This document shows, piece by piece, positions 1 through 64,000 of a stretch of DNA of 64,000 nucleotides. A program made the position numbers and the translations under genes. The stretch spans positions 1 to 64,000 of the forward strand of contig NZ_AOIJ01000052.1 in assembly GCF_000337175.1 (NCBI RefSeq). The letters are read 5' to 3'. The notes beneath the pieces were generated by a model. The model worked only from the letters and a program-made list of their open reading frames with translations, was not told the origin of the DNA and did no database searches. Each line of letters begins with the position of its first letter. The first letter of the stretch is position 1. This DNA comes from Natrinema gari JCM 14663. GTDB lineage: Archaea; Halobacteriota; Halobacteria; Halobacteriales; Natrialbaceae.

Positions 1-24
1 ATCAGAGATGTGTATAAGAGACAG
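1..24. other. Tn5/Nextera adapter at contig end
   Basis: Bases 6-24 read AGATGTGTATAAGAGACAG, the 19-bp Tn5 mosaic end used in transposase-based sequencing libraries. Haloarchaeal coding sequence starts right after it, in the middle of the polD1 gene. It is therefore residual adapter at the end of an assembled contig, not a biological transposon end: no transposase or target duplication is seen. Bases 1-5 are of unknown origin, probably adapter as well. Confidence 0.95.
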
Positions 25-315
25 GTTCTCGGGCGGGGCAGTTCCAGTCGAAACGGAGGGGGTCGAATCGGCCGGCGACGGTTCGGTCCCGGCAACGGTC
101 TCGGTCTCGACCGCCCCGGCTGCGCCCGTCGAGAGAGCCGTCTCCACGTGGTCGGTCCGGACGACCAGTGCATCGTCCGGAATCTCCTCGAGGACGCGCT
201 CGAGCGCCGCGGTCGGGTTCTCGGCCGCGGCGAGCCGCGTCACCGCCTCGCGTTCGGCGTTGTACCCGCGGCTCGTGAGTTCACCGACGATCCGAGCGGG
301 GGCCTCGAGTGGCAC
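25..315 (-). CDS. polD1: DNA polymerase D small subunit DP1, N-terminal fragment
   Basis: Ninety-seven codons run from a GTG start at 315 (VPLEAPARIVGELTSRGYNA) to the adapter. Residues 1-55 are a compact acidic helical domain. After about residue 60 comes a Ser/Thr/Pro/Glu-rich linker, as in haloarchaeal DP1 proteins, where a linker separates the N-terminal domain from the phosphoesterase-fold exonuclease. The catalytic part is lost at the contig end. DP1 partners DP2 in the archaeal replicative polymerase PolD. In other haloarchaea this gene neighbours signal peptidase I and orc1 next to the primary origin, the same order as here, which supports the call. An ORB-like site overlaps the linker codons. 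Confidence 0.8.
41..62 (+). other. ORB-like sequence inside polD1
   Basis: GTTCCAGTCGAAACGGAGGG at 41-60, followed by GG, matches the haloarchaeal origin recognition box seen at 5444 and 5101, with one mismatch in the 12-bp core GAAACGAAGGGG. It lies over DP1 linker codons (antisense of a Ser/Thr-Pro stretch), so composition could explain part of the match. Whether Orc1 binds here is not known. Confidence 0.4.
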
Positions 316-470
316 ACCTCCCGCATTCGGGAGCGAGGGCAAAAGGGTAGCGAATGCCCCGCTCGTGGCGGCCGGTTTCACGGGTGTTCGAGTCGACGGA
401 ACAATACCATCCGTCGTGATCGCGACGATTGCCGGAAGGTTGATACCCGGCTCGGAGAAACCGATTCCCA

Positions 471-1388
471 ATGGATGGGCCTGACGGCGATACGCGGGAC
501 GCCGATCCGACCGGACCCCGCGACGGGCGCTCGAGACCGGACTCGGCTCGCCGAGCCGATCCCGGTGACCGCGCGGCCACGCCGACCAAGCGTGATCCCG
601 ACCGACGAGATCGAGCGACCGACGACGATCACGGGAACCCGACGCACAACGACGGCGTCGCGATCGAGGACGGGATCGGTCGCTGGCTGCTCGCGACCGA
701 CGACTGGCGAGTCACGATGTGTCGGGACATCGCAGCGAGTCTCGCGGTCATCGCGACTATCGGTCTCCTCCTGTTCGCGGTCGGCGGAACCTGGCCGCCG
801 TTCGTCGCCGTCGAGAGCGGGAGCATGGAACCGAACGTTCGGGAGGGGGATCTCGTTTTCGTCGTCGACAACGAGCGGTTCGCCGGCGAGAACGCCATCG
901 ACGACACCGGCATCGTCACCCTCGAGAGCGGCCGGGAGACCGGTCACGAGAAGTTCGCCAATGCCGGCGACGTCATCGTCTTTATCCCGAACGGCGATCC
1001 GACGAAGACGCCGACGATTCACCGCGCCCACTTCTGGGTTGAACGAGGCGAGCGATGGGTCGAGACGAAAGCCGATCCCGGATCGTTGAACGGTGCGACT
1101 TGCGACGAGATCGCCACGTGTCCGGCACCGCACGACGGGTTCGTCACGAAAGGCGACGCCAATCCCGGCTACGATCAACTGCCGCGTTCGGGCGCGGAGA
1201 CGACGGTCGTCAGCCCCGATTGGATCACTGGGAAAGGAATGGTTCGGGTGCCGTGGGTCGGAGAGCTTCGGCTGGCGGTCGACTCGGCAGGCGCAGTGAC
1301 CGGGTTGGGACCGACGGGCACCTTCGTCGTGACGGGCACGATCGCGCTCGTCCTGTTCGGGATGGCTGCCGGGGATAGCAGTCACTGA
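471..1388 (+). CDS. sec11: Signal peptidase I (S26B, archaeal type), copy 1
   Basis: This 305-residue membrane serine peptidase should remove Sec signal peptides on the outer face of the membrane. Visible features are a disordered Asp/Arg-rich N-terminus (1-75), a membrane segment at about 86-105, the catalytic-serine box SGSMEP at 116-121 (Ser118), His184 in TIHRA, replacing the bacterial lysine as in ER and archaeal enzymes, and Asp229 in VTKGD. A second membrane segment closes the protein (about 283-301). Archaeal Sec11 proteins are often shorter; the extra length is the N-terminal tail. It is followed 64 bp later by a paralogue in the same direction, so a tandem duplication is likely. Confidence 0.9.
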   Translation: MDGPDGDTRDADPTGPRDGRSRPDSARRADPGDRAATPTKRDPDRRDRATDDDHGNPTHNDGVAIEDGIGRWLLATDDWRVTMCRDIAASLAVIATIGLLLFAVGGTWPPFVAVESGSMEPNVREGDLVFVVDNERFAGENAIDDTGIVTLESGRETGHEKFANAGDVIVFIPNGDPTKTPTIHRAHFWVERGERWVETKADPGSLNGATCDEIATCPAPHDGFVTKGDANPGYDQLPRSGAETTVVSPDWITGKGMVRVPWVGELRLAVDSAGAVTGLGPTGTFVVTGTIALVLFGMAAGDSSH

Positions 1389-1452
1389 GACGATCGGGGA
1401 CCGATCCCCGCGAACGGAAAGTTGATTTGACGGCCCGGCAAAACGAGTGACG

Positions 1453-2400
1453 ATGAGCGGTTCTAGTGCCGGGTCACCTCCGGACGATTCCGGCGACGAC
1501 GATCGCGAGCGGGATCGAAGCGCCGGCAGTTCGCAAACGCCGCCTGCACCCGAGGAGCCGCCCGGAAACACCGCCAACGCCGACGACGGCGTGACGATCG
1601 AAGACGACGGGCTCCTGCGCTGGTTCCTCAACACCGACGACGAGACCGTCATGGTGACGCGGGATATCCTGAGCAGCGTCGCCATCGTCGCCGTCGTCGG
1701 CCTCCTCCTGTTCGGCGTCAGCGGCATCTGGCCCCCGCTCGTCGCCGTCGAAAGCGGCAGCATGGAGCCGAACATGTACAGGGGCGATCTCATCTTCGTC
1801 GCAGACGAGGGCCGATTCGCCGGTGACGCTGCCGCCGCCGGAACCGGTGTCGTCACCCTTGAAAACGGTCAAGAGAGCGGCTACGATAAATTCGGCAACC
1901 CTGGAGACGTGATCGTCTATCAACCGAACGGTGATCCATCGGAGGTTCCAGTGATCCACCGCGCCCGCTTCTGGGTCGAAGAGGGGGAACACTGGGTCGA
2001 TACCAAGGCCAGCGAGGATATCGTTGGCGACGCAACCTGTGCGGAAGTCACCACCTGTCCTGCCGAGCACGCCGGCTTCGTGACGAAAGGGGACCACAAC
2101 GACGGCTACGACCAGTATGGGAACGGTATCAGCGACATCGTCAAGCCCGAATGGGTCACCGGCAAGGCGATATTCCGGATCCCGTGGCTCGGCCACGTCC
2201 GCCTGACCTTCGACAAACTCCTCGGTGGAACGGGCGCTTCGACACCGCCCTCGAGTACACTCCAGGGACCGAGACCGGCACCGACGCCCGCCGGTCCGAG
2301 TGCCACCGGCTTCGGACCGGGCGGGAACCTCGCCGGGGTCGCTGCCATCGCCAGTACCGGAGCCGGAGCCGCGGTTGCGATCGGCCGGCATCGAAACTGA
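1453..2400 (+). CDS. sec11: Signal peptidase I (S26B), copy 2, tandem paralogue
   Basis: This is a 315-residue paralogue of the preceding gene with the same architecture: acidic Pro-rich tail (1-55), membrane segment (about 72-90), SGSMEP with Ser103, His169 in VIHRA and Asp214 in VTKGD, so all catalytic residues are present. The region between the serine box and the Asp is similar block for block to copy 1. The C-terminus differs: a Pro/Gly-rich spacer (about 245-290), then a short Ala-rich membrane segment and a basic end (GRHRN). A GTG two codons upstream (1447) is an alternative start. The two copies may divide substrates; nothing in the sequence shows which. Confidence 0.88.
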   Translation: MSGSSAGSPPDDSGDDDRERDRSAGSSQTPPAPEEPPGNTANADDGVTIEDDGLLRWFLNTDDETVMVTRDILSSVAIVAVVGLLLFGVSGIWPPLVAVESGSMEPNMYRGDLIFVADEGRFAGDAAAAGTGVVTLENGQESGYDKFGNPGDVIVYQPNGDPSEVPVIHRARFWVEEGEHWVDTKASEDIVGDATCAEVTTCPAEHAGFVTKGDHNDGYDQYGNGISDIVKPEWVTGKAIFRIPWLGHVRLTFDKLLGGTGASTPPSSTLQGPRPAPTPAGPSATGFGPGGNLAGVAAIASTGAGAAVAIGRHRN

Positions 2401-2485
2401 ACCGACCGCCGACCGTCTCCACCCGGAATCCGCGTCCCCCGCGACGTGGCTGTGTCACGACTCGTGGCTTTGTCGCAGTTCGTGC

Positions 2486-2514
2486 GAACTCGAGTCGAAA
2501 CGAAGGGGCACAGA
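2486..2514 (+). other. Origin recognition box-like site downstream of orc1
   Basis: The 12-bp core GAAACGAAGGGG at 2497-2508 is identical to the core of the two ORBs flanking the unwinding region (5101 and 5444). The left arm (ACTCGAGTC) also resembles theirs. It sits in the 253-bp gap between sec11 copy 2 and the 3' end of orc1, so the orc1 gene is bracketed by ORBs. The G-run beyond the core is short, which may mean weaker binding. Confidence 0.55.
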
Positions 2515-2653
2515 ACGAGACGCTGGAATACCGGCCGGTCGAATCACGGCCGGGATCGACGCTGGGATATGAAAAGCGCTGAGATGTGAACCACGATGCT
2601 GCAGCGCGTGCAGCGAACGCGACGGGGTGACGGGATCGCGGACACAACCGCGA

Positions 2654-4438
2654 TCAGTTTTCGAACCGCGCCTGAACGAACGGCTGGACGTCGTCGATGT
2701 TGCTCAGTCGGGAGTCGGACAGCAAGACGGCCTCCGTCTCTTCGAGTGGCACGGAGAGGCTGATCTCCTTGGTCCGGCCGTACCGACCCTTCGAGACGAC
2801 GACGGCGTTGACGATCCCGAGCATGTCGAGTTCGCTGATGAGGTCGGTGACCCGACGCTGGGTCAGGACATCCGCGTCGATCTCCTCGCACAGACGCTTG
2901 TAGATGTTGAACACCTCGCCCGTGTTGATGCTGTGGACGCCGTTTTTCTCGAGGAGGATGATCGCGAAGAGGACGAGTTTGCTCTGGGTGGGGAGCGTCC
3001 GGACGACTTCGACGACGCGATCGAGTTCGATCTTATCCTGGGCCTGCCGGACGTGTTCCTCGACGATCGTCTCGGCCTGGGACCGTTCGGCCAGTTCGCC
3101 CGCGGTCCGCAGGAGATCCAGCGCGCGTCGCGCATCGCCGTGTTCCTGTGCGGCGAAGGCCGCACACAGCGGGATCACGTCCTCGGAGAGCGCGTTCCCC
3201 TTGAACGCGACTTCGGACCGGTGTTTGAGGATGTCCCGAAGCTGGTTCGCGTCGTACGGCGGGAAGACGATCTCCTCTTCTCCCAGGGAGGACTTGACCC
3301 GCGGATCGAGGAAGTCGGTAAACTTCAGATCGTTCGAGATGCCGATGATCGAGACCCGCGAGTTCTCGAGTTCGGAGTTCATCCGCGAGAGGTTATAGAG
3401 GGTGTCGTCGCCGCTTTTCTCGACGAGTTTGTCGATCTCGTCTAACATGATGACGACGACTCGCTCGTCGTAATCGACGGCATCGAAAAAAACGCTGTAG
3501 ACACGGTCGGTCGGCCAGCCGGTCATCGGCACCTCCTCGAACGACTCCTTGTCGTCCTCGAGTTCGGCGATGCGGTCCTCGACCTCGGCGCGGGTCTCGA
3601 ACGCCGTCGACTCGAGTGGATGGTCCGGCGGGAGCGCGGACGAATCGGTCGGGGCCTCGTCGTGACCGGGACCACCGATGTCCTCTAGTCCGGTCTCCGA
3701 CGCGGCCGACGAGGAGTCTGCGGCATCCGTCGCCCCCTCTTGAGACCCCTCTGTTTCGACTGCAGAACCACCGGACTGAGCGCCGGTCTCGTCTCCACCC
3801 GAACCGTCGACGTCCGGCTCCGCGTCAGCGCTCGACACGAAATCGAAGGGGTCCGACGCCGTCCGGTCGTCCGGGTCCTCGCCCGGTGCGGTCGCGTCGG
3901 CACTGCGGCGCGCCGCGTCGGCGTCGTACTCGTCGACATCGTCGAGCAGCGACTCGAGTGTCGCGACGCGGTCGTCGATCCGCGCTTCGTTCTTCTCGAT
4001 GAACTTGTTCGCGAGCTGTGCGAGCACGCGGTACTGAGTGTCGGTAACCTCGCAGTTGATGTACTCGACGTCGCACGGAACCGAGTACTTCTGTGATGTG
4101 CTCTCGAGTTCCTTGCTGACGAACTTGGCGCTCGCGGTTTTACCAGTGCCGGTCTTACCGTAGATGAGGATGTTCGACGGCGTTTCACCGCGGAGCGCGG
4201 CGACGAGAATCGTCGCCATCTTGTTGATCTGATCGCTCCGGTGGGGGAGTTCGTGTGGGGTGTAAGAGGGACGGAGGACTTCCTTGTTCTCGAAGATGGG
4301 CTCGCCGCTGAGCAGGTCGTCGAACAATCCCTGATTCGACTCGTCGTCGCCGAGGTCGGCGCTCTCGAAGTCCGTCGAGAAACCGCTCGTTCCGTCGACC
4401 TCGTCCGAGCCAGTGATCTCTGAGTTGTCGTCTGACAT
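2654..4438 (-). CDS. orc1: Orc1/Cdc6 origin-binding initiator
   Basis: This is a 594-residue AAA+ initiator that binds ORBs, opens the origin and loads MCM. Walker A GKTGTGKT lies at 94-101, Walker B VVVIMLDEID at 327-336, sensor 1 around SIIGISND, and a winged-helix DNA-binding domain occupies about the last 110 residues. Archaeal Orc1 proteins are usually near 400 residues. The excess here is an acidic Asp/Ser/Glu-rich insertion (about 170-300) between the first ATPase strands and Walker B, plus an acidic N-terminal tail (1-45). It is transcribed away from the adjacent origin, the classic arrangement for the main haloarchaeal origin. Confidence 0.95.
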   Translation of the reverse strand: MSDDNSEITGSDEVDGTSGFSTDFESADLGDDESNQGLFDDLLSGEPIFENKEVLRPSYTPHELPHRSDQINKMATILVAALRGETPSNILIYGKTGTGKTASAKFVSKELESTSQKYSVPCDVEYINCEVTDTQYRVLAQLANKFIEKNEARIDDRVATLESLLDDVDEYDADAARRSADATAPGEDPDDRTASDPFDFVSSADAEPDVDGSGGDETGAQSGGSAVETEGSQEGATDAADSSSAASETGLEDIGGPGHDEAPTDSSALPPDHPLESTAFETRAEVEDRIAELEDDKESFEEVPMTGWPTDRVYSVFFDAVDYDERVVVIMLDEIDKLVEKSGDDTLYNLSRMNSELENSRVSIIGISNDLKFTDFLDPRVKSSLGEEEIVFPPYDANQLRDILKHRSEVAFKGNALSEDVIPLCAAFAAQEHGDARRALDLLRTAGELAERSQAETIVEEHVRQAQDKIELDRVVEVVRTLPTQSKLVLFAIILLEKNGVHSINTGEVFNIYKRLCEEIDADVLTQRRVTDLISELDMLGIVNAVVVSKGRYGRTKEISLSVPLEETEAVLLSDSRLSNIDDVQPFVQARFEN

Positions 4439-4595
4439 CCGTCGTGCAGCACCCCCTTATTTCGGGTGGAACGCCGAACCAGGGAGCGGGAATATAGCGG
4501 TATGATGGCCTCCATGGCCGAATTCACCGTTCCAGATACCCGTTCCGGGTCCAGTTGATGCAAACGAAACAGAGGAAAACCATGGTAATAAAGTC

Positions 4596-4626
4596 TTCCC
4601 TTCCCCCCTCGTTTCCGATCGAAACG
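4596..4626 (-). other. Origin recognition box, weaker copy
   Basis: Read on the minus strand it contains GAAACGAGGGGG (complement of 4604-4615) followed by a purine-rich GGAAGGGAAG, one mismatch from the GAAACGAAGGGG core of the two strong ORBs. The left arm (CGTTTCGATCG) is diverged. It has the same orientation as the ORB at 5101-5133 and lies on the orc1-proximal side of the origin. A further diverged relative may lie at 4549-4575 (TCCAGTTGATGCAAACGAAA). Confidence 0.5.
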
Positions 4627-4692
4627 GGCGGCCGTTGCGGGCCCAGTTGACCCGTCGCGACTGCGTTTCGAGTCGGTGAAAAGGGGTTGGGA

Positions 4693-4724
4693 AGTTGAAC
4701 AGTTGAGCAGTTGAGCAGTTGAGG
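4693..4724. repeat. Four tandem 8-bp repeats (AGTTGAGC) in the origin
   Basis: The units AGTTGAAC, AGTTGAGC, AGTTGAGC and AGTTGAGG follow without gaps. The unit resembles the left arm of some ORBs (CCAGTTGAA, as at 40473). No gene overlaps. It could be an initiator-binding iteron array or slippage of a simple repeat. Confidence 0.85.
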
Positions 4725-4728
4725 GGGA

Positions 4729-4754
4729 CTCGAGTCGACTTGAGTCGACTCGAG
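4729..4754. repeat. 26-bp near-perfect palindrome in the origin
   Basis: CTCGAGTCGACT and AGTCGACTCGAG form a 12-bp inverted repeat around a 2-bp centre, four bases after the tandem repeats. It could be a dimer-binding site or extrude as a cruciform. CTCGAG and GTCGAC words are common in this genome, which lowers the surprise. Confidence 0.8.
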
Positions 4755-5100
4755 CCGATTCGTTCTGGCGAATACGCTGGCAGACAGTAAACGGGGTTCG
4801 GAATCGCGGGACAGATCGAGAGACTCGAATCGACCGGAGACGAAGTGTGCTGACCGTCGTTCTCGCGAGTCGTGACTAACGGGCTATCGGTTGCTCGGTA
4901 TGTTCGCTGTGTCTCTTTTTGCTGTATCGCTGTCACCGCTTTGGCGTGGTGACTTCCGTGGAACGGTGCGTTGTCGTGGACCAGTGTTTGGGTGTGGGCG
5001 GTGTTTCGGTGTGGGGGTTCGTGAATTCGGTTACGATCCTCCCGACCAGTATGGCGTGGGTTATGACAACAGCTACCGAATAGCGGGAGCTTCGAGATGC

Positions 5101-5133
5101 CAACCCCCCACCCCTTCGTTTCAGGTGGAACCC
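5101..5133 (-). other. Origin recognition box, left of unwinding region
   Basis: On the minus strand this reads GGTTCCACCTGAAACGAAGG followed by GGTGGGGGG. It contains the exact core GAAACGAAGGGG (complement of 5111-5122) plus the G-string typical of haloarchaeal ORBs. It points in the opposite direction to the ORB at 5444-5476, so the two face each other across the unwinding element. A second G-rich run (5140-5154) follows on the plus strand. Confidence 0.85.
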
Positions 5134-5192
5134 GCCACGAGGGTGGGTGGGGGTTCGACGGGATTTATAACGAGAAGGTTTATTTGGATCGG

Positions 5193-5321
5193 CTAGAAAC
5201 AGTATCCGTAGCACTAGCAAATAAGACGTTCTTACTAGACCTAGAATTTGGCTTACTAGACCCTACTAGAATCGGTTCTCAGAGGTGTCTGTATTACTAG
5301 ATTGCCTTCTAGATTACTAGA
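5193..5321. repeat. Helically phased CTAG boxes in the unwinding element
   Basis: Nine CTAG tetramers occur in about 128 bp. Seven start at 5193, 5214, 5235, 5256, 5266, 5297 and 5317, with steps of 21, 21, 21, 10, 31 and 20 bp, all close to multiples of 10.3 bp. Two (5241, 5309) are off phase. The last five in-phase boxes extend to TTACTAGA (one is CTACTAGA). CTAG is generally scarce in haloarchaeal DNA. The segment lies between the inverted ORBs and has low local GC, as expected for the origin unwinding element. Confidence 0.8.
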
Positions 5322-5443
5322 ACTGTCCTTATTGACGAATACTCCATCGGAACAGGCCTGAGACCCGCCTCGAGCCGAAAAGCGGGCCAATATTCCCTCC
5401 GATATCGACCGTCCGCCTCGTATTCCGACCGACGGTCTCGCGG

Positions 5444-5476
5444 ATCTCCACTCGAAACGAAGGGGTGGGGGGATCC
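5444..5476 (+). other. Origin recognition box, right of unwinding region
   Basis: This reads ATCTCCACTCGAAACGAAGG followed by GGTGGGGGGATCC. It has the same 12-bp core and G-string as the ORB at 5101-5133, but on the other strand. A partial reverse copy, CGAATCGAAGGGGGAAG on the minus strand (5478-5494), follows immediately. The pair of strong inverted ORBs brackets the phased CTAG boxes. Confidence 0.85.
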
Positions 5477-5819
5477 ACTTCCCCCTTCGATTCGTTCTCG
5501 AATATCAGTATGTGGTATAATCTCACACTCTGCTGGCGACCGGGCACTCCGGTCGCTGTCTTCCGTCACTGCACCTCCTATCCTATCTTCTCCTGTCCTC
5601 GCTCCGTGAGCCGGACCCCTGATCACTCGCTTGAGGACGAATTCTAAATCCATGTCCGCCCTGAGTCCATGTCCACCCCGAGTCCATGTCCGCCCTGCAT
5701 ACAGTCTCAGATCGCAATAACTCCCTTTCGTCGAATTGTCTACACGTCTGACGTAGGCTTAAGTGAGTTCAGTTTGTAGTACGCGCAGATGCACCCCGCG
5801 GTGCTGGAGGCCTCTACAG

Positions 5820-6458
5820 ATGGGACTGTTCACAGAACTCAAAGATAGTATTTCCCGGGCTACGGACCGCCTGTTTTCGGAACAGGAGCCCAAACGAATC
5901 GGTATTTACGGGCCGCCGAATGCCGGCAAGACGACGCTCGCGAACCGTATCGCGCGTGACTGGACTGGTGACGCGGTCGGTGCGGAGAGCCACGTCCCCC
6001 ACGAGACACGCCGCGCACGCAGGAAAGAAAACGTCGAGATCGAACGGGACGGCAAGACGGTGACCATCGACATCGTCGATACGCCGGGCGTGACGACGAA
6101 GGTCGACTACGAGGAGTTCACCGACGAGATGGACGAAGAGGACGCGATTCGCCGCTCCCGCGAGGCGACCGAAGGCGTCGCCGAAGCGATGCACTGGCTA
6201 CGGGAGGACGTCGACGGCGTCATCTACGTTCTGGATAGCGCGGAGGACCCGATCACGCAGGTCAACACGATGCTCATCGGGATCGTCGAATCGCGCGATC
6301 TCCCCGTTTTGATCTTCGCGAACAAGACCGACCTCGAGGAATCGAGCGTCAAGCGGATCGAGGACGCCTTCCCACAGCACAAGACCATTCCCCTGTCCGC
6401 GAAGGAAGGCGACAACATGGACGAAGTGTACGACAACATCGCCGAGTACTTCGGGTGA
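5820..6458 (+). CDS. oapA: Origin-associated Era-like GTPase OapA
   Basis: This is a 212-residue small G protein. It has G1 GPPNAGKT (31-38), G3 DTPG (87-90), G4 NKTD (168-171) and G5-like SAK near the C-terminus. The ATG at 5820 is preceded by GGAGG (5807-5811), a good Shine-Dalgarno match, and a TATA-like GCTTAAGTG lies at 5758-5765, so the mRNA should have a short leader. An out-of-frame ATG at 5789 opens a 19-codon ORF overlapping this start. OapA, OapB and OapC are encoded together beside the main origin in haloarchaea. The name reflects location; a direct role in replication is not established, and related archaeal GTPase sets have been linked to cell-surface or motility functions. Confidence 0.88.
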   Translation: MGLFTELKDSISRATDRLFSEQEPKRIGIYGPPNAGKTTLANRIARDWTGDAVGAESHVPHETRRARRKENVEIERDGKTVTIDIVDTPGVTTKVDYEEFTDEMDEEDAIRRSREATEGVAEAMHWLREDVDGVIYVLDSAEDPITQVNTMLIGIVESRDLPVLIFANKTDLEESSVKRIEDAFPQHKTIPLSAKEGDNMDEVYDNIAEYFG

Positions 6459-6464
6459 TTACCG

Positions 6465-6866
6465 ATGCCAAAAGCAACTAACGCGGACGACTCGGACGCA
6501 CCCGACGGCGTACAGATCGACCTGATCAGCGGCGAGCGAATGGCCGGCATGGCGACGATGGAGAAGATCAGGATGATCTTAGACGGCGTCCACGATGGCA
6601 ACATCGTCATCTTGGAGGAGGGGCTGACACCCGACGAGGAGAGTCGCCTCATCGAAGTGACGATGGCCGAAATCAGTCCCGACGAGTTCAACGGGATCGA
6701 GATCGAGACCTACCCCAAGTCGGAGACCCGTGACTCGTCGCTGCTCGGTCGTATTATGGGGAGTGACGAGACGGAAGCGAAGCTGACGGTGATCGGGCCG
6801 GCGAACCAGATCGAGACGCTCCACAAGGACGAAACGCTCATCAGCGCGCTCGTGTCCCGTAACTAA
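6465..6866 (+). CDS. oapB: DUF2073 protein OapB
   Basis: This is a 133-residue soluble protein of the DUF2073 family, always found with the adjacent GTPase in haloarchaea. It has an acidic N-terminal tail (1-20) and then a mixed alpha/beta domain without recognisable catalytic residues. It starts 6 bp after oapA and its stop shares one base with the oapC start, so the three genes should be one transcript and translationally coupled. A partner or effector role for OapA is inference from this linkage. Confidence 0.85.
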   Translation: MPKATNADDSDAPDGVQIDLISGERMAGMATMEKIRMILDGVHDGNIVILEEGLTPDEESRLIEVTMAEISPDEFNGIEIETYPKSETRDSSLLGRIMGSDETEAKLTVIGPANQIETLHKDETLISALVSRN

Positions 6867-7840
6867 TGCCACATCAGTGTACGAACTGCGGCCGGACGTT
6901 CGCCGACGGTTCCAAGGAGATGCTGTCGGGGTGTCCGGACTGCGGCGGGAACAAGTTCCAGTTCGCGCCGACCACGACGGCCGCAGCCGAATCGGCCGAC
7001 GGAGCGGGGACTGACGGTTCCGAAGCGGCCGAGACCGCAAGCGGCTCCGCGGACGCGTCCTCGTCCGAACCGGACAACGTCGCGACGCGCGCCGCGGAGA
7101 CCGTTCGCGACTGGGTGTCGGCCGACTCCGCCGACGATTCAGGCCCGGACGCCACCGAACAGCCGCCATCGGCCGGCTCGACGGCAGCCGCGGAGTCGGA
7201 CCGGTCCTGGCCCGCAAGCGACGATGCTGACAGTAGCGATTCGGAGTCGCCGTCGGACGGCGAGTTCGAGGAGTGGCCCGAGACGGCCCGGCGACCCGAG
7301 GATCGGTCCGGATCGCCGGCCGCGGCAGCCCCCGAATCGACCGGCACGGAGTCCGACGAGCAGTCCCATTCCCAGACCCCGTCGAACCGACCATCGAACG
7401 GTCCGACCGCGACCATGGCGGACGACGAGAACTCGGCACAGGCCGACGCCCGGAGCGAAGTCGTGCCCTCGGACGATCTCCCTGCACACTCCGAGCGCTC
7501 CGAGAAGGGCGATGCGGAATCCGACGCCGATGCAGGCAGTGTCGCCGGCCCGCATAGTGAAGCCAAAACCGGGGCTGGGGTCGAGTCCGACGACGCCGAC
7601 CATCCCCCGGAACACGGGCGCGTCGTCAGCGAGCCGAGCGGGCAGCGCCCGTCGATCGAGGACCTTCGGGCGGAGCTCAACGAACAGTTCGAGAGCATCA
7701 AGATCGTCCGGCCGGGACAGTACGAACTCAACCTGATGGAGCTCTACAATCGGGACGAGTACATCATCTCCCTGCAAGAGGACGGCCGATACGTCATCGA
7801 CGTCCCGGATTCGTGGCACGACGGCGACGAGGACGACTGA
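6866..7840 (+). CDS. oapC: Zinc-ribbon protein OapC
   Basis: This protein has 324 residues and three parts. Residues 1-32 are a zinc ribbon (CTNC, then CPDC). Residues about 35-255 are a low-complexity Asp/Ser/Glu/Ala linker with no hydrophobic core. The last 65 residues are a folded domain beginning IEDLRAELNEQFESIKIV. The C-terminal domain of OapC-family proteins is the conserved part; the linker varies. It shares one base with oapB. It may tether the GTPase module to nucleic acid or protein through the ribbon; that is inference. Confidence 0.85.
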   Translation: MPHQCTNCGRTFADGSKEMLSGCPDCGGNKFQFAPTTTAAAESADGAGTDGSEAAETASGSADASSSEPDNVATRAAETVRDWVSADSADDSGPDATEQPPSAGSTAAAESDRSWPASDDADSSDSESPSDGEFEEWPETARRPEDRSGSPAAAAPESTGTESDEQSHSQTPSNRPSNGPTATMADDENSAQADARSEVVPSDDLPAHSERSEKGDAESDADAGSVAGPHSEAKTGAGVESDDADHPPEHGRVVSEPSGQRPSIEDLRAELNEQFESIKIVRPGQYELNLMELYNRDEYIISLQEDGRYVIDVPDSWHDGDEDD

Positions 7841-8164
7841 CCTGCCGCTGGCCGACTTGATTTGCCTCCCAGCACAGCATGGGTTGCCCCCCAGCACGGC
7901 ATCGGTTCGACCGCAGGAGCCCAGTTCTCGAGACCGTCTCCCGTACCCGTTCGTCCTCGACGCTCTCTAACCATCGTCCGTCCACGCGAACCGACCGTCT
8001 CGATGGAGACGCATCGGAGGGGGTGATCGTTGCGAGAATACGATCGCGACGGACCGACGAACCGCGCGAACTCGCGGGGGCCGAAACGGGCGCTGACGGA
8101 GGGCAGAGTGGGAAGTGCAACCGAGACAGATGGATTTAAGCGACGCGGAGACAACCCACCGGAC
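7841..8164. other. Intergenic region with an 18-bp direct repeat and a promoter
   Basis: No convincing gene is present. Two copies of CCCAGCACRGCATSGGTT start at 7868 and 7890 (22-bp period). At 8135-8140 TTTAAG stands 28 bp before the ATG at 8165 and is the probable TATA box of a leaderless transcript. The remainder is unremarkable GC-rich sequence. Confidence 0.6.
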
Positions 8165-8254
8165 ATGAGCACCGCAACCAAGGTCGTTCTCACCACGGTC
8201 GCCGTATCGGCGCTGCTGTCGATCCTGCTCGTCTTCCAGAACGCGTTCGCCTGA
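8165..8254 (+). CDS. 29-residue single-span membrane peptide
   Basis: MSTATKVVLTTVAVSALLSI continues to LLVFQNAFA, then TGA: one hydrophobic helix with a short N-terminal tail. A TATA-like TTTAAG lies 28 bp upstream of the ATG, which fits a leaderless mRNA, and the stop overlaps the start of the next gene by one base (TGATG). This coupling and the clean hydrophobic profile argue that it is translated. The function is not known; it may be a small regulatory membrane peptide or a leader that sets translation of the downstream gene. Confidence 0.65.
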   Translation: MSTATKVVLTTVAVSALLSILLVFQNAFA

Positions 8255-9036
8255 TGTTCGAGGCCCGTGCGCTCCCGGACCGGGTCGAGGCCGTCCGTCA
8301 GGCCCACGCACCCGACGTTCAGGTTCTCGACTGTGAGCGCGACTTCGAGACGCTGAACCCGGCAGTCGCCGAGGACCTCGGCCTGATCGTCGACGCGCTC
8401 GAGCCCGCGAGCTACCCCGCGGCTTGGCTTCCGGAGGACGCGCCGACCCTGCTCGCTCGCTATGCGAGTTCGGATCTCACCGTCGGGATGCCGGGCGACG
8501 GGAGCGTCGTCTGGACCCGCCAGACCGACCCGCCGGTCGTCCTCGTCAAACCCCGCGTCGAGGGATCGCCCGACTCGTTCGTTGATTTCCTGCTCGCTGA
8601 GGCGCTCGTCCAGGTCGATCTCGAGGTGCCCGAACACTTCATCGGCTTCTTCGAGGCGGCCTATCCCGATCTCGATCGGGCGGTCGCGCTCGATCCGACC
8701 GAGACGTACCAGATCGCCGCGGCACTGTTCGACGGCTGGGTCGGGCTCCAGACGCGCGAGGTCTTTGCAAACTGGCACGACGACCATCCGGAACTCGCCG
8801 CCGCTTGGCAGGACGCCGGGACCCGACTCGAGGACCGGGTCGCCGGACTCCCGCGTGCGGTCGCACGTGGCGAGACCGAGTTCGGTGATGCGACGGAGTT
8901 GGCGTGTGCCGCGCTCAAACACGCGATCGAGTTACCGGCACCCTTTGCCGCGCTCGATACCGAGGCGTATCTGGACCACGGCCCGGCGTACGCGATTCGG
9001 TGGGCCGAGAAAACGTTCGACTCGCTCGAGGAATAA
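8254..9036 (+). CDS. Conserved haloarchaeal protein, function not recognised
   Basis: This 260-residue acidic soluble protein has no signal peptide, membrane span or known motif that I can see. It is rich in short helices (for example DSFVDFLLAEALVQVDLEVPE), with a tryptophan-containing central part (FDGWVGLQTREVFANWHDDH) and a regular domain to the end. The start codon overlaps the stop of the 29-residue membrane peptide, so the two are expressed together. Even amino-acid composition and coding bias across its length support a real gene. Confidence 0.7.
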   Translation: MFEARALPDRVEAVRQAHAPDVQVLDCERDFETLNPAVAEDLGLIVDALEPASYPAAWLPEDAPTLLARYASSDLTVGMPGDGSVVWTRQTDPPVVLVKPRVEGSPDSFVDFLLAEALVQVDLEVPEHFIGFFEAAYPDLDRAVALDPTETYQIAAALFDGWVGLQTREVFANWHDDHPELAAAWQDAGTRLEDRVAGLPRAVARGETEFGDATELACAALKHAIELPAPFAALDTEAYLDHGPAYAIRWAEKTFDSLEE

Positions 9037-9149
9037 CCCTCCACGCACTCGCGCCGTGCGCGGCCCACCGGTGTCCAGTACGGGCCATCGCCGTTGATGC
9101 CGGTCTCCGATTGCTCTCGGTGACCCGACACGCGACTGCCGGGTGCCGG

Positions 9150-9728
9150 TTAGAAGTCGGCGTCGACGCTGCCGTCCTCGTCGAGATCGATGATGCCGTC
9201 GAACAGGGCGCGGAACTCGTCGACGACCGCCTCGTCGTGGGGCTCCTCGGAGAGGTGAAAGAGGCCGACTGCGTCGTGTTTGTCGAGCAGTTCGAGGATC
9301 CGCTCGACCGCCTCGAGGGCGTGATCGTCGCCGGCGTAATAGGCGAGTTCGGTGACGGAGTCGAAGCTGATGCGGAGTTTGCCGTCGTGCTCGTCGAGGA
9401 AGCCGTCGATGTGCTCGACGATACCGTCGACGTCGTCGGGTGCGGCGACGTAGTGGACGGTCTCGGAGGAACGCCGCGAGTAGCCGCGTTCGATGCTGAG
9501 CGTGTCCAGGATTTCGGCGCGCTCCTCGTCGACGTCGTAGTACTCGAGTTTCTGTCTGACCTCGCGAGCGGTGGTTCGCGTGGAGACGACGAGGAAATTG
9601 TCGGTGTCGGTTTTGAGAAAGTCCGTGTCGATACGGTCGGTTTCGCCGGTGCTCGGGTGTAAGAGGAGCATCCCGGTTCCGCCGGGCACCGTTTCCGGTG
9701 TCCCGTCTATTGCAAGTGTGTAATCCAT
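9150..9728 (-). CDS. RecA/KaiC-fold-like protein without Walker A
   Basis: This 192-residue protein begins with GTPETVPGGTGMLLLHPSTG, reminiscent of the start of KaiC/RecA-like domains (a gold-standard P-loop would read GxxxxGKT, absent here). It continues with alternating strands and helices such as NFLVVSTRTTAREVRQKLEY and KLRISFDSVTELAYYAGDDH, which resemble the switch and Walker B region of such ATPases. I read it as a degenerate, probably non-ATP-hydrolysing RadA/KaiC-like protein. A TATA-like CTTAAGG lies about 28-35 bp upstream of the ATG. The physiological role is unknown. Confidence 0.6.
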   Translation of the reverse strand: MDYTLAIDGTPETVPGGTGMLLLHPSTGETDRIDTDFLKTDTDNFLVVSTRTTAREVRQKLEYYDVDEERAEILDTLSIERGYSRRSSETVHYVAAPDDVDGIVEHIDGFLDEHDGKLRISFDSVTELAYYAGDDHALEAVERILELLDKHDAVGLFHLSEEPHDEAVVDEFRALFDGIIDLDEDGSVDADF

Positions 9729-10080
9729 AGTGCCGTGAACAACTTTGGGAACTCCCTTAAGCGTGCGGATGTGTCTCTCGGGGGAAGGTAGCGTCGGAAA
9801 CGGAGGAAGGGTCTGAAAAACTGGCGAGGGGTGGGACAGCGTGACTCACCGAGCGTCGAATCGAAATCCGGATGCCCACGGATTTCGATCACCGACCCTT
9901 CACTCCATATGTTTTAGGCTAGCCTAAAGAATCTATCGGTGGTTCTCATCGCAGTGAGAACGGTCGCCCGGTTCGGCCATGGGGATCCGCCCGAACGACT
10001 CGCGTGTCGATCCGGCCCGGTTCCGACGGGGTTCGTGTCGATGCGAACGCGTTTAGGGCCCGGCGTTCACGGGTTTGTAT
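9729..10080. other. Intergenic region with operator-like palindrome and hairpin
   Basis: There is no credible gene. The left part has the minus-strand TATA box of the preceding gene (about 9756-9763). The centre has a perfect 16-bp palindrome (9913-9928) followed by a perfect 7-bp stem-loop (9942-9961). The right part has GTTTAGG (9950s excluded; 10050-10056), a TATA-like box about 28 bp before the methyltransferase start. Confidence 0.6.
9913..9928. promoter_or_regulatory. DtxR/SirR-like operator palindrome
   Basis: TTTAGGCTAGCCTAAA is a perfect 16-bp palindrome. The half-sites TTAGG and CCTAA are those of DtxR/IdeR-type metal-dependent repressors, which haloarchaea carry in several copies. 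Spacing is shorter than in the bacterial consensus. It is 150 bp from the methyltransferase start and 185 bp from the divergent gene, so its target is unclear. Confidence 0.5.
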
Positions 10081-10761
10081 ATGAGCGTTCGCGAGGAGTT
10101 CGACGACTGGGCCTCGAGCGGCCGGGACAAAGGCATGGAAGAGCGCCACTGGCACACTGCAAAGCACGCGCTGGCGCGGATGCCGGTCGAACCCGGCGAT
10201 ACCGTTCTCGATCTCGGCTGTGGAAGCGGCTACGCCGGACGCGCGCTGCGCGATACCAAAGGCGCCGGCCGCGTCTACGGACTCGACGGCTCCCCCGAGA
10301 TGGCGCGCAACGCCGCGGGGTACACCGACGATCCGGTCGTCGGCTATCTCGTCGGTGACTTCGACGAGCTCCCCTTCGCCGACGACTCCATCGATCACGT
10401 CTGGAGCATGGAAGCGTTCTATTACGCGGCCGATCCCGACCACACGCTCGCGGAGATCGCTCGCGTCCTCCGCCCCGGCGGCACCTTCTACTGTGCGGTT
10501 AACTACTACGAGGAGAACGTCCACTCCCACGAGTGGCAGGAGTTCATCGCCATCGAGATGACCCGCTGGGACCGCGACCAGTACCGCGATGCCTTCCGCG
10601 ATGCGGGGCTCTCCGTCGCCGAACAGGATACCATTCCCGACCGCGAGATCACGATTCCCGACGCGGCCGAGTTCCCCACGGAGGACTGGGACGCCCGCGA
10701 GGACATGGTCGAACGCTACCGCGAACTCGGGACGCTGCTCACCGTCGGCGTCGCTCACTGA
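10081..10761 (+). CDS. Class I SAM-dependent methyltransferase
   Basis: This 226-residue methyltransferase has motif I VLDLGCGSGYAGRAL (about 43-57), an acidic motif II residue in VYGLDGSPEMA, motif III around YLVGDFDELPFADDS and motif VI LRPGGTFYCAVNYY. The order is that of the UbiE/BioC type that acts on small molecules; the substrate cannot be told. The ATG at 10081 sits 28 bp after a TATA-like GTTTAGG, consistent with a leaderless mRNA. No close partner genes point to a pathway. Confidence 0.85.
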   Translation: MSVREEFDDWASSGRDKGMEERHWHTAKHALARMPVEPGDTVLDLGCGSGYAGRALRDTKGAGRVYGLDGSPEMARNAAGYTDDPVVGYLVGDFDELPFADDSIDHVWSMEAFYYAADPDHTLAEIARVLRPGGTFYCAVNYYEENVHSHEWQEFIAIEMTRWDRDQYRDAFRDAGLSVAEQDTIPDREITIPDAAEFPTEDWDAREDMVERYRELGTLLTVGVAH

Positions 10762-10898
10762 CACACCGGCGTCGTCCCTTGTCGGCGGACCTGTCAGCGA
10801 AAACCCCCCGGTTTCCACTCGAGACCGAGAAACACACGGGACAGGACGTGCGGACGCCGATACCTCGAGTCGAAACGTACCTCTCCGGGGGTGACCGA

Positions 10899-11474
10899 CT
10901 ACTCGTAGCGCTCGCCGGCCGGGATCGCCACCTCGAGCCAGTTTTCCTCGGGCGGAAGCGGACAGTCGAACGTGTCGCTGTAGGCACAGAATGGGGAGTA
11001 CGCGAGGTTGAAGTCCACGACGATCTCGTCGCCGTCCTCGAGTTCCCGATCCGGTTCGAGTTCCATGTAGCGACCGCCCTGGTAGGTCTGCTGGCCCGTC
11101 GTCTTGTCCCGGAACGGGACGAACAGCGGCTGTTCGTTCGGACTCTCCTGGCGGTAGGCTGCGAGCGCGACGGTGCCGTCGTCCAGGCCCTCGTCCTCAC
11201 GGTCGAGGTCGAACTCGAGCGTGGCGACGCGGAGGTAGCGCATCTCTCTGCCCGCGGTGGTGTCCAGCAGGACGACCTCGGGATCGTCGTGGGTCGTCGC
11301 CGTCGCGGTCACGCGGTAGGTCGGGTCGGGATCGAAGTACTCGAGCCCCGCGAAGCCGTCCCGCTCGTCGGGCGGGATCGGCGACTGAGGATGCTCCGCG
11401 AAGAACTCGTCTTTCTCGGCGCGTTTCGACTCGAGAGCCGTGCGCCAGCGGTCGACGTCGATCGAATCGCTCAT
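10899..11474 (-). CDS. DUF1684 family protein
   Basis: This 191-residue soluble protein has the features of DUF1684: an N-terminal helix with KRAEKDEFFAEHPQSPI, then FAGLEYFDPDPTYRV, and a beta-rich domain ending in DFNLAYSPFCAYSDTFDCPL, with the conserved Tyr-Ser-Pro-Phe-Cys-Ala-Tyr segment. The family has a calycin-like barrel and no agreed biochemical role. The length is normal. It is monocistronic as far as can be seen. Confidence 0.85.
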   Translation of the reverse strand: MSDSIDVDRWRTALESKRAEKDEFFAEHPQSPIPPDERDGFAGLEYFDPDPTYRVTATATTHDDPEVVLLDTTAGREMRYLRVATLEFDLDREDEGLDDGTVALAAYRQESPNEQPLFVPFRDKTTGQQTYQGGRYMELEPDRELEDGDEIVVDFNLAYSPFCAYSDTFDCPLPPEENWLEVAIPAGERYE

Positions 11475-11610
11475 AGTCGGCGTAGTCGACGGATCGGGGA
11501 AGGCGTTGCGCTTCGGTCCCGTTTCGAAACGCCCGTCGCTCGGAATCCGGACGGTCCCGTCAACACGGTGGTCTCGTCCTCGTCGAAGCCGTTCGGAGCT
11601 GGTCGGGACG

Positions 11611-11847
11611 TTACTCTTCGATCGTGAGCACGCCGTTGCGTGCGGAGACGGCGCTCGCCTCGGGCGGGAGTTCGAACTCGAACTGCTCGCCGTCCGCCAC
11701 GATGATCGCGGTCGAGCCGACGATATCGACCGCGATGTCGGCGGCCGAACTGCCGAAGTCGACCGCGATGACGCTGCCGTCGCCGTACTCGAACGTGCGG
11801 ATGGCCACGTCCTGTTCGACGTTCTCGAGAGAGTGAGGAACCTTCAC
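11611..11847 (-). CDS. Small Hsp20-fold-like protein
   Basis: This 78-residue protein starts at GTG 11847 (VKVPHSLENVEQDVAI) about 26 bp after a TATA-like TTTACTTAG, which supports the start over longer in-frame options. It is almost entirely beta-strand: SVIAVDFGSSAADIAVDIVG, then TAIIVADGEQFEFELPPEAS and NGVLTIEE. The ending GVLTIEE is like the last strand of alpha-crystallin/Hsp20 domains. It lacks the oligomerisation tail of true small heat-shock proteins, so chaperone activity is uncertain. Confidence 0.65.
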   Translation of the reverse strand: MKVPHSLENVEQDVAIRTFEYGDGSVIAVDFGSSAADIAVDIVGSTAIIVADGEQFEFELPPEASAVSARNGVLTIEE

Positions 11848-11966
11848 ATGGTGCCGTAGGAACTCAGCTAAGTAAAGGGTCACGCTGCCAGCAACTGATG
11901 GTGATCGGTAGCGCGGCCACTCCAGTCCGTCAACGCTATGGCCGACCAACGACGAGTACGGGAAGA

Positions 11967-14339
11967 ATGACGAACTGGCGGACGGTGTTCGGCCACGCCC
12001 AGCCCTACGACCCGCAGGTCGATGGCATCGAGACGGCTATCGACACCGGGCGGGAAGGCGGGTATACGGTCATCGAAGGGGCCTGTGGCACCGGGAAGAC
12101 GATGATCGCGCTCACTGCGGGGATCGACTTGGTGCGCGATCCGGACACCGACTACGAGCGCGTGCTCGTCCTGACGAGCGTCAAACAGCAACTGCGCCAG
12201 TTCGAAGCGGACCTCGAGACGATCAACGAGAACCTGCCCGCCGACTGGGACCCGGTTTCGGGACTCACGCTCGTCGGGAAGGCCGATGTCTGCCCGTACA
12301 ACCGCGAGACGACGGCGGGGTTCGACGACGGCACCGTCTACGACCGCTGTGAAACGCTGCGGGATCGCACCCGCGACCTCACCGGTGAGGGTGGCGACAC
12401 GACCGCGCAGAACCTGGCCGCCCGCGCACGGAGCCAACAGATCGGGCTGACCGACAGCGGGACGGGGTCTCAAAACACTTTCCTCGAGACCGCCGGCGAA
12501 CCGACTCCCTACCCGCCCGAACTACCGGAGTACGGCGAGGGTGGGCCGGTCGGGGCCGAGACGGAGTACTGTCCGTTCTACGCGCAATATCTGGCTGATC
12601 TGCCCGAGGATGAGGACGGCTCGGCCGCCGAAGCGGTTCCCTATGATTTCACCGACGCCGGAATGGTCACGCCCGAAGACCTCGTCGCTCGCTCGGTGAA
12701 ACACGGTACGTGCCCCCACTCCGTGATGGGGGCCGCCCTCGGCGAGGTCGAAGTCGTGATCGGGAACTACTACCACGCGTTCGATCCCCGAACGGTCGGC
12801 TCCTTCACCGGCGCGCTCCTCGACGAGTCGACGTTCGTCGTCTGCGACGAGGCCCACATGTTAGAGCCCCGGGTCCGCGATCTCGTCAGCGAAGGGATCG
12901 CCGACCGCACCCTCCGTGACGCCGAAACCGAACTCTCGCGGGTCATCCAGCCGATCACATTCGAACGCGAGGGGCGACAGGCCGAAGGCGGTTCCAAGAC
13001 CGCCGACGCCGACCTCGTCCGCGGCGAACTGAACGATAGCGACGTCTCGTTCGAGGAACTCAATCGAACGCTCGAGTTCGTTCAGGACCTCCGGGCCGAA
13101 CTCGATCGGCGCGTGACCAGCTATCTCGACCGCAACCATCGGGGCTGGCAGTCGAACCTGAACGACCTTCACGACGCGGAAATCCCGCTCCGCGACCCGG
13201 GCGAGCCCGCCGAGGACGAACTCTCGGAGTGGGCCAGGGAGGCGGGCTACGGCGACGCCGACTGGGTCCGCGCCGAGGCCGTCGGCGCGATCGTCGAACG
13301 AGTCCTGAACGAAGCCGAAGACGAGGACCGAACCCGCGCCGCGCCCGCCGTCGGCCGTGTGCTCGGCGAGTGGTATCGCCGCGGCCACACCGACTACTTC
13401 CGGGAGATCGAACTCGAGCGGACGTGGGACGACACCGAGCCACCGGAGTCGTGGCGGCGGGCCTACAACGCCCGACTCGCCCTGCACAACTGCGTGCCAA
13501 GCGACGCCATCGGCGACCGACTCGGACACTTCGGTGGCGGCATCTTGATGAGCGCGACCCTCGAGCCGATGGACGCCTTCACCGAGGTCACGGGGCTTCA
13601 GTATCTCGCCCGGGAGGACGACAGGCCGGTCGTCGAGCGCCGGTACGGCCTGCACTTCCCCGCGGAGAACCGCGAGAGCTTCGCGGTCGCCGCGCCGAAG
13701 TACACCTACGACAACCGCGGCAGTCCGGGGGAAGACAATCCGACGCGGCGCTCGTACGCGAATGCGATCGCGAAAGTCGCGCAACTCCACGGCAACGTCC
13801 TCGTCGGGATGCCCAGTTACGCCGAAGCCGAGTGGGCCGCCGGGACGCTCGAGGAGCGAGTCGAGAAGCCGATCCTGCTCGACGCCGCGAGCGACGACGA
13901 GACCACGCAGTCGCTCAAAGACGAGTTCTTCGCGGGCGCGGGGAAGGTACTCGTCACGAGCCTCCGGGGCACGCTGACCGAGGGTGTCGACTACAGCGGT
14001 GATCGCCTCGCCGCTGCCGTCGTCTGTGGGGTCCCGATCGTCAACACCTCGAGTCCGCGAACCACGGCCGTGCGTCGGGCCTACGACGACGCGTTCGGCG
14101 ACGGCTTCACCTACGCACTGACTATTCCCGCAGTCCGGAAAGCCCGGCAGGCGATCGGCCGCGTCATCCGCAGTCCCGACGACGTCGGCGTTCGCGTCCT
14201 GCTCGACGAGCGCTACGCCCGCGAGAGTTGGGATTCCGTTCGGTCGTACCTTCCCGACGACGGCGAGTTCCAGACGGTGAGCCCGGACATGCTCGACGTC
14301 GGCCTTGAGCGGTTCCGACCGCGGCTGTCCTCGCAGTAA
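11967..14339 (+). CDS. XPD/Rad3-type iron-sulfur DNA helicase
   Basis: This is a 790-residue SF2 helicase. Walker A is GACGTGKT (38-45) and the DEAH box is CDEAHML (294-297). Four cysteines between them (Cys109, Cys128, Cys202, Cys249) have the spacing expected for the [4Fe-4S] cluster of XPD-family 5'-3' helicases. The C-terminal RecA domain includes LRGTLTEGVDYSGDRLAA and the motif VI arginines in QAIGRVIRSPDD. I chose the ATG at 11967 because the family-like sequence begins there. The family functions in DNA repair; archaeal members are not known to join a TFIIH-like complex. The gap between Cys128 and Cys202 is long. Confidence 0.9.
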   Translation: MTNWRTVFGHAQPYDPQVDGIETAIDTGREGGYTVIEGACGTGKTMIALTAGIDLVRDPDTDYERVLVLTSVKQQLRQFEADLETINENLPADWDPVSGLTLVGKADVCPYNRETTAGFDDGTVYDRCETLRDRTRDLTGEGGDTTAQNLAARARSQQIGLTDSGTGSQNTFLETAGEPTPYPPELPEYGEGGPVGAETEYCPFYAQYLADLPEDEDGSAAEAVPYDFTDAGMVTPEDLVARSVKHGTCPHSVMGAALGEVEVVIGNYYHAFDPRTVGSFTGALLDESTFVVCDEAHMLEPRVRDLVSEGIADRTLRDAETELSRVIQPITFEREGRQAEGGSKTADADLVRGELNDSDVSFEELNRTLEFVQDLRAELDRRVTSYLDRNHRGWQSNLNDLHDAEIPLRDPGEPAEDELSEWAREAGYGDADWVRAEAVGAIVERVLNEAEDEDRTRAAPAVGRVLGEWYRRGHTDYFREIELERTWDDTEPPESWRRAYNARLALHNCVPSDAIGDRLGHFGGGILMSATLEPMDAFTEVTGLQYLAREDDRPVVERRYGLHFPAENRESFAVAAPKYTYDNRGSPGEDNPTRRSYANAIAKVAQLHGNVLVGMPSYAEAEWAAGTLEERVEKPILLDAASDDETTQSLKDEFFAGAGKVLVTSLRGTLTEGVDYSGDRLAAAVVCGVPIVNTSSPRTTAVRRAYDDAFGDGFTYALTIPAVRKARQAIGRVIRSPDDVGVRVLLDERYARESWDSVRSYLPDDGEFQTVSPDMLDVGLERFRPRLSSQ

Positions 14340-14353
14340 CGGCGACGGGAGCC

Positions 14354-14851
14354 TCAGTCGTCGGCGTCGGCTTCCAACTCGACTGGCGATCGCGGTCCAT
14401 CCAGTCCCCGGTCGGCGACCACCCGTTCGACGATGTCGCTGCTCCCGTACAGTTCATCGCCAGTCGACTCGAGCCCGCTGGCCCGCTCGACGCGACAGTC
14501 GATCCCCCACGACGCGAGCAACTCTCCGACCGCCTCGTCGTCGTGGTGTTGGTCGTGGCCGAGGACGAGCACGTCGGGATCGATCTCGCGGATCGGGACC
14601 GAGAAATCCGCGGGATGTCCGAGCCGAGCCCGATCGACCGCTTCGAGGGCCGCGACGGTGTCGCAGCGCTGCTCGTCCGGGAGGACAGGCGTGGGCTTGT
14701 GGGCGACGCTCTCGGCGCGGGCGACGATGACGTGGAGTTGCCCGCCCACAGCGGCGGCTTCCGCGAGGTAGTGGACGTGCCCCGGATGGAGGAGATCGAA
14801 GGTCCCCTGTGCGACGACGCGCGTCGGCCGTTCCGCCGATCCATCGGTCAT
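14354..14851 (-). CDS. ribL: FAD synthetase, archaeal FMN adenylyltransferase
   Basis: This 165-residue nucleotidyltransferase has the signature [13 protein letters not shown] (17-29; HPGH at 22-25) and later [13 protein letters not shown], which fit RibL, the archaeal enzyme that joins AMP to FMN to make FAD. Length is close to archaeal RibL (about 150). The C-terminal extension is acidic. Its start overlaps the stop of the upstream membrane gene by 4 bp (ATGA), so they are cotranscribed. Glycerol-3-phosphate cytidylyltransferases share the motif, but RibL is the usual haloarchaeal assignment. Confidence 0.85.
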
Positions 14852-15156
14852 AGTGATAGTTCGGTCGTTACGCTCAGCTCGCTCGTTTCGGCGTAGAGCG
14901 AGTACAGCAAGATAACGAACCCGACCGCAGTGACCGCGCTCTGGAGGGCGATCCCGAGCCCCACCGCATCGCCGACGAGGTGTATGCTGCCGCCCAGTAT
15001 CGATCCGCCGACGATGACGCCGACGCCGATTGCGACCGTCCGCAGCGCCGTGACACCGGTTCGTCGGAACGCGCGGTAGGCTAGCAGTGCGATTGCGCCT
15101 CCGGCCAGCACCGTCGTCGTGTTCGCGATCGCGATGACGAGCGCGTAAGCGTTCAT
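14848..15156 (-). CDS. Small membrane protein, DUF7521-like
   Basis: This 102-residue protein has three hydrophobic segments: [20 protein letters not shown] (about 3-25), an Ile/Gly-rich span around residues 41-63, and [20 protein letters not shown] (about 70-90). A basic loop, YRAFRRTG, follows the first. It resembles small haloarchaeal membrane proteins that sit near regulators; that family name is tentative. The ATG at 15156 is the only sensible start, and its stop overlaps the ribL start by 4 bp. The function is unknown. Confidence 0.65.
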
Positions 15157-15395
15157 GATCGTCTCCGGGTCGGCGTCGACCGCTCGCCGCGTCCGAGTCG
15201 AGCAGCGGACGCCGTCGTATGTGTGCGTGTGCAGAGCAGTCACTTGAGTGTCCGGTCCGGTTCCCGCGTCAACGGAACTCCGCCGACGATGGTCTCGAGT
15301 CGGGGACTCGTCTCGAATCGGGGCCTTCAAGCGGGACGGTCCGAATAGCCGTACTGTCAACTGTGTCTGGATATCCCCTCCCGGATATCGGGGCC

Positions 15396-17324
15396 ATGCC
15401 GCTGGCTGCCGAGTCAGGTACGTTTGCCGTGACTCCGCAGATGCTGGTCGTGTTCGGGATCATCGCCATCGCCTTGGTGCTGTTCATCACCGAGTGGCTG
15501 CCGATCGACGTGACTGCCATCCTGATTATGGTGTTGTTGCTGGTGTTCGGGGCCGACGGCGTGGTAAACGCCACCGAGATTTCGACGACCGAGGGGACGT
15601 CGGGCTTTTCCAGTTCGGCGACTATCACCGTGCTGGCGATGCTGATTCTCAGTTCAGGGATCAGTCAAACGGGGGTCGTCCAGATACTCGGCCGCAAGAT
15701 GTCCGCGTTCGCCGGCGATGACCTCGACAAACAGCTCCTGGCGACGATCGGCGTCAGCGGCCCGATTTCCGGCTTTATCAACAATACGCCGGTCGTCGCC
15801 ATCCTCGTTCCCGTCATCTCGGATATCGCCCACAAGGGGAAGACCTCGCCCTCGAAGCTCCTGATCCCGCTGTCCTACGCCTCGATGTTCGGCGGGATGC
15901 TCACCCTGATCGGCACGTCGACGAACATCCTGGCGAGCGATGTCAGCGCCCGTCTCGGCACCCAGTATCCCGAACTCCACCAGTTCTCGATGTTCGAGTT
16001 CACCAAGCTCGGGATCGTCGTCCTGATCGTCGGGAGCCTCTATCTCATGACCGTCGGCCACCGGCTGCTGCCCGAGCGCGTCCCCGTCGAGGAGGACTAC
16101 GTCCAGGAGTACGCGATCGAGGAGTATCTGACCGAGGTCGTCGTCGACGAGGACTCGCCGATCGTCGGCACGACCGTCGCGGACGCGATCGACCACGTCG
16201 AGTTCGACGCCGACATCCTACAGGTCGTTCGCGACGACGAGGAGTTCATCGAACCGATCGCACAGAAGACGATTCGCGAGGGGGACCTGTTGCGGCTGCG
16301 CGCCGACCGCGACACCGTCCAGCAGTTCGTCGACCGGGGGACGCTTACGCTCGCGGGCAACCCACAGACGGCCGCGGAGTTAGAGCCCGACGAGGTGGCC
16401 GATCGAACCCTGGTCGAGATCGTCGTCCCGCGGGGCTCGTTCCTCGTCGGCGAGTCGCTCGAGACATCGACGTTCCGCCAGCGCTACGACGCGACCGTGC
16501 TGGCGTTTCGCAGCCGCGGGGAGACGGTCCGCGATCACATGGAGGAGCGCCGGATTCGGGTCGGTGACACGCTGTTGGTTCAGGCGGCACCCGACAGCAT
16601 CGACCGCCTCTCGCAGAACGACGACTTCATCGTGGCTCACGAACCCGACGAGCCCGATTACCGCACGGAGAAGATCCCCCACGCAGCGGCGATCATGGCG
16701 GGCGTCGTCGGCTTCGTCGCCGTCCCGTGGGGGCCGATCGGCACAACCCTCGCCGGGCTGACGGGCGTCGCCGCGCTCGAGTCCATGTCGGCACTGTCCC
16801 TCCCGATCATGGTCACCGCGCTGGCCGGCGTCGTCGCGATGGTCGCGACGGGCGTGCTCAAGCCGACGGAAATCTACGACGCCGTCGAGTGGGACGTGAT
16901 CTTCCTGCTGGCCGGCATCATCCCGTTGGGAATCGCCTTGGAACAGACCGGCGGCGCGGACCTGCTCGGGAGCCTCGTCGCCACGACCGGCACCTATCTG
17001 CCGGCGATCGGTGTGCTCTGGGTGTTCTACCTCGCGACTGGGCTCATCACGGGCGTCATCTCGAACAACGCCAGCGTCGTGTTGATGCTCCCGGTCGCCG
17101 TCCAGACCGCCGACCAGATCGGCGCGAACCCCTTCGCGTTCGTGCTCGCGGTGACGTTCGCGGCCTCGACCGCGTTCCTCACGCCCGTCGGCTATCAGAC
17201 GAACCTGTTCGTCTACGGCCCCGGCGGCTACAAGTTCACGGACTTCGTCCGAGTCGGCGCACCGCTCCAATTACTGCTCTCCGTCGTGACCGTCCTCGGT
17301 ATCGAGTTCTTCTGGGGGCTGTAG
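15396..17324 (+). CDS. SLC13/DASS-family anion carrier with two RCK_C domains
   Basis: This 642-residue membrane carrier has an N-terminal half with several spans and the family signature around FINNTPVVAILVPV. Two soluble TrkA-C/RCK_C-type domains lie between about 225 and 390, and a second membrane half has the matching NNASVVLMLPVAVQ. This arrangement is that of sulfate/dicarboxylate or citrate-type sodium-coupled carriers (SLC13/DASS). The substrate is not determined. I set the start at ATG 15396 because hydrophobic sequence begins soon after; a GTG at 15363 is possible. Confidence 0.85.
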   Translation: MPLAAESGTFAVTPQMLVVFGIIAIALVLFITEWLPIDVTAILIMVLLLVFGADGVVNATEISTTEGTSGFSSSATITVLAMLILSSGISQTGVVQILGRKMSAFAGDDLDKQLLATIGVSGPISGFINNTPVVAILVPVISDIAHKGKTSPSKLLIPLSYASMFGGMLTLIGTSTNILASDVSARLGTQYPELHQFSMFEFTKLGIVVLIVGSLYLMTVGHRLLPERVPVEEDYVQEYAIEEYLTEVVVDEDSPIVGTTVADAIDHVEFDADILQVVRDDEEFIEPIAQKTIREGDLLRLRADRDTVQQFVDRGTLTLAGNPQTAAELEPDEVADRTLVEIVVPRGSFLVGESLETSTFRQRYDATVLAFRSRGETVRDHMEERRIRVGDTLLVQAAPDSIDRLSQNDDFIVAHEPDEPDYRTEKIPHAAAIMAGVVGFVAVPWGPIGTTLAGLTGVAALESMSALSLPIMVTALAGVVAMVATGVLKPTEIYDAVEWDVIFLLAGIIPLGIALEQTGGADLLGSLVATTGTYLPAIGVLWVFYLATGLITGVISNNASVVLMLPVAVQTADQIGANPFAFVLAVTFAASTAFLTPVGYQTNLFVYGPGGYKFTDFVRVGAPLQLLLSVVTVLGIEFFWGL

Positions 17325-17478
17325 CGACGCTATCCCGCGCCTGCCGTCACACTCGAATGCCTCCTCGAGTTCACGCTCGCGCTGGCGCGGGTTGCGTCGT
17401 CGGCCTGCTCGTCCCGACTCGCTTTGGTGTCTGCCATGGGGTGACACACGGCGGCGGCCAGAAACCTGTCCCATGCCA

Positions 17479-17778
17479 TCACGTGGCGTTACCGGGACCG
17501 ATCGGGCGATACGGCCGGAGCGCGGCCGCGTTCGGGACGACCCGAACGAGCGTCGACGCGGGCGTGTACGCCACGCGGTTGGTCGGGGACTTCGCGGCGG
17601 TGAGTTTCCAGAACCCCGGGACCCCGAACTGCAGTGTACACAGCCCGTGGTCGTCGGTTCGTGTCGATTTCGTCTCCGTCGAGACGACGGCTCCCTCGAC
17701 GGGTTGTCGCCGGTCGTCGCGGACCCGGACGGTCATTTCGGTCCCGACGTCGATCCGGAGCTGTCGAGTGATCGGCAT
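17479..17778 (-). CDS. Small carboxypeptidase-regulatory-like beta protein
   Basis: This 99-residue protein contains EMTVRVRDDRRQPVEGAVVS followed by TDDHGLCTLQFGVPGFWKL, the pattern of a carboxypeptidase-regulatory (CarbopepD_reg) beta-sandwich: a strand, a 'P-V-x-G-A' turn and a 'T-D-x-x-G' turn. There is no signal peptide, unlike many secreted members. The C-terminus is Pro-rich. Such domains bind carbohydrate or protein; no specific role can be given. Confidence 0.65.
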   Translation of the reverse strand: MPITRQLRIDVGTEMTVRVRDDRRQPVEGAVVSTETKSTRTDDHGLCTLQFGVPGFWKLTAAKSPTNRVAYTPASTLVRVVPNAAALRPYRPIGPGNAT

Positions 17779-17861
17779 GTGGGATGCTACCAGTGCTGTC
17801 CGGAAAAGAAATCACCTGCGTGTTCCGGGATGTCGAGCGGCTCCGGTAGGCGGGGTCCGAA

Positions 17862-18911
17862 TCAGTCCTGGTCGATGATGTGTGCGTCCGCGGGTGCGAA
17901 CCCGACCGTGAGTTCGTCGCTCTCGGGAACGTCCGAAAGCTGGAGGACGATCCTGCGACCGTTCCACCGGCCGTTGACCCGGACGGTCTCCCCGAGGAAC
18001 TCGCTGGTTTCGACGGTCACCGGCAGCCGGTTGTGATCGGCAGCCTGCGAGAGCGCTCCCGGCCGCACACAGAACGCAGCGCGATCGGCCCCGTCGGGGA
18101 GCGCCGGTAGCGAGATCGTCTCGCCGTCGATAGCTACCTGGGAGTACTCCCCGTTCCGGCCCCGTACGTCGCCCTCGAAGACGTTGTTGTCGCCGACGAA
18201 CTCGGCGACGAACCGCGTCGCGGGCTCCCGATAGATCTCCTGCGGTCGTCCGACCTGCTCAACCCGGCCGTCGTGCATGACCGCGAGCCGATCCGAAATC
18301 GCGAGCGCTTCGGCCTGATCGTGGGTGACGTAGACGGTCGTGATCCCGAGCTCGGACTGAATCCGCGTGACTTGCCGCCGCAGCGACTCCCGGAGCTGCG
18401 CGTCGAGCGCGCTCATCGGCTCGTCGAGCAAGAGCAGGTCCGGTGCCGGCGCGAGCGCGCGAGCCAGCGCCACTCGCTGTCGCTGCCCCCCAGACAGCTG
18501 GTCCGGTTCGCGGTCGCCCATCCCCTCGAGATCGACCAGCTTGAGCAGGTCGGCGACGCGTTTGTCGACCGTCTCGCCGTCCGGTGGTTCCCGAAACCGG
18601 AGGCCGTAGCCGACGTTCTCGGCGACGTTCATGTGGGGAAACAGGGCGTAGCTCTGGAAGACGACGCCGACATCCCGCCGTTCGGGTGGGACGCCGGCCA
18701 TCTCCCGCCCGTCGAATCGGATGGCCCCGTCGGTCGGTGCTTCGAAGCCGGCGATCGTTCGCAGCGTCGTCGTCTTTCCGCAGCCGGAGGGGCCGACCAG
18801 GGTGAAAAACTCGCCGTCGCGAACGGTGATGTCGACGTCCTCGAGCGCGCTGGTCCCGGTTCCGTCGGCCCCGTAGACTTTCGAGACGTCCTCGAGACGG
18901 AGGTCAGTCAT
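17862..18911 (-). CDS. thiQ: ABC transporter ATPase, thiamine/iron importer type
   Basis: This 349-residue ATPase has Walker A GPSGCGKT (40-47), Q-loop VVFQSYALFPHM, signature LSGGQRQR, Walker B LLLLDEPMSALD and switch THDQ. A C-terminal TOBE-like regulatory domain follows from about residue 240, as in CUT1/FbpC/PotA-type ATPases. The start is ATG 18911, which overlaps the permease stop by 4 bp. The gene is last in a three-gene operon with permease and binding protein. The thiamine label comes from the binding protein; iron is the main alternative. Confidence 0.85.
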   Translation of the reverse strand: MTDLRLEDVSKVYGADGTGTSALEDVDITVRDGEFFTLVGPSGCGKTTTLRTIAGFEAPTDGAIRFDGREMAGVPPERRDVGVVFQSYALFPHMNVAENVGYGLRFREPPDGETVDKRVADLLKLVDLEGMGDREPDQLSGGQRQRVALARALAPAPDLLLLDEPMSALDAQLRESLRRQVTRIQSELGITTVYVTHDQAEALAISDRLAVMHDGRVEQVGRPQEIYREPATRFVAEFVGDNNVFEGDVRGRNGEYSQVAIDGETISLPALPDGADRAAFCVRPGALSQAADHNRLPVTVETSEFLGETVRVNGRWNGRRIVLQLSDVPESDELTVGFAPADAHIIDQD

Positions 18912-20821
18912 CGCTCGAACCTCCCGCCGACGCGGTCGACGACGACGAAACTCGCGGCCGTGACGACCAACAGCACGGTTCCCATGGCGATCGCGGGCCC
19001 GGAGCGGCGGCCGAGATAGCGCTCGACGGCGACGGGCATGGTGTACGTCTGGCTCCCGCTGGCCAATATCACCGTCGAAGAGAACTCGCCGATCGAGATG
19101 GCGAAGGCGAAGGCCGCGCCGGCGACGATCCCGCTGGCCACCAGCGGCAACTCCACGTCCCGGAGGGCGCGGTACCGGGAGGCCCCGAGCGCACGCGCGG
19201 ACTCGACCAGTGCCGGATCGAGCGTCGACAGGAGCGGCGAGACGTTGCGCGTGACGAAGGGGTACGCCGCGACCGCGTGGGCGGCGACGATCGCGACCCC
19301 ACCCGTCACCTGAAACCGCCACCCGCCGGGCAGCGAAACGCCGAAGACCAATCCCTGCAACAGTCCGATCCCGAACACGACGCCGCTGACCGCCAGCGGG
19401 AGCATCGCCAACGTATCGACGATCGTGCCGCCGCGACCGGCCCGGACCGTCACGACCGAAACGACGACGCCCATCGGGACCGCGACGGCCAGCGTCGCGA
19501 CGCCGAACAGCAGCGAGTTCCGGATCGCAACCCACGGTAACGTCTGGTACGATGCCCCCTCGAGCTGGCGCTCGAGCAGGAACGCGTAGTGGGCCAGCGT
19601 GACCCCGTTCCCGTCGGTCACGCTCCCGACGACGAGACTCGCCAGCGGGCCGACGAAGACGACGAGGGCGACGAGCCCGTAGCCGATGATCGCCAGCCGG
19701 CGCGGCGACAGCGCCGTCCGGAGATCCGGGAACAGCGGTGTTCGGGATGGCGCGGTAGCCGCTCGAGCCAGGCCGGATTGGGCGGACTCGTACCGCAGGT
19801 AGGCGTAGGTCAGGGCAAGCGAGAGGAGCGTCTCGAGGACGGCCAGCGTCGCGGCCTCGGAGTACGCGAGCCGGCGGACCCGATCGTAGATCCAGACTTC
19901 GACGGTCGCGAGCTGGAGTCCGCCCAGCGCGAGCACGATGGGGAAGGTCATGAAAGTGAAAATAAACGTCAGCAACGCACCTGTCAGGATCGCCGGTAGG
20001 AGCTGCGGAACGACCACGTCGCGGAACGCGCGTCGGGGACTCGCCCCGAGACTGCGTGCGGTTTCGACGCTTCGGGCGTCGACGGATTCCCAGGCGGCGA
20101 CGGTCACGCGAGCGACCAGCGGCGCGTTGTAGAACGCGTGGGCGACGATCACGATGGCGAGCGGGTTCCACTCCATGAACGGGATCGGCCCCAGTCCGAG
20201 CATCCCGAGTCCCTGGTTGAGCGTTCCCGCTCGGCCGAACATCGCATAGAAACCCACGGCGACCATGATCCCCGGCAGCACGAAGGGGAGGATCGTCAGT
20301 GACCGCAGCGTTCGCCGGCCCCGGAACTCGTAGTTCGCGAGGACGTAGGCGGCGGGCAGTCCAAGCGCAACGCTCGCGATCGTCGACAGCGCGGCCTGAT
20401 ACGCGGTAAAGCCGAACAGCCCCTTGCGGATCGGCGGCACCTCGAGAGCGAGCCACGGGATCGGCAGCGAAACGCCGGGAAGCGGGGACTCGATCGACAC
20501 GGACACCGAAATCGCGCCGAGCCAGCCGACCAGCGACTCGAGGTGCGCTCTCACTGCCAGCGGCTCAGCGAAGACGTCCGCGAGGACACCGACGTAGAAC
20601 GGATCGGTGAGGACCGCGCGGAAGAACGCGAGCGTCGCCGTCCCGTCGTCGATCACCGCCTCCACGAAGACGACGCCGACTGGCAGATAGAGCATGACGG
20701 CGAGGACCCCGGCCGTTACGAGCGTCGTCAGAACGAGCGCGCGGCGCTCGAGCCAGCGGCGAACGCCGGCGGATCGCCGCCGCAGCCGGGCTCCCCGATC
20801 GGACCGGTTCGGTCGTGACAT
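18908..20821 (-). CDS. thiP: Fused two-domain ABC permease, ThiP/FbpB-like
   Basis: This 637-residue permease holds two copies of the importer transmembrane domain. EAA-like loops appear in both halves: SVETARSLGASPRRAFRDVV and LVESARALGASRYRALRDVE, each followed by VVPQLLP- or ELPLVAS-type segments that contact the ATPase. A fused permease of this size is typical of thiamine (ThiP) and ferric-iron (FbpB) importers. The ATG at 20821 is 5 bp after the binding-protein stop. I infer thiamine from the neighbour. Confidence 0.87.
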   Translation of the reverse strand: MSRPNRSDRGARLRRRSAGVRRWLERRALVLTTLVTAGVLAVMLYLPVGVVFVEAVIDDGTATLAFFRAVLTDPFYVGVLADVFAEPLAVRAHLESLVGWLGAISVSVSIESPLPGVSLPIPWLALEVPPIRKGLFGFTAYQAALSTIASVALGLPAAYVLANYEFRGRRTLRSLTILPFVLPGIMVAVGFYAMFGRAGTLNQGLGMLGLGPIPFMEWNPLAIVIVAHAFYNAPLVARVTVAAWESVDARSVETARSLGASPRRAFRDVVVPQLLPAILTGALLTFIFTFMTFPIVLALGGLQLATVEVWIYDRVRRLAYSEAATLAVLETLLSLALTYAYLRYESAQSGLARAATAPSRTPLFPDLRTALSPRRLAIIGYGLVALVVFVGPLASLVVGSVTDGNGVTLAHYAFLLERQLEGASYQTLPWVAIRNSLLFGVATLAVAVPMGVVVSVVTVRAGRGGTIVDTLAMLPLAVSGVVFGIGLLQGLVFGVSLPGGWRFQVTGGVAIVAAHAVAAYPFVTRNVSPLLSTLDPALVESARALGASRYRALRDVELPLVASGIVAGAAFAFAISIGEFSSTVILASGSQTYTMPVAVERYLGRRSGPAIAMGTVLLVVTAASFVVVDRVGGRFER

Positions 20822-20825
20822 GGGC

Positions 20826-21905
20826 CTATTGGCTGGCGAACTCGCGCGCCCAGTCCTCGACCCAGCCGTCGAGGTTGCCCCGAAGATCGTCGTAGGTAAA
20901 CGCGACCGGCTCCGGGGGTGCGTGGGCGTACTGACTGAAGCTCTCGTCGAGTTCGACGTCGTCGTCGGCGACGGCGGGGAACTGGACGTTCCGTCGTGCG
21001 ATCTCCGCCTGTGCCTCGCTCGAGAGCACGAACGCCATGAAATCGGCGGCGAGATCCGCCTTGTCACTGTCGGCGAAGATGGCCATTCCCTCGGGGTTCT
21101 CGTACCCTTGCTCGTTCGGAAACGCGATCTGATGTCTAGTGAGGTCGGGATCGTCGCCCGTCGCGTGGAACACCTGATCGGTCGAGTAGGAGACGATCAT
21201 CGGCCGCTCCTCCTCCATGTACGATCCGAAGTACGACTCGCTCCATCCGTTGAGGATTTGGACGCCGTTGTCCCGGAGCGCTCGCCAGTACTCGAGATAG
21301 CCGTCGGCACCGTACTCCGCGATGGTCCAGAGCAGGAACGCCAGCCCCGGATCGGACGACTGGGCGTTCTGGGTGATCAGCGTGTCCTCGTACTCGGCAC
21401 TGAGCAACGCATCGAGCGACGCCGGCGGGGCGAGGACGCTCTCGTCGTACACGAGACTGATGTAGCCCGTATCGTACGGGAGCACGCGGTCGTTCGGATC
21501 GCCGAACGTGAGATCGTCCCGGAGCCGATCGACGCCCTCGATTCGGTCCCGCTCGAGCGATCGGAACAGTTGCTCGTCGAGACTGTCGTCGATACGGACG
21601 AGTTCGTCGACGTTGAGACCGAAGTAGATGTCCGCGCCGACGGTGTCCTGTCGCGCCCGTTGGATGTAGGTGTTGATGCCGTTTTCGGGCACCGTCCAGG
21701 AAATCTCGGCTTCGGGATACGCCGATTCGAACGCTTCCTTGAGCCACACGCCGGCGGGATCCCCTTCTTCGACCATCGAGGGGTAGGTCGCGATGCGAAG
21801 CGTATCGCCATCGCTGCCTCCCGGAGTACTGTCGCGTGTCAGACAGCCCGCGACGCCGGCGGCCGCACTCCCACCGACTGCGCCAACGAACGTTCGTCGT
21901 CTCAT
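20826..21905 (-). CDS. thiB: Thiamine-type ABC substrate-binding lipoprotein
   Basis: This 359-residue protein starts MRRRTFVGAVGGSAAAGVAG and then Cys21, a twin-arginine signal with lipobox, so it should be exported folded and lipid-anchored outside. The mature part has TLRIATYPSMVEEGDPAGVW and DRVLPYDTGYISLVYDE, which parallel conserved stretches of ThiB (thiamine binding protein). The start is near a TATA-like TCTTAAGAC (about 21930). No TPP riboswitch is visible in the 108-bp gap upstream, so any thiamine control would be at another level. Confidence 0.82.
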   Translation of the reverse strand: MRRRTFVGAVGGSAAAGVAGCLTRDSTPGGSDGDTLRIATYPSMVEEGDPAGVWLKEAFESAYPEAEISWTVPENGINTYIQRARQDTVGADIYFGLNVDELVRIDDSLDEQLFRSLERDRIEGVDRLRDDLTFGDPNDRVLPYDTGYISLVYDESVLAPPASLDALLSAEYEDTLITQNAQSSDPGLAFLLWTIAEYGADGYLEYWRALRDNGVQILNGWSESYFGSYMEEERPMIVSYSTDQVFHATGDDPDLTRHQIAFPNEQGYENPEGMAIFADSDKADLAADFMAFVLSSEAQAEIARRNVQFPAVADDDVELDESFSQYAHAPPEPVAFTYDDLRGNLDGWVEDWAREFASQ

Positions 21906-22013
21906 TACCGGGTGGTTGCACTAGGTAGTCTTAAGACCCGTGATCGGCGTCGTTTCGTTCCAGCGCCGCCATCAGAGCCGAAAACCTTTATCTTTCGGGT
22001 GAGACACACCGCT

Positions 22014-23135
22014 GTGACAGGACCCTCGAGCGGAACGACGAGTGCGAACGGCCGGCGACGATACGTCCTCGCTGGCATCGTCGTCGCCCTCGGCGTCCTC
22101 ACGGGCGGCATCCTGCTCGACGTTCTCGGGACGATCCTCTTTGCGCTCACCGTCGCCTACGTCCTCATGCCCGTTCAGGGCTGGCTCGTCAGGCGCGGTC
22201 TTTCCGAGTGGACCGGCGCGCTCGCAGCGACCGTCGTCGGCTTCGTCGCCGCTCTCGCGGTCTTCGCACCTATCGTCGTCGCGCTGTATTTTCGCATCGA
22301 GCAGGTGCTCGACGCCGTCGAGGCCCTCCCTCGGGAACTCTCCGTGACGGTGCTCGAGGCGACGTACACCGTCGAAGCCGGGGAGGTACAGGCGCTTGCG
22401 GTCGACTATCTCAGCGCTGCCGCGACCTCGTTCGCGCTGGCGCTGCCGGTGCTCGGGATCAAGTTCGCGCTGTTTATCGTTCTCATGTTCGGCCTCCTGC
22501 TCAAGGGTGACGAAGCGGGTCGAGCAGCCGTTGCACCGATTCCCTACGACTATCGTGATGTCGTCTACGCGCTCACCAAACGGGCCCGCGAGACGCTGTA
22601 CGCGATTTACGTCCTGCAGGTCGCGACCTCGATCGCGACGCTCGTCATCGCGTACCCACTGTTCCGACTCCTCGGCTACGAGGCCGCGCTGACGCTTTCG
22701 ATCATGGCTGCCGTCTTACAGTTCGTTCCCATCATCGGTCCGAGCATGCTCATCGCCCCCATCACGCTCTACCACGTCGCGATCGGCGACCTCGTCGCGG
22801 CGACTCTGGTCGGGGTTTTGGGGCTCGTATTCGTGGCCTGGCTGCCCGATATCGCCGTCCGACCGCGGCTCTCCCGCCGGTCCGCCGGCCTGCCCGGCAG
22901 CCTCTACTTCGTCGGCTTTACTGGCGGGCTCTTCACGCTCGGTCCGATCGGCATCGTCGTCGGCCCGCTGATTGTCGCGATCTTCGTCGAAGCCGTCGAC
23001 CTGCTCGCCGACGAAGTCAACGGTGACGCGACGTTTACCGACCTCGTCGAGGCCGACGACCAGGAGCCGCCAGACGCGGCTGCCGATACCGAGACGACGC
23101 TTGAGGAATCGACATCGCAGGCCGCCGACGACTGA
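22014..23135 (+). CDS. AI-2E/PerM-family membrane protein
   Basis: This 373-residue protein has two early spans (GRRRYVLAGIVVALGVLTGG onward), a long extramembrane stretch, and four or more spans in the C-terminal half including the family-typical LQFVPIIGPSMLIAPITLYH and GLFTLGPIGIVVGPLIVAIF. AI-2E/PerM-family proteins include exporters and sodium/proton antiporters; AI-2 transport itself is not expected in an archaeon. The acidic tail (last 45 residues) is cytoplasmic. The GTG at 22014 stands about 26 bp after TATA-like CCTTTA, supporting a leaderless start. Confidence 0.83.
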   Translation: MTGPSSGTTSANGRRRYVLAGIVVALGVLTGGILLDVLGTILFALTVAYVLMPVQGWLVRRGLSEWTGALAATVVGFVAALAVFAPIVVALYFRIEQVLDAVEALPRELSVTVLEATYTVEAGEVQALAVDYLSAAATSFALALPVLGIKFALFIVLMFGLLLKGDEAGRAAVAPIPYDYRDVVYALTKRARETLYAIYVLQVATSIATLVIAYPLFRLLGYEAALTLSIMAAVLQFVPIIGPSMLIAPITLYHVAIGDLVAATLVGVLGLVFVAWLPDIAVRPRLSRRSAGLPGSLYFVGFTGGLFTLGPIGIVVGPLIVAIFVEAVDLLADEVNGDATFTDLVEADDQEPPDAAADTETTLEESTSQAADD

Positions 23136-23249
23136 CCGGGAGCGGCGGTGATCGAGCCGTCCCGCTCCCGGACAGCCGTCCGCATCACGTCGTTCGTTCC
23201 GGAACGGAGAGTTCTCTGCGGCCGTTTCGAACTCGTCACAGCGAGCCGT

Positions 23250-23651
23250 CTAACAGAGGCCCACTCGATTACAGGCCTCTTTGGCGACCGCGTCACCGCA
23301 ACCGCTGTACTCGTCGGCGACGGTACAGACGATTTCGACGAAGCCCAGACAGCTGAGCCCCGCAACCGGAATGGTGATACCGAGGAGCCCGCAGGTGAAT
23401 CCATCGGCCGCGCTACAGCCGCTGGTACAGACCTTCCCTGCGGCGTATTTACAGGCGATACAGCCCGTGATATCGATATCTGCCGGGGTCGGTGCGGTTC
23501 CCGAGGAACTGCTCTCGTCCAGGTCGATCTCGCTGTTTTGCGCTTCTCGGATCGCGTCCGTATCGACGGAAATGACCGTCGCTCCGTCGGACATGGCTGC
23601 GGACCGCACGCCGTCGGTTTCGGACGCGTTCGTGGGCTCGAACCGGTGCAC
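23250..23651 (-). CDS. Halocin C8-like precursor, intact core peptide, 5' part missing
   Basis: From GTG 23651 there are 133 residues. The last 76 begin DIDITGCIACKYAAGKVCTS and end CNRVGLC, with ten cysteines (core positions 7, 10, 18, 22, 30, 44, 52, 61, 70, 76). From memory this differs from mature halocin C8 of a Natrinema-type strain at only about six sites. Halocin C8 is a stable, secreted antimicrobial peptide made from a precursor of about 280 residues whose N-terminal part is the immunity protein HalI. Here, sequence with apparent precursor character (EVVQYDLEILTDATEASIVI) continues in frame upstream of 23651 to a TAA at 23835-23837, but no ATG or GTG occurs there. The gene therefore looks 5'-truncated, or uses a start I cannot see. 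Confidence 0.85.
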   Translation of the reverse strand: MHRFEPTNASETDGVRSAAMSDGATVISVDTDAIREAQNSEIDLDESSSSGTAPTPADIDITGCIACKYAAGKVCTSGCSAADGFTCGLLGITIPVAGLSCLGFVEIVCTVADEYSGCGDAVAKEACNRVGLC

Positions 23652-23829
23652 TTCGTCGAGGACACCGTCGTCGGTTTCGTAGTCGTAATCGAGAGTGGCG
23701 ACTTCGATCTCACCGGTATCGGGATTGCGACCGATGACGATGCTGGCCTCGGTAGCGTCCGTCAGTATCTCGAGATCGTATTGGACGACCTCTCGAGGTG
23801 TAAATTGCCCCGGGTAGGGGATGTGGCGC

Positions 23830-23839
23830 TTAAATTAAT
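23830..23839 (+). promoter_or_regulatory. Promoter (TATA box) for the 70-residue membrane protein
   Basis: TTAAATTAAT lies 30 bp before the ATG at 23865, as for a leaderless haloarchaeal gene. The element is nearly symmetrical and could also serve the halocin strand, but no start codon lies at the proper distance that way. It coincides with the point where the open halocin frame ends (TAA at 23835-23837). Confidence 0.55.
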
Positions 23840-23864
23840 GCCTGTTGAGAATGGATGGTCTAAT

Positions 23865-24077
23865 ATGAATCGACAGACATCGTACCCGGTCGCGGTCCTC
23901 GTCACTGGTATCGCAGCCGTCTGTGCGCTGGTGATCGCAACCGGCTTTCTCGATCCGGACTGGATGCTCGAGACGCTCGGACTCGAACTCTACCTCGGTT
24001 CGATCGTCGTCCTGCTCGGCTGTACCGTTCTCTCGTTCTACTTCGATCTCGCTGGTACGCTCCGTCGAGGACTGTAG
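23865..24077 (+). CDS. 70-residue two-span membrane protein beside halocin gene
   Basis: This small hydrophobic protein starts MNRQTSYPVAVLVTGIAAVC and has a second span around LYLGSIVVLLGCTVLSFYFD; it ends RRGL. The ATG at 23865 has an AT-rich TATA box 30 bp upstream. It is divergent from the halocin-like gene and convergent with the large permease-like gene (7 bp between stops). Two-span peptides next to bacteriocins are often immunity proteins, so that is a reasonable but untested idea here, especially because the usual immunity domain of the precursor appears cut off. Confidence 0.6.
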   Translation: MNRQTSYPVAVLVTGIAAVCALVIATGFLDPDWMLETLGLELYLGSIVVLLGCTVLSFYFDLAGTLRRGL

Positions 24078-24084
24078 CCATCGC

Positions 24085-25689
24085 TCACTCGAGCGTGTAC
24101 CGATCGAATCGCCGTACTGCCGTCCGATAACAGCCGTATCCGATTCCACCGTCCAGGGAGAGCCACACCAGTACCGACGCGCCCTGCGCGATCGTCGCTG
24201 CCGTGCCGTCGTGCAGAAGTAGCCGTGGGCCGATGAGAGCGCCGACTCCGACCAGCCCGAGCGACAGTACGGTCATCGAGTAAATCACGATCGCCGACAA
24301 ACTGGGCGGGACCACGGTCCGCCGACGGCTGACTCGTATCGCGCCGAACCGGGGAAAGCGCATGCCGACGGCGAGTGCGATTCCGATAGCGGCCGCTCCG
24401 TGAACGCCGATCCAGAGGCCCAGTCCGAGCGCGAGCGGAAGCGCCGATGTCGCGATGCTGACCGCACTTCCCGTCGCGACGAGCAGCGGAACGCCGACGA
24501 TCGCGCTCATCAGTGCGGTTCCCCGCACGAACTGGCTCCCGTCGACCGGTGACGTCACCGTCGCCGGTAACGCCGCTCCGTCGTCACCGAGCGGATTCAG
24601 CGTCAGGCAGCCGCCGACGAACCACGACCCGAGGAGGCCGACGGCGATCGGAAGCAGGGACCGCCCGGCCGTCGATCGTGCCAGATCGACCAGCAACCAC
24701 GCGCCGACGAGCAGCGGGAGGCCGAGGTGTGAGAGGCGCGTCGGGTCGCGTTTCACTCGCCGGAGCGATCGCCACGCGACGTACCGTGTCGGGCGGTCGA
24801 TCCGTCCTCGCAGGCGGGGGAACGGCCGCGATCGCTCGCCTACGGCCGCCGCTCCTTGATCGTTCCCGTTCGCTCCCATCTCGTCGAGCCAGCGTTGCGT
24901 CGCGAACCGCTCGGTCACCGACCCGCCCGCATAGCCGATCGCGACCGTCCCGAGCACCGCACCGAAAGCCCGTGTCTGGCTCGCCGCGATCGGCGTCCCG
25001 ACGACGAAGAGATCGCCGTACCAACTCGTCGGCAACCCCGAGGCGAGTTCCGGGGTCGTGCTCAGTCGTGCCATCACGCTGGCGACGATGAGCGCGCCGA
25101 GGAGGGCCAGCCCACCGGCCACGTACCCCGTCTTCGAGCGGGCGCGGCGACTCCAGACGGCGACCGCGGCACCGACCGCGGAGCCGGCGCAGACGCTGCT
25201 CGTCAGAAAGAGGACGGTGACGAGTGGCACCGTCAGGATCGGAACGGACGTACCGGCCCCGGTGGCGAATCCGACGCCAAGGATCCCGACCGGGAGGACG
25301 ACGAACGCGAGCCCACGCAGGAACTCCGCGGAGAGCACGCCGATCGTCACTGCCCTCGGCCGGACGCTCGTCAGTACCAGCGACGGGGCGTCGATATCGA
25401 TCGTTCGGACCGCCGCTCGCTGGCCGAACACGGCGGTAGTCGACAACCAGAGCAGCGTCACGAGCAGTCCGATCACCGGCGGTAACGACGGATCGGCTCG
25501 AGCAGCGAGTGCGGCCGTTTTGCTCTGGACGACCAGCGCCAGCATCCCGAAATAGAGCGTTCCGAAGAGACCAGCACCGGCGAGTAACGCGAGTCGGACG
25601 CGGTCTCGCTTGAGTGTCCGCCAGTCCCGCACCACGTCGACATACCCGATCCACAGTCCGTGGACGAGAGTCCGATCGTGTCGTGCCAT
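24085..25689 (-). CDS. Large polytopic membrane protein, ABC-permease-like
   Basis: This 534-residue protein has about twelve hydrophobic segments in two sets of six, separated by a charged cytoplasmic stretch (about 255-300: WLDEMGANGNDQGAAAVGER). Each set starts after a basic region (YVDVVRDWRTLKRDRVR; YVAWRSLRRVKRDPTRLSH), as in ABC-2 type exporters in which both half-permeases are fused. No ATPase gene is nearby. It lies 13 bp after the upstream 69-residue gene, so the two form an operon. Near the halocin-like gene it could be part of an export or self-protection system; that is inference. Confidence 0.6.
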   Translation of the reverse strand: MARHDRTLVHGLWIGYVDVVRDWRTLKRDRVRLALLAGAGLFGTLYFGMLALVVQSKTAALAARADPSLPPVIGLLVTLLWLSTTAVFGQRAAVRTIDIDAPSLVLTSVRPRAVTIGVLSAEFLRGLAFVVLPVGILGVGFATGAGTSVPILTVPLVTVLFLTSSVCAGSAVGAAVAVWSRRARSKTGYVAGGLALLGALIVASVMARLSTTPELASGLPTSWYGDLFVVGTPIAASQTRAFGAVLGTVAIGYAGGSVTERFATQRWLDEMGANGNDQGAAAVGERSRPFPRLRGRIDRPTRYVAWRSLRRVKRDPTRLSHLGLPLLVGAWLLVDLARSTAGRSLLPIAVGLLGSWFVGGCLTLNPLGDDGAALPATVTSPVDGSQFVRGTALMSAIVGVPLLVATGSAVSIATSALPLALGLGLWIGVHGAAAIGIALAVGMRFPRFGAIRVSRRRTVVPPSLSAIVIYSMTVLSLGLVGVGALIGPRLLLHDGTAATIAQGASVLVWLSLDGGIGYGCYRTAVRRFDRYTLE

Positions 25690-25702
25690 TCCCCGGGGGC
25701 GA

Positions 25703-25912
25703 CTATGAGCTGCCGTATTTCATTCCGCCGTAGTATATTACCCCCATGAACACACCGGAACCGATCGCTTCGATGAGCGATGGGTCTTCTCCGTTGTAGA
25801 TGTCGAACCCGATTTTGATAGCGAAAACGACGAGCATCGCGATGACTGTGTGACGGAGATAGTTTTCTTTCAATACCCCGTTCAGCCGTCCGAGCATGGA
25901 TGGTTCTGTCAT
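25703..25912 (-). CDS. 69-residue membrane protein
   Basis: The sequence starts MTEPSMLGRLNGVLKENYLR, then a span HTVIAMLVVFAIKIGFDIYN, an acidic turn GEDPSLIEA and a weaker span GSGVFMGVIYYGGMKYGSS. It is the first gene of the operon with the permease-like protein (13-bp gap). I do not recognise a family. Codon use and two well-defined hydrophobic segments support a real gene; membrane attachment or assembly of the permease is a guess. Confidence 0.6.
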   Translation of the reverse strand: MTEPSMLGRLNGVLKENYLRHTVIAMLVVFAIKIGFDIYNGEDPSLIEAIGSGVFMGVIYYGGMKYGSS

Positions 25913-26176
25913 CGTTGTTGGTTCCGCGGTGATCGGTCACTGCTCGCTGAGACCGCTATCGCCCGCCCGAGTTTTCCCTCTAAGTGGGGCTGAATCATGT
26001 CTTGTATCTCATCCTTATGTTTATCCTACCGAAACATATTTTTTGTGGTAATATTGAAGGGTAGCGGACTGAATCTGCCGCTGACCGACGGGCATCCCCT
26101 TCGGGACCAGCCGTTTCCTCTGTCCATTGCCGCCGTTCTCCGCTACAATTTTCACCGGTCCCGTCGTCCGTTCGGC

Positions 26177-26779
26177 ATGGTCAGCACCCGTACGGTCATC
26201 AACGCGGTCATCGGTGCCGTCGTCGGCGTCGCGCTCTCGTTTATCCTCGGCTCGACCATCCTCGGCGGAGCCGTCGCGGGCTTTCTCGAGGGACCCGACG
26301 AACGAGCGGGGACGATCGCGGGTGTACTCGCCGGGGTCGTCATGTTCCTCCCGATCGCGACCGGAGGAGCCCTCGTCTTCGGGTTCCTCGGACTGGGACT
26401 GCTCGGCGGCGCTCCGGGCGGCGGCATCGCCGTCCTCTCGATTGTCGTCATCATCGCCCTCCTGATCGTTCTCGCCTACACCGTCGGGCTCTCCGCTCTC
26501 GGCGGGTATCTCGGGGCCTACCTCGCACGCGAATATCCCGATAAACGACGACGGACGCAGGACACCATCGGCTTCTCGACGGCATCGGAGCACCCGTCGC
26601 GCACTGCCGACATCCCGCCGCCCTCGGACCGAGACGCCGATTCGATGTCGACTCGAGACCGCGATCCCGAGACGATGCGTGGGTTGGACCGGGACGGGCG
26701 GTCGGGTCGAGAACCGTCGGACGGGCCCGACGGGGAGCGCGATCCGGACCGTAACCGAAATCGAGAGCCGGATCGCTGA
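26177..26779 (+). CDS. DUF5518-like membrane protein with mixed-charge tail
   Basis: This 200-residue protein has three Gly/Val/Ile-rich hydrophobic segments (residues 5-40, 50-80, 85-115), with LEGPDERAGTIAGVLAGVVM typical of small haloarchaeal DUF5518 membrane proteins. From about residue 145 the sequence turns into an almost pure Arg/Asp/Glu/Pro tail (for example RDRDPETMRGLDRDGRSGRE). The ATG at 26177 lies about 30 bp after ACAATTTT, a possible TATA box. The tail is unusual for the family and probably disordered. Confidence 0.7.
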   Translation: MVSTRTVINAVIGAVVGVALSFILGSTILGGAVAGFLEGPDERAGTIAGVLAGVVMFLPIATGGALVFGFLGLGLLGGAPGGGIAVLSIVVIIALLIVLAYTVGLSALGGYLGAYLAREYPDKRRRTQDTIGFSTASEHPSRTADIPPPSDRDADSMSTRDRDPETMRGLDRDGRSGREPSDGPDGERDPDRNRNREPDR

Positions 26780-26818
26780 TCGCGACCGTAAGCGACGCCG
26801 GCCGTTCTGGTAGCCGTG

Positions 26819-28126
26819 TCACTCGTATCTGAGCGCATCGATCGGGTCCGTTCGCGCGGCCCGCCAGGCCGGATACAGGCCGGCGAGAATCCCGACGAGA
26901 ATCCCGACGCCGACCGCCAGCGCTACGTACTCGAGGGGGTAGACCAGCGGCAGGTCGATGTACTGCGCACCGAGATAGCCGCCGAGCAGCCCCAGCCCCG
27001 TTCCCAGGATCGCGCCGATGACGCCGAGGATCACCGCCTCGGTGAGAAAGAGCCCGAGCACGTCGCGGTTCTGCGCGCCGACGGCTTTCATGATGCCGAT
27101 CTCCCGGGTTCGCTCGGTGACACTGACGAGCATGATGTTCGCGATGCCGATCGAGCCGACCAGCAGGGAGATGGCCGCGATGCCGACGATGAAGTTCCGA
27201 AGCAGGGCCAACACGTCCTGGAGTTGCTGGAGCAGTTCCGTACTCGTCCGGAACGTGACCTCGAGATCGTCGCCCAGCAACTCGCTTGCATCGGATCGGT
27301 CGCTCTCGAGGTAGGCGCTCGCGCTCTCACGAGCGGCGTCGATATCGGATTGGGCGGCCGAGTCGGCTTCGATAATGATCGCGAGGAAGCGGGCGTCTCC
27401 GATGCCGGTCCCGTTTTCGTCACCGGTTCCGGTCTCGTTCTCGCCACCGCTCCCACCGCCGATTCCCAGTCCGGCCGCCTGCGCCGCGTAGTAGGGGTCC
27501 GTCGGCACGTAGATCCGCGGCGAGGATTCGAAGCCCTCGAACGGACTCTGTCCCTCGCTGGTGTCGGTGATGCCGACCACCTCGAGAGTCGTGCGCTCGC
27601 CGCCGAGGATCGTCACCGTGAGTTCGTCGCCGAGAGTGACGTTCTCCTCGAACTGGTTCGCCGCCGCGGGGTTGACCACCGCCTCGCGTTCCCCTCGCTC
27701 GAATTGCCTGCCCTCGGCTAGCCTGCTCTCGCGGATATACGACGGCCCCGTGGCGATCAATCCGTTCCCCTGTGCGACCGTCTCGTTGCCGTTCGAGATC
27801 GCCTGCGTTTGAATCGTCGCGTAGCCGTAGGCCGCCGCCACGTCCGGTTGCGCCGCGACCGACTCGAGGTCGTCCGGGGTGAATACGGGTTGGGCTCCCG
27901 CCAAGGGGCCGCCCTCGATGTCGGGATCGGCGGCCCAGCCGTAGACGTTGCGCCGGTCGTCCGGGCTGATGTCGCCGATAATGCCCGCCTGGAGGCTGGC
28001 ACCCAGCGTGACGAACGCGATCACCGCCGCGATGCCGATCACGATCCCCAGCGTCGTCAGCGCCGACCGGAGTTTGTGGCCGCGAATGGAGCGCCAGGAC
28101 AGGCGCAGGCTCTCGAGCGGGTTCAT
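26819..28126 (-). CDS. MacB-type ABC transporter permease
   Basis: This 435-residue permease has the MacB/FtsX architecture: a first span after LRLSWRSIRGHKLRSALTTL, a large extracytoplasmic domain (about 50-305), and three spans at the C-terminus around FIVGIAAISLLVGSIGIANI, then MKAVGAQNRDVLGLFLTEAV and YPAWRAARTDPIDALRYE, all family signatures. It overlaps the ATPase stop by 4 bp. Such pairs export peptides, lipids or lipoproteins, or transmit mechanical signals; the partner is unknown. The Gly/Glu/Asn-rich loop near 225-240 is a local low-complexity insert. Confidence 0.87.
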   Translation of the reverse strand: MNPLESLRLSWRSIRGHKLRSALTTLGIVIGIAAVIAFVTLGASLQAGIIGDISPDDRRNVYGWAADPDIEGGPLAGAQPVFTPDDLESVAAQPDVAAAYGYATIQTQAISNGNETVAQGNGLIATGPSYIRESRLAEGRQFERGEREAVVNPAAANQFEENVTLGDELTVTILGGERTTLEVVGITDTSEGQSPFEGFESSPRIYVPTDPYYAAQAAGLGIGGGSGGENETGTGDENGTGIGDARFLAIIIEADSAAQSDIDAARESASAYLESDRSDASELLGDDLEVTFRTSTELLQQLQDVLALLRNFIVGIAAISLLVGSIGIANIMLVSVTERTREIGIMKAVGAQNRDVLGLFLTEAVILGVIGAILGTGLGLLGGYLGAQYIDLPLVYPLEYVALAVGVGILVGILAGLYPAWRAARTDPIDALRYE

Positions 28127-28929
28127 TCGGAATCGGCCTCTCGATGTCTCGACGGCGACCCAGTCTCGGAATCCGCGTCCGCGTCGGATGCCGGCTCCGT
28201 CCCGCGTCCCGGGTCCGCTGCTGACCCACTCGCATCGTCGCCCTCGAGGTCCTCGATCCGCTCGATTTTCCCATCGAGGAGGTGGACGATGCGGTCGGCG
28301 CGGTCGGCGACGTGTCGCTCGTGGGTGACGACGAGCATCGTCGTCCCGGCCGCGTGAAACTCGTCGAAGAGATCCAGAATGTCCGCTTCGGTGTCGGTAT
28401 CGAGGTTCCCCGACGGTTCGTCGGCCAGCACGATCGCCGGGTCGTTGACCAGTGCTCGCGCGAGCGCGACCCGCTGTCGTTGGCCCCCTGATAGTTCGTT
28501 CGGCAGGTGATCCGCGCGGTCGCCGAGACCCACCCGCTCGAGCAGGTCCCGCGCCCGCTCCCGGCGTTCGGCCCGATCGATGCCCTGGAACAACTGCGGC
28601 AGGGCCACGTTCTCGAGGGCGTTCAGCCGCGGCATCAGGTTGAACGTCTGGAAGACGAACCCCACCTCCGTCCCCCGGAGCCGCGTCCGTTCGCGGTCCC
28701 CGAGCGCGCCGACCGGCCGGCCGCCGACAACGACCTCGCCCGCTGTCGGCGTATCAAGACAGCCCACGAGGTTCATCAGGGTCGACTTGCCGGAACCGCT
28801 CGGTCCCATGATCGCGGTGTACGATCCCCGCGGCACCGCGAGAGAGACGCCGTCGAGCGCGTGAACGGGTTCGCCGATCCGATAGGTCTTGCGGACGTTC
28901 TCGAGGGCTACTGCCGTCTCCCGTGCCAT
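28123..28929 (-). CDS. MacB/LolD-type ABC transporter ATPase
   Basis: This 268-residue ATPase has Walker A GPSGSGKS, Q-loop VFQTFNLMPRLN, signature ELSGGQRQRVALARAL, Walker B VLADEPSGNLDT and switch VTHERHVAD, exactly the LolD/MacB set. The last 40 residues are a Ser/Asp/Glu-rich tail, probably disordered. Its stop overlaps the permease start by 4 bp, so the two are made together as an ATPase-permease pair. Confidence 0.9.
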   Translation of the reverse strand: MARETAVALENVRKTYRIGEPVHALDGVSLAVPRGSYTAIMGPSGSGKSTLMNLVGCLDTPTAGEVVVGGRPVGALGDRERTRLRGTEVGFVFQTFNLMPRLNALENVALPQLFQGIDRAERRERARDLLERVGLGDRADHLPNELSGGQRQRVALARALVNDPAIVLADEPSGNLDTDTEADILDLFDEFHAAGTTMLVVTHERHVADRADRIVHLLDGKIERIEDLEGDDASGSAADPGRGTEPASDADADSETGSPSRHREADSE

Positions 28930-29029
28930 GCAGGATCGTCCACGGACGGTTCAAAAAAAGTTCGGCGCAACAGCGTGGTCCGCAAACGACGCGGGTCCGC
29001 GGTCGTCCGGTCGTCGGTCCGATCGGCGG

Positions 29030-29344
29030 CTACCAGTCGCCCCCGGCGGCTCCTCCTTCCTGCATCGGTTCCGTTCCCGTCTCGTCGCCCCGGACAATGA
29101 CATACGCGACCAGGACGAGGATGCCGATCGGAAACAGGAAGAACAGCGTCGCCGCGACGCCGATTCCCCACTGGAGTTCGTTGTTCTCGCGCTTCGAGGC
29201 GTCTTTGTACACCCAGTAGCCGGCACTGCCCGCGATCAGCACGGTGAGGATGACCCCGAGTATCATCCCGACGAGGACCGCCGTTGAATCGACGTTGGCG
29301 GCTTCGCCGCCGACCTGCAGCGGAAGGAGGGCGAGTCGCAACAT
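29030..29344 (-). CDS. Two- or three-span small membrane protein
   Basis: This 104-residue protein has spans at about 19-40 (VLVGMILGVILTVLIAGSAG) and 60-85 (IGVAATLFFLFPIGILVLVA), with a charged loop WVYKDASKRENNELQW between them. The loop plus spans recalls PLDc_N-type or SHOCT-associated small proteins, without certainty. The end is Gly/Glu-rich and acidic. It is separated by 100 bp from the ATPase gene on the same strand, so it could belong to that operon. Confidence 0.6.
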   Translation of the reverse strand: MLRLALLPLQVGGEAANVDSTAVLVGMILGVILTVLIAGSAGYWVYKDASKRENNELQWGIGVAATLFFLFPIGILVLVAYVIVRGDETGTEPMQEGGAAGGDW

Positions 29345-29702
29345 CACACCACCTCGCTCGATCCGCTCATCGATCGACCGTCGGAGTTCCCGTGCCGATC
29401 GATACCGCTCCGATCAGTCGTATACGACGTGAGTGCTCTCATATACAAGCGATGATACTCGAATAGGTCATATATTCCTTTCCCGGATTTTCTGTCAGTG
29501 ATATATTTAGAGCGGCACGAAACGGCGACGCTACCCGGCCGATACCGACACCCGTCTCTCCGTTCAACGACCGCCGACGGACAGCGCTACCGCCGGTTCG
29601 CTCGTCCACTCGGCAATCGATTGCTATACCGTCCTCAGAAACGTGATATATCGTCACAAGCAAAGGATTTATATCTAAATCTCAATAACTTAGATAATTA
29701 AC
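29345..29702. other. Regulatory intergenic region upstream of ABC-2 exporter
   Basis: No gene is visible. The right half is AT-rich. GTGATATAT occurs at 29498-29506 and again at 29643-29651, the latter inside the inverted repeat GTGATATATCGTCAC (GTGA...TCAC). TTTATAT (29669-29675) is a good TATA box about 30 bp before the GTG start at 29703. The repeated element next to the promoter is a plausible repressor site. Confidence 0.55.
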
Positions 29703-30641
29703 GTGAGCGCGATCGATATCTCCGGCGTGACGAAACGATACGGCACCGAACTGGCACTCGACGGACTAGACCTCACCGTCGAGAGCGGAGAGATATACGG
29801 CTTTCTCGGCCCCAACGGCGCGGGCAAGTCCACGACGATCAACCTCGTGCTCGATTTCATCCGTCCGACTCGCGGCGACGTCCGCGTCTTCGATCTGGAC
29901 GTGCGATCGGATAGCCTCGAGATCCGCAACCGGACTGGCATCCTTCCGGAGGGGGCCACGCTGTACGACCGCCTGACCGGTCGCCAGCACGTCGAGTTCG
30001 CCATCGAATCGAAAGCGGCCGACGACGATCCCGACGAACTCCTCGAGCGGGTCGGAATCGCCGACGCCGCCGCGAAGAAAGCCGGCGGCTACTCGAAAGG
30101 GATGGCCCAACGGCTCATGCTCGCGACGGCCCTCGTCGGCGAGCCCGATCTGTTGATCCTCGACGAGCCCTCGACCGGCCTCGACCCCAACGGGGCCCGC
30201 GAGATGCGGGAAATCATCCGTGAGGAGAACGCCCGCGGTGCGACCATCTTCTTTTCCTCGCACGTCCTCGGACAGGTCGAGGCAGTCTGTGACCGCGTCG
30301 GCATTCTCCGTGATGGCCACCTGATCGCCGAGGACACCATCGACGGCCTCCGTGACTCGATGCCGACCCAGACCCGACTTCGCGTGACGCTCGACCGCAT
30401 CCCCGACGATTCCGCGAGCGCGCTCGAGGCGATCGACTCCATCGACGGCGTGTCGTCTGTCGAGCCCGAGGGCCGGACCCTCGTCGTCGCCTGCGAGGAC
30501 CGCGCGAAGACGACCGTACTGCGGCGGATCGAGGACTACGGCGTCTCAGTCGAGGACTTCGAAACCGACGAATCCTCGCTCGAGGACCTGTTCGTGGCCT
30601 ACACGTCGGACTCGGCCGGCAGTGCGGGGGTGATACAATGA
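29703..30641 (+). CDS. ABC-2 type exporter ATPase
   Basis: This 312-residue ATPase has Walker A GPNGAGKST (36-44), a Q-loop region GILPEGATLYDRLTGRQHVE, signature YSKGMAQRLML (a variant of LSGGQ), Walker B LLILDEPSTGLDP and the H-loop FSSHVLGQVE. The C-terminal 90 residues form the accessory domain common in CcmA/NosF/drug-resistance ATPases. The GTG start is 30 bp after TTTATAT, fitting a leaderless mRNA. Its stop overlaps the permease start by 4 bp. The cargo is unknown. Confidence 0.88.
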   Translation: MSAIDISGVTKRYGTELALDGLDLTVESGEIYGFLGPNGAGKSTTINLVLDFIRPTRGDVRVFDLDVRSDSLEIRNRTGILPEGATLYDRLTGRQHVEFAIESKAADDDPDELLERVGIADAAAKKAGGYSKGMAQRLMLATALVGEPDLLILDEPSTGLDPNGAREMREIIREENARGATIFFSSHVLGQVEAVCDRVGILRDGHLIAEDTIDGLRDSMPTQTRLRVTLDRIPDDSASALEAIDSIDGVSSVEPEGRTLVVACEDRAKTTVLRRIEDYGVSVEDFETDESSLEDLFVAYTSDSAGSAGVIQ

Positions 30642-31480
30642 GTGCGATCACCGTCGCGAAGAAGGACTTCCGGGATGCGATTCGATCACGCGTGCTGATC
30701 GGGTTGACCGTCCTGTTCGCCCTGTTTACCGTCGGCGGCGCGGCCCTCGCATCGTGGGTTTCGGGACTGTTCGACGACGCCAGTGCCCAGTCGACGATCG
30801 AACTGGTCCTCACTCTCCAGGCACCCGCCGGGTTTCTCGTCCCTATCATCGCCCTGATCGTCGGGTACGGCGCGATCGCCGGCGAGCGAGAGAGCGGCAG
30901 CCTGAAGTTCCTGCTCGGGCTCCCACACCGCCGTCGCGATATCCTTCTCGGGAAGGTGCTCGGCCGGACCGGTGTCGTGGCCGTTTCGATCTTCGTGGGC
31001 TTTACCATCGGCCTGCTCGGCCTCTTCGCGTTCGTCGGATCGGTTTCGCTCACCGATTACGTCGCGTTCACCGCCGTGACGATACTGTTCGGACTCGTCT
31101 ACGTCGCCATCGGTGTCGGGTTCTCCGCGATGACGCGGTCGACGACCAGAGCGGCGGTCGGTGCGCTCAGCGTCGTGATACTGTTTAAAGTCGTCTGGGG
31201 GATCGTCGGCATGATCCTCCTCTCTGTGATCGAGGGGATGTCCTTGGTGGAGTCACCGCCTGATTGGTACCTCGTCTACAACGCGGTGACACCGGACGCC
31301 GCCTACGGCTCCGCGATCGGTGCCGTCCTGAACCGAACCGGTCCCACGGTGGCCAGTGCATACGACATCTCGACGGTACCGCTCGTCGCCGAGCCCTGGT
31401 TCGGATTCGTTATCCTCGCGATCTGGGCCGCCATCCCGATCGGGCTCGGCCTCTGGCGGTTCGACCGCGTCGACCTCTGA
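30638..31480 (+). CDS. ABC-2 type exporter permease
   Basis: This 280-residue permease has six hydrophobic segments: one after the amphipathic KKDFRDAIRSRVLIGLTVLF, then QAPAGFLVPIIALIVGYGAI followed by GERESGSLKFLLGLPHRRRD, the conserved cytoplasmic coupling stretch of NosY/ABC-2 permeases, and four more. It pairs with the ATPase just upstream (ATGA overlap). Drug, polysaccharide or copper-related export are possible for this family; the sequence does not decide. Confidence 0.85.
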   Translation: MSAITVAKKDFRDAIRSRVLIGLTVLFALFTVGGAALASWVSGLFDDASAQSTIELVLTLQAPAGFLVPIIALIVGYGAIAGERESGSLKFLLGLPHRRRDILLGKVLGRTGVVAVSIFVGFTIGLLGLFAFVGSVSLTDYVAFTAVTILFGLVYVAIGVGFSAMTRSTTRAAVGALSVVILFKVVWGIVGMILLSVIEGMSLVESPPDWYLVYNAVTPDAAYGSAIGAVLNRTGPTVASAYDISTVPLVAEPWFGFVILAIWAAIPIGLGLWRFDRVDL

Positions 31481-31567
31481 TACGGGCGGCCGTAGCTGTC
31501 ATCCGGTGGCACTACGGGCCGGGGTGGAGGTGTAACGTTTTTCTCGCCGCCGCTCGCTTGCACACCC

Positions 31568-32275
31568 ATGAAGACGGACGGCGGTTCCGACGCGGCGAAA
31601 CGGCGTGCCGGTGAACGGGCGGCCGAGGAGATCGAGAACGGATTCGTGGTCGGACTCGGCACCGGGTCGACGACCGCCCACGCCATCCGAGCGATCGGGC
31701 GGGCGATCGACGACGGCCTCGACATCCGAGGGATCCCGACCTCGTTTCAGGCCCGGCAACTGGCGCTGGCAGTCGGGATCCCCCTGACCAGTCTCGACAC
31801 CGTCGACGGCATCGACCTCGCGATCGACGGTGCCGATCGGGTCGTCGACGCGCCCGACGCCACCGCTCACGGCGCGCTCATCAAGGGCGGCGGCGCGGCC
31901 CATGCGCGCGAGAAACTCGTCGATACGGCCGCGGACCGGTTCGTCGTCGTCGCCGACCCCTCGAAGCTGACCGACCGACTCGAGCGCTCGGTTCCCGTCG
32001 AAGTGCTCCCCGACGCACACACCGTCGTCGCGGATCGCCTCGCCGAACTGGGCGGCGAGGCGACCCTCAGAGCGGCCGAGCAAAAGGACGGGCCGGTCGT
32101 GACCGACAACGGCAATCTGGTGCTGGACTGCGAGTTCGGACCGATCGACGACCCTGACGGACTGGCGACGCGGCTCTCAGGGCTCCCGGGTGTCGTCGAA
32201 CACGGCCTGTTCGTCGGGGTGGCCGACGCGACCTACGTCGGCACCGACGACGGCGTCGACGTCCGTCGGTACTGA
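31568..32275 (+). CDS. rpiA: Ribose-5-phosphate isomerase A
   Basis: This 235-residue enzyme interconverts ribose 5-phosphate and ribulose 5-phosphate. It contains GLGTGSTTAHAI, the phosphate loop; DLAIDGADRVVDA with the catalytic acids; and LIKGGGAAHAREK with the catalytic Lys/Glu region. Later VEVLPDAHTVVADRL and VTDNGNLVLDCEFG are family conserved. Length is normal. In archaea it supplies ribose for nucleotides from the ribulose-monophosphate or similar route. It is monocistronic here. Confidence 0.93.
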   Translation: MKTDGGSDAAKRRAGERAAEEIENGFVVGLGTGSTTAHAIRAIGRAIDDGLDIRGIPTSFQARQLALAVGIPLTSLDTVDGIDLAIDGADRVVDAPDATAHGALIKGGGAAHAREKLVDTAADRFVVVADPSKLTDRLERSVPVEVLPDAHTVVADRLAELGGEATLRAAEQKDGPVVTDNGNLVLDCEFGPIDDPDGLATRLSGLPGVVEHGLFVGVADATYVGTDDGVDVRRY

Positions 32276-32294
32276 GTCGCTCGCCGCACGTCCG

Positions 32295-32747
32295 TCATCC
32301 CGAGCAAAGCCGTCGACAGCGCGAGCACCGATCCGCGTCGTTGCGGTCCTCGTCGGTCGGTTCCGTCCCCGTCCGCCGCGAGAGCAGGGTCACGGTCAGA
32401 TAGAGCACACCCAGCAGCCGCGCTGCGGGGACTACCCACGGCTGTACCTCGAGCCGGTCCGTATCGGCGTAGACCAGGTGCTGGCTGAGCTCGATGATCG
32501 GTCGGGGAACGAGGACGAGCGTCAGGCCCGCGACCCCGAGCAGCGCGGAGACGAGCGTCGATCCCTGGCGACCATGGACGAGCACCCAGACGAAGACGAG
32601 CCCCTCGAGCCGCGCCCCCGTCAGTGCCAACGGTCGTCGCTCGGCCGCGCCGGGATTTCGCAGCCCGATCCGTTCGCACAGCCGGATGATCGGCTCCGGT
32701 TTGAGGATCTCGACGACCCCGAAGCCGATTAAGAGTTCGCGCAACAT
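32295..32747 (-). CDS. Small membrane protein, function not recognised
   Basis: This 150-residue protein opens [20 protein letters not shown] and has hydrophobic stretches at about 45-60, 65-85 and 105-125, with an Arg-rich C-terminus holding three cysteines ([10 protein letters not shown]). It is convergent with rpiA, with 19 bp between stops. It lacks a recognisable domain; haloarchaeal proteins of this size with this first helix are common near lipid or transport genes, but I cannot name the family. Confidence 0.6.
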
Positions 32748-32881
32748 GTGTCACGTCTCCCACGGCGCGGGGCAAAAACCTCGAGCCGGCGGCCGGCAGA
32801 TTGGCGGTCGTGGTGTCGATCAAAACGCGGAATAGACAGCTTTTCAACACCGACACGCGACTTTTCGGAGGAGACGGTTCA

Positions 32882-33943
32882 ATGCCCGAGACATCCGATC
32901 GAAAAGACGACCACATCCGTATTATCGAGGAAGAAGACGTCGAGACGACCGGTGCAGGCTTCGCCGATATCGACCTCGTCCACGAGGCGCTTCCGGAGGT
33001 ACACCGCGACGAAATCGAGACGACCGCGGACCTGTTCGGCCACGAACTCGCAGCCCCGATCGTTATCGAGAGCATGACCGGGGGGCACCCGAACACCACG
33101 AAACTAAATCGGACGCTCGCGGAAGCCGCCGAACGAACGAACGTCGCCATGGGCGTCGGCAGCCAGCGTGCCGGCCTCGAACTCGACGACGAAGCGGTTC
33201 TCGAGTCGTATACGGTCGTCCGAGACGCCGCCCCGAACGCCTTCCTCTACGGAAACGTCGGCGCGGCCCAGTTGCTCGAGTACGGCGTGGACGATGTCGA
33301 GGAAGCCGTGGCGATGATCGACGCCGACGCGATGGCGATTCACCTGAACTTCCTGCAGGAGGCCGTCCAGCCCGAGGGCGATGTCGACGCTCGTGGGTGT
33401 CTCGCAGCGATCGAGCGAGTCGCCGACGAACTTTCGGTGCCGGTGATCGTCAAAGAAACGGGCAACGGGATGTCACGAGAAACGGCGACCCGACTCGCCG
33501 ACGCCGGCGTCGATGCTGTCGATGTCGCCGGTCAGGGCGGAACGACGTGGTCGGGAATCGAGTCCCACCGAGCGGCCGCGGTCGGTGCCCAGCGACAGGA
33601 AGCGATCGGCCGCCTGTTTCGCGCGTGGGGTGTCCCGACCGCGGTGAGCACGCTCGAGGCGGCGACAGTCCACGATTGTGTGATCGCAAGCGGCGGCGTT
33701 CGCTCCGGGCTGGATATCGCCAAGGCGATCGCGCTTGGGGCCCGTGCCGGCGGGCTCGCGAAACCGTTTCTCGGACCGGCCGGGCAGGGTGTCGACGAGG
33801 TCGTCGACCTGATCGAGACGCTCAGGTTGGAACTACGGACGGCGATGTTCGTCACCGGTTCGGCGTCGCTTTCGGAATTACGGGACACGGAATACGTCGT
33901 GCTCGGACGAACGAACGAGTACATCGACCAGCGCCGCCGCTAG
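32882..33943 (+). CDS. fni: Type 2 isopentenyl-diphosphate isomerase
   Basis: This 353-residue FMN- and NADPH-dependent enzyme interconverts isopentenyl and dimethylallyl diphosphate, feeding archaeal lipid and carotenoid synthesis. Signatures include RKDDHIRI near the start (substrate phosphate binding), [34 protein letters not shown] with the catalytic Gln/Glu, [13 protein letters not shown], and the phosphate-binding [19 protein letters not shown] for FMN. A strong Shine-Dalgarno-like GGAGGAG (about 32866-32872) precedes the ATG at 32882, which decides the start and shows a leadered mRNA. Confidence 0.93.
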
Positions 33944-34050
33944 GTGCGTTCGTTCGGTCCGTCTCGGGGTGGGACGGACGCTCACCTTCCGGCCGGCGAT
34001 ACTGGCCGCTATCGACGTAGCGGTCGAAAAAATCGCGGTGCAATCGTACC

Positions 34051-34218
34051 TTACAGGTCGCGGGGCTGGACCGTCTTCCGGTCGTTAGCCTCTGCACGCC
34101 GGGCGGCGTCCTCGAGGAGTTCGTCGACTTCCTCGTCGAGCGCGTCGTAGAAGTCCGAAGCAACGTTTTTGTCATCGAGCGCTTCCTTGACGGCGGCTTT
34201 GACGATAAGATCTGCCAT
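34051..34218 (-). CDS. DUF1931 histone-fold-like small protein
   Basis: The 55 residues begin MADLIVKAAVKEALDDKNVA and end RKTVQPRDL. The protein is helical throughout, with the alternating pattern of a single histone-fold-like DUF1931 domain and a terminal TVQPRDL similar to the end of histone-fold proteins. A TATA-like GTTATATGA lies about 28 bp before the ATG. True haloarchaeal histones are double-domain and much longer. DNA binding is possible, not shown. Confidence 0.75.
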   Translation of the reverse strand: MADLIVKAAVKEALDDKNVASDFYDALDEEVDELLEDAARRAEANDRKTVQPRDL

Positions 34219-34330
34219 ACGATCTACTCGTTTCGCGTTACCTCATATAACGGTTTTGGTTAGTCGTAGAAATACGGGGGTTGCAGCGGTTCATTCGCCC
34301 GTTTCGATCCCCGTCACCACCGGAAAGTAT

Positions 34331-34558
34331 ATGTTTGATGAGCGGCCGCCCGGAATTTCGCGGCTCTTCGAGCCCGGCATTCGGCTCGCGCGCGGGCCTC
34401 CAGGGCTCGTACGTGCGTTCAGCGATACCGAGTCACTGAGTCTCCATCTCGTCTCGGCCGACCGGGTCGACGGAGTCGAGTGTGTCGACCTCGAGACCGA
34501 GTACCCGCGAACCCCTCGAGACCGTCGCCGACGGTTCGCTGTCGCCGGCACGGGCTGA
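34331..34558 (+). CDS. Possible small protein of 75 residues
   Basis: ATG 34331 opens MFDERPPGISRLFEPGIRLA and runs to TGA at 34556. It is acidic in the middle (DRVDGVECVDLE) and Arg-rich at the end (RTPRDRRRRF). No family is recognised, no TATA box is clear at the usual distance, and the region is otherwise unassigned. It may be a real haloarchaeal orphan or chance. Confidence 0.3.
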   Translation: MFDERPPGISRLFEPGIRLARGPPGLVRAFSDTESLSLHLVSADRVDGVECVDLETEYPRTPRDRRRRFAVAGTG

Positions 34559-34736
34559 AGCCGAGCTCAGGGGAGTCGGCGCTGATCGTCCGATCGATCG
34601 ATCTGGCATGTGATCGGGTGGCGTGCACCTTTTCGGAAAAATACTTTCTACAACGGAAAAGCCAAACAGTGTATGGAGAAGGCTATTTATTTGTTCGCCC
34701 ACTAGTCGGTAGTACCGGCTCCGGCCGGTGTGACCA

Positions 34737-34886
34737 ATGCCTAAGTGTGATCACTGCGGCGCGCACGTCTCCGAACGGTTTGCACGCGTTTTCGCCGACG
34801 AACACGGCGAAATCCATGCGTGTGTCAGTTGTTCGGCCAACGCCGGAATCGCTGAAGCTGCGAAAGAGCGCGCTCGCGGTACCTGA
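34737..34886 (+). CDS. 49-residue zinc-ribbon protein, DUF7563-like
   Basis: MPKCDHCGAHVSERFARVFA continues to IHACVSCSANAGIAEAAKER. Two CxxC pairs (CDHC, CVSC) 27 residues apart make one zinc ribbon, followed by a short helix. Small haloarchaeal proteins of this type (DUF7563) are widely conserved. TATTTAT (about 34684-34690) is a likely TATA box with a leader of some 20 nt. Such mini zinc-finger proteins often affect regulation or stress; the target is unknown. Confidence 0.8.
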   Translation: MPKCDHCGAHVSERFARVFADEHGEIHACVSCSANAGIAEAAKERARGT

Positions 34887-34964
34887 CTTCGGAGTGACAC
34901 GGATCAACAACCACGCGCCCCCACGACGAGACGCTTTTTACGTTCCCACACCTGGCCACGACCG

Positions 34965-35213
34965 ATGGCCGATCACGTCGTCTACGTCCTCGAGTGTGCC
35001 GACGGCTCGCTGTACACCGGCTACACGACCGACCTCGAGCGACGCGTCGCCGAACACGACGCCGGCGAGGGAGCGAAATACACGCGCGGACGGACACCGG
35101 TCAAACTCCGTTATCGCGAGACGTTCGACTCGAAATCGGCCGCCATGTCACGCGAGTACGAGATCAAACAACTGAGTCGCACCGCGAAGGAACGATTGGT
35201 CGGCCTCGAGTGA
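34965..35213 (+). CDS. GIY-YIG domain protein, UPF0213 type
   Basis: This 82-residue single-domain protein starts [36 protein letters not shown] is the GIY-YIG core, [19 protein letters not shown] holds the conserved Arg and His, and [11 protein letters not shown] has the catalytic-type Glu. Members of this UPF0213/YhbQ family show nuclease activity in some bacteria, and the full set of residues is kept. It stands alone. Confidence 0.88.
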
Positions 35214-35307
35214 GTCCCGCTCGACGCCCCACTCCGCTGCGTCGACCATTATCTCACACTCTCACTCCGAAAAATAGATACATAGTGGGTGTGATAGTAT
35301 ATTCGAG

Positions 35308-36243
35308 ATGCAACTCGATGTCGTCGACGACCTGAAACAGCCCGAGTATACCGGTGCGAACCGGTGTGAGCCCTGTACCGTGTTGAATCTCGTCATCGCG
35401 GCGGTGGTCGGCTCGGTCATCGCGCGGAAGTCCCGTCTCGGCGGGGTACTCGCCGTGGGGGTGTCGATCGCGCTGATCTATCTCCGTGGGTATCTCGTCC
35501 CCGGGACGCCGACGCTGACCAAGCGGTACCTCCCGCCGGCAGTGCTGCGCTGGTTCGGCAAGGAACCCGATCCGGCGGTGGCCAGCGGCCTCGGCACCGT
35601 CGACTCGACCGATCGCCCGGCAGCCGGTCGCGAGACCACCTTCGACGAAGCCGATGCCGTCGCGTCGACCGACACCGACGCTGTCAGCGATGAGTCGACC
35701 GCCGACGCCGACGAACCCGCCGTCGCCGACCTCGAGACGTTCTTCCTCGACCACGATGTCCTCGAGCCCTGCGCGGATCGGGACGACCTCTGTCTCACCG
35801 ACGAGTTCGAGACCGCCTGGTTCGACGAGATCGACCCGCTCACCGACTCCGGCGTCGATGTCGATGCGGCCGTCGACGCGTTCGGGTTCGACGCCGACCC
35901 CGACGAGTTCGAACTCGAGACGCGCGGTGAGAGTCGCGCCCTGCTGTCCAGTGCCGGCGGTGCCGGCCGCTGGCCCTCTCGAGCCGCCCTGATCGCGGAC
36001 ATCGCCGCGAGCCGGGCCCTCGAGACGTGGACCGACGACTGGGACGCCTTCGACCCCGAAACGAAAGGCGAGGTGCTCAACGGTCTCCGGATGTTCCTCG
36101 AGACGTGTCCGTCCGGCGGTGACGTCCGGATGGGCGAGGAGGTCGTCGAATCCTGCTGTACCTCCCACGAGGTCGTCGCCGTCACCTGCGAGGAGACCGG
36201 CGAACGGCTCTTCGAACAGCGTCTCACTGACGTCGACGCCTGA
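35308..36243 (+). CDS. Membrane-anchored haloarchaeal protein, unknown function
   Basis: This 311-residue protein has a short N-terminal region with Cys-x-x-Cys (NRCEPCTVLNLV), two adjacent spans (about 25-60), then a soluble acidic part. Residues about 90-150 are an Asp/Ala/Thr/Glu-rich linker; residues 150-305 fold into a domain with HDVLEPCADRDDLCLTDEFE and CPSGGDVRMGEEVVESCCTS. The cysteine pairs suggest metal binding. The family is known to me only as a haloarchaeal hypothetical. An AT-rich stretch (about 35286-35302) before the ATG is the probable promoter. Confidence 0.7.
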   Translation: MQLDVVDDLKQPEYTGANRCEPCTVLNLVIAAVVGSVIARKSRLGGVLAVGVSIALIYLRGYLVPGTPTLTKRYLPPAVLRWFGKEPDPAVASGLGTVDSTDRPAAGRETTFDEADAVASTDTDAVSDESTADADEPAVADLETFFLDHDVLEPCADRDDLCLTDEFETAWFDEIDPLTDSGVDVDAAVDAFGFDADPDEFELETRGESRALLSSAGGAGRWPSRAALIADIAASRALETWTDDWDAFDPETKGEVLNGLRMFLETCPSGGDVRMGEEVVESCCTSHEVVAVTCEETGERLFEQRLTDVDA

Positions 36244-36319
36244 CTCCGTTGGCGATCCGGCGCTCGCGGTTCCCGTCCGCCAGCGTCGCTTTTTTCGCGG
36301 CCGGCGATGACCACGGGGT

Positions 36320-37714
36320 ATGGAGACGATCAGCTTCGGTACCGATGGCTGGCGGGCGACGCTCGAGGAGTTCACCGCTCCTCGCGTTCGAATGGTGGGG
36401 CAGGCGGTCGCGACGTACCTCACGGACACCGGACTCGAAGGACCGGTCGCGGTGGGGTACGACGCCCGCGAGAGTTCGCGTGGATTCGCCGAGGAACTGG
36501 CGCGAGTGCTGTGTGCGAACGGGTTCGACGTATTGCTTTCCGACCGTGATCGGCCGACGCCGCTGGTGGCCCATGCGATCGCCGACCGCGACCTCGCGGG
36601 CGGGCTAGTGATCACCGCCTCGCACAATCCGCCGGAGTACAACGGCGTGAAATTCATCCCCGCGGACGGTGCGCCGGCCCTGCCGGCCGTCACCGACGCC
36701 ATCGCGGATCGCCTCGCCGATCCCGAGCCGCGTCCCGAGAGCGAACACGGAACGGTTCGTGACGTCGACTTCGCCACACCCCACGCCGACGCCGTCCTCG
36801 ACCTCGCCGAGTCGATCACCGGCGGGACCGACCTGTCCGAACTCAGCGTCGCCTACGATGCCATGCACGGGAGCGGCCGCGACACGACCGATGCCGTGCT
36901 GGAGCGCGCGGGTGCTTCCATCGAGCGCTATCGCTGCGAACGGGACCCCGAGTTCGGCGGCGGCTCGCCCGAGCCGGCCGCCGAGAACCTCGACCGCCTG
37001 ATCGCGACCGTCACCGACGATGACGGCGGCGTCGACCTCGGTATTGCCAACGATGGCGACGCCGACCGCATCGCGATCGTCACGCCGGAACGGGGATACC
37101 TCGACGAGAACCTGTTTTTCGCCGCGCTGTACGATTTCCTGCTCGAGGACGCGTCGGGCGCGGCCGTCCGGACCGTCTCCACGACGTATCTGATCGATCG
37201 GGTGGCCGAGGCCCACGGCGAGACCGTCCGCGAGGTCCCGGTCGGCTTCAAGTGGGTCGCCGAGGCGATGGCCGAGGGCGACGCGCTGGTCGGCGGCGAG
37301 GAATCGGGCGGCTTCACCGTTCAGGGCCACGTTCGGGAGAAGGACGGGGTCCTGATGGCCTTGCTGGCAGCGCTGATGCACGCCGAAGCGCCGCTTGACG
37401 ACCGGGTCGACCGACTGCTCGCCGAACACGGCACCGTCGTCCAGGACAAGCGCAGCGTCGACTGCCCCGACGACGAGAAAGCGCGGGTCCTGGCGGCGCT
37501 CGAGGACGCGATTCCCGACACCGTCGCGGGGACCGAGATCGAGGATGTCAACACCGCAGACGGGTTCAAACTACTGCTGGCCGACGGCTCGTGGCTGCTG
37601 GTTCGCCCGAGCGGCACCGAGCCGGTACTGCGGGTCTACGCCGAAGCCGAGGACGAGGAGCGGGTGGAAGAGTTGCTCGAGGCGGGTCGGGAACTGGTCA
37701 CACCGCTCGTCTAA
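36320..37714 (+). CDS. Phosphoglucomutase/phosphomannomutase family enzyme
   Basis: This is a 464-residue alpha-D-phosphohexomutase. The catalytic phosphoserine loop is ITASHNPPEYNG (Ser101), the metal loop DGDADR (245-250), the sugar-recognition loop GGEESGG (about 316-322) and the phosphate loop RPSGTEP near residue 437. All four loops are intact and in order, so it should be active on glucose- or mannose-phosphate (or glucosamine-phosphate); the choice among these is not readable. It supplies sugar phosphates for surface glycans. It begins 76 bp after the previous gene. Confidence 0.9.
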   Translation: METISFGTDGWRATLEEFTAPRVRMVGQAVATYLTDTGLEGPVAVGYDARESSRGFAEELARVLCANGFDVLLSDRDRPTPLVAHAIADRDLAGGLVITASHNPPEYNGVKFIPADGAPALPAVTDAIADRLADPEPRPESEHGTVRDVDFATPHADAVLDLAESITGGTDLSELSVAYDAMHGSGRDTTDAVLERAGASIERYRCERDPEFGGGSPEPAAENLDRLIATVTDDDGGVDLGIANDGDADRIAIVTPERGYLDENLFFAALYDFLLEDASGAAVRTVSTTYLIDRVAEAHGETVREVPVGFKWVAEAMAEGDALVGGEESGGFTVQGHVREKDGVLMALLAALMHAEAPLDDRVDRLLAEHGTVVQDKRSVDCPDDEKARVLAALEDAIPDTVAGTEIEDVNTADGFKLLLADGSWLLVRPSGTEPVLRVYAEAEDEERVEELLEAGRELVTPLV

Positions 37715-38006
37715 GCATCGATCGGTGGCGTTTTAGGCCCGAAATCAGGGGTGACGCGGAGCGACGGCGGTGGGGTCCCGCGATCGCGGCAACACGAAGC
37801 GGCCACGCCCTCCCCAGCCGATTCGCTCGTTCCGTTCCGTCACTCGCTCATCCCTCGCGCAGTGTCATCGCCCGCCCTCGCTTTCGCTCGGCCGGGCGAC
37901 AGTACGCGCCGTTCCGGACCGAACGATCAGTTGCAGTGATCCGTCTTGCACGTGTCTTTCGCCGCGGCCATCGAGCGCTGCCCGATGAGTTGGTCCGATT
38001 CCTCGG

Positions 38007-38522
38007 TCAATCGACTCGCTCGGCCGGAACCCCGACGACAGTCGCGCCGGGTTCGACGTCGCTCGTGACGACCGAGCCGGCACCGACGGCCGCGTCCGCG
38101 CCGATCGTGATGTCTCCCAGCAGCGTGGCGTTCGCCCCGAGCTGTGCCCCCGTCTCGACCGTCGGATGCCGCTTGACCGGTTCGTTCGTATCGCCGCCGA
38201 GCGTAACGCCGTGGTACATGTGGACATCGTCGCCGATCTCGGCCGTCTCGCCGATAACGACGCCCATCCCGTGGTCGATCGTCACCCGGCGGCCGATCTC
38301 GGCGGCCGGGTGGATCTCGATCCCGGTCAGCCAGCGGACGAGGTGGGAACACAGCCGTGCGAGCAGCCGGCAACCGCTCCCGTGAGACCAGCAGCGATGG
38401 GCGAGCCGATGCGCCCAGATCGCGTGTAACCCGGGGTAGCACAGCAGGACCTCGAGCCACCCTGTCGCGGCGGGGTCGCGCTCGTGCATCGCCCGGATAT
38501 CCTCACGCATGCGTCCGAACAT
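38007..38522 (-). CDS. cysE: Serine O-acetyltransferase
   Basis: This 171-residue enzyme forms O-acetylserine for cysteine synthesis. A short helical N-terminal part ([20 protein letters not shown]) is followed by the left-handed beta-helix of hexapeptide repeats: [40 protein letters not shown] and [20 protein letters not shown]. The catalytic His-Asp-type residues sit in [12 protein letters not shown] and HGVTLGG. It is shorter at the N-terminus than the enterobacterial enzyme. A 54-codon ORF with three cysteines (38503-38667) lies in its leader and overlaps its start. GGAGAG just before the ATG is a weak ribosome site. Confidence 0.87.
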
Positions 38523-38667
38523 CGCTCTCCGTCGTGGTCCTCTCGGGAGCGGTTGCGGAGCGACGCCGGTTTCGCGTCGACGGTCGACGCGCCGAGCGAC
38601 AACACCGACCCACGGCGTGCCGAGGATAGTTTCGGGCGGTACACGCGGTAGGACCGGTGGATAACAT
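38503..38667 (-). CDS. Possible leader ORF upstream of cysE
   Basis: [20 protein letters not shown] continues to a CC pair and an Arg-rich end, 54 residues. Its ATG (38667) lies 29 bp after the TATA-like CTTTTTACAC (complement of 38691-38700), exactly where a leaderless haloarchaeal mRNA would begin, and its stop lies 18 bp inside cysE. The Arg-rich composition is not typical of a folded haloarchaeal protein. It may be a translated leader that affects cysE, or the transcript may simply have a 145-nt leader. Confidence 0.35.
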
Positions 38668-38720
38668 GCCCGAACGTAGCAGCGGGGTGAGTGTAAAAAG
38701 ATTCGTTTCCGAAATCGCCG

Positions 38721-39389
38721 TCACTGCCCGCGGGAGAGTCGTGTTCCGATTCGCTTCGGGAGACTCGCGTCCTCGACCGCCGCCTGAACGGCGTCGATAT
38801 CGTATTCGACGCGGTGGGTGTCGACCGTCATCGCGTCGAGATCGAGGACCGCATAGCCCGCCCGCGGGTCCCCGTCTCGCGGTTGCCCGACGCTCCCGGG
38901 ATTGACGACGATCCCCGCCGCGAACTGCCGCGTGCCCTGCGTGTGGGTGTGGCCGAGCACCAACACGTCCTCGTCGCCCAGCAGTCGCGGCGAGAACTCA
39001 TCGGGGTACGTGTATCGGGTGTACCGGTCGGGATCGTCGGGATGTCCGTGGACGAGCTTGACGCGGCCGTCGCACTCGTGGCGCTCCGTCGGGAGGCCGG
39101 CGAGCCACTCGCGTTGCGCTTCGGACAGCCGTCGGTCGGCGTGATCGATGCCCGCCTTGGCCATTCCGTTGAACCGGACAGGTGTCTCCCCGACGACGGC
39201 GGCGTCGTGGTTTCCCATCACCGTCGGCACGTCCCGCTCGCGCAACTCGTCGACACAGTCGCCGGGCCACGGGTTGTAGCCGACGACATCGCCCGCACAG
39301 TACAGTTCGTCGACCCGTGGCATGTCCGCGAGGACGGCCTCGAGCGCGACCCGGTTGCCGTGAATGTCCGAAACGAGTCCAACCTTCAT
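38721..39389 (-). CDS. YfcE/MJ0936-type metallophosphoesterase
   Basis: This 222-residue calcineurin-like phosphoesterase has metal-ligand motifs in order: DIHGN (8-12), GDVVGYNPWP, GNHD, HGHP and GHTHTQG. The set is complete, so it should hydrolyse phosphodiesters or phosphomonoesters with Mn or Ni. Family members vary in substrate (cyclic nucleotides, 2',3'-cyclic phosphates). The ATG at 39389 gives MKVGLVSDIHGN, the standard start of the fold. Confidence 0.9.
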   Translation of the reverse strand: MKVGLVSDIHGNRVALEAVLADMPRVDELYCAGDVVGYNPWPGDCVDELRERDVPTVMGNHDAAVVGETPVRFNGMAKAGIDHADRRLSEAQREWLAGLPTERHECDGRVKLVHGHPDDPDRYTRYTYPDEFSPRLLGDEDVLVLGHTHTQGTRQFAAGIVVNPGSVGQPRDGDPRAGYAVLDLDAMTVDTHRVEYDIDAVQAAVEDASLPKRIGTRLSRGQ

Positions 39390-39502
39390 GCACGACAGTA
39401 ACAGTCGCGAGGGGTTTGTAGGTTGCCCGAACCGACAGTACCCGCGTGCGGTCCGCGAACCTCGCTCTGACGACTGGGACGCCGCGGTCTCGGTCGTCGT
39501 TC

Positions 39503-40093
39503 TCAGTCGCCGTTCTCGATCGCCGTCTCGAACCCGTCGTCGGTCCGGGCGACGCCGGCCGCACAGACCGCGTGTTCGAACTCGTGGTCGTAGACCTCGC
39601 TGGCGGCTTCGGTGGCGCTTTCGGCCTCGAGATCGAACGGTTCGGGCGCGTCCGTCTCGTAGGTCGCCACCAGCGTCGGCTCGTCGACGGTCTCGACCAG
39701 CAGGGCGTCCTTGCGAACGGTGCCGATCAGGGCCTCGCCGCCGTCGCCGATCGTCGCCGCGATCCGGGGCGTGTCGTAGTCGTCTTTCTCGTAATCCAGC
39801 GCCAGCAGGCTCTCGGCCAGCGCGTCGCGTGCGGGGTAGCCCAACTCGAGTTTCTCCGCGATCGGATCGACGTGCGAGCCGTTGCCGAAAGCGGCCGTCT
39901 CTCCGGTCGGCGTCTCGACGACCCGCAGGCAGTTGTAGGAGACGTAGGGGTTGTCCGTTTCCGGGGCATCCTCGGTGGGTCCCACGGTGAGCGCCTCGTC
40001 TCGAGCGGTGAGTTCCCGGTTCGGGAACGATCGTGAGGAGACGCGGTACGCTCCGACTTCCGGGCCGACGACGACGAATCGTCCGACGTACAT
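39503..40093 (-). CDS. purO: Archaeal IMP cyclohydrolase
   Basis: This 196-residue protein belongs to the PurO family, which closes the purine ring (FAICAR to IMP) in archaea that lack the PurH cyclohydrolase. It starts [20 protein letters not shown], with SFPNRE after it and [20 protein letters not shown] in the middle, all family segments. The fold is the Ntn-hydrolase type. I chose ATG 40093 as the family begins with MYxGRF. Length is normal. It is flanked by unrelated genes. Confidence 0.9.
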
Positions 40094-40349
40094 ACTCGGG
40101 GGTGCGCGGGTAAGGGGAAAAGGGATATCGGTTCGCGCTCGAGCGCCACGTCCTGGGACGAACTGTCCGTCGATCGACAGCGGCATTCGAAACGCCCACT
40201 GTGATTCAGTTCTCCCCTACGTGGGGCGTCTCCGGGATCTGATACTGGAACTTGGTTCCGGTTGCGAATCGCGACCGAGTTCGTAACACTCTAATACGGA
40301 ACCCAACTATGGTGTAGTACGTCGGAAGCGATACCGACGGACCGTGTCA

Positions 40350-40422
40350 GTCCATTGGGGTAGTGGCCAATCCTGAAGCCTTCTGGGGGCTTCGACCCTG
40401 GTTCGAATCCAGGATGGACTAC
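40350..40422 (+). tRNA. tRNA-Gln (CTG anticodon)
   Basis: This is a 73-base cloverleaf: acceptor AGTCCAT paired with ATGGACT, anticodon stem AAGCC/GGCTT around loop TTCTGGG giving anticodon CTG (glutamine CAG), and T arm CCTGG-TTCGAAT-CCAGG. There is no encoded CCA and no intron. An isolated ORB-like site follows 45 bp downstream. Confidence 0.95.
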
Positions 40423-40466
40423 TTCTACGTCGTTTCGACTCGAGCACTTCACCGGCCCCGTCCCCC

Positions 40467-40495
40467 GGTTTCCAGTTGAAACGAAGGGGTTAGGC
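40467..40495 (+). other. Isolated origin recognition box-like site after tRNA-Gln
   Basis: GGTTTCCAGTTGAAACGAAG, then GGGTTAGG. The core GAAACGAAGGGG (40478-40489) is identical to the ORBs at the origin 35 kb away, and the left arm (TTTCCAGTTG) fits the family consensus as well as they do. It lies between tRNA-Gln and the rhodanese gene. No AT-rich element, second ORB or orc gene is near, so it is not itself an origin by sequence. Confidence 0.6.
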
Positions 40496-40551
40496 GAGCG
40501 GTGTCGCCGTTACCAGAACCCATATTTGGGTGACTCGCATACAGTCAGCCT

Positions 40552-41301
40552 ATGAACCGACGGCAGTTTCTCGCAGCGGGATCGACGGCGTCCGTGACGG
40601 CCGTCGTGGGTTGCCTCGGCGGCGACGGCGGTACCGAGAGTGATGGGTACGCCCCCACCTCGGAGTCGGACCCCGAAGAGCGATCGATCGACACCAGTTC
40701 GTATGACACACAGACGTTCGATGGTGTCGAGGTGCCGCTGGCACCCATCGATGACGTCTACTACTGGTATCAACGGCAAGAGGCCAGAGTCGCCGATGCC
40801 CGCGGCGCTGATCAGTACGAAAAGGCCCACATCGCCGGTGCGGCGCTGAGTACTGCCCCGCCGTACACTCCGAACGATGATCCGGTTGCGGACTGGTCCA
40901 AAGACCAACGGATCGTGACCTACTGTGGCTGTCCACACCACCTCTCTGGATTGCGCGCCGGGAAACTGATCGACAACGGCTACGAGAACGTCTACGCGCT
41001 CGACGAGGGATTCAACGCCTGGGTAGATCGCGGCTATCCGCTCGAGGGCGCGAAAGTCTCGGAGAAGCGGACGACATACGAAATTCGTGGACAGGCCGAC
41101 GCCACGGACGCCGGCGAGATGGTCATGCTCACGCAACTCGATGCGGACCGCGCCGAAGCGGCACCGATTGCCGACGACGGTTCGTACACGCTGCAGCTCC
41201 ACTATGCGGGCTCGACTGACTCTCGGTTCAGAGTTACGGCACCCGATTACACGGTCGAGGGATCGCTCGAGGAACTGACGAGCAACACTCTCACGGCCTG
41301 A
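40552..41301 (+). CDS. Rhodanese-domain lipoprotein
   Basis: This 249-residue protein begins MNRRQFLAAGSTASVTAVVG and then Cys21, a twin-arginine lipobox, so it should be anchored outside. Residues about 60-170 form one rhodanese domain: VADARGADQYEKAHIAGAAL and catalytic Cys125 in VTYCGCPHHLSG. The active loop with two close cysteines is unusual. The last 70 residues form an extra beta domain. It may move sulfur or reduce extracellular sulfur compounds. TATATTT-like ACCCATATTTGGGT (40518-40531) lies about 30 bp upstream. Confidence 0.85.
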   Translation: MNRRQFLAAGSTASVTAVVGCLGGDGGTESDGYAPTSESDPEERSIDTSSYDTQTFDGVEVPLAPIDDVYYWYQRQEARVADARGADQYEKAHIAGAALSTAPPYTPNDDPVADWSKDQRIVTYCGCPHHLSGLRAGKLIDNGYENVYALDEGFNAWVDRGYPLEGAKVSEKRTTYEIRGQADATDAGEMVMLTQLDADRAEAAPIADDGSYTLQLHYAGSTDSRFRVTAPDYTVEGSLEELTSNTLTA

Positions 41302-41302
41302 T

Positions 41303-42673
41303 TCACTCGCTCTCGGGCTGCCCGTACGCGCCCTCCCGTTCGAGTACCCCCCGCTTTCGGAGCACGTCCGGCGTCCGACAGACCCCCGGCGCACCCGTCA
41401 CCTGCGGCACCGTACAGTTGTTGCAACTCTCACAGAGCACGCGCGGGGGTTCGGCTCCGGACTCTGTCTCGAGCAGCCGCGCGCCCAGCCGCGGCTCGGC
41501 GTAGAAGGGCCGGGCCATGCCGACCATGTCGCAGGCGGGGTCCTCGCGACTGTCACCGCCGCCGGACCCGCCGCTTGAGCCGAGCAGCCGATCCATCTCT
41601 CTTCGCCTTCGAATCCCACCTTCCGCGAGGACGGGGATGGACACCTGTTCGCGCACGCGCCGACAGAAGGCCTCGTTCCACGCGGGTTCGAAGTCGTACT
41701 GCAGCGACTGGATCCGATTCGCCAGAGCGACGAGCCGTCGTCGCGTCGCGCCGCCAAAGGCCGCGTCGTACTGCTCGTGCAGGGCTTCGGTGTCCCACGC
41801 CCGCTCGGGGTACTCCCCGCGGACGATACTCATGTCCCAGACGACCGAAGTCCGGACCGGCACCACCGCGTCGTAGCCGATCCGCTCGAGTCGACGAGCG
41901 ATTTCGACACCGTCCGCGAGCGAGAGCTTGCGGCGGACGACCGGTGCGGGCGGGGCGGGCGTTTCGGCCGGCACCTTGGTTAGCAGTGGCACGTCGCCGG
42001 CCCGCTCGCGGATCTCGTCGTGAACCAGTGCGAGGAACTCGAGTCGCGCTTCCGGACTCCCACCGAACTCGTCGGTCCGCCGGTTATAGAACGGCGACAG
42101 GAACTGCTGGATGATCCCCATGTTCGCGCCGGCGAGGTGAATGCCGTCGTAACCGGCCTCGATGGCGCGGGCCGCAGCGCGGCCGAAATCCGCCGCGAGT
42201 TCGTACACCTCGGCGGTCGTCAGCACGTGGGGGTCGTACTCGAGAAACCCGAGCCGATCGAGGGCGCGCAATTGCCACGGCGGCTCCGAGACGGCGAGTT
42301 GCTCGAGGGCCGGATTCTCGCGTCGGTACTCGGCGTGCCAGGTCTCCATGCTCCGAAGGCCGCCGTGCTCGAGTTGCACGACGATCCGGCTCCCGTGGTC
42401 GTGAACCCGGTCGGTCAGCCGCGAGAGCTGGGCGACGAAGTCGGGGTCGTGGACCCTGGTCATCCCCGGTGCGGCGCAGCCGCCCTCGCCGCGGACGATC
42501 GTCGCACCCTGACAGATGAGGCCAACGCCCGACTCGGCTGCGGGCTCGAGGTCGCCGATCAGCGCGTCGACCGCGTCGGGGCCGTTGCCCGCACACTCGA
42601 GCAGCGGCGCGCGGTAGAGCCGGTTCGGGACCGTCAGGCCGCCGATCTCGATGGGGGCCTCGAGGGTGGCCAT
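41303..42673 (-). CDS. Old-yellow-enzyme-family NADH:flavin oxidoreductase
   Basis: This 456-residue TIM-barrel FMN enzyme starts MATLEAPIEIGGLTVPNRLY. The flavin/substrate loops include QLEHGGLRSMETW, AIEAGYDGIHLAGANMGIIQ with QFLSPFYNRRTDEFGGSPEA, and RRREMDRLLG near the phosphate site. The C-terminal CESCNNCTVPQ and CRTPDV provide cysteines suitable for a [4Fe-4S] cluster, as in 2,4-dienoyl-CoA reductase/trimethylamine dehydrogenase relatives, but the extra FAD/NAD domains of those enzymes are absent. The substrate is unknown. The upstream MRPPDTPC segment is out of family, hence the ATG at 42673. Confidence 0.87.
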   Translation of the reverse strand: MATLEAPIEIGGLTVPNRLYRAPLLECAGNGPDAVDALIGDLEPAAESGVGLICQGATIVRGEGGCAAPGMTRVHDPDFVAQLSRLTDRVHDHGSRIVVQLEHGGLRSMETWHAEYRRENPALEQLAVSEPPWQLRALDRLGFLEYDPHVLTTAEVYELAADFGRAAARAIEAGYDGIHLAGANMGIIQQFLSPFYNRRTDEFGGSPEARLEFLALVHDEIRERAGDVPLLTKVPAETPAPPAPVVRRKLSLADGVEIARRLERIGYDAVVPVRTSVVWDMSIVRGEYPERAWDTEALHEQYDAAFGGATRRRLVALANRIQSLQYDFEPAWNEAFCRRVREQVSIPVLAEGGIRRRREMDRLLGSSGGSGGGDSREDPACDMVGMARPFYAEPRLGARLLETESGAEPPRVLCESCNNCTVPQVTGAPGVCRTPDVLRKRGVLEREGAYGQPESE

Positions 42674-42769
42674 GCAGGGCGTATCAGGTGGGCGCACAAG
42701 AGCGTAGCGCCGACTCGCGTGTTGCGACTCACACCTTGCGCGATATCGAGTCGCACCGTCACGGCCGCG

Positions 42770-43150
42770 TCAGGGCGGCTGGATCACCGCGCGGCCCTCG
42801 ATTTCGTTGTGCTCGAGCCGTTCCGCGACCGTGTTGATCTCGCCGCGGTCGTGGCGTTCGGTGCGCAGTTCGACATCGCCCCGCTCGACGAGCGCGACGA
42901 GCGCCTGTAACTCGGCGTACTTGCCGACGAGCGTGCCGCGGAACGAGAACTCGCCGTTGACCAGCGCCTGACTGGGTTCGTGAACGTGCCCGCCGTAGCC
43001 GACGATGTGGTGACTGCCCCCGGCGGCGACGATGTCGGGTGCGAGCGCGGTCGTCTCGTCGCGGCCGACGAAGTCGACGACCTGCTTGGCCCCCTCGTCG
43101 TCGGTCAGGTCCGCAATCACGTCGGCGAGGTCTATATGTCGAGCCAGGGT
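42770..43150 (-). pseudogene. Remnant of zinc-type alcohol dehydrogenase (C-terminal third)
   Basis: From GTG 43120 to TGA there are 116 codons: VIADLTDDEGAKQVVDFVGR, SHHIVGYGGHVHEPSQALVN and NTVAERLEHNEIEGRAVIQP. These match the C-terminal part of medium-chain alcohol dehydrogenases (NAD-domain end and C-terminal strands), which are about 340 residues long. The catalytic zinc-binding N-terminus and the GxGxxG motif are missing. In-frame residues continue a few codons upstream (ARHIDLAD) before homology ends. It is most likely a deletion remnant, not a functional gene. Confidence 0.75.
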
Positions 43151-43273
43151 GGCTCTGCGACGGCCTTCGGGAGGCCAGAGAACGTCGTCTCGAGGGGGCG
43201 GCCAACGACTGACCGCGGGCCACCGTATTTGCTAGCCAGCGCGTCCCTCGCGGGTGGTCTCGACACCGCGGGA

Positions 43274-43780
43274 CTACTTTTCGACTTCGAGTAGTGCAAC
43301 CCGTTCGTGAACCAGCGCCGACAGCGGCGCGTCCGTGGCCGCCCGCTCGGCATCGGTGATGTCGAAGAAGTCACACAGCGTCTCGGGGGCTTGCGTCTCG
43401 AGCGTCGAGTCCTCCCCGACGACCGCGTCCAGCGCCGTCAGTTCCTCGAGCGCGGCCGACTCGTTCCCGTCGTGAGCACCGTCGACGAGCACGACTGCTC
43501 GGTGCTCGCCCTCGCCGACGCCCATCTCGAGGGCGCGGTCGATCTGTCGCCGGCCGGCGGCGTACAGGAGGATCTCGACGGCACGATCCCGAGCGACGTT
43601 CTCGCCCCGTTCGATGGCCCGGTCGGCGAACTCGACGGCCCGCGCGATGTGGCGACGGTCGGCGACGTACCGCGAATCGAACGCCTGAACCGTCACGCCG
43701 TGGCGGGTCCCGATCTCACCGAGGGTGGCCACGAACGCGTCTATATCGTCGATCTCGAGTCGGCCTTCGAGTAGCTCCAT
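43274..43780 (-). CDS. cgi121: KEOPS complex subunit Cgi121
   Basis: This 168-residue protein starts [20 protein letters not shown] and has the Cgi121/TPRKB features: an alpha/beta fold with RHIARAVEFADRAIERGENV and AVEILLYAAGRRQIDRALEM, then HRAVVLVDGAHDGNESAALE. It binds the tRNA 3' end in the KEOPS complex that makes t6A at A37. It shares one base with the hel308 stop, so the two are cotranscribed, the known haloarchaeal order. Confidence 0.88.
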   Translation of the reverse strand: MELLEGRLEIDDIDAFVATLGEIGTRHGVTVQAFDSRYVADRRHIARAVEFADRAIERGENVARDRAVEILLYAAGRRQIDRALEMGVGEGEHRAVVLVDGAHDGNESAALEELTALDAVVGEDSTLETQAPETLCDFFDITDAERAATDAPLSALVHERVALLEVEK

Positions 43781-46140
43781 CAGAAATCACCCAGGCTCGC
43801 TTGACTATTATCCGTGTCCGTCGTTTCGGTCGCGCCCGCTGCTGTGCGGTCTCCGCTCGCGTTTGCCGCCGCGTTCCCGTCCCCGTCGCTTGCCCCGTCC
43901 GATCTCGGCTCGACGCCATCCATCGAGGGGTCCTCGCGGCCCGCGTTCTCGAGGATGTTCTCGGCCGTCTTCTGCCCCTTGAGAGCCGCGAGGATGACGC
44001 CCTTGTCCGCAGTCCGTAAGTCGGCGGGCTCCTCGATCCCCGCGTCGTAGAGCCGGCGAGCGCGCTTGCGGCCCACCCCGCCGACCCCGACGAGTTCGAG
44101 GAGTTCCTCACCCACGCCGTGTTCGACGCGGGCGCGGGCCTCCCGGACGGCGACGGTCCACTCGCTGTCGATCTCCGCAGCCAGGGACTCAGCCGCCCCG
44201 AGCAGCCACTCGGCGGTGTCGACCTTTCCGCGGAGGTCGCCGGGTCCGATCTCGTAGCGGTCGGTCAACTGCTCCTCGTCGGTCTCGGTCGCCCAATCCT
44301 CGAGTAGTTTGCCCGTCTTGAGCGCCGAGAGCCAGTCCTCGAAGCGCTCCTCCTCGAACTCGCTGGGGGCATCGCCCAGCAGTTCGGCCTCGCGCTCGTA
44401 GAAGAGTTCGCCGAACTGCTCGTCCTCGCCCGAGCGCAGGTAGAGTTCGTACATGTCCGGGGTCCGCGAGACGAGCTGGTAGAGCCCCAGCGCGGTCGGG
44501 CGCTCGTCGGCGTCTGCGATCCCATGGACGATTTCGGCGGCGCTCATCGGATCCAGGTAGAGCCGCGAGACGGTGTGACCGAGGCTCGTCGCCTCGAGTT
44601 CCTCGTCGCGGCCCCCGTCGTCGGCGAGGTCGGCGGCCGAGGTGAACGCGCCGTCTGCGCCATCGTCCGCTTCAGCACTGTCACGCTCTATGAAGTCGTT
44701 CGACTCGAGGTACTGGAGGACCGTGTCGGTCACCGTTTCGAGCCGACCCGGCTCGCTCGACTGGCTGGCGTAGAGCGTGGCTTCGAGGAACTCGAGCAAC
44801 CCCTCGCGCGTCCGGGCGAAGCCGGAGGCGATGGTCGCGAGGACGTGGGTTCGCAGGGCGGGCTCGGCCGCCAGTTTCGAGCGCACCGGCTCGGGCTCGG
44901 CCCAGATATAGCGGTCGAACAGCTCCTCGCTTTCGTCGTGGCTCGTGGCGAGCAACACGGCCTCGCCGTAGGGGTCGAGACCGGGTCGGCCGGCCCGCCC
45001 CATCATCTGGTGGACTTCGAGGACGTCCAGCGGAGCCATGCCGCCGGCGCTGGGATCGAAGCGCCGCCAGTCGCGGACGATCACGCGGCGGGCAGGCGTG
45101 TTCACCCCCGCGGCGAGTGTCGGCGTCGCCGAAATCACTTTCAGGAGTCGGTCTCGGAAGGCGTCCTCGACGATCGACCGCTGCGTGCTCGAGAGGCCGG
45201 CGTGGTGAAATGCGGCACCGTGTTCGACGGCCGCAGCGAGGTCCGTACTCGTCTCGGTGTCGCTGTCGTCCCGGATCTCGTCGGCCAGTTCGGCCAGTTC
45301 GGTCCGTTCTTCGGGAGTCAGTTCGTTCGTCGAGACGTCGCCCAGCCGCCTCGCGGCGGCCTCGGCGTTCCGCCGGGAGTTGACGAACACGAGCGAGGAG
45401 CCGTCCTCCCGTAAAATGTCGCGGACGAGCGCGGCCTCCTGCTTCTCGCTGCCCTGGACCGGGACCTCTCGGGTCGAGCCATCGTCGAAGTTCAGAGCGT
45501 TGCCGTAGTGGACGCCCATCTGCAACTCGATCGGCCGCCAGTCAGTGTCCACGAGCGCGGCGTCGAGCCAGTCGGCGATTTCGTCCGCGTTGCCGACGGT
45601 CGCCGAGAGCGCGACCAGCTGCATGCGTGGATTGAGCTTCCGAAGTTTCGCGAGGGTTACCTCGAGCGTCGGCCCCCGGTTCCGGTCGTCGATGAGGTGT
45701 ACCTCGTCCGAGACGACGCAGGTCAACTCCGAGAGCCAGTCGGCCCCGTTGCGGACGAGCGAGTCGACCTTCTCGCTGGTGGCGACGACGATGTCCTTCG
45801 TCGCGAGCCAGTCGCTGGTGCTCTCGTAGTTGCCCGTCGTCACGCCGACCGTGACGCCGAAGCGCTCGTAGGCCTCGAACTCGGCTTTCTTCTCGCTGGC
45901 GAGTGCCCGCAGGGGAACGATGTACAGTGCCGTCCCGCCGCGCTCGATCGCCGATAGCATCGATAGGGCGGCGATCATCGTCTTCCCGCTGGCGGTGGGG
46001 ACCGCGGCGACGAGGTTCTCACCCTCGGTCGCACCGGCCTCGACCGCCGCTGCCTGTGGCGGGTAGAGCTCCTCGATGCCCTCGCTCCGGAAGTGGTCGA
46101 CGGCACCGGCCGGGAGCCCCGACAGCTCCTCGATATTCAT
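43780..46140 (-). CDS. hel308: ATP-dependent DNA helicase Hel308
   Basis: This 786-residue SF2 helicase unwinds lagging strands at stalled forks. Motif I is AVPTASGKT (46-54), motif II SDEVH (144-148), motif [11 protein letters not shown] and motif [20 protein letters not shown]. The winged-helix and ratchet domains follow, then a helix-hairpin-helix with [20 protein letters not shown]. The extra Asp/Thr/Asn-rich tail ends QASLGDF, a QxxLxxF peptide like a PCNA-interacting box. It is one of the longer Hel308 proteins because of this tail and an insert near 500-530. Confidence 0.93.
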
Positions 46141-46293
46141 TATCCACCCTTGGCGCGTCCCGCGGTTTAAAGTATCGTCTTTTGCCGCCTCGATTCACGG
46201 CGAGCACGGGCTGTTCGCGTGCGGTCGAATCGCCGGTGGGGTTTCCGGTTCGACGCCGATAGACCGATCCGACCGGCCGTCGAACAGGCCCGT

Positions 46294-46731
46294 ATGGTAG
46301 ACTCCGCTCCCGACCGCGTCCTCGTCCCCACGCTCGGCCGCCCGCGGGAAGACGAGGCCCTTGCCTACGCCCTCGAGACCTTCCCCGCCGCCGATATCGT
46401 ACTGCTTGCCGTCATAATGCCGCTGGACGCGCCGCTCAGCGAGGGCGGGATCCTCGAGCGAAGCGAGGACCGGCAGGCGCAGGCGCAGGCCAGCGCAACC
46501 GACTTGCTCGAGTCGGTCGCCGATGGGGCCTCGGACCGGGTCCGGATCGAGACGATTGAGGGACGACCCGGAACCGTCGTCCCGCAGTACGCCGCTGAGG
46601 AGGGGATCGATCACGTCGTCATGTACGGCTCCAGGACGGGCTCGACGGGATTCCTCAGGCGGTTTCTCGGTCGCGACATCGCCGCCACGGTGGTCGACCG
46701 CACCGCACAGCCGGTGACGGTGCTCGACTGA
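46294..46731 (+). CDS. Universal stress protein family (UspA-like)
   Basis: This 145-residue alpha/beta protein starts MVDSAPDRVLVPTLGRPRED and ends FLGRDIAATVVDRTAQPVTV. The ATP-binding glycines (usually GxxGxxG) are represented by YGSRTGSTGFLRRFLGRDI near the C-terminus, which fits the G-2x-G-9x-G(S/T) motif in part. It is divergent from hel308, with a 153-bp gap. The longer open frame upstream (from 46219) lacks family sequence, hence the ATG at 46294. Confidence 0.82.
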   Translation: MVDSAPDRVLVPTLGRPREDEALAYALETFPAADIVLLAVIMPLDAPLSEGGILERSEDRQAQAQASATDLLESVADGASDRVRIETIEGRPGTVVPQYAAEEGIDHVVMYGSRTGSTGFLRRFLGRDIAATVVDRTAQPVTVLD

Positions 46732-46757
46732 CGGGTCCGAGTCCGACCGATCCGAGG

Positions 46758-47966
46758 CTAGCCGCCGATACCCGACGCGAACAGCCGATACAGGCCGTAA
46801 CTGACGACGACTGAACTCGAGAGTGTCACCAGCCAGAAGGTGATCGTGATGCCGATCTTGCGCCGGGAGACGCCCGCCGAGCCGCCGGCCAGCCCGCCGC
46901 CGATGACCCCCGATAGGATGATGTTGTTCAGCGAGATGGGAATCCCGAGTGCGATCGCCAACTGTGCGATAATAAATCCCGGCACCAGCGCCGCGATCGA
47001 GCGGCGAACGCCGAGTTGGGCGTACTCCCGGGACGTCGCCTGCAGCAACCGCGGCGCGCCCATCCAAGCACCGACGAGGATTCCGATCGCCCCGATCGCG
47101 AGCAGGAGGATGCCCGGCAGGCCGAGTTCGACGCGAAAGAGGTTCTCGAGCGGGCCGGTCGCGAGGCCGACCTGTGAACCACCCGAGGAGAAGGCGACGA
47201 TGCCGCCGAGGACGAGCAGGAACGAGCGGATACCGTCCTCGACGGAGACGCGGACGCGCTCGCGGCTCCAGTAGAACGCGAGGACGCCGACCCCGACGGT
47301 CACGAGGACGGTTCCGAGATCGATGTCGGCGGCGAGCACCGGCCCGCCGCCGAACTGCCGGGAGAGGAAGCCGGCCAGGGTGCCCTGCTCGGCGGCCGGA
47401 TCGGGGATCACGCCGAGACGGACGTTGGCGACGATCGCGCCGACGATGCCGGCCAGCAGCGGGACGCCGACCGTCTCGGGAACGTCGTCCCGCCGTAGAA
47501 TCGTCGCCGTCGTGTACGCCAGTCCGCCGGACATGATCGGCACCAGCAGCCAGAAGATGCCGAGCCGGCGGTAGGTGGCCATCGCGGGATCGCCGCCCAG
47601 CGAGAGGCCGACGCCGATCATCGCGCCCGTCGTCGCGAACGCCGCGGGGATCGGATACCGCGTGTAGATCCCGATCGCCATGAATCCCGCCGCGGTCAGC
47701 AGCCCCGCGGTGGCCGCAAGCGGCGTGATCGTCACTCCATCGATCAGATCCGCGCCGACGGTCTCGGAGATGCTGCCGCCCTGCATGAGCGCGCCCGCAG
47801 CCGCGAGCAGCCCGATGACGAACGCCGCCCGCATCGTCGAGATCGCGTTCGCGCCGATCGCGGGCGCGAAGGGCGGCGAGTTACTGTTCGCTCCGAGGAC
47901 CCACGCCATGAACAGACAGGTGACGATAGCGGCCCCGATGAGAACGACAAAGGACACTGCGACCAT
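46758..47966 (-). CDS. pit: PiT-family inorganic phosphate transporter
   Basis: This 402-residue carrier has two repeated membrane halves. The first signature is GANSNSPPFAPAIGANAIST (a variant of GANDVANA), and the second half has ILAFSSGGSQV in place of the usual FAHGxNDV, so the acidic residue of one signature is replaced. Ten or so spans are visible. The Asp/Glu-for-Ser change in both halves is seen in some archaeal PiT-like proteins, and the ion specificity may differ. A CTAG-containing AT stretch (about 47990) precedes the start. Confidence 0.8.
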   Translation of the reverse strand: MVAVSFVVLIGAAIVTCLFMAWVLGANSNSPPFAPAIGANAISTMRAAFVIGLLAAAGALMQGGSISETVGADLIDGVTITPLAATAGLLTAAGFMAIGIYTRYPIPAAFATTGAMIGVGLSLGGDPAMATYRRLGIFWLLVPIMSGGLAYTTATILRRDDVPETVGVPLLAGIVGAIVANVRLGVIPDPAAEQGTLAGFLSRQFGGGPVLAADIDLGTVLVTVGVGVLAFYWSRERVRVSVEDGIRSFLLVLGGIVAFSSGGSQVGLATGPLENLFRVELGLPGILLLAIGAIGILVGAWMGAPRLLQATSREYAQLGVRRSIAALVPGFIIAQLAIALGIPISLNNIILSGVIGGGLAGGSAGVSRRKIGITITFWLVTLSSSVVVSYGLYRLFASGIGG

Positions 47967-48068
47967 TTCGTCTTCCTGAATCGTTTGGGGACTAACTAGA
48001 AAAGCGTTCCCTCGAGTGCCACCCGAGAGCGGACAGCCCAGCCGCGCCTCCGTTCCAGCACTCGGCCG

Positions 48069-48884
48069 TTACTCCCGTTTCAGCATCATTTTATAATGTG
48101 CCGTGCCGTCGCTCCGAGTGACGTGACACGGCTCCCACGGCGTTCCGGCCGTCGCCTCGCGAAGGCGAGCAGGGGAACACAACAGGAACTGTAGCGTCCG
48201 CCCGACGTCGCGGCGTTGCTTTCCGTCTTCCGTCTCGCGTTCGAACTCGAGGTGGAAACACCGGTGTGCGATTCCCTCACGCGGGTCGGGACGGTAGCCG
48301 AAGAACTCCTCGTCCAGTCGCGTCGGGTCGTAGTTGTCCACGACAGCCACCCCTGCGTCGTCCGTAACGCGAGCGAATCCGGTGAGTACCTCGCGGATGC
48401 CGGCCAGTGAGCGGCCAAGCCCGATCTGGGTCCCGACGGTATGGACGGCCCCGAACGTACTCGGTTCGATCGGCAAGTCGAACATGTCGCCGACGAGGAC
48501 ATCCTCGAGGCCGCGCTCCGTGGCGTTGCCGTTCTTCCTCAAGATCTCGCGGCTCTCGCACCGCTCGCGGGCCGTTCGCACGGCGTTCGGACTCGCGTCG
48601 ACGCCGACTGCGTCGACGCCGCGCTCGGCCCACCACAACAGGTGCTTCCCCGCGCCACAGCCCACGTCGAGGACCGGTTCGTGATCGGCCAGTCGCTCGA
48701 GGAACTCGATCGTTGCCGGCTCCCACGACTCCGGGCTCGAGAAGTAGAACTCGGCGACGTTCCCGTCTTGTACGTCCGTTCCGTCGCGATAGACGAGCCG
48801 TCCCGGCTCGTCGTGGTAGTGTGCGAGCATCGCCCGTCCCAGCGGATCCGCCGCGTCGGTCCGTTCGGATCGATCCGGTGGCAT
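48069..48884 (-). CDS. Class I SAM-dependent methyltransferase
   Basis: This 271-residue methyltransferase has motif I PVLDVGCGAGKHLLWWAERG (about 69-88), an acid in VDAVGVDASPNAV, motif IV around LVGDMFDLPIEPSTFGAVHT and a Rossmann-type end. The C-terminus carries LQFLLCSPARLREAT and ends HYKMMLKRE. It is like small-molecule methyltransferases that modify polar substrates. The ATG at 48884 is the family start. No pathway partner is near. Confidence 0.82.
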   Translation of the reverse strand: MPPDRSERTDAADPLGRAMLAHYHDEPGRLVYRDGTDVQDGNVAEFYFSSPESWEPATIEFLERLADHEPVLDVGCGAGKHLLWWAERGVDAVGVDASPNAVRTARERCESREILRKNGNATERGLEDVLVGDMFDLPIEPSTFGAVHTVGTQIGLGRSLAGIREVLTGFARVTDDAGVAVVDNYDPTRLDEEFFGYRPDPREGIAHRCFHLEFERETEDGKQRRDVGRTLQFLLCSPARLREATAGTPWEPCHVTRSDGTAHYKMMLKRE

Positions 48885-48998
48885 GTTCGGAACGACGACC
48901 TGCCGAGTAATAACGATACAGTGACATGTGGTTTCTGGTAACGAGTGGCGCTACTGGGGACCGCTATCGATTTACGCCGATCGACCCAACGCCCTCGT

Positions 48999-49244
48999 AT
49001 GAAGGTCGAATTCGACGAGGATGTCTGTATCGGGATGTTTCAATGCGTCGCCGAGTGGGACGCCTTCGAGGAGGACAAATCGAAGGGGAAGGCGATCCTC
49101 GCGGACAGCGAGGACGTCGAGGACGGGCTCTTCGTCCGCGAGGTCCCGGACGACGCGGAACTGGACGCGAAGTTCGCCGCCCGCTCCTGTCCGGTCGATG
49201 CGATCACGATTTACGACGACGACGGCGAGCAGGTGATCCCCTAG
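48999..49244 (+). CDS. Ferredoxin, [3Fe-4S]-type
   Basis: This 81-residue acidic protein starts MKVEFDEDVCIGMFQCVAEW. Only three cysteines are present: Cys10, Cys16 and Cys64 (CPVDAI). This is the ligand set of a [3Fe-4S] cluster (C-x5-C...CP), not of a 2[4Fe-4S] or plant-type ferredoxin. Such small ferredoxins often serve cytochrome P450 or oxidoreductase systems; none is nearby. TATA-like ATTTACG lies about 28 bp before the ATG, fitting a leaderless mRNA. Confidence 0.87.
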   Translation: MKVEFDEDVCIGMFQCVAEWDAFEEDKSKGKAILADSEDVEDGLFVREVPDDAELDAKFAARSCPVDAITIYDDDGEQVIP

Positions 49245-49376
49245 GGACGACTCGAGGGCCGTTCGCACGACCACGTCGGCGTCGGGGACGGTGGCGAACT
49301 CGTTCGATCCGTCGAGACATACCGCTGGTGGCGGGCGTGAAACGAGACGAAAACCGGACTGCAAGCGGGGACCGCG

Positions 49377-50291
49377 TTAGCTGATCTTGTCGTACTGTTC
49401 CGAGAGCTTCTCGGCGGCCTCGCCGAGCTGGTTGCGCTCGTACTCGGTCAAGTCCCACTCGACGATCTCCTCGACGCCGTCGGAGCCCAGTTTAACGGGG
49501 ACGCCGAAGGCGGTGTCCTCGTGACCGAACTCGCCCTCGAGTTTCACGCTTCCGGGGAGCACTTCGCCGGTGTCACGCAGGATCGCCTCGACCATGTGGC
49601 CGACGCCGGTCGCCGGCCCCCACTGGGTCGCGCCTTTCTTTTCGATGACGTTCATCGCCGAGGTCTGGAGTTCCTCAAGGAGCGCTTCTTTTTCGTCCTC
49701 GTCGAACTCGGGGTCCTGCCCGTTGACCCGCACTTTGGAGAAGACGGGGACCTGGGCGTCGCCGTGCTCGCCGAGGATGGTCGCGTCGACGTTCTGGACG
49801 GGCGCGTCGAAGCGCTGGGAGATGACGTAGCGGAACCGGGCGGAGTCGAGCCGGCCGCCGAAGCCGATCACCTTCTCGCGGGCGCGTTCGCCCGTCTCGT
49901 AGAGGTGGCGGTTCAGCAGGTCGACCGGGTTCGACGTGGTGACGGTGATGAAGTCGTCGTTGTGTTCGGCGATCGAGGAGCCGATGTCTTCCATGATCGG
50001 AGCGTTGTCGCCCGCCAGATCGATCCGCGTCTGTCCCGGCTGACGCGGGATGCCCGCCGTGATGACGACGACATCCGATCCCGCGGTGTCCTCGTAGCCA
50101 CCCTGTCGGATCGTCGTGTTCGAGTCGTAGGCCACGCCGTGGTTGGCGTCAGCGGCCTGTCCGATCGTGTCGTCTTCCTTGTCCGGAATGTCAACGAACA
50201 CGAGCTCGTCCGCAATGTCCCGCAGCGCGATGTTGTAGCCCGCAGCGGCCCCGACGGTCCCGGCCGCGCCGACCACGCTCACTTTCGTCAT
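49377..50291 (-). CDS. mdh: Malate dehydrogenase (LDH-like)
   Basis: This 304-residue NAD-dependent enzyme starts [20 protein letters not shown] with the Rossmann GxxGxxG, has [15 protein letters not shown], the substrate loop [16 protein letters not shown] with the key arginines (R in IPRQPGQTR), [10 protein letters not shown], and the catalytic [15 protein letters not shown]. The Arg at the substrate-loop position supports malate over lactate. It is strongly acidic, as in the well-studied salt-adapted haloarchaeal enzyme. TTTAACG about 30 bp upstream is a likely TATA box. Confidence 0.94.
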
Positions 50292-50534
50292 ACCACGTAA
50301 TGATTCCCCATCGCACACGTTAAATCCGTCGAAACCTCTGACTTCGAACCGATTCGGCGATAAATGTTTCGACGACTGTCGTATTCCGTTCCGCGCTCCG
50401 CGGACCGCGGTGGTGTCCGCTCGCTCGAGCGGCCGATTCCCCCTGTTCCCCTGCGATCCGTCGCTCACCTCTACTCGAGTCGTCCGCGACGCGAGACCGA
50501 ACCGATCATGATCGCCGCCCACGGCGTCTCGCGT

Positions 50535-50999
50535 ATGCGCGCCAGCGTCATCGGCGGCGGGACGGTCACGGACGAACAGGCAGCCCGCGCGGAAGCGGTC
50601 GGACGCGAACTCGCGGCTCGCGGTCACGTCGTCGTCTGCGGCGGTCGTGACGGGACGATGGCGGCGGTCTGTCGCGGCGCGACGTCCGAGGACGGAACCA
50701 CGATCGGCATCCTCCCCGGCGAGCGCCGCGGGGCCGCCAACGACGATGTCGACATCCCCATCGCGACCGGGCTCGGCCACGCCCGGAACGCGCTCGTCCC
50801 GCTGAACGGCGACGTGGTCATCGCGCTGGCCGGCGGCGTCGGTACGCTCTCGGAAATCGGCTTCGCCGGAATCTACGACCGTCCCGTCGTTGGCCTCGGA
50901 ACCCATGACCTCTCCGCCCTCGAGATCGATATCGAAACCGCCGACACCCCCACTGCGGCCGTCGATGCCGCCGAGGCCGCGCTCGAGCGACCACGGTGA
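50535..50999 (+). CDS. TIGR00725/LOG-family Rossmann protein
   Basis: This 154-residue protein starts [20 protein letters not shown] and has the family's [14 protein letters not shown] and [20 protein letters not shown], the GGxGTxxE signature of the lysine-decarboxylase-like/LOG fold. It lies just upstream of and divergent from mdh. Members bind nucleotides and some release bases from nucleotides; for the TIGR00725 group no clear role is known. The ATG at 50535 is preceded by family-foreign sequence. Confidence 0.82.
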
Positions 51000-51074
51000 G
51001 TCGGGCGCGGGTCCGTCGATGGGGCCGTTCGCCCCTTCGCAGCTTTTTCGACGGTCCGCCGCCTCTAGACGAAT

Positions 51075-51818
51075 ATGAGCGACTTCGACAAGGAAGCCGA
51101 GCGCGAGAAGCTTCGAGAGAAGTACGAGCAGGACAAAGAAGAACGCAAGGCGACCCAGCGAATGAGCGACCTGCTTCTCAAGGGCGCGACGATGACCAAC
51201 GCCCACTGTGGGACCTGCGGCGACCCCCTCTTCCAGGATGACGGGACGACCTTCTGTCCCAGCTGTCACGGGACCCCCGACGCCGTTCAGGGGACCGACC
51301 TTGAGGCCCAGTCGGCCGCGGAGGGCGCGGGCGACGGGACTGCTGCCGGTGGGTCCGCTGATCGACCTGACGCTGACGCGGCCGCACCGGAGACCGACGA
51401 CGCCGCGACGACATCGGCCGACGCGGCCTCCGAGTCCGGCCAGCCGACGGCGACCGACCCGCGCGACGCCGACCGCGGACGGGAGACGAGTGCGCCGACC
51501 TCGGACCGGCAACCGCAGCCGTCGTCGCCGGCTCGAGACGACAGTCCCACCCAGTCCCGTCCCGACGCCGCGTCGGCCGCCCGCTCCGCGTCGACTCCCC
51601 GCCCCGACGACCGTCGGTCCGACTCCGATCGCAACCGACCGCTCCCCGCAACCGGTCCGTCCTCGGCCGACGGCGATCTCGATGCCGCCCGCGATGCGCT
51701 CGTCCGGTCGCTCGAGAAGTTCGCCGAAGCGGCCGCCGCCACGGACGATCCCCGCTACGCGGCGGACTGTCTCGAGGCGGCTCGCGAAGCCGGCGAGACG
51801 TTGGCAACGCTGCGCTGA
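51075..51818 (+). CDS. Autoantigen p27-type zinc-ribbon protein with disordered tail
   Basis: This 247-residue protein has three parts: a charged helical N-terminus (1-45, [20 protein letters not shown]), a zinc ribbon with CGTC and CPSC (about 45-65), like the Sjogren/scleroderma autoantigen-1 domain, and a long low-complexity Ala/Asp/Pro/Thr tail (70-200). The last 45 residues are a helical domain ([20 protein letters not shown]). The last part may be an oligomerisation helix. The role in archaea is unknown. Confidence 0.78.
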
Positions 51819-52215
51819 CCGTCCTCGAGACGGCGGCAACGCCGACCGTCGCCGGCGTCGACCGGACGGAACGCTACACTCGACCGACGTTCGCACGGTT
51901 TGCTCGCCGTCGAGTGACGACATCACACGTCGCCCAACGGTGGATCCACCGGTTCCTCGCGGTCCCGTGTTCCGCCGGGCTCGGTCGCGTTGGGCACCAG
52001 TAGATTTAAATTAAGTAGAATGTTACCACCCAATAGGAATACGTGGCGCTGAGCCGTCACGGTCCGAGTGTCCGTCGATCGGGCGGCTTCGACCTGTGCG
52101 TCGTCGAAGCCGCCAATGTCGTCGTCCGGTACGACTCGCCGCCCTCCCCCGTGCCGGATACTCGCCCGCTCGCGGCTCGCGATCGCTTGCCCCCTGAGAC
52201 GGAGGAGAGCCACCG
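51819..52215. other. Leader/promoter region of the PAP2-family gene
   Basis: The strong AT-rich TTTAAATTAA at 52005-52014 is a probable TATA box, with transcription then starting near 52035 and a leader of about 180 nt before the ATG at 52216. GGAGGAG (52202-52208) is a good ribosome site for that ATG. GTG 52043 opens a 60-codon frame whose TAG overlaps the ATG (ATGGCATTAG). The left part (51819-51999) shows nothing notable. Confidence 0.5.
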
Positions 52216-53067
52216 ATGGCATTAGGTTACGTTACGTTCATTACAATAGCGACCGTCTGCATCGGCGTTACAGCCACTTGCGCGCTCTGTGTCCGCTCTT
52301 CGGCGCTCCCGCGAACGATTGCCGAACTCGAGAACCGGGCCCGGGAGCTCGCGCCCTATCTCGGCGTCACGCTGCTGGTGTTATTGGTGAAGCGATGGAC
52401 GCATTACCGCAGGCTGGAGCTCTCGTATGCGCTCGACTGGAACATTACCGCAGAGATCTACGCCGTGGAGGGCTCGTTCGTCGCCGGCCTGCAGTCGATC
52501 GTTCCCGACACGCTGATCGGCTTTTTCTCCGCGATGTACATGTTCGGGTTCCCGTACCTGCTGGTGTCCGCCCTCGTCCTCTACTTCCTGTTGGCGACCC
52601 AGCGGCGCTTCAAGCAACTGCTCGTCGCGTACGCCCTCAACACCCTGGTTGGATCGATCTTCTATACGCTGTTTATCGCCTACGGCCCGCGCAATCATCT
52701 GTCGACCGTCAACGGGCTCATGTACGAGTTCTACCCGCAGACACAGGAACTCACGGCGGAGGTGTCGGCGAACACGAACGTCTTTCCGTCGCTCCACACG
52801 TCGCTGGCGGTTATCGTCGCGATATTCGCCTGGCGGTCGCGTCGGGACTACCCCAGATGGTTCCCGATCGCGTCGGTCGTCGCCACCCTCGTCGTCTTCT
52901 CGACGATGTATCTGGGGATTCACTGGTTGATCGACGTCATCGCGGGCGTCGTCCTCGGTGTCTGGTGTGTCCTCACCGCCGAGCGACTCGTCGCCCGCGC
53001 GGAGGGTGAGCCCGTTTCCGCGTCGGACGACCGCGAGACGGGTCTCACGACCGAACTGAACGACTGA
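52216..53067 (+). CDS. PAP2-superfamily membrane phosphatase/transferase
   Basis: This 283-residue membrane protein has about six spans and the two C-terminal PAP2 motifs: FPSLHTSLAVIVA with the catalytic His, and YLGIHWLIDVIAGVV with the second His and Asp. The first motif (KxxxxxxRP) is not clear (KRWTHYRRLE is the nearest). It resembles Aur1/inositol-phosphotransferase-like members that work on lipid headgroups, so transfer from a phospholipid or isoprenoid phosphate hydrolysis is plausible. The ATG at 52216 follows a GGAGGAG ribosome site; the acidic tail is cytoplasmic. Confidence 0.8.
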   Translation: MALGYVTFITIATVCIGVTATCALCVRSSALPRTIAELENRARELAPYLGVTLLVLLVKRWTHYRRLELSYALDWNITAEIYAVEGSFVAGLQSIVPDTLIGFFSAMYMFGFPYLLVSALVLYFLLATQRRFKQLLVAYALNTLVGSIFYTLFIAYGPRNHLSTVNGLMYEFYPQTQELTAEVSANTNVFPSLHTSLAVIVAIFAWRSRRDYPRWFPIASVVATLVVFSTMYLGIHWLIDVIAGVVLGVWCVLTAERLVARAEGEPVSASDDRETGLTTELND

Positions 53068-53135
53068 GCCGTTCCCCGCTCGCTCGAGTACTGCGCGTGG
53101 CCGATCATCACCCGGCCGCCGGATCGCGCGGCTGC

Positions 53136-55595
53136 TCAGCCCGTGTAGTCGCTTCCGATGACTTCCCGAATCCGCTCGGCGGTCACTGTCCCCACGCCGT
53201 CCGCTTCCTGTAACTCGTCTTCGGTCGCGGTCATCACCGCCTCGACGGTGCCGAACTCCTCGAGTAGCGACCTGGCCGTGACGGGGCCGATTTCGGCGAT
53301 CGAGGAGACCACGTACTCCTGTTGTTCGCTTAGGGTCTTGGTCCCCTTTTCGCCGTGGACCGATACTTCTCGGTCGGCGGTCTCCTGTTCCCGGCCGGCG
53401 ATCACCGCGAGCAGTTCGGTCGTGTCGTCCTCGTCGTCGGTCCGCAGGACGCTCGCCCCGAAGTCGACCGCGAGACTCGAGAGCGCCCCCCGGACTGCGT
53501 TCGGGTGGACGTCCCGCTGTTCGTACAGCCCCTCGCCCTCGACGATCACGATCGGCCGCGAGTAGTGGCGGGCCATCGCGCCGACCTGTTCGAAGACGGA
53601 GCGGTCGCCGCCGACCAGCGAGTCGACGAAGTCCGCGACGGACTTGCGCTCGACGACGACCCGATCGGAGAGGACGTAGTCGCCGACCTCGAGCGTCTCG
53701 AGGCTGATCTCGTACGCCTCGCGTCGCGAGAGGTCGCGGGCGATGTTCGCGTCCATCTCCCGCTGGTCGGCGACGACCGCGACGGTGTCGCCGTCGGCGT
53801 GTGGGTCGTGGGTCTCGACGTCCCCCTCGATCCCGTCCGCCCCGTCTCCAGGTTCCTGATTACGACGTGTTTCCGAGTTGTTGTCTCCGAATTCCTGCAG
53901 TCCCGGCCCCGCTGCAACCCCCTCGCTTCCGCTGGCGGAATCGCCGACGGCGTCGGTGTTTCCGTCGGTCCCGTCTCCTTTCACTCCGCCCTCGCCTGCT
54001 CCCTCGAAATCGGTCAGTGACTGTTGTGAGTCGTCGAGTTCCTCGGCGATTTCGGGGGCCAGTCCTTTCAGTTCGCGCAGTTCCGACTCCATCTCCTTCT
54101 CGCGCCGCCGCGAGATCCAGAAGTAGGCCTCGTCGCGGGTGTCTTCCGCCATGAGGACGACGACCCGTCCCTCTGTCTGTCGACCCGTCCGCCCCTTCCG
54201 CTGGATCGAGCGGATCGCCGTCGGTACGGGCTCGTAGAAGAGTACGAGGTCGACCTCGGGCACGTCCAGCCCCTCCTCGGCGACCGATGTCGAGACGAGC
54301 ACCTCGAACTCGCCGGCACGAAACTCGTCTAAGACCGCCTGTTGTTGCGTCTGGGTCATCCCGTCGGAGCCGTCGCGGTCGCCCTGTCCGACGAACCGCT
54401 TCGTGTCGAAGCTTTCCGAGAGGAAGTCAGTCAGCGCCTCCGCCGTGTCGCGGGACTCGGTGAAAACGATCACCCGCTCGCCACCCTCGAGTCCCAGCGT
54501 TTCCGCGAGCAACATGCGCGCTTTGCTGTATTTGGGATGGATCTCGTCGAAGCGCTCGGCTTTCCGCATGGCCTCGCGCACGCGCGGATCGGAGACCATC
54601 CGCTGGCTGGCCTTCGACGCGCCCGAGGTCCGGGCCTGATTGCGCTGGCGCTCGAAGTACCGCCGGAGCGCCTCGACGCTCTGGGTCTCGACCAGCGTGA
54701 CGGCCTGCCGGAGCTTCATCACTTCGGCGTGGATCGACATCCCTTCGAACCCCTCCGACTGGTCGTTGTTGATCAACGTTTGCAACTCAGCCCGCATCCG
54801 ATTGAGGTCCTTCTGGGACTGATCGGGCTGGGTCGAACTCGCGACTCCGAGTTCCTTGAGTTTCTCGAGGCGCTCTTTGATGACCTCGTTCAGGGCGTCG
54901 CGGATCTCGAGGACCGCGTCGGGCAGGTCGATGCGCTCCCACTCGACCTCGGTGTCGTGGGTGAACTCGTCGACGTCGGCGTCCTCCTCGGTCATCACCT
55001 CGACCTCGTCGATGCCGAGGTTTTCACAGACCTCGAGAATGGCCTCCTCGTCGCCGCCGGGCGAGGCGCTCATCCCTGTCACGAGCGGCCGCTTGGCGTC
55101 GGCGTGGTAGCGCTCGGCGATGTAGTTGTACGCGTAGTCGCCGGTCGCCCGGTGGCACTCGTCGAAGGTGGCGTGGGTCACGTCGGCGAGCGAGATCCGG
55201 CTCCCGACGAGGTCGTTCTCGATCACCTGCGGCGTCGCCATCACGACCGTCGCCGACTCCCACGTCGCGGCGCGGTCGTCCGGGCTCACGTCGCCGGTGA
55301 AGACGACGATCTCCTCGTCTGAGAGCTGCAGCGCTTCGCGGTAGAAGTCCGCGTGCTGTTGGACGAGCGGTTTCGTCGGCGCGAGCATCAATGACTTCCC
55401 GCCGACCTCCTCGAGTCGCCGTGCGGTGACGAGCAGGCTCACCGTCGTCTTCCCCAGCCCCGTCGGGAGACAGACGAGCGTGTGGTGGTTCGCGGCCGTC
55501 CCCGCGAGTTTCAACTGGTAGAGTCGCCGCTCTAAAAAGCCGGGCTCGAGGAGCGGATGCTCAATAGAGGCGACGTCCTCATCCGTCGTAGCCAT
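53136..55595 (-). CDS. hef: Hef helicase-nuclease
   Basis: This 819-residue fork-processing enzyme joins an SF2 helicase (motif I LPTGLGKTT; motif II DECH in FDECHRATGDY; motif VI QRKGRTGRQ) to an XPF-type nuclease. The nuclease motif is VVERKSVADFVDSL preceded by GDYVLSDR, so the ERKxxxD core is intact, and tandem helix-hairpin-helix elements end the protein (EIGPVTARSLLEEFGTVEAV, ADGVGTVTAERIREV). Between the domains an acidic linker contains QQSLTDF, a PCNA-interaction-like peptide. The start at 55595 (MATTDEDVAS) matches the family; the upstream frame does not. Confidence 0.93.
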   Translation of the reverse strand: MATTDEDVASIEHPLLEPGFLERRLYQLKLAGTAANHHTLVCLPTGLGKTTVSLLVTARRLEEVGGKSLMLAPTKPLVQQHADFYREALQLSDEEIVVFTGDVSPDDRAATWESATVVMATPQVIENDLVGSRISLADVTHATFDECHRATGDYAYNYIAERYHADAKRPLVTGMSASPGGDEEAILEVCENLGIDEVEVMTEEDADVDEFTHDTEVEWERIDLPDAVLEIRDALNEVIKERLEKLKELGVASSTQPDQSQKDLNRMRAELQTLINNDQSEGFEGMSIHAEVMKLRQAVTLVETQSVEALRRYFERQRNQARTSGASKASQRMVSDPRVREAMRKAERFDEIHPKYSKARMLLAETLGLEGGERVIVFTESRDTAEALTDFLSESFDTKRFVGQGDRDGSDGMTQTQQQAVLDEFRAGEFEVLVSTSVAEEGLDVPEVDLVLFYEPVPTAIRSIQRKGRTGRQTEGRVVVLMAEDTRDEAYFWISRRREKEMESELRELKGLAPEIAEELDDSQQSLTDFEGAGEGGVKGDGTDGNTDAVGDSASGSEGVAAGPGLQEFGDNNSETRRNQEPGDGADGIEGDVETHDPHADGDTVAVVADQREMDANIARDLSRREAYEISLETLEVGDYVLSDRVVVERKSVADFVDSLVGGDRSVFEQVGAMARHYSRPIVIVEGEGLYEQRDVHPNAVRGALSSLAVDFGASVLRTDDEDDTTELLAVIAGREQETADREVSVHGEKGTKTLSEQQEYVVSSIAEIGPVTARSLLEEFGTVEAVMTATEDELQEADGVGTVTAERIREVIGSDYTG

Positions 55596-56068
55596 TACCG
55601 GCTGTTCATCGTCGCCGCGAATAAGGATTCCCGTACCGTGGTGAAAGTAAACGAAGACGGCTCCGCCTCTGTCGACCTCGAATCGGCGGTCCGATTCCGT
55701 CGTCGACACGACCGATACGGGACTCCAGACCAGTCGCTGTACTTGTCACCCCTGCCCGCCGTTTGGTGCCCATCAACTGCCGCTCGAGAGCGGTCGATCG
55801 CCGGTCGTCGTCCGCCCAACTCGGCTAGAGCTCTTCGACCCGCTCGGTCTGACACAATGCATCGGAGACACGATCGCGCTGTGACCGTCGAATTGACGGT
55901 TTTCGGTTGTCCATGACGATCGACGATCCGAGCGCGACTGCGGTCGTCCATCGGGTGCCCCACAACGCGTAGCCTCCGTCGGTAAGGCTCGTTCCCACCC
56001 GTCGCCATCGGCCGGGTCCGTAGTCGATCCCGCACGTGATCCCATTATAATTCCGCCGGTGACGTAGG
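55596..56068. other. Intergenic region, 473 bp
   Basis: I see no supported gene in either strand. ATTATAA at 56044-56050 is the TATA box of the tspO gene. An open frame from 55557 on the plus strand overlaps hef and has no family resemblance. The GC content is lower than in the genes but no repeat or palindrome stands out. Confidence 0.5.
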
Positions 56069-56575
56069 ATGCGTATGGCGTTCCGATCGATCACCCACCG
56101 CCTCCCGGACGGCGGCTCGATCCTCACCGCGATCGGCTTCATCCTGCTTGTCAACATCGTCGGCGCGGCTCCCAGCGTGTTCTCTTCGCCCGACACGCCG
56201 TGGTTCCGCGCCCTCGAGAAACCGTGGTTCTACCCACCAACGATCGCGTTCCCTGTCGTCTGGACGCTCCTCTTTACCCTCCTTGGCATCGCGCTATGGC
56301 TCGTCTGGCGCAGCGACGCCGACGGGCGTCGCCTCGCGCTCGGTGCCTTCGTCCTCCAACTGCTGTTCAACGTCGCCTGGACGCCCGCCTTCTTCGCGCT
56401 CGAGGCCCCGCTGGTCGCGCTAGGGATCATCGTCGTCCTCTGGGGACTCGTCGTCGGAACGATCCTCGCCGTTCGGCGGGTCGATCGGCGCGCTGCGGCG
56501 TTGCTGCTCCCGTATCTCGCGTGGGTGACGTTCGCGGCCGTCCTCAATTTCGAGCTCTGGCGGTTGAATGCCTGA
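56069..56575 (+). CDS. tspO: TspO/MBR-family membrane protein
   Basis: This 168-residue, five-span protein of the translocator/benzodiazepine-receptor family binds porphyrins and other tetrapyrroles. It has the family pattern PWFRALEKPWFYPPTIAFPV, then VVWTLLFTLLGIALWLVWRS, FNVAWTPAFFALEAPL and PYLAWVTFAAVLNFELWRLN, with tryptophans and the Pro-rich loop 1 preserved. The ATG at 56069 (or 56075) lies about 25 bp after ATTATAA, consistent with leaderless translation. Confidence 0.9.
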   Translation: MRMAFRSITHRLPDGGSILTAIGFILLVNIVGAAPSVFSSPDTPWFRALEKPWFYPPTIAFPVVWTLLFTLLGIALWLVWRSDADGRRLALGAFVLQLLFNVAWTPAFFALEAPLVALGIIVVLWGLVVGTILAVRRVDRRAAALLLPYLAWVTFAAVLNFELWRLNA

Positions 56576-56620
56576 CCCGGTGTCACAGCCGAACGACCGG
56601 GATGGCGGCCCGGCTCGAGG

Positions 56621-57211
56621 TTACATCGACACCGGCGTGAACTCGAGGACGAGATACGCCAGACAGGCGGCGTAGATCGGGATCGTCAGGTTGTCGTCGA
56701 TGATGTAAGTACGGATCTCGACCGTCACGCCGTCGGCGAGTGTCGCGCCCGCCGCTGCGAGCAGCGCCGCCGTGATCGGCAGGAACGGGAGCGCGATGAG
56801 CGTCGAAACGAGGAACATCGTGCCCAGCACCTTCGGTGATTTGACCCGCTGGAGGCTGTTGTCCGAGACGGCCCCGCTGATCGGGTCGCCGAGCGCGAGC
56901 ATCAACATCGCGGGCAGCGCGATCGTCGGTTCGAAGCCCACCACGACGGCGGCCATGCTAATCAGGTAGAGCGCGTATGCCGCGGGGTTGTCCTGTTCGT
57001 ACTCGCGGGTGAGGACGTCGTAGAGCCGCCAGTCGAGCCCGATCTGGAGTCGTAGGAACTCGAGAACGAGCGCGCCGGCCGCGAGGACGACCATGAGGAT
57101 CCGAAACCGGGGCCACGTCAGCCCGAGTTCGAGATAGTTGGCGAGCAGATAGAGGGCGACCAGCCCCGAACCGCTGGCGTGGACGAGTCGCCGCTTCAGT
57201 TCGTCAGCCAT
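56621..57211 (-). CDS. Dolichol-kinase-like CTP-transferase family membrane protein
   Basis: This 196-residue, six-span protein starts MADELKRRLVHASGSGLVAL. The region DPISGAVSDNSLQRVKSPKV has Asp-Pro-x-x and the conserved basic Lys-Ser of dolichol kinases and phosphatidate-cytidylyltransferase-like proteins. The family phosphorylates polyprenols with CTP and supplies lipid carriers for N-glycosylation, which fits archaea. An extra ATG just upstream at 57214 is possible. Confidence 0.78.
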   Translation of the reverse strand: MADELKRRLVHASGSGLVALYLLANYLELGLTWPRFRILMVVLAAGALVLEFLRLQIGLDWRLYDVLTREYEQDNPAAYALYLISMAAVVVGFEPTIALPAMLMLALGDPISGAVSDNSLQRVKSPKVLGTMFLVSTLIALPFLPITAALLAAAGATLADGVTVEIRTYIIDDNLTIPIYAACLAYLVLEFTPVSM

Positions 57212-57404
57212 CATGTCCTGCGTTGGGAGAGGTGACCTTCAGTCCGTCGGTTAGTTCTCCCGAGAGGTATATAGTGTTTAAGTGCGCGCCGGCGACCGAC
57301 GCCGATTTCGCTGTGCGCCGTCGCGTGTCGTTCGTCCGTAACGTGATACCGAAATCGCTCACACCCCGCGCAAAACGCTCTCTCCGCAACGCGAGTGCCG
57401 TCGC

Positions 57405-59189
57405 TTACTCCTCGAGATCGTCGAACGCGAGATCGCCGGCGCGAATCGCCGACAGCGTCTCGGGCAGCTCGTCGATCGCGAGTCGCTTCTGGTTCGTCGA
57501 GTCGCGTTCGCGGACCGTGACGCCACCTTCGTCCTGTTCGATACTCTCGTAATCCACCGTCACGCAAAACGGCGTGCCGACCTCGTCCTGGCGGCGGTAG
57601 CGCCGACCGATATTCCCCGAGTCGTCGTACGTGACCGATAGGCCTGCCTCGCGGAGGTCCGCGGCGATGTCCCGTGCCGCGTCCTCGAGTTCGTCGTCGT
57701 TTTGCAGGGGGAAGACGCCGACGAACGTAGGTGCGACCTCCGGATCGAGTTCGAGGAAGGTCCGTTCTTCGCCGGCGACCTCGTCCTCGCGGTAGGCGTG
57801 GTGGAGGACGGTGTAGACCAGCCGGTCGACCCCGAAGGAGGGTTCGATCACATGCGGGATGATGTGTTCGCCCGCTTCCGTTTGTTCCTCGACGGCGAAG
57901 CCGGTCTTCTCAACGGGGATCTCGTGGCGTTCGCCCTCGAGTTCGATCTCGACCGTGTCGCCGTCGAACGCCGACCGGTCCCGTTCGGCGAGGGCCTCGA
58001 GTTCCCCGACGACGGCCTGTGCGTCGCCGCCGAACTCCGGCCCGAGGTAGCTCATGTCGGGATCAACCGTCGCGCGCTCGACGGTTTTGGGCTCGTCGTA
58101 CTGCTTGAAGATCGTAAAGCGGTCGCCGGAGTGTTCGGCGTGTTTCGAGAGATCGTAATCGCTCCGGTAGGCGAAGCCGGCCATCTCGATCCAGTTGCCG
58201 TCTATTTCGCTCTCCGCGTCCCAGCAGTCCGCCGCGTAGTGGGCGCGTTCGCCCGGGAGATGCTGTCGGAACCGGAACCGGTCCATGTCGACGCCGACAG
58301 CTTCGTACCAGGGTTTCGCGACGCCGAGGAAGTACGCGACCCACGGACTGGCGATGGTTCCGTCGTCGACGGCCGCACCGATCGTCGTCCGTATCTCCTC
58401 CCCATCGTCGCTGTGCTGCTCGCTGGCGGGGTAGAGCGTCACCTCGACGTCCTCGACGCTCTCGAGGTCCGGCTCGTCCTCCTCGGGGTCGATGAAGTAC
58501 TCGAGTTCCGCCTGCGTGAATTCGCGGGTGCGGATGATCGAGCGCCGGGGGCTGATCTCGTTGCGGTAAGCGCGGCCGATCTGGGTCACGCCGAAGGGGA
58601 GCTGGTTGCGCGCGTACTCCTTGAGCCGCGGGAATTCGACAAAGATACCCTGTGCGGTCTCAGGGCGCATGTAGCCGGGGTCGGAGTCGCCGGGACCGAT
58701 GTTCGTCGCGAACATGAGGTTGAACGAGTCGACGGCCTGTCCCGCGAGCCCTGCACCGCAGGCGGGACAGACGAGTTCGTACTCGGCGATGACCTCCTCG
58801 ACCTCGGGAATGGGGAGGCTCTCCGCGTCTTCGTAGTCGGTGTTGTCCTCGACGACGTGGTCCGCGCGGTGACTCTCGCCGCAGTCGGGACACTCGACGA
58901 GCATGTCGTCGAAGCCGTCGAGATGGCCCGAAGCCTCGAAGACGGGTTCGGGCATGATCGTCGGTGCGTCGATCTCCATGTTGCCTTCCGCGACCGCGAA
59001 GCGATCCCGCCAGGCGTCCTCGACGTTGCCCTTCAGCGCCGCGCCCTGGGGGCCGAAGGTGTAGAAGCCGCCGACGCCGCCGTACGCCCCCGCGGACTGG
59101 AAGAAGTAGCCCCGCCGTTTGGCCAGTTCGACCAGTTTCTCGCTCGTCGATTCGGCCGCGTTCGCCGCCGCGTGGTCGTGCTCACTCAT
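57405..59189 (-). CDS. glyS: Glycine--tRNA ligase
   Basis: This 594-residue class II aminoacyl-tRNA synthetase is of the archaeal/eukaryotic alpha2 type. Motif 1 lies near GGFYTFGPQGAALKGNVEDA, an insertion with a zinc site (CPDCGESH and CPACGAGL) follows, motif 2 is IGRAYRNEISPRRSIIRTRE and motif 3 is PSFGVDRLVYTVLHHA. The anticodon-binding domain is at the end (LREAGLSVTYDDSGNIGRRY). The start is ATG 59189, which overlaps the upstream CBS gene by 8 bp, so they form one transcript. Confidence 0.94.
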   Translation of the reverse strand: MSEHDHAAANAAESTSEKLVELAKRRGYFFQSAGAYGGVGGFYTFGPQGAALKGNVEDAWRDRFAVAEGNMEIDAPTIMPEPVFEASGHLDGFDDMLVECPDCGESHRADHVVEDNTDYEDAESLPIPEVEEVIAEYELVCPACGAGLAGQAVDSFNLMFATNIGPGDSDPGYMRPETAQGIFVEFPRLKEYARNQLPFGVTQIGRAYRNEISPRRSIIRTREFTQAELEYFIDPEEDEPDLESVEDVEVTLYPASEQHSDDGEEIRTTIGAAVDDGTIASPWVAYFLGVAKPWYEAVGVDMDRFRFRQHLPGERAHYAADCWDAESEIDGNWIEMAGFAYRSDYDLSKHAEHSGDRFTIFKQYDEPKTVERATVDPDMSYLGPEFGGDAQAVVGELEALAERDRSAFDGDTVEIELEGERHEIPVEKTGFAVEEQTEAGEHIIPHVIEPSFGVDRLVYTVLHHAYREDEVAGEERTFLELDPEVAPTFVGVFPLQNDDELEDAARDIAADLREAGLSVTYDDSGNIGRRYRRQDEVGTPFCVTVDYESIEQDEGGVTVRERDSTNQKRLAIDELPETLSAIRAGDLAFDDLEE

Positions 59190-60036
59190 AGAGTACCTCC
59201 AGTAGATCGACGTCACGGACGACGCCGACGAGGTCCTCGCCCGTGACCATCGGAATCTGCTCGATATCGTTGGTGATCATCCGCTGGGCGGCCTCCTGGA
59301 CCGCCATCTCTGCCGAGACCGTCACGACTTCGTCGGTCATGAACTCCCGAACCAGCCCCGCCGGTAGCTCGATGTCCCGCGTGGGGAGATAGCGACTGCC
59401 GACCGCCTTGATCCCCTCCCAGGACCAATCGTCGTCCTGATCGCCGAAGTTGTCGCCCGTCTCCTCTTCGCCTTCGACGATCCGGGCGACCTCGAGCACG
59501 TCGACTTCCGTGAGGACGCCGCTCATGCGACCGTCGTCGTCGAGTGCAACGGCGTAGGGGACGTTCGCGTAGGAGAGTTCCCGCTCGGCGACGGGCAGGG
59601 GCGTCCCCTCGTAGGTCGTGTTCACGTCCGCGCTCGCGTAGGCCCCGACGGTGCCCTCGGTCGCCTGATCGCCCGTCGCGATCGCGTGGATGATGTCCGT
59701 GACAGTGATGATCCCCTCAAACTCGCCGTCGACGACCGGAACGCGGCGCGCGGTCGCCTCGACCATCGTTCGCGCGACGTCCTCGAGGTTCGTCTCAGCG
59801 GTCGTCGTCGGGACGTCCTCTTCCATCAGCATCACGAGCTGGTCCTCATCGGGCTGCTCGATGAGGCTCTCTCGGGAGATGAGACCGCGGTACTCCGGCC
59901 CGTTGTCGGTCGGTTTGACGACCGGGACGGACGAGAACGACTGTTCTTGCAGGTACTCGAGTACGTCCGAACGAGTACCCGGCAGGTCGGCAGTGACCAC
60001 GTCCTCGCGGGGCGTCATCGCGTCGGCTACGTTCAT
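59182..60036 (-). CDS. CBS-domain protein, four repeats
   Basis: This 284-residue protein has about four CBS motifs, forming two Bateman pairs. The starts look like MNVADAMTPREDVVTADLPG, VPTTTAETNLEDVARTMVEA and LVREFMTDEVVTVSAEMAVQ. CBS pairs bind adenosyl nucleotides (ATP, AMP, SAM) and sense energy or metal state. No effector domain is fused. It lies directly upstream of glyS and overlaps it by 8 bp, so it might sense nucleotides in connection with translation; that is inference. Confidence 0.87.
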   Translation of the reverse strand: MNVADAMTPREDVVTADLPGTRSDVLEYLQEQSFSSVPVVKPTDNGPEYRGLISRESLIEQPDEDQLVMLMEEDVPTTTAETNLEDVARTMVEATARRVPVVDGEFEGIITVTDIIHAIATGDQATEGTVGAYASADVNTTYEGTPLPVAERELSYANVPYAVALDDDGRMSGVLTEVDVLEVARIVEGEEETGDNFGDQDDDWSWEGIKAVGSRYLPTRDIELPAGLVREFMTDEVVTVSAEMAVQEAAQRMITNDIEQIPMVTGEDLVGVVRDVDLLEVLYE

Positions 60037-60168
60037 ATCCCCACGGTACGGCGAAAATGAGTATAAACCCAGTGTTTCACACCCGATATCGGTTCGACTT
60101 CCGATCGGTCCCGCAGCCGGACAGTCCGATTCGATGAGTTTATATGTATCTGGTTGTCACTCTCACAC

Positions 60169-60330
60169 ATGGCGACGAACCCCCACGCCATGGCGTCCGA
60201 TGAGACGATCGTCGGTTCGATCGACTCGACGGCTACGAGCGACGAGTACGTCATCGCGGACATCTCCGCGGACGGTGCCTGGCTGTCGATGCAGGCAGCT
60301 GACGCACCGACGCTTTCGGCCTGGCGATAA
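60169..60330 (+). CDS. 53-residue haloarchaeal protein, DUF7556-like
   Basis: MATNPHAMASDETIVGSIDS continues to EYVIADISADGAWLSMQAAD and ends SAWR. The pattern (conserved Ala-Asp-Ile-Ser/Asp-x-x-Trp) is common in tiny haloarchaeal proteins (DUF7556 tentatively). TTTATATG (60140-60147) stands about 27 bp before the ATG, so it should be leaderless. It is too short for enzymatic activity. Confidence 0.75.
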   Translation: MATNPHAMASDETIVGSIDSTATSDEYVIADISADGAWLSMQAADAPTLSAWR

Positions 60331-60495
60331 TTAGGAGGGGGTCGTTCCGTGTCTGCATTGTCGTTGCCGGCCACGACAGCTGTTCGAGTCGGCCATCGTT
60401 CGGACGGCGGCTGCCGAACTCACCGCGAGCCAGCCGGTCGCGGTGACGGGTCGGCGACCGCTACCGTTTAGTACGACGCGCCGGTCGCTGCGTCT

Positions 60496-61011
60496 ATGAA
60501 GCGCTCTCGGCCGCCACGGGAGGCGAGTCAGGACTCGAGCGACGAACTCGGACTCGAGCGCGACGGCTCGCGCTTTTCCCCCGTCACTGTCCTCGCGTCG
60601 CTGGTTCCCCGCGCGGTCGCCCGGCGCGTGATCACCGTGTCAGTCACGACCGACCGAGATGTCTACGAGCGTGACGACCCCGTCGAGATCACCGTCACGT
60701 TCGAAAATCGGCTCCCGGTGCCCGTCGAACTCCCGACACCCCGGCAACGGCGCTGGGGCTGGACCGTCGACGGCTACCTCGAGGCCAGCGACGAGCGCCG
60801 GTACACACCGGAGCGGCCCGCGACCTTCGATTTTCGCGGCGGCGAGCGAAAACGAGTCTCGGTGACCTGGAACGGCCGCCTCGAACGGACCGACGGCGAC
60901 TGCCACGAATCAGTCGTCCCTGACGCCGGCGAACACGAGATTCGGGCGTTCGTCGCAACCGCCGAGGGGACGGCTCGGCCGGCGGACGTGATCACGATCC
61001 GACTCGAGTGA
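60496..61011 (+). CDS. Ig-like beta-sandwich haloarchaeal protein
   Basis: This 171-residue protein has a disordered first 30 residues, a short basic helix (RFSPVTVLASLVPRAVARRV), then ITVSVTTDRDVYERDDPVEI and VTFENRLPVPVELPTPRQRR, the start of an Ig-like/BsuPI-type beta domain. It closes with HEIRAFVATAEGTARPADVI. Without signal peptide it should be cytoplasmic. Known only as a haloarchaeal conserved protein to me. Confidence 0.65.
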   Translation: MKRSRPPREASQDSSDELGLERDGSRFSPVTVLASLVPRAVARRVITVSVTTDRDVYERDDPVEITVTFENRLPVPVELPTPRQRRWGWTVDGYLEASDERRYTPERPATFDFRGGERKRVSVTWNGRLERTDGDCHESVVPDAGEHEIRAFVATAEGTARPADVITIRLE

Positions 61012-61396
61012 CACCGGGGCTCTCCCACCGGCGGCGCTGGCCGACCGCTCGCTCTGATCGACAACGATCAATCCATTTGTATTCCCTCTTAGGATTCGTT
61101 ACCCAGTATTCTGATACCGTTCTCGACTCCCGGCTCTCGTCCGGACCGAGTCGGATTCGGACTCAGTGGACCGTCACCCGTTCGTATTGATACCGTTCGC
61201 GATTCGTCCCCTCCTGCGTTTGAACTATTCTCTATTCTGGAACATGTCTTCCCTCCAACTCCGATAATCAACGCCGGTCGACACGACCGAAATGCGGGTC
61301 TGGAATCACTCTCGACCCGGAATGTTACTTCGACGAACATATAAAATTGCATAATTAAAACTTATATTAGTAAACGTGGGCGATGTAGATGCAGCA
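61012..61396. other. AT-richer intergenic region, 385 bp
   Basis: Nothing coding is supported. The left part has two similar words (CTGATACCGTTCTCGA near 61110 and TTGATACCGTTCGCGA near 61187). The right end is strongly AT-rich (61337-61370: AACATATAAAATTGCATAAT onward) and should hold the promoter of the cysteine-rich exported protein. Base composition differs from the surrounding GC-rich genes. Confidence 0.55.
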
Positions 61397-62029
61397 ATGA
61401 AATACAACCGACGATCAATATTGAAGAAAGGCGCTGGCGTCGCAGTCGGTACTGTCGCAACGGCCGGTCTCGCCACTACCGGTGCAGCAGCGAACGGGTG
61501 CGACCCGTGGTTTACCGCGGACGAACTCGATCTCTATACGTCCGAGGAATCGATCGACGTGAGATACGAACTCGACGCCTCATATGTGTACCCGTGTGGG
61601 AGCTACGACTCATCGAGAGACAGTTCCGAGGGGTATTTCGAGACGACAGTGTTCCCCAATGAACGACAGGGGTGGCTGCTCAGTCCCAATGGTCGAACTG
61701 ATCGGACGCTCACCCTCGATCCGCGGGGCTCGACCGACTTCACGTTCAACGTCGTCGATTACGCTGAATACGATCTGGACGAGTACAAGGGCGCGACGGA
61801 GTTCGAAATCGAAGTCACGGAGGGGTCGCCGGTGACGGTCCATCACACCACGTCGAACTGCAACGGCGGTACGACGAACACTCAGACTGTCAATACCGGT
61901 GAGACGAGAACTCTCTGCGTGGACGCAAAACCGATCTCGGTACAGTTCCAGGACCTCTCCTCGAGTAATACCGTCGTCTACAGGGACTTATCCGAACCCT
62001 GCTCGATTGTCACACTTCCCTGCGAGTGA
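61397..62029 (+). CDS. Tat-exported cysteine-containing protein
   Basis: This 210-residue protein opens MKYNRRSILKKGAGVAVGTV, a twin-arginine signal with a cleavable Ala-rich end (GAAA near residue 33). The mature part is beta-rich and acidic with six cysteines (two in the first 45 mature residues, one in the middle, three in the last 35, ending PCE), likely forming disulfides outside the cell. I do not recognise a family. The flanking AT-rich gaps on both sides and isolation suggest an accessory gene. Confidence 0.65.
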   Translation: MKYNRRSILKKGAGVAVGTVATAGLATTGAAANGCDPWFTADELDLYTSEESIDVRYELDASYVYPCGSYDSSRDSSEGYFETTVFPNERQGWLLSPNGRTDRTLTLDPRGSTDFTFNVVDYAEYDLDEYKGATEFEIEVTEGSPVTVHHTTSNCNGGTTNTQTVNTGETRTLCVDAKPISVQFQDLSSSNTVVYRDLSEPCSIVTLPCE

Positions 62030-62506
62030 CACGAGTAGTTCCTCGCTTTCAGCGTGGTCGGCCGTGACGACTCGAAACTCATCGGATCCCGAGCGGCCTC
62101 TACCGTCGATAATCCGTCGTGCCGCTTCCGATCTCGAGCGATCAGGGTTCGGTACCGTCTCGGGTCGACTGTCCACTTATCCGGTCAGGAACCCGCCTGG
62201 CGAAACGCGCGTCTCGGGCTGGCCGTCGTCGCTCGTCTGGACGCCCGAAAACGACGGCGAGTGGTCGATCGTTCGCTGTATCTTCGTACCGGTTTTCGTG
62301 TACGCTGCCAGGATGGCGAGTATTTCACTCATATATGAGTAAATAGTTCTGGCAGCGGCTTAAGAGTTTTTGCGATGATTGACCGTGTTGAACTATCGCT
62401 CACCGGGGACTCAGTGAACAGTTCGCACGGCCGGTCGCGTCTCTCGGTTTCCGATCGGTGCTCGACGGCACCGGTCAGCGACCGGTGCAGGCCCGATCCG
62501 GAACCG
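62030..62506. other. Intergenic region with nested inverted repeats
   Basis: No supported gene in 477 bp. ACTCATATATGAGT (62327-62340) is a perfect 14-bp palindrome. Outside it, CGCTGCCAG (62303-62311) and CTGGCAGCG (62349-62357) form a second perfect inverted repeat with almost the same centre. This end could be an operator or a bidirectional terminator region; the gene that ends at 62507 reads toward it. Confidence 0.55.
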
Positions 62507-63841
62507 TCACCGGTGCAGGTGACAGGCCGCGAAGTGGTCGCCGTTGCCGTGTTCTGACTCGAGGTCGTACGCCGGCCGCTCGTGTGCACAGATGCTCTGC
62601 TCGGCGAAGGACTCGAGCAACAGGTCGGTCGCGGTTACCCACCGGTCGGTTTCGTCGTCATCGTTCCCACCGGCACTGCCGTCGCTGGCGACGAGTTCGA
62701 TCGCCTCGTCGACGATCGACCCTGCCTCGCCGCCGGGCCGGTCGCCGTCGAAGAACTCGGCCTCGATCCGAGCGGCCGGCATCGGCTCGAACGAGCGTCG
62801 CTTGACCGCCCGCATGAACGCCCGTGTCTGTGCCCACTTCTCCTCGGACCAGTCGTACGCGTCGGGTGCGATCAGGCGCGGACACCGCGTCCGGAACCGA
62901 CACCCGGAGGGTGGATCGACCGGGCTCGGCACCTCTCCCTCGAGTACGCCCCGGACGCCGTTCTCTCGCGGGTCGGGGACGGGAATCGAATCGAGCAAGG
63001 CACGCGTGTAGGGATGTTGGGGATTCTCGAACAGTTCTTCCTTCTCGGCGAGTTCGACGATGTGTCCGAGGTACATCACCGCCACGCGGTCGCTGATATG
63101 CCGAATGACCGAGAGGTCGTGGGCGATAAAGAGGTACGTGAGCCCGAACTCCTCCTGGAGCGACTCCATGGTGTTCAGCACCTGCGCCTGAATCGAGACG
63201 TCCAGTGCGGAGACCGGCTCGTCACAGACGACGAAATCGGGGTCGACCGACAGCGCCCGTGCGAGGTTGATCCGCTGTCGCTGGCCGCCGGAGAACGCGT
63301 GTGGATGCCGGTTGTAGTGGCGCGGATCGAGGCCGACCTTCTCGAGGAGTTCTTTCGCCCGGGCTCGTCGCCCCTCGTCGTCGAGCATGTCGTGGGCCCG
63401 CATCGGCTCCTCGATGATCTGGCCGACCTTCATCCGCGGGTCCAGCGAGGACTGGGGATCCTGGAAGATCATCTGCATGTCCGAGCGCATCCGTCGGAGT
63501 TCCTCCCCGCCGAGGTCGGCGAGGTTCTCCCCTTTGAAGTAGATGTCCCCGTCGGTCGGCTCGAGCAACCGCAGGATCGTCCGCCCGAGCGTGCTCTTGC
63601 CACAGCCGGACTCGCCGACGAGCCCGAGCGTCTCGCCGGGCTGGATCTCGAGGGAGACGTCGTCGACCGCTTTCACCGTCTCTCGGTTGACGTTGACCGG
63701 CGGGAACTGATCTGGCTCAAACTCCAGTCCGGCCAACAGCCCCGAGTCCTGCCCGAAGTACTTCGTCACGCCATCGAGTTCGAGCAGGGCGTCGTCGCTG
63801 TCGTAGCCGCTGTCCTCGTCCATTCGAATGCCGCTACTCAC
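62507..63841 (-). CDS. Oligopeptide/dipeptide ABC transporter ATPase (DppF-like)
   Basis: This 444-residue ATPase begins at GTG 63841 (or ATG 63823). Walker [11 protein letters not shown]-loop [17 protein letters not shown], signature [15 protein letters not shown], Walker [14 protein letters not shown] and switch [13 protein letters not shown] are the DppF/OppF set. The C-terminal oligopeptide-binding region includes [18 protein letters not shown] and [10 protein letters not shown] with the family cysteines, then an unusually long acidic insertion (about 345-410). The start overlaps the stop of the upstream gene by 8 bp. It exports energy to peptide import; the permeases lie outside the window. 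Confidence 0.88.
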
Positions 63842-64000
63842 GGTTCTCACCTCCGCTGTCGTCGCCGGCCGGATTTGCCGTGAGCTCCGACTCCGGCTCC
63901 TGGGCCGCCGCCGGTCCGGCGTCGACCGCGACTCCCTCGAGCGACGGGCTCTGGTCGTAGCCCGCGTCGAACGCGTCGTGTTTCACACAGGCCGCTTGAT
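63834..64000 (-). CDS. Upstream peptide-ABC ATPase (DppD-like), C-terminal end
   Basis: Only the last 55 or so codons lie inside. They read [20 protein letters not shown] and then an Ala/Glu/Pro/Asp tail to TAG (63834-63836). A cysteine followed by an acidic tail next to a DppF-like gene suits the partner ATPase DppD, but no ATPase motif is inside the window. The 8-bp overlap with the next gene shows one operon. The rest runs off the window end. Confidence 0.5.

Follow-up and report, generated by a model that had tools for sequence, protein, structure and literature searches.

Why should CTAG, a tetranucleotide avoided elsewhere in the 64,000 nucleotides of Natrinema gari JCM 14663 DNA analysed here (the window), be crowded into a short stretch beside an orc1/cdc6 gene? 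The window contains 27 copies of CTAG, compared with 83 ± 8 in dinucleotide shuffles, and nine of these fall within 128 bp (positions 5193–5320), the other 18 being scattered over the 64 kb. An earlier note on this DNA had drawn attention to the rarity of CTAG, to the concentration of nine copies, and to the spacing of seven of them at near-multiples of 10.3 bp, and had proposed that they represent selected architecture in an unwinding element. These proposals are borne out by the data presented below.

It is apparent that the segment lies within the unwinding element (DUE) of oriC1, the main replication origin of this salt-loving archaeon. It is intergenic, with orc1/cdc6 on one side and an Era-like GTPase gene, followed by those for OapB and OapC, on the other. 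Two inverted ORBs with G-strings enclose 331 bp, with the AT-rich unwinding element in the middle, so that the order is orc1, ORB, DUE, ORB and oap genes (Table 1). The G+C content of the segment is 39.5%, compared with 65.4% for the window. It is the seventh least stable of 63,871 segments of 129 bp and forms the melting minimum between the inverted ORBs. The CTAG boxes were also considered as ORBs, and this was rejected: by inspection, TTACTAGA is unlike the ORB consensus GAAACGAAGGGGTGGGGG.

Table 1. Features of the oriC1 region of Natrinema gari. Coordinates are those of the window; offsets are distances in bp from the left ORB.
Feature	Coordinates	Strand	Basis or remarks
orc1/cdc6 initiator gene of oriC1, 594 aa	2657..4438	-	ORF; NCBIfam ORC1-type replication protein, 653 bits; Pfam Cdc6_C
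Left ORB with G-string (CCCCCCACCCCTTCGTTTCAGGTGGAAC)	5104..5131	-	Sequence, pattern, inverted partner
Second G-rich stretch in left ORB (GAGGGTGGGTGGGGG)	5139..5153	+	Sequence; situated where a G-rich repeat enhances oriC1 in Haloarcula hispanica (PMC3936714)
TATA-like run TTTATTT, position conserved; putative promoter	5179..5185	+	Alignment, other families
Box 0, CTAG	5193..5196	.	Offset 70; Natrinema and a few others
Conserved element AAACAGTATCCGTAG, common to most haloarchaeal oriC1	5197..5211	+	
Box 1, CTAG in GCACTAGCAAA context	5214..5217	.	Offset 91
Box 2, TTACTAGA	5232..5239	+	CTAG at 5235, offset 112
Extra CTAG, out of phase, without family conservation	5241..5244	.	
Box 3, TTACTAGA	5253..5260	+	CTAG at 5256, offset 133; CTAG columns invariant in 14 genus representatives
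Box 4, TACTAGAA	5264..5271	+	CTAG at 5266, offset 143
Box 5, TTACTAGA	5294..5301	+	CTAG at 5297, offset 174
Extra CTAG, out of phase, without family conservation	5309..5312	.	
Box 6, TTACTAGA	5314..5321	+	CTAG at 5317, offset 194; Natrinema
Right ORB with G-string (CTCCACTCGAAACGAAGGGGTGGGGGG)	5446..5472	+	Sequence, pattern
Era-like GTPase adjoining the origin (oapA position)	5820..6458	+	Anchor in relatives
oapB, origin-associated protein	6465..6866	+	Pfam OapB
oapC, origin-associated protein	6866..7840	+	Pfam OapC

Seven of the nine CTAG sites form a ladder, with start-to-start steps of 21, 21, 21, 10, 31 and 20 bp; the remaining two, at 5241 and 5309, fall outside this phase and show little conservation. 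When all nine sites were considered, the best period was 10.42 bp (p = 0.007, with a period scan from 9.8 to 11.2 bp). The seven boxes conserved in Natrinema gave R = 0.978 at 10.34 bp (p = 5e-5), and the five conserved in the family gave p = 2.5e-4; the null in each case was random placement of sites within the observed span, and the ladder was regarded as one evolutionary arrangement, its p values not being multiplied by the number of genomes. Over the whole range from 4.5 to 30 bp, no period scored better than 10.35–10.4 bp. Because the seven boxes can be selected by conservation instead of by phase, their choice from the nine is not arbitrary. Strict matches to TTACTAGA number four in the ladder and 18 in the 4.02-Mb genome, as counted by pattern searches. 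No second ladder was found elsewhere in the genome, where short CTAG clusters only were observed.

To place the ladder in a wider context, oriC1 was anchored in relatives by the GTPase gene (243 genomes searched, 67 of them again). The DNA upstream of this gene was read in about 170 relatives, in 117 of which a simple pattern sufficed to locate the two ORBs; that pattern missed 52 origins, most of those of genus g22 among them. Within the Natrialbaceae the CTAG offsets from the left ORB are fixed, at 42 (in other genera), 70, 91, 112/113, 133, 143, 174 and 194 bp. The core boxes and their spacing are kept in 32 aligned origins of the family, the 10-bp pair being present in 30 and the 31-bp step in 31 of them (G200, the origin of which does not align, was excluded), and the expectation that the spacing would hold in relatives was thus realized. 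In an ungapped comparison across 14 genera, mean pairwise identity was 0.38 for spacer columns and 0.60–1.00 for CTAG columns, the values for boxes 1 and 2 being lowered by one-base shifts. The boxes are also oriented, since TTACTAG was found 88 times in the forward and three times in the reverse direction, and ACTAGA 94 times versus six. The occasional additional CTAGs show no such phase (mean cosine 0.06, n = 11). A scan of 84,980 species genomes for the exact five-box spacing pattern returned 64 stretches, 34 of which derive from Natrialbaceae, and the named relatives that have this pattern agree with a place of the window in the genus Natrinema; a four-box scan of viral contigs returned 101 stretches.

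CTAG enrichment extends beyond this family, and the phase does not. CTAG ranks first of the 16 palindromic tetramers for enrichment between the ORBs in families f4, f6, f7, f12 and f17 and in the enzyme-bearing members (see below) of f5, and third in f14. The TTACTAGA context is absent from the other haloarchaeal families (TTACTAG, one forward and six reverse), and no 10.4-bp phase was detected in genus representatives outside the Natrialbaceae (p = 0.69), in which the best local period was 11.1 bp (p = 0.28 with scan). Phasing as a general haloarchaeal trait was therefore rejected; in their phased, oriented ladder the Natrialbaceae have elaborated on a known type of element.

That type of element was reported by Blow et al. 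2016 (PMC4752239), who found CTAG clusters at orc1/cdc6 starts in haloarchaea, noted their correlation with the presence of an orphan methyltransferase, and proposed that they take part in replication; the motif is spelled CATG in the running text of that paper and CTAG in a figure legend. The present cluster shares the motif, place and enzyme family of those clusters (Fig. 6D of that paper), and the absence of the cluster from genomes without the enzyme: its CTAG density is far above the genome level, it occupies non-coding DNA at an orc1/cdc6 start, and the genome encodes a homologue, so assigned by homology, of the orphan CTAG methyltransferase. The remark in the earlier note that no description of the array was known is consequently not supported for the cluster as such. 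What has been published on it is confined to motif density, and PMC4752239 contains none of the words spacing, phased, helical or periodic. Unlike the published clusters, the Natrialbaceae ladder has fixed positions, a 10.35-bp register, one orientation and the TTACTAGA context, all confined to this family. The phased, oriented ladder and its family-wide conservation appear to be undescribed in the literature searched.

An N6_N4_Mtase protein (METHYLTRANSFERASE), encoded at G000:C30:192949-194001, shares 47% identity over 97% with the methyltransferase of the Methanothermobacter plasmid pFZ1, the gene for which adjoins a gene for an MjaI-family nuclease. MjaI cuts CTAG, and we take MthZI to be the pFZ1 system. 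No MjaI-family nuclease was found in the Natrinema gari genome, so the methyltransferase looks to be an orphan. A CTAG-specific MthZI system of Methanothermobacter is cited in PMC6471742, and members of the orphan m4C-CTAG methyltransferase family include HVO_0794 (PMC5867850) and cHG U (PMC6471742). CTAG is thus likely to be the target of the encoded orphan m4C methyltransferase, a specificity assigned by homology only.

Homologues of this enzyme were identified in 221 of the 243 genomes, and CTAG between the ORBs tracks the enzyme by clade. The enzyme-less Haloferacaceae have no CTAG there in six of six called segments, and three more, read across contig ends, have 0, 1 and 0; at least one copy is present in 12 of the 17 Haloferacaceae that have the enzyme (one-sided p = 0.002 versus the enzyme-less members), a comparison in which losses of the enzyme are few and clustered by clade. 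Three genomes of genus g22 and a few Natrialbaceae have the enzyme and no CTAG cluster. In one genome (G121), only 79% complete, no enzyme was detected and four CTAG are present.

Taken together, these data are consistent with a methylatable CTAG array that would be read on one face of the helix by an oligomeric, possibly SeqA-like, protein, an explanation that we favour tentatively. An oligomerizing, sequence-specific protein would bind the ladder in register, and its binding would be set by the methylation state of CTAG. Just after replication every box would be hemimethylated, and the array could then serve as an origin timer, the origin being closed while the reader is bound and released upon remethylation. 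Such a timer would follow the logic of Dam/SeqA at Escherichia coli oriC; it would work like that system and not be a member of it. A methylatable array is supported by the retention of the boxes and spacing while the spacers drifted, by the 10.35-bp period, by the lack of phase in TA steps outside the boxes, by the position of the segment at the melting minimum, by the presence of the enzyme with no MjaI-family nuclease and the near absence of CTAG between the ORBs of Haloferacaceae that lack it, and by the published link between CTAG clusters, orphan enzyme and orc1/cdc6 (PMC4752239). The asymmetric TTACTAG context (88:3) is more than a symmetric methyltransferase site alone would need. Counting against it are the genomes that have the enzyme and no cluster and the small number of clade-clustered losses. 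In addition, Ouellette et al. 2018 (PMC5867850) doubted a replication role for CTAG in Haloferax volcanii, where deletion of the CTAG methyltransferase caused no growth defect. Since phasing is absent from other families, phase would not be essential to CTAG methylation if the latter is the shared function.

In a more specific form of this proposal, a family-specific oligomeric protein would read hemimethylated m4C-CTAG in the phased, oriented TTACTAGA ladder and keep the DUE closed after firing, as a Natrialbaceae counterpart of origin sequestration; in all these particulars the proposal is rather unlikely. The likeness to E. coli oriC is that a methyltransferase target is clustered in an origin and that a hemimethylation timer is plausible. 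The E. coli system, in which Dam/SeqA provides replication-coupled control (PMC13337833), employs m6A-GATC, whereas the Natrinema ladder would employ m4C-CTAG (by homology) and has an archaeal initiator.

The main rival is an array that acts independently of methylation. Here the TTACTAGA sites would be bound by a nucleoid-type or origin-activating protein (comparable to UBP with its ucm site, or Orc1 itself), which would wrap the DUE or position it so that MCM can be loaded, and CTAG methylation would be incidental. This is a doubtful but serious possibility, in that the extended, oriented consensus and the helical register are specific to one family. There is also a precedent in the ucm/UBP system of Sulfolobus oriC1 (PMC12141716), an essential protein site, likewise conserved, in a DUE between inverted ORBs. 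However, CTAG enrichment extends to families without the TTA...A context or the phase, and its association with the methyltransferase is left unexplained. Identity of the ladder with ucm was rejected because the sequence differs; ucm, moreover, is a single 11-bp site in a crenarchaeal origin and contains no methylation target.

Less likely is a purely structural or unwinding code, as the earlier note had also entertained, in which phased, flexible CTAG steps bend or destabilize the DUE with no dedicated reader. The segment is indeed among the least stable of the window, and a link between CTAG and kinking of the DNA has been described for a repressor complex (PMC6471742). Outside the boxes, however, TA steps show no phase (p = 0.6), which makes recognition of a word likelier than a general bend or melt code. 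All four CTAG letters and their flanks are conserved and the spacers are not, and in other families this region melts with no phase present. The idea is accordingly improbable. The comparison with DnaA-trios made in that note did not survive either. DnaA-trios proceed in contiguous 3-nt steps beside a DnaA box, and all that is shared is the repetition of short units containing TAG within an unwinding element; the steps of the ladder are 10–31 bp, and it resides in an archaeal Orc1 origin with no DnaA.

Promoter-linked regulation was also considered, in which the boxes would be operator sites for a repressor controlling an origin transcript that may start near 5205–5212. The TATA-like run at 5179 and the conserved AAACAGTATCCGTAG 15–30 bp downstream of it, found in most families, would agree with such a transcript, but the ladder is downstream of the putative start and extends over more than 100 bp, and this explanation seems distinctly improbable. 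Chance, or the neutral persistence of CTAG in AT-rich DNA, is very unlikely: the modest phasing of the nine sites of the window taken by themselves and the single origin of the ladder are in its favour, but the family-wide retention of boxes and spacing amid randomized spacers and the large share of Natrialbaceae among the five-box stretches refute it for the conservation, so that only the phase could still be accidental.

A conserved ladder points to a protein that reads or guards the site of DNA opening. Such a ladder would also mean that helical phase is constrained in an archaeal origin at places other than the initiator sites, for which no earlier report was found in the literature searched. 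As the boxes, their spacing and their orientation are known exactly, they can serve as a well-defined bait and be tested clearly by mutation; replicating origin plasmids have been described in the genus, in Natrinema sp. J7 (PMC5350488).

Several further observations were made on these origins. In six Natrialbaceae that have kept the methyltransferase (loci L092, L095, L087, L090, L091 and L096; genomes G087, G094, G235, G134, G164 and G036), CTAG is absent or infrequent upstream of the GTPase gene, and the ORBs are divergent or could not be called; one of the six, G087, retains the AACAGTATCCGTA element. Upstream of the second orc gene of Natrinema gari (L381:1786-1818; G000:C79:29750-29777), the sequence CTAGTTACTAGACCAGTCCAGTTACTAG contains two TTACTAG boxes 17 bp apart, and this is the CTAG cluster of contig C79. 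On contig C21, four CTAG lie within about 100 bp of DNA upstream of an orc gene; in most other orc upstream regions of the genome CTAG is absent or isolated.

Outside the Natrialbaceae, about two thirds of the genera (for example in f12, f14 and f17) have a CTAG 36–60 bp past the left ORB. The count is about 24.5 of 35 genera, compared with 10.0 expected from free random placement and 13.7 if placement is restricted to the middle of the segment; no CTAG occupies this interval in the Natrinema gari window. A second element common to other families is AACAGTATCCGTAG, at an offset of about 75 and with a TATA-like run upstream. Among 84 non-Natrialbaceae origins, its best match lies within the anticipated 31-bp interval in 64, compared with an expectation of 12.6. 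In relatives from most haloarchaeal families the AAACAGTATCCGTAG element keeps a constant distance to the left ORB, within offsets 64–94, and it may represent an origin promoter or some other protein site.

Finally, long CTAG arrays (often CCTAGG), with a copy about every 10 bp and degenerate linkers, were observed in rumen Prevotellaceae and other Bacteroidales. They are apparently intergenic and are situated at L228:2106-2201, L210:167-285, L252:1312-1398, L222:1706-1981 and L209:7435-7597. These arrays, which are unrelated to the archaeal origin, are strikingly regular.
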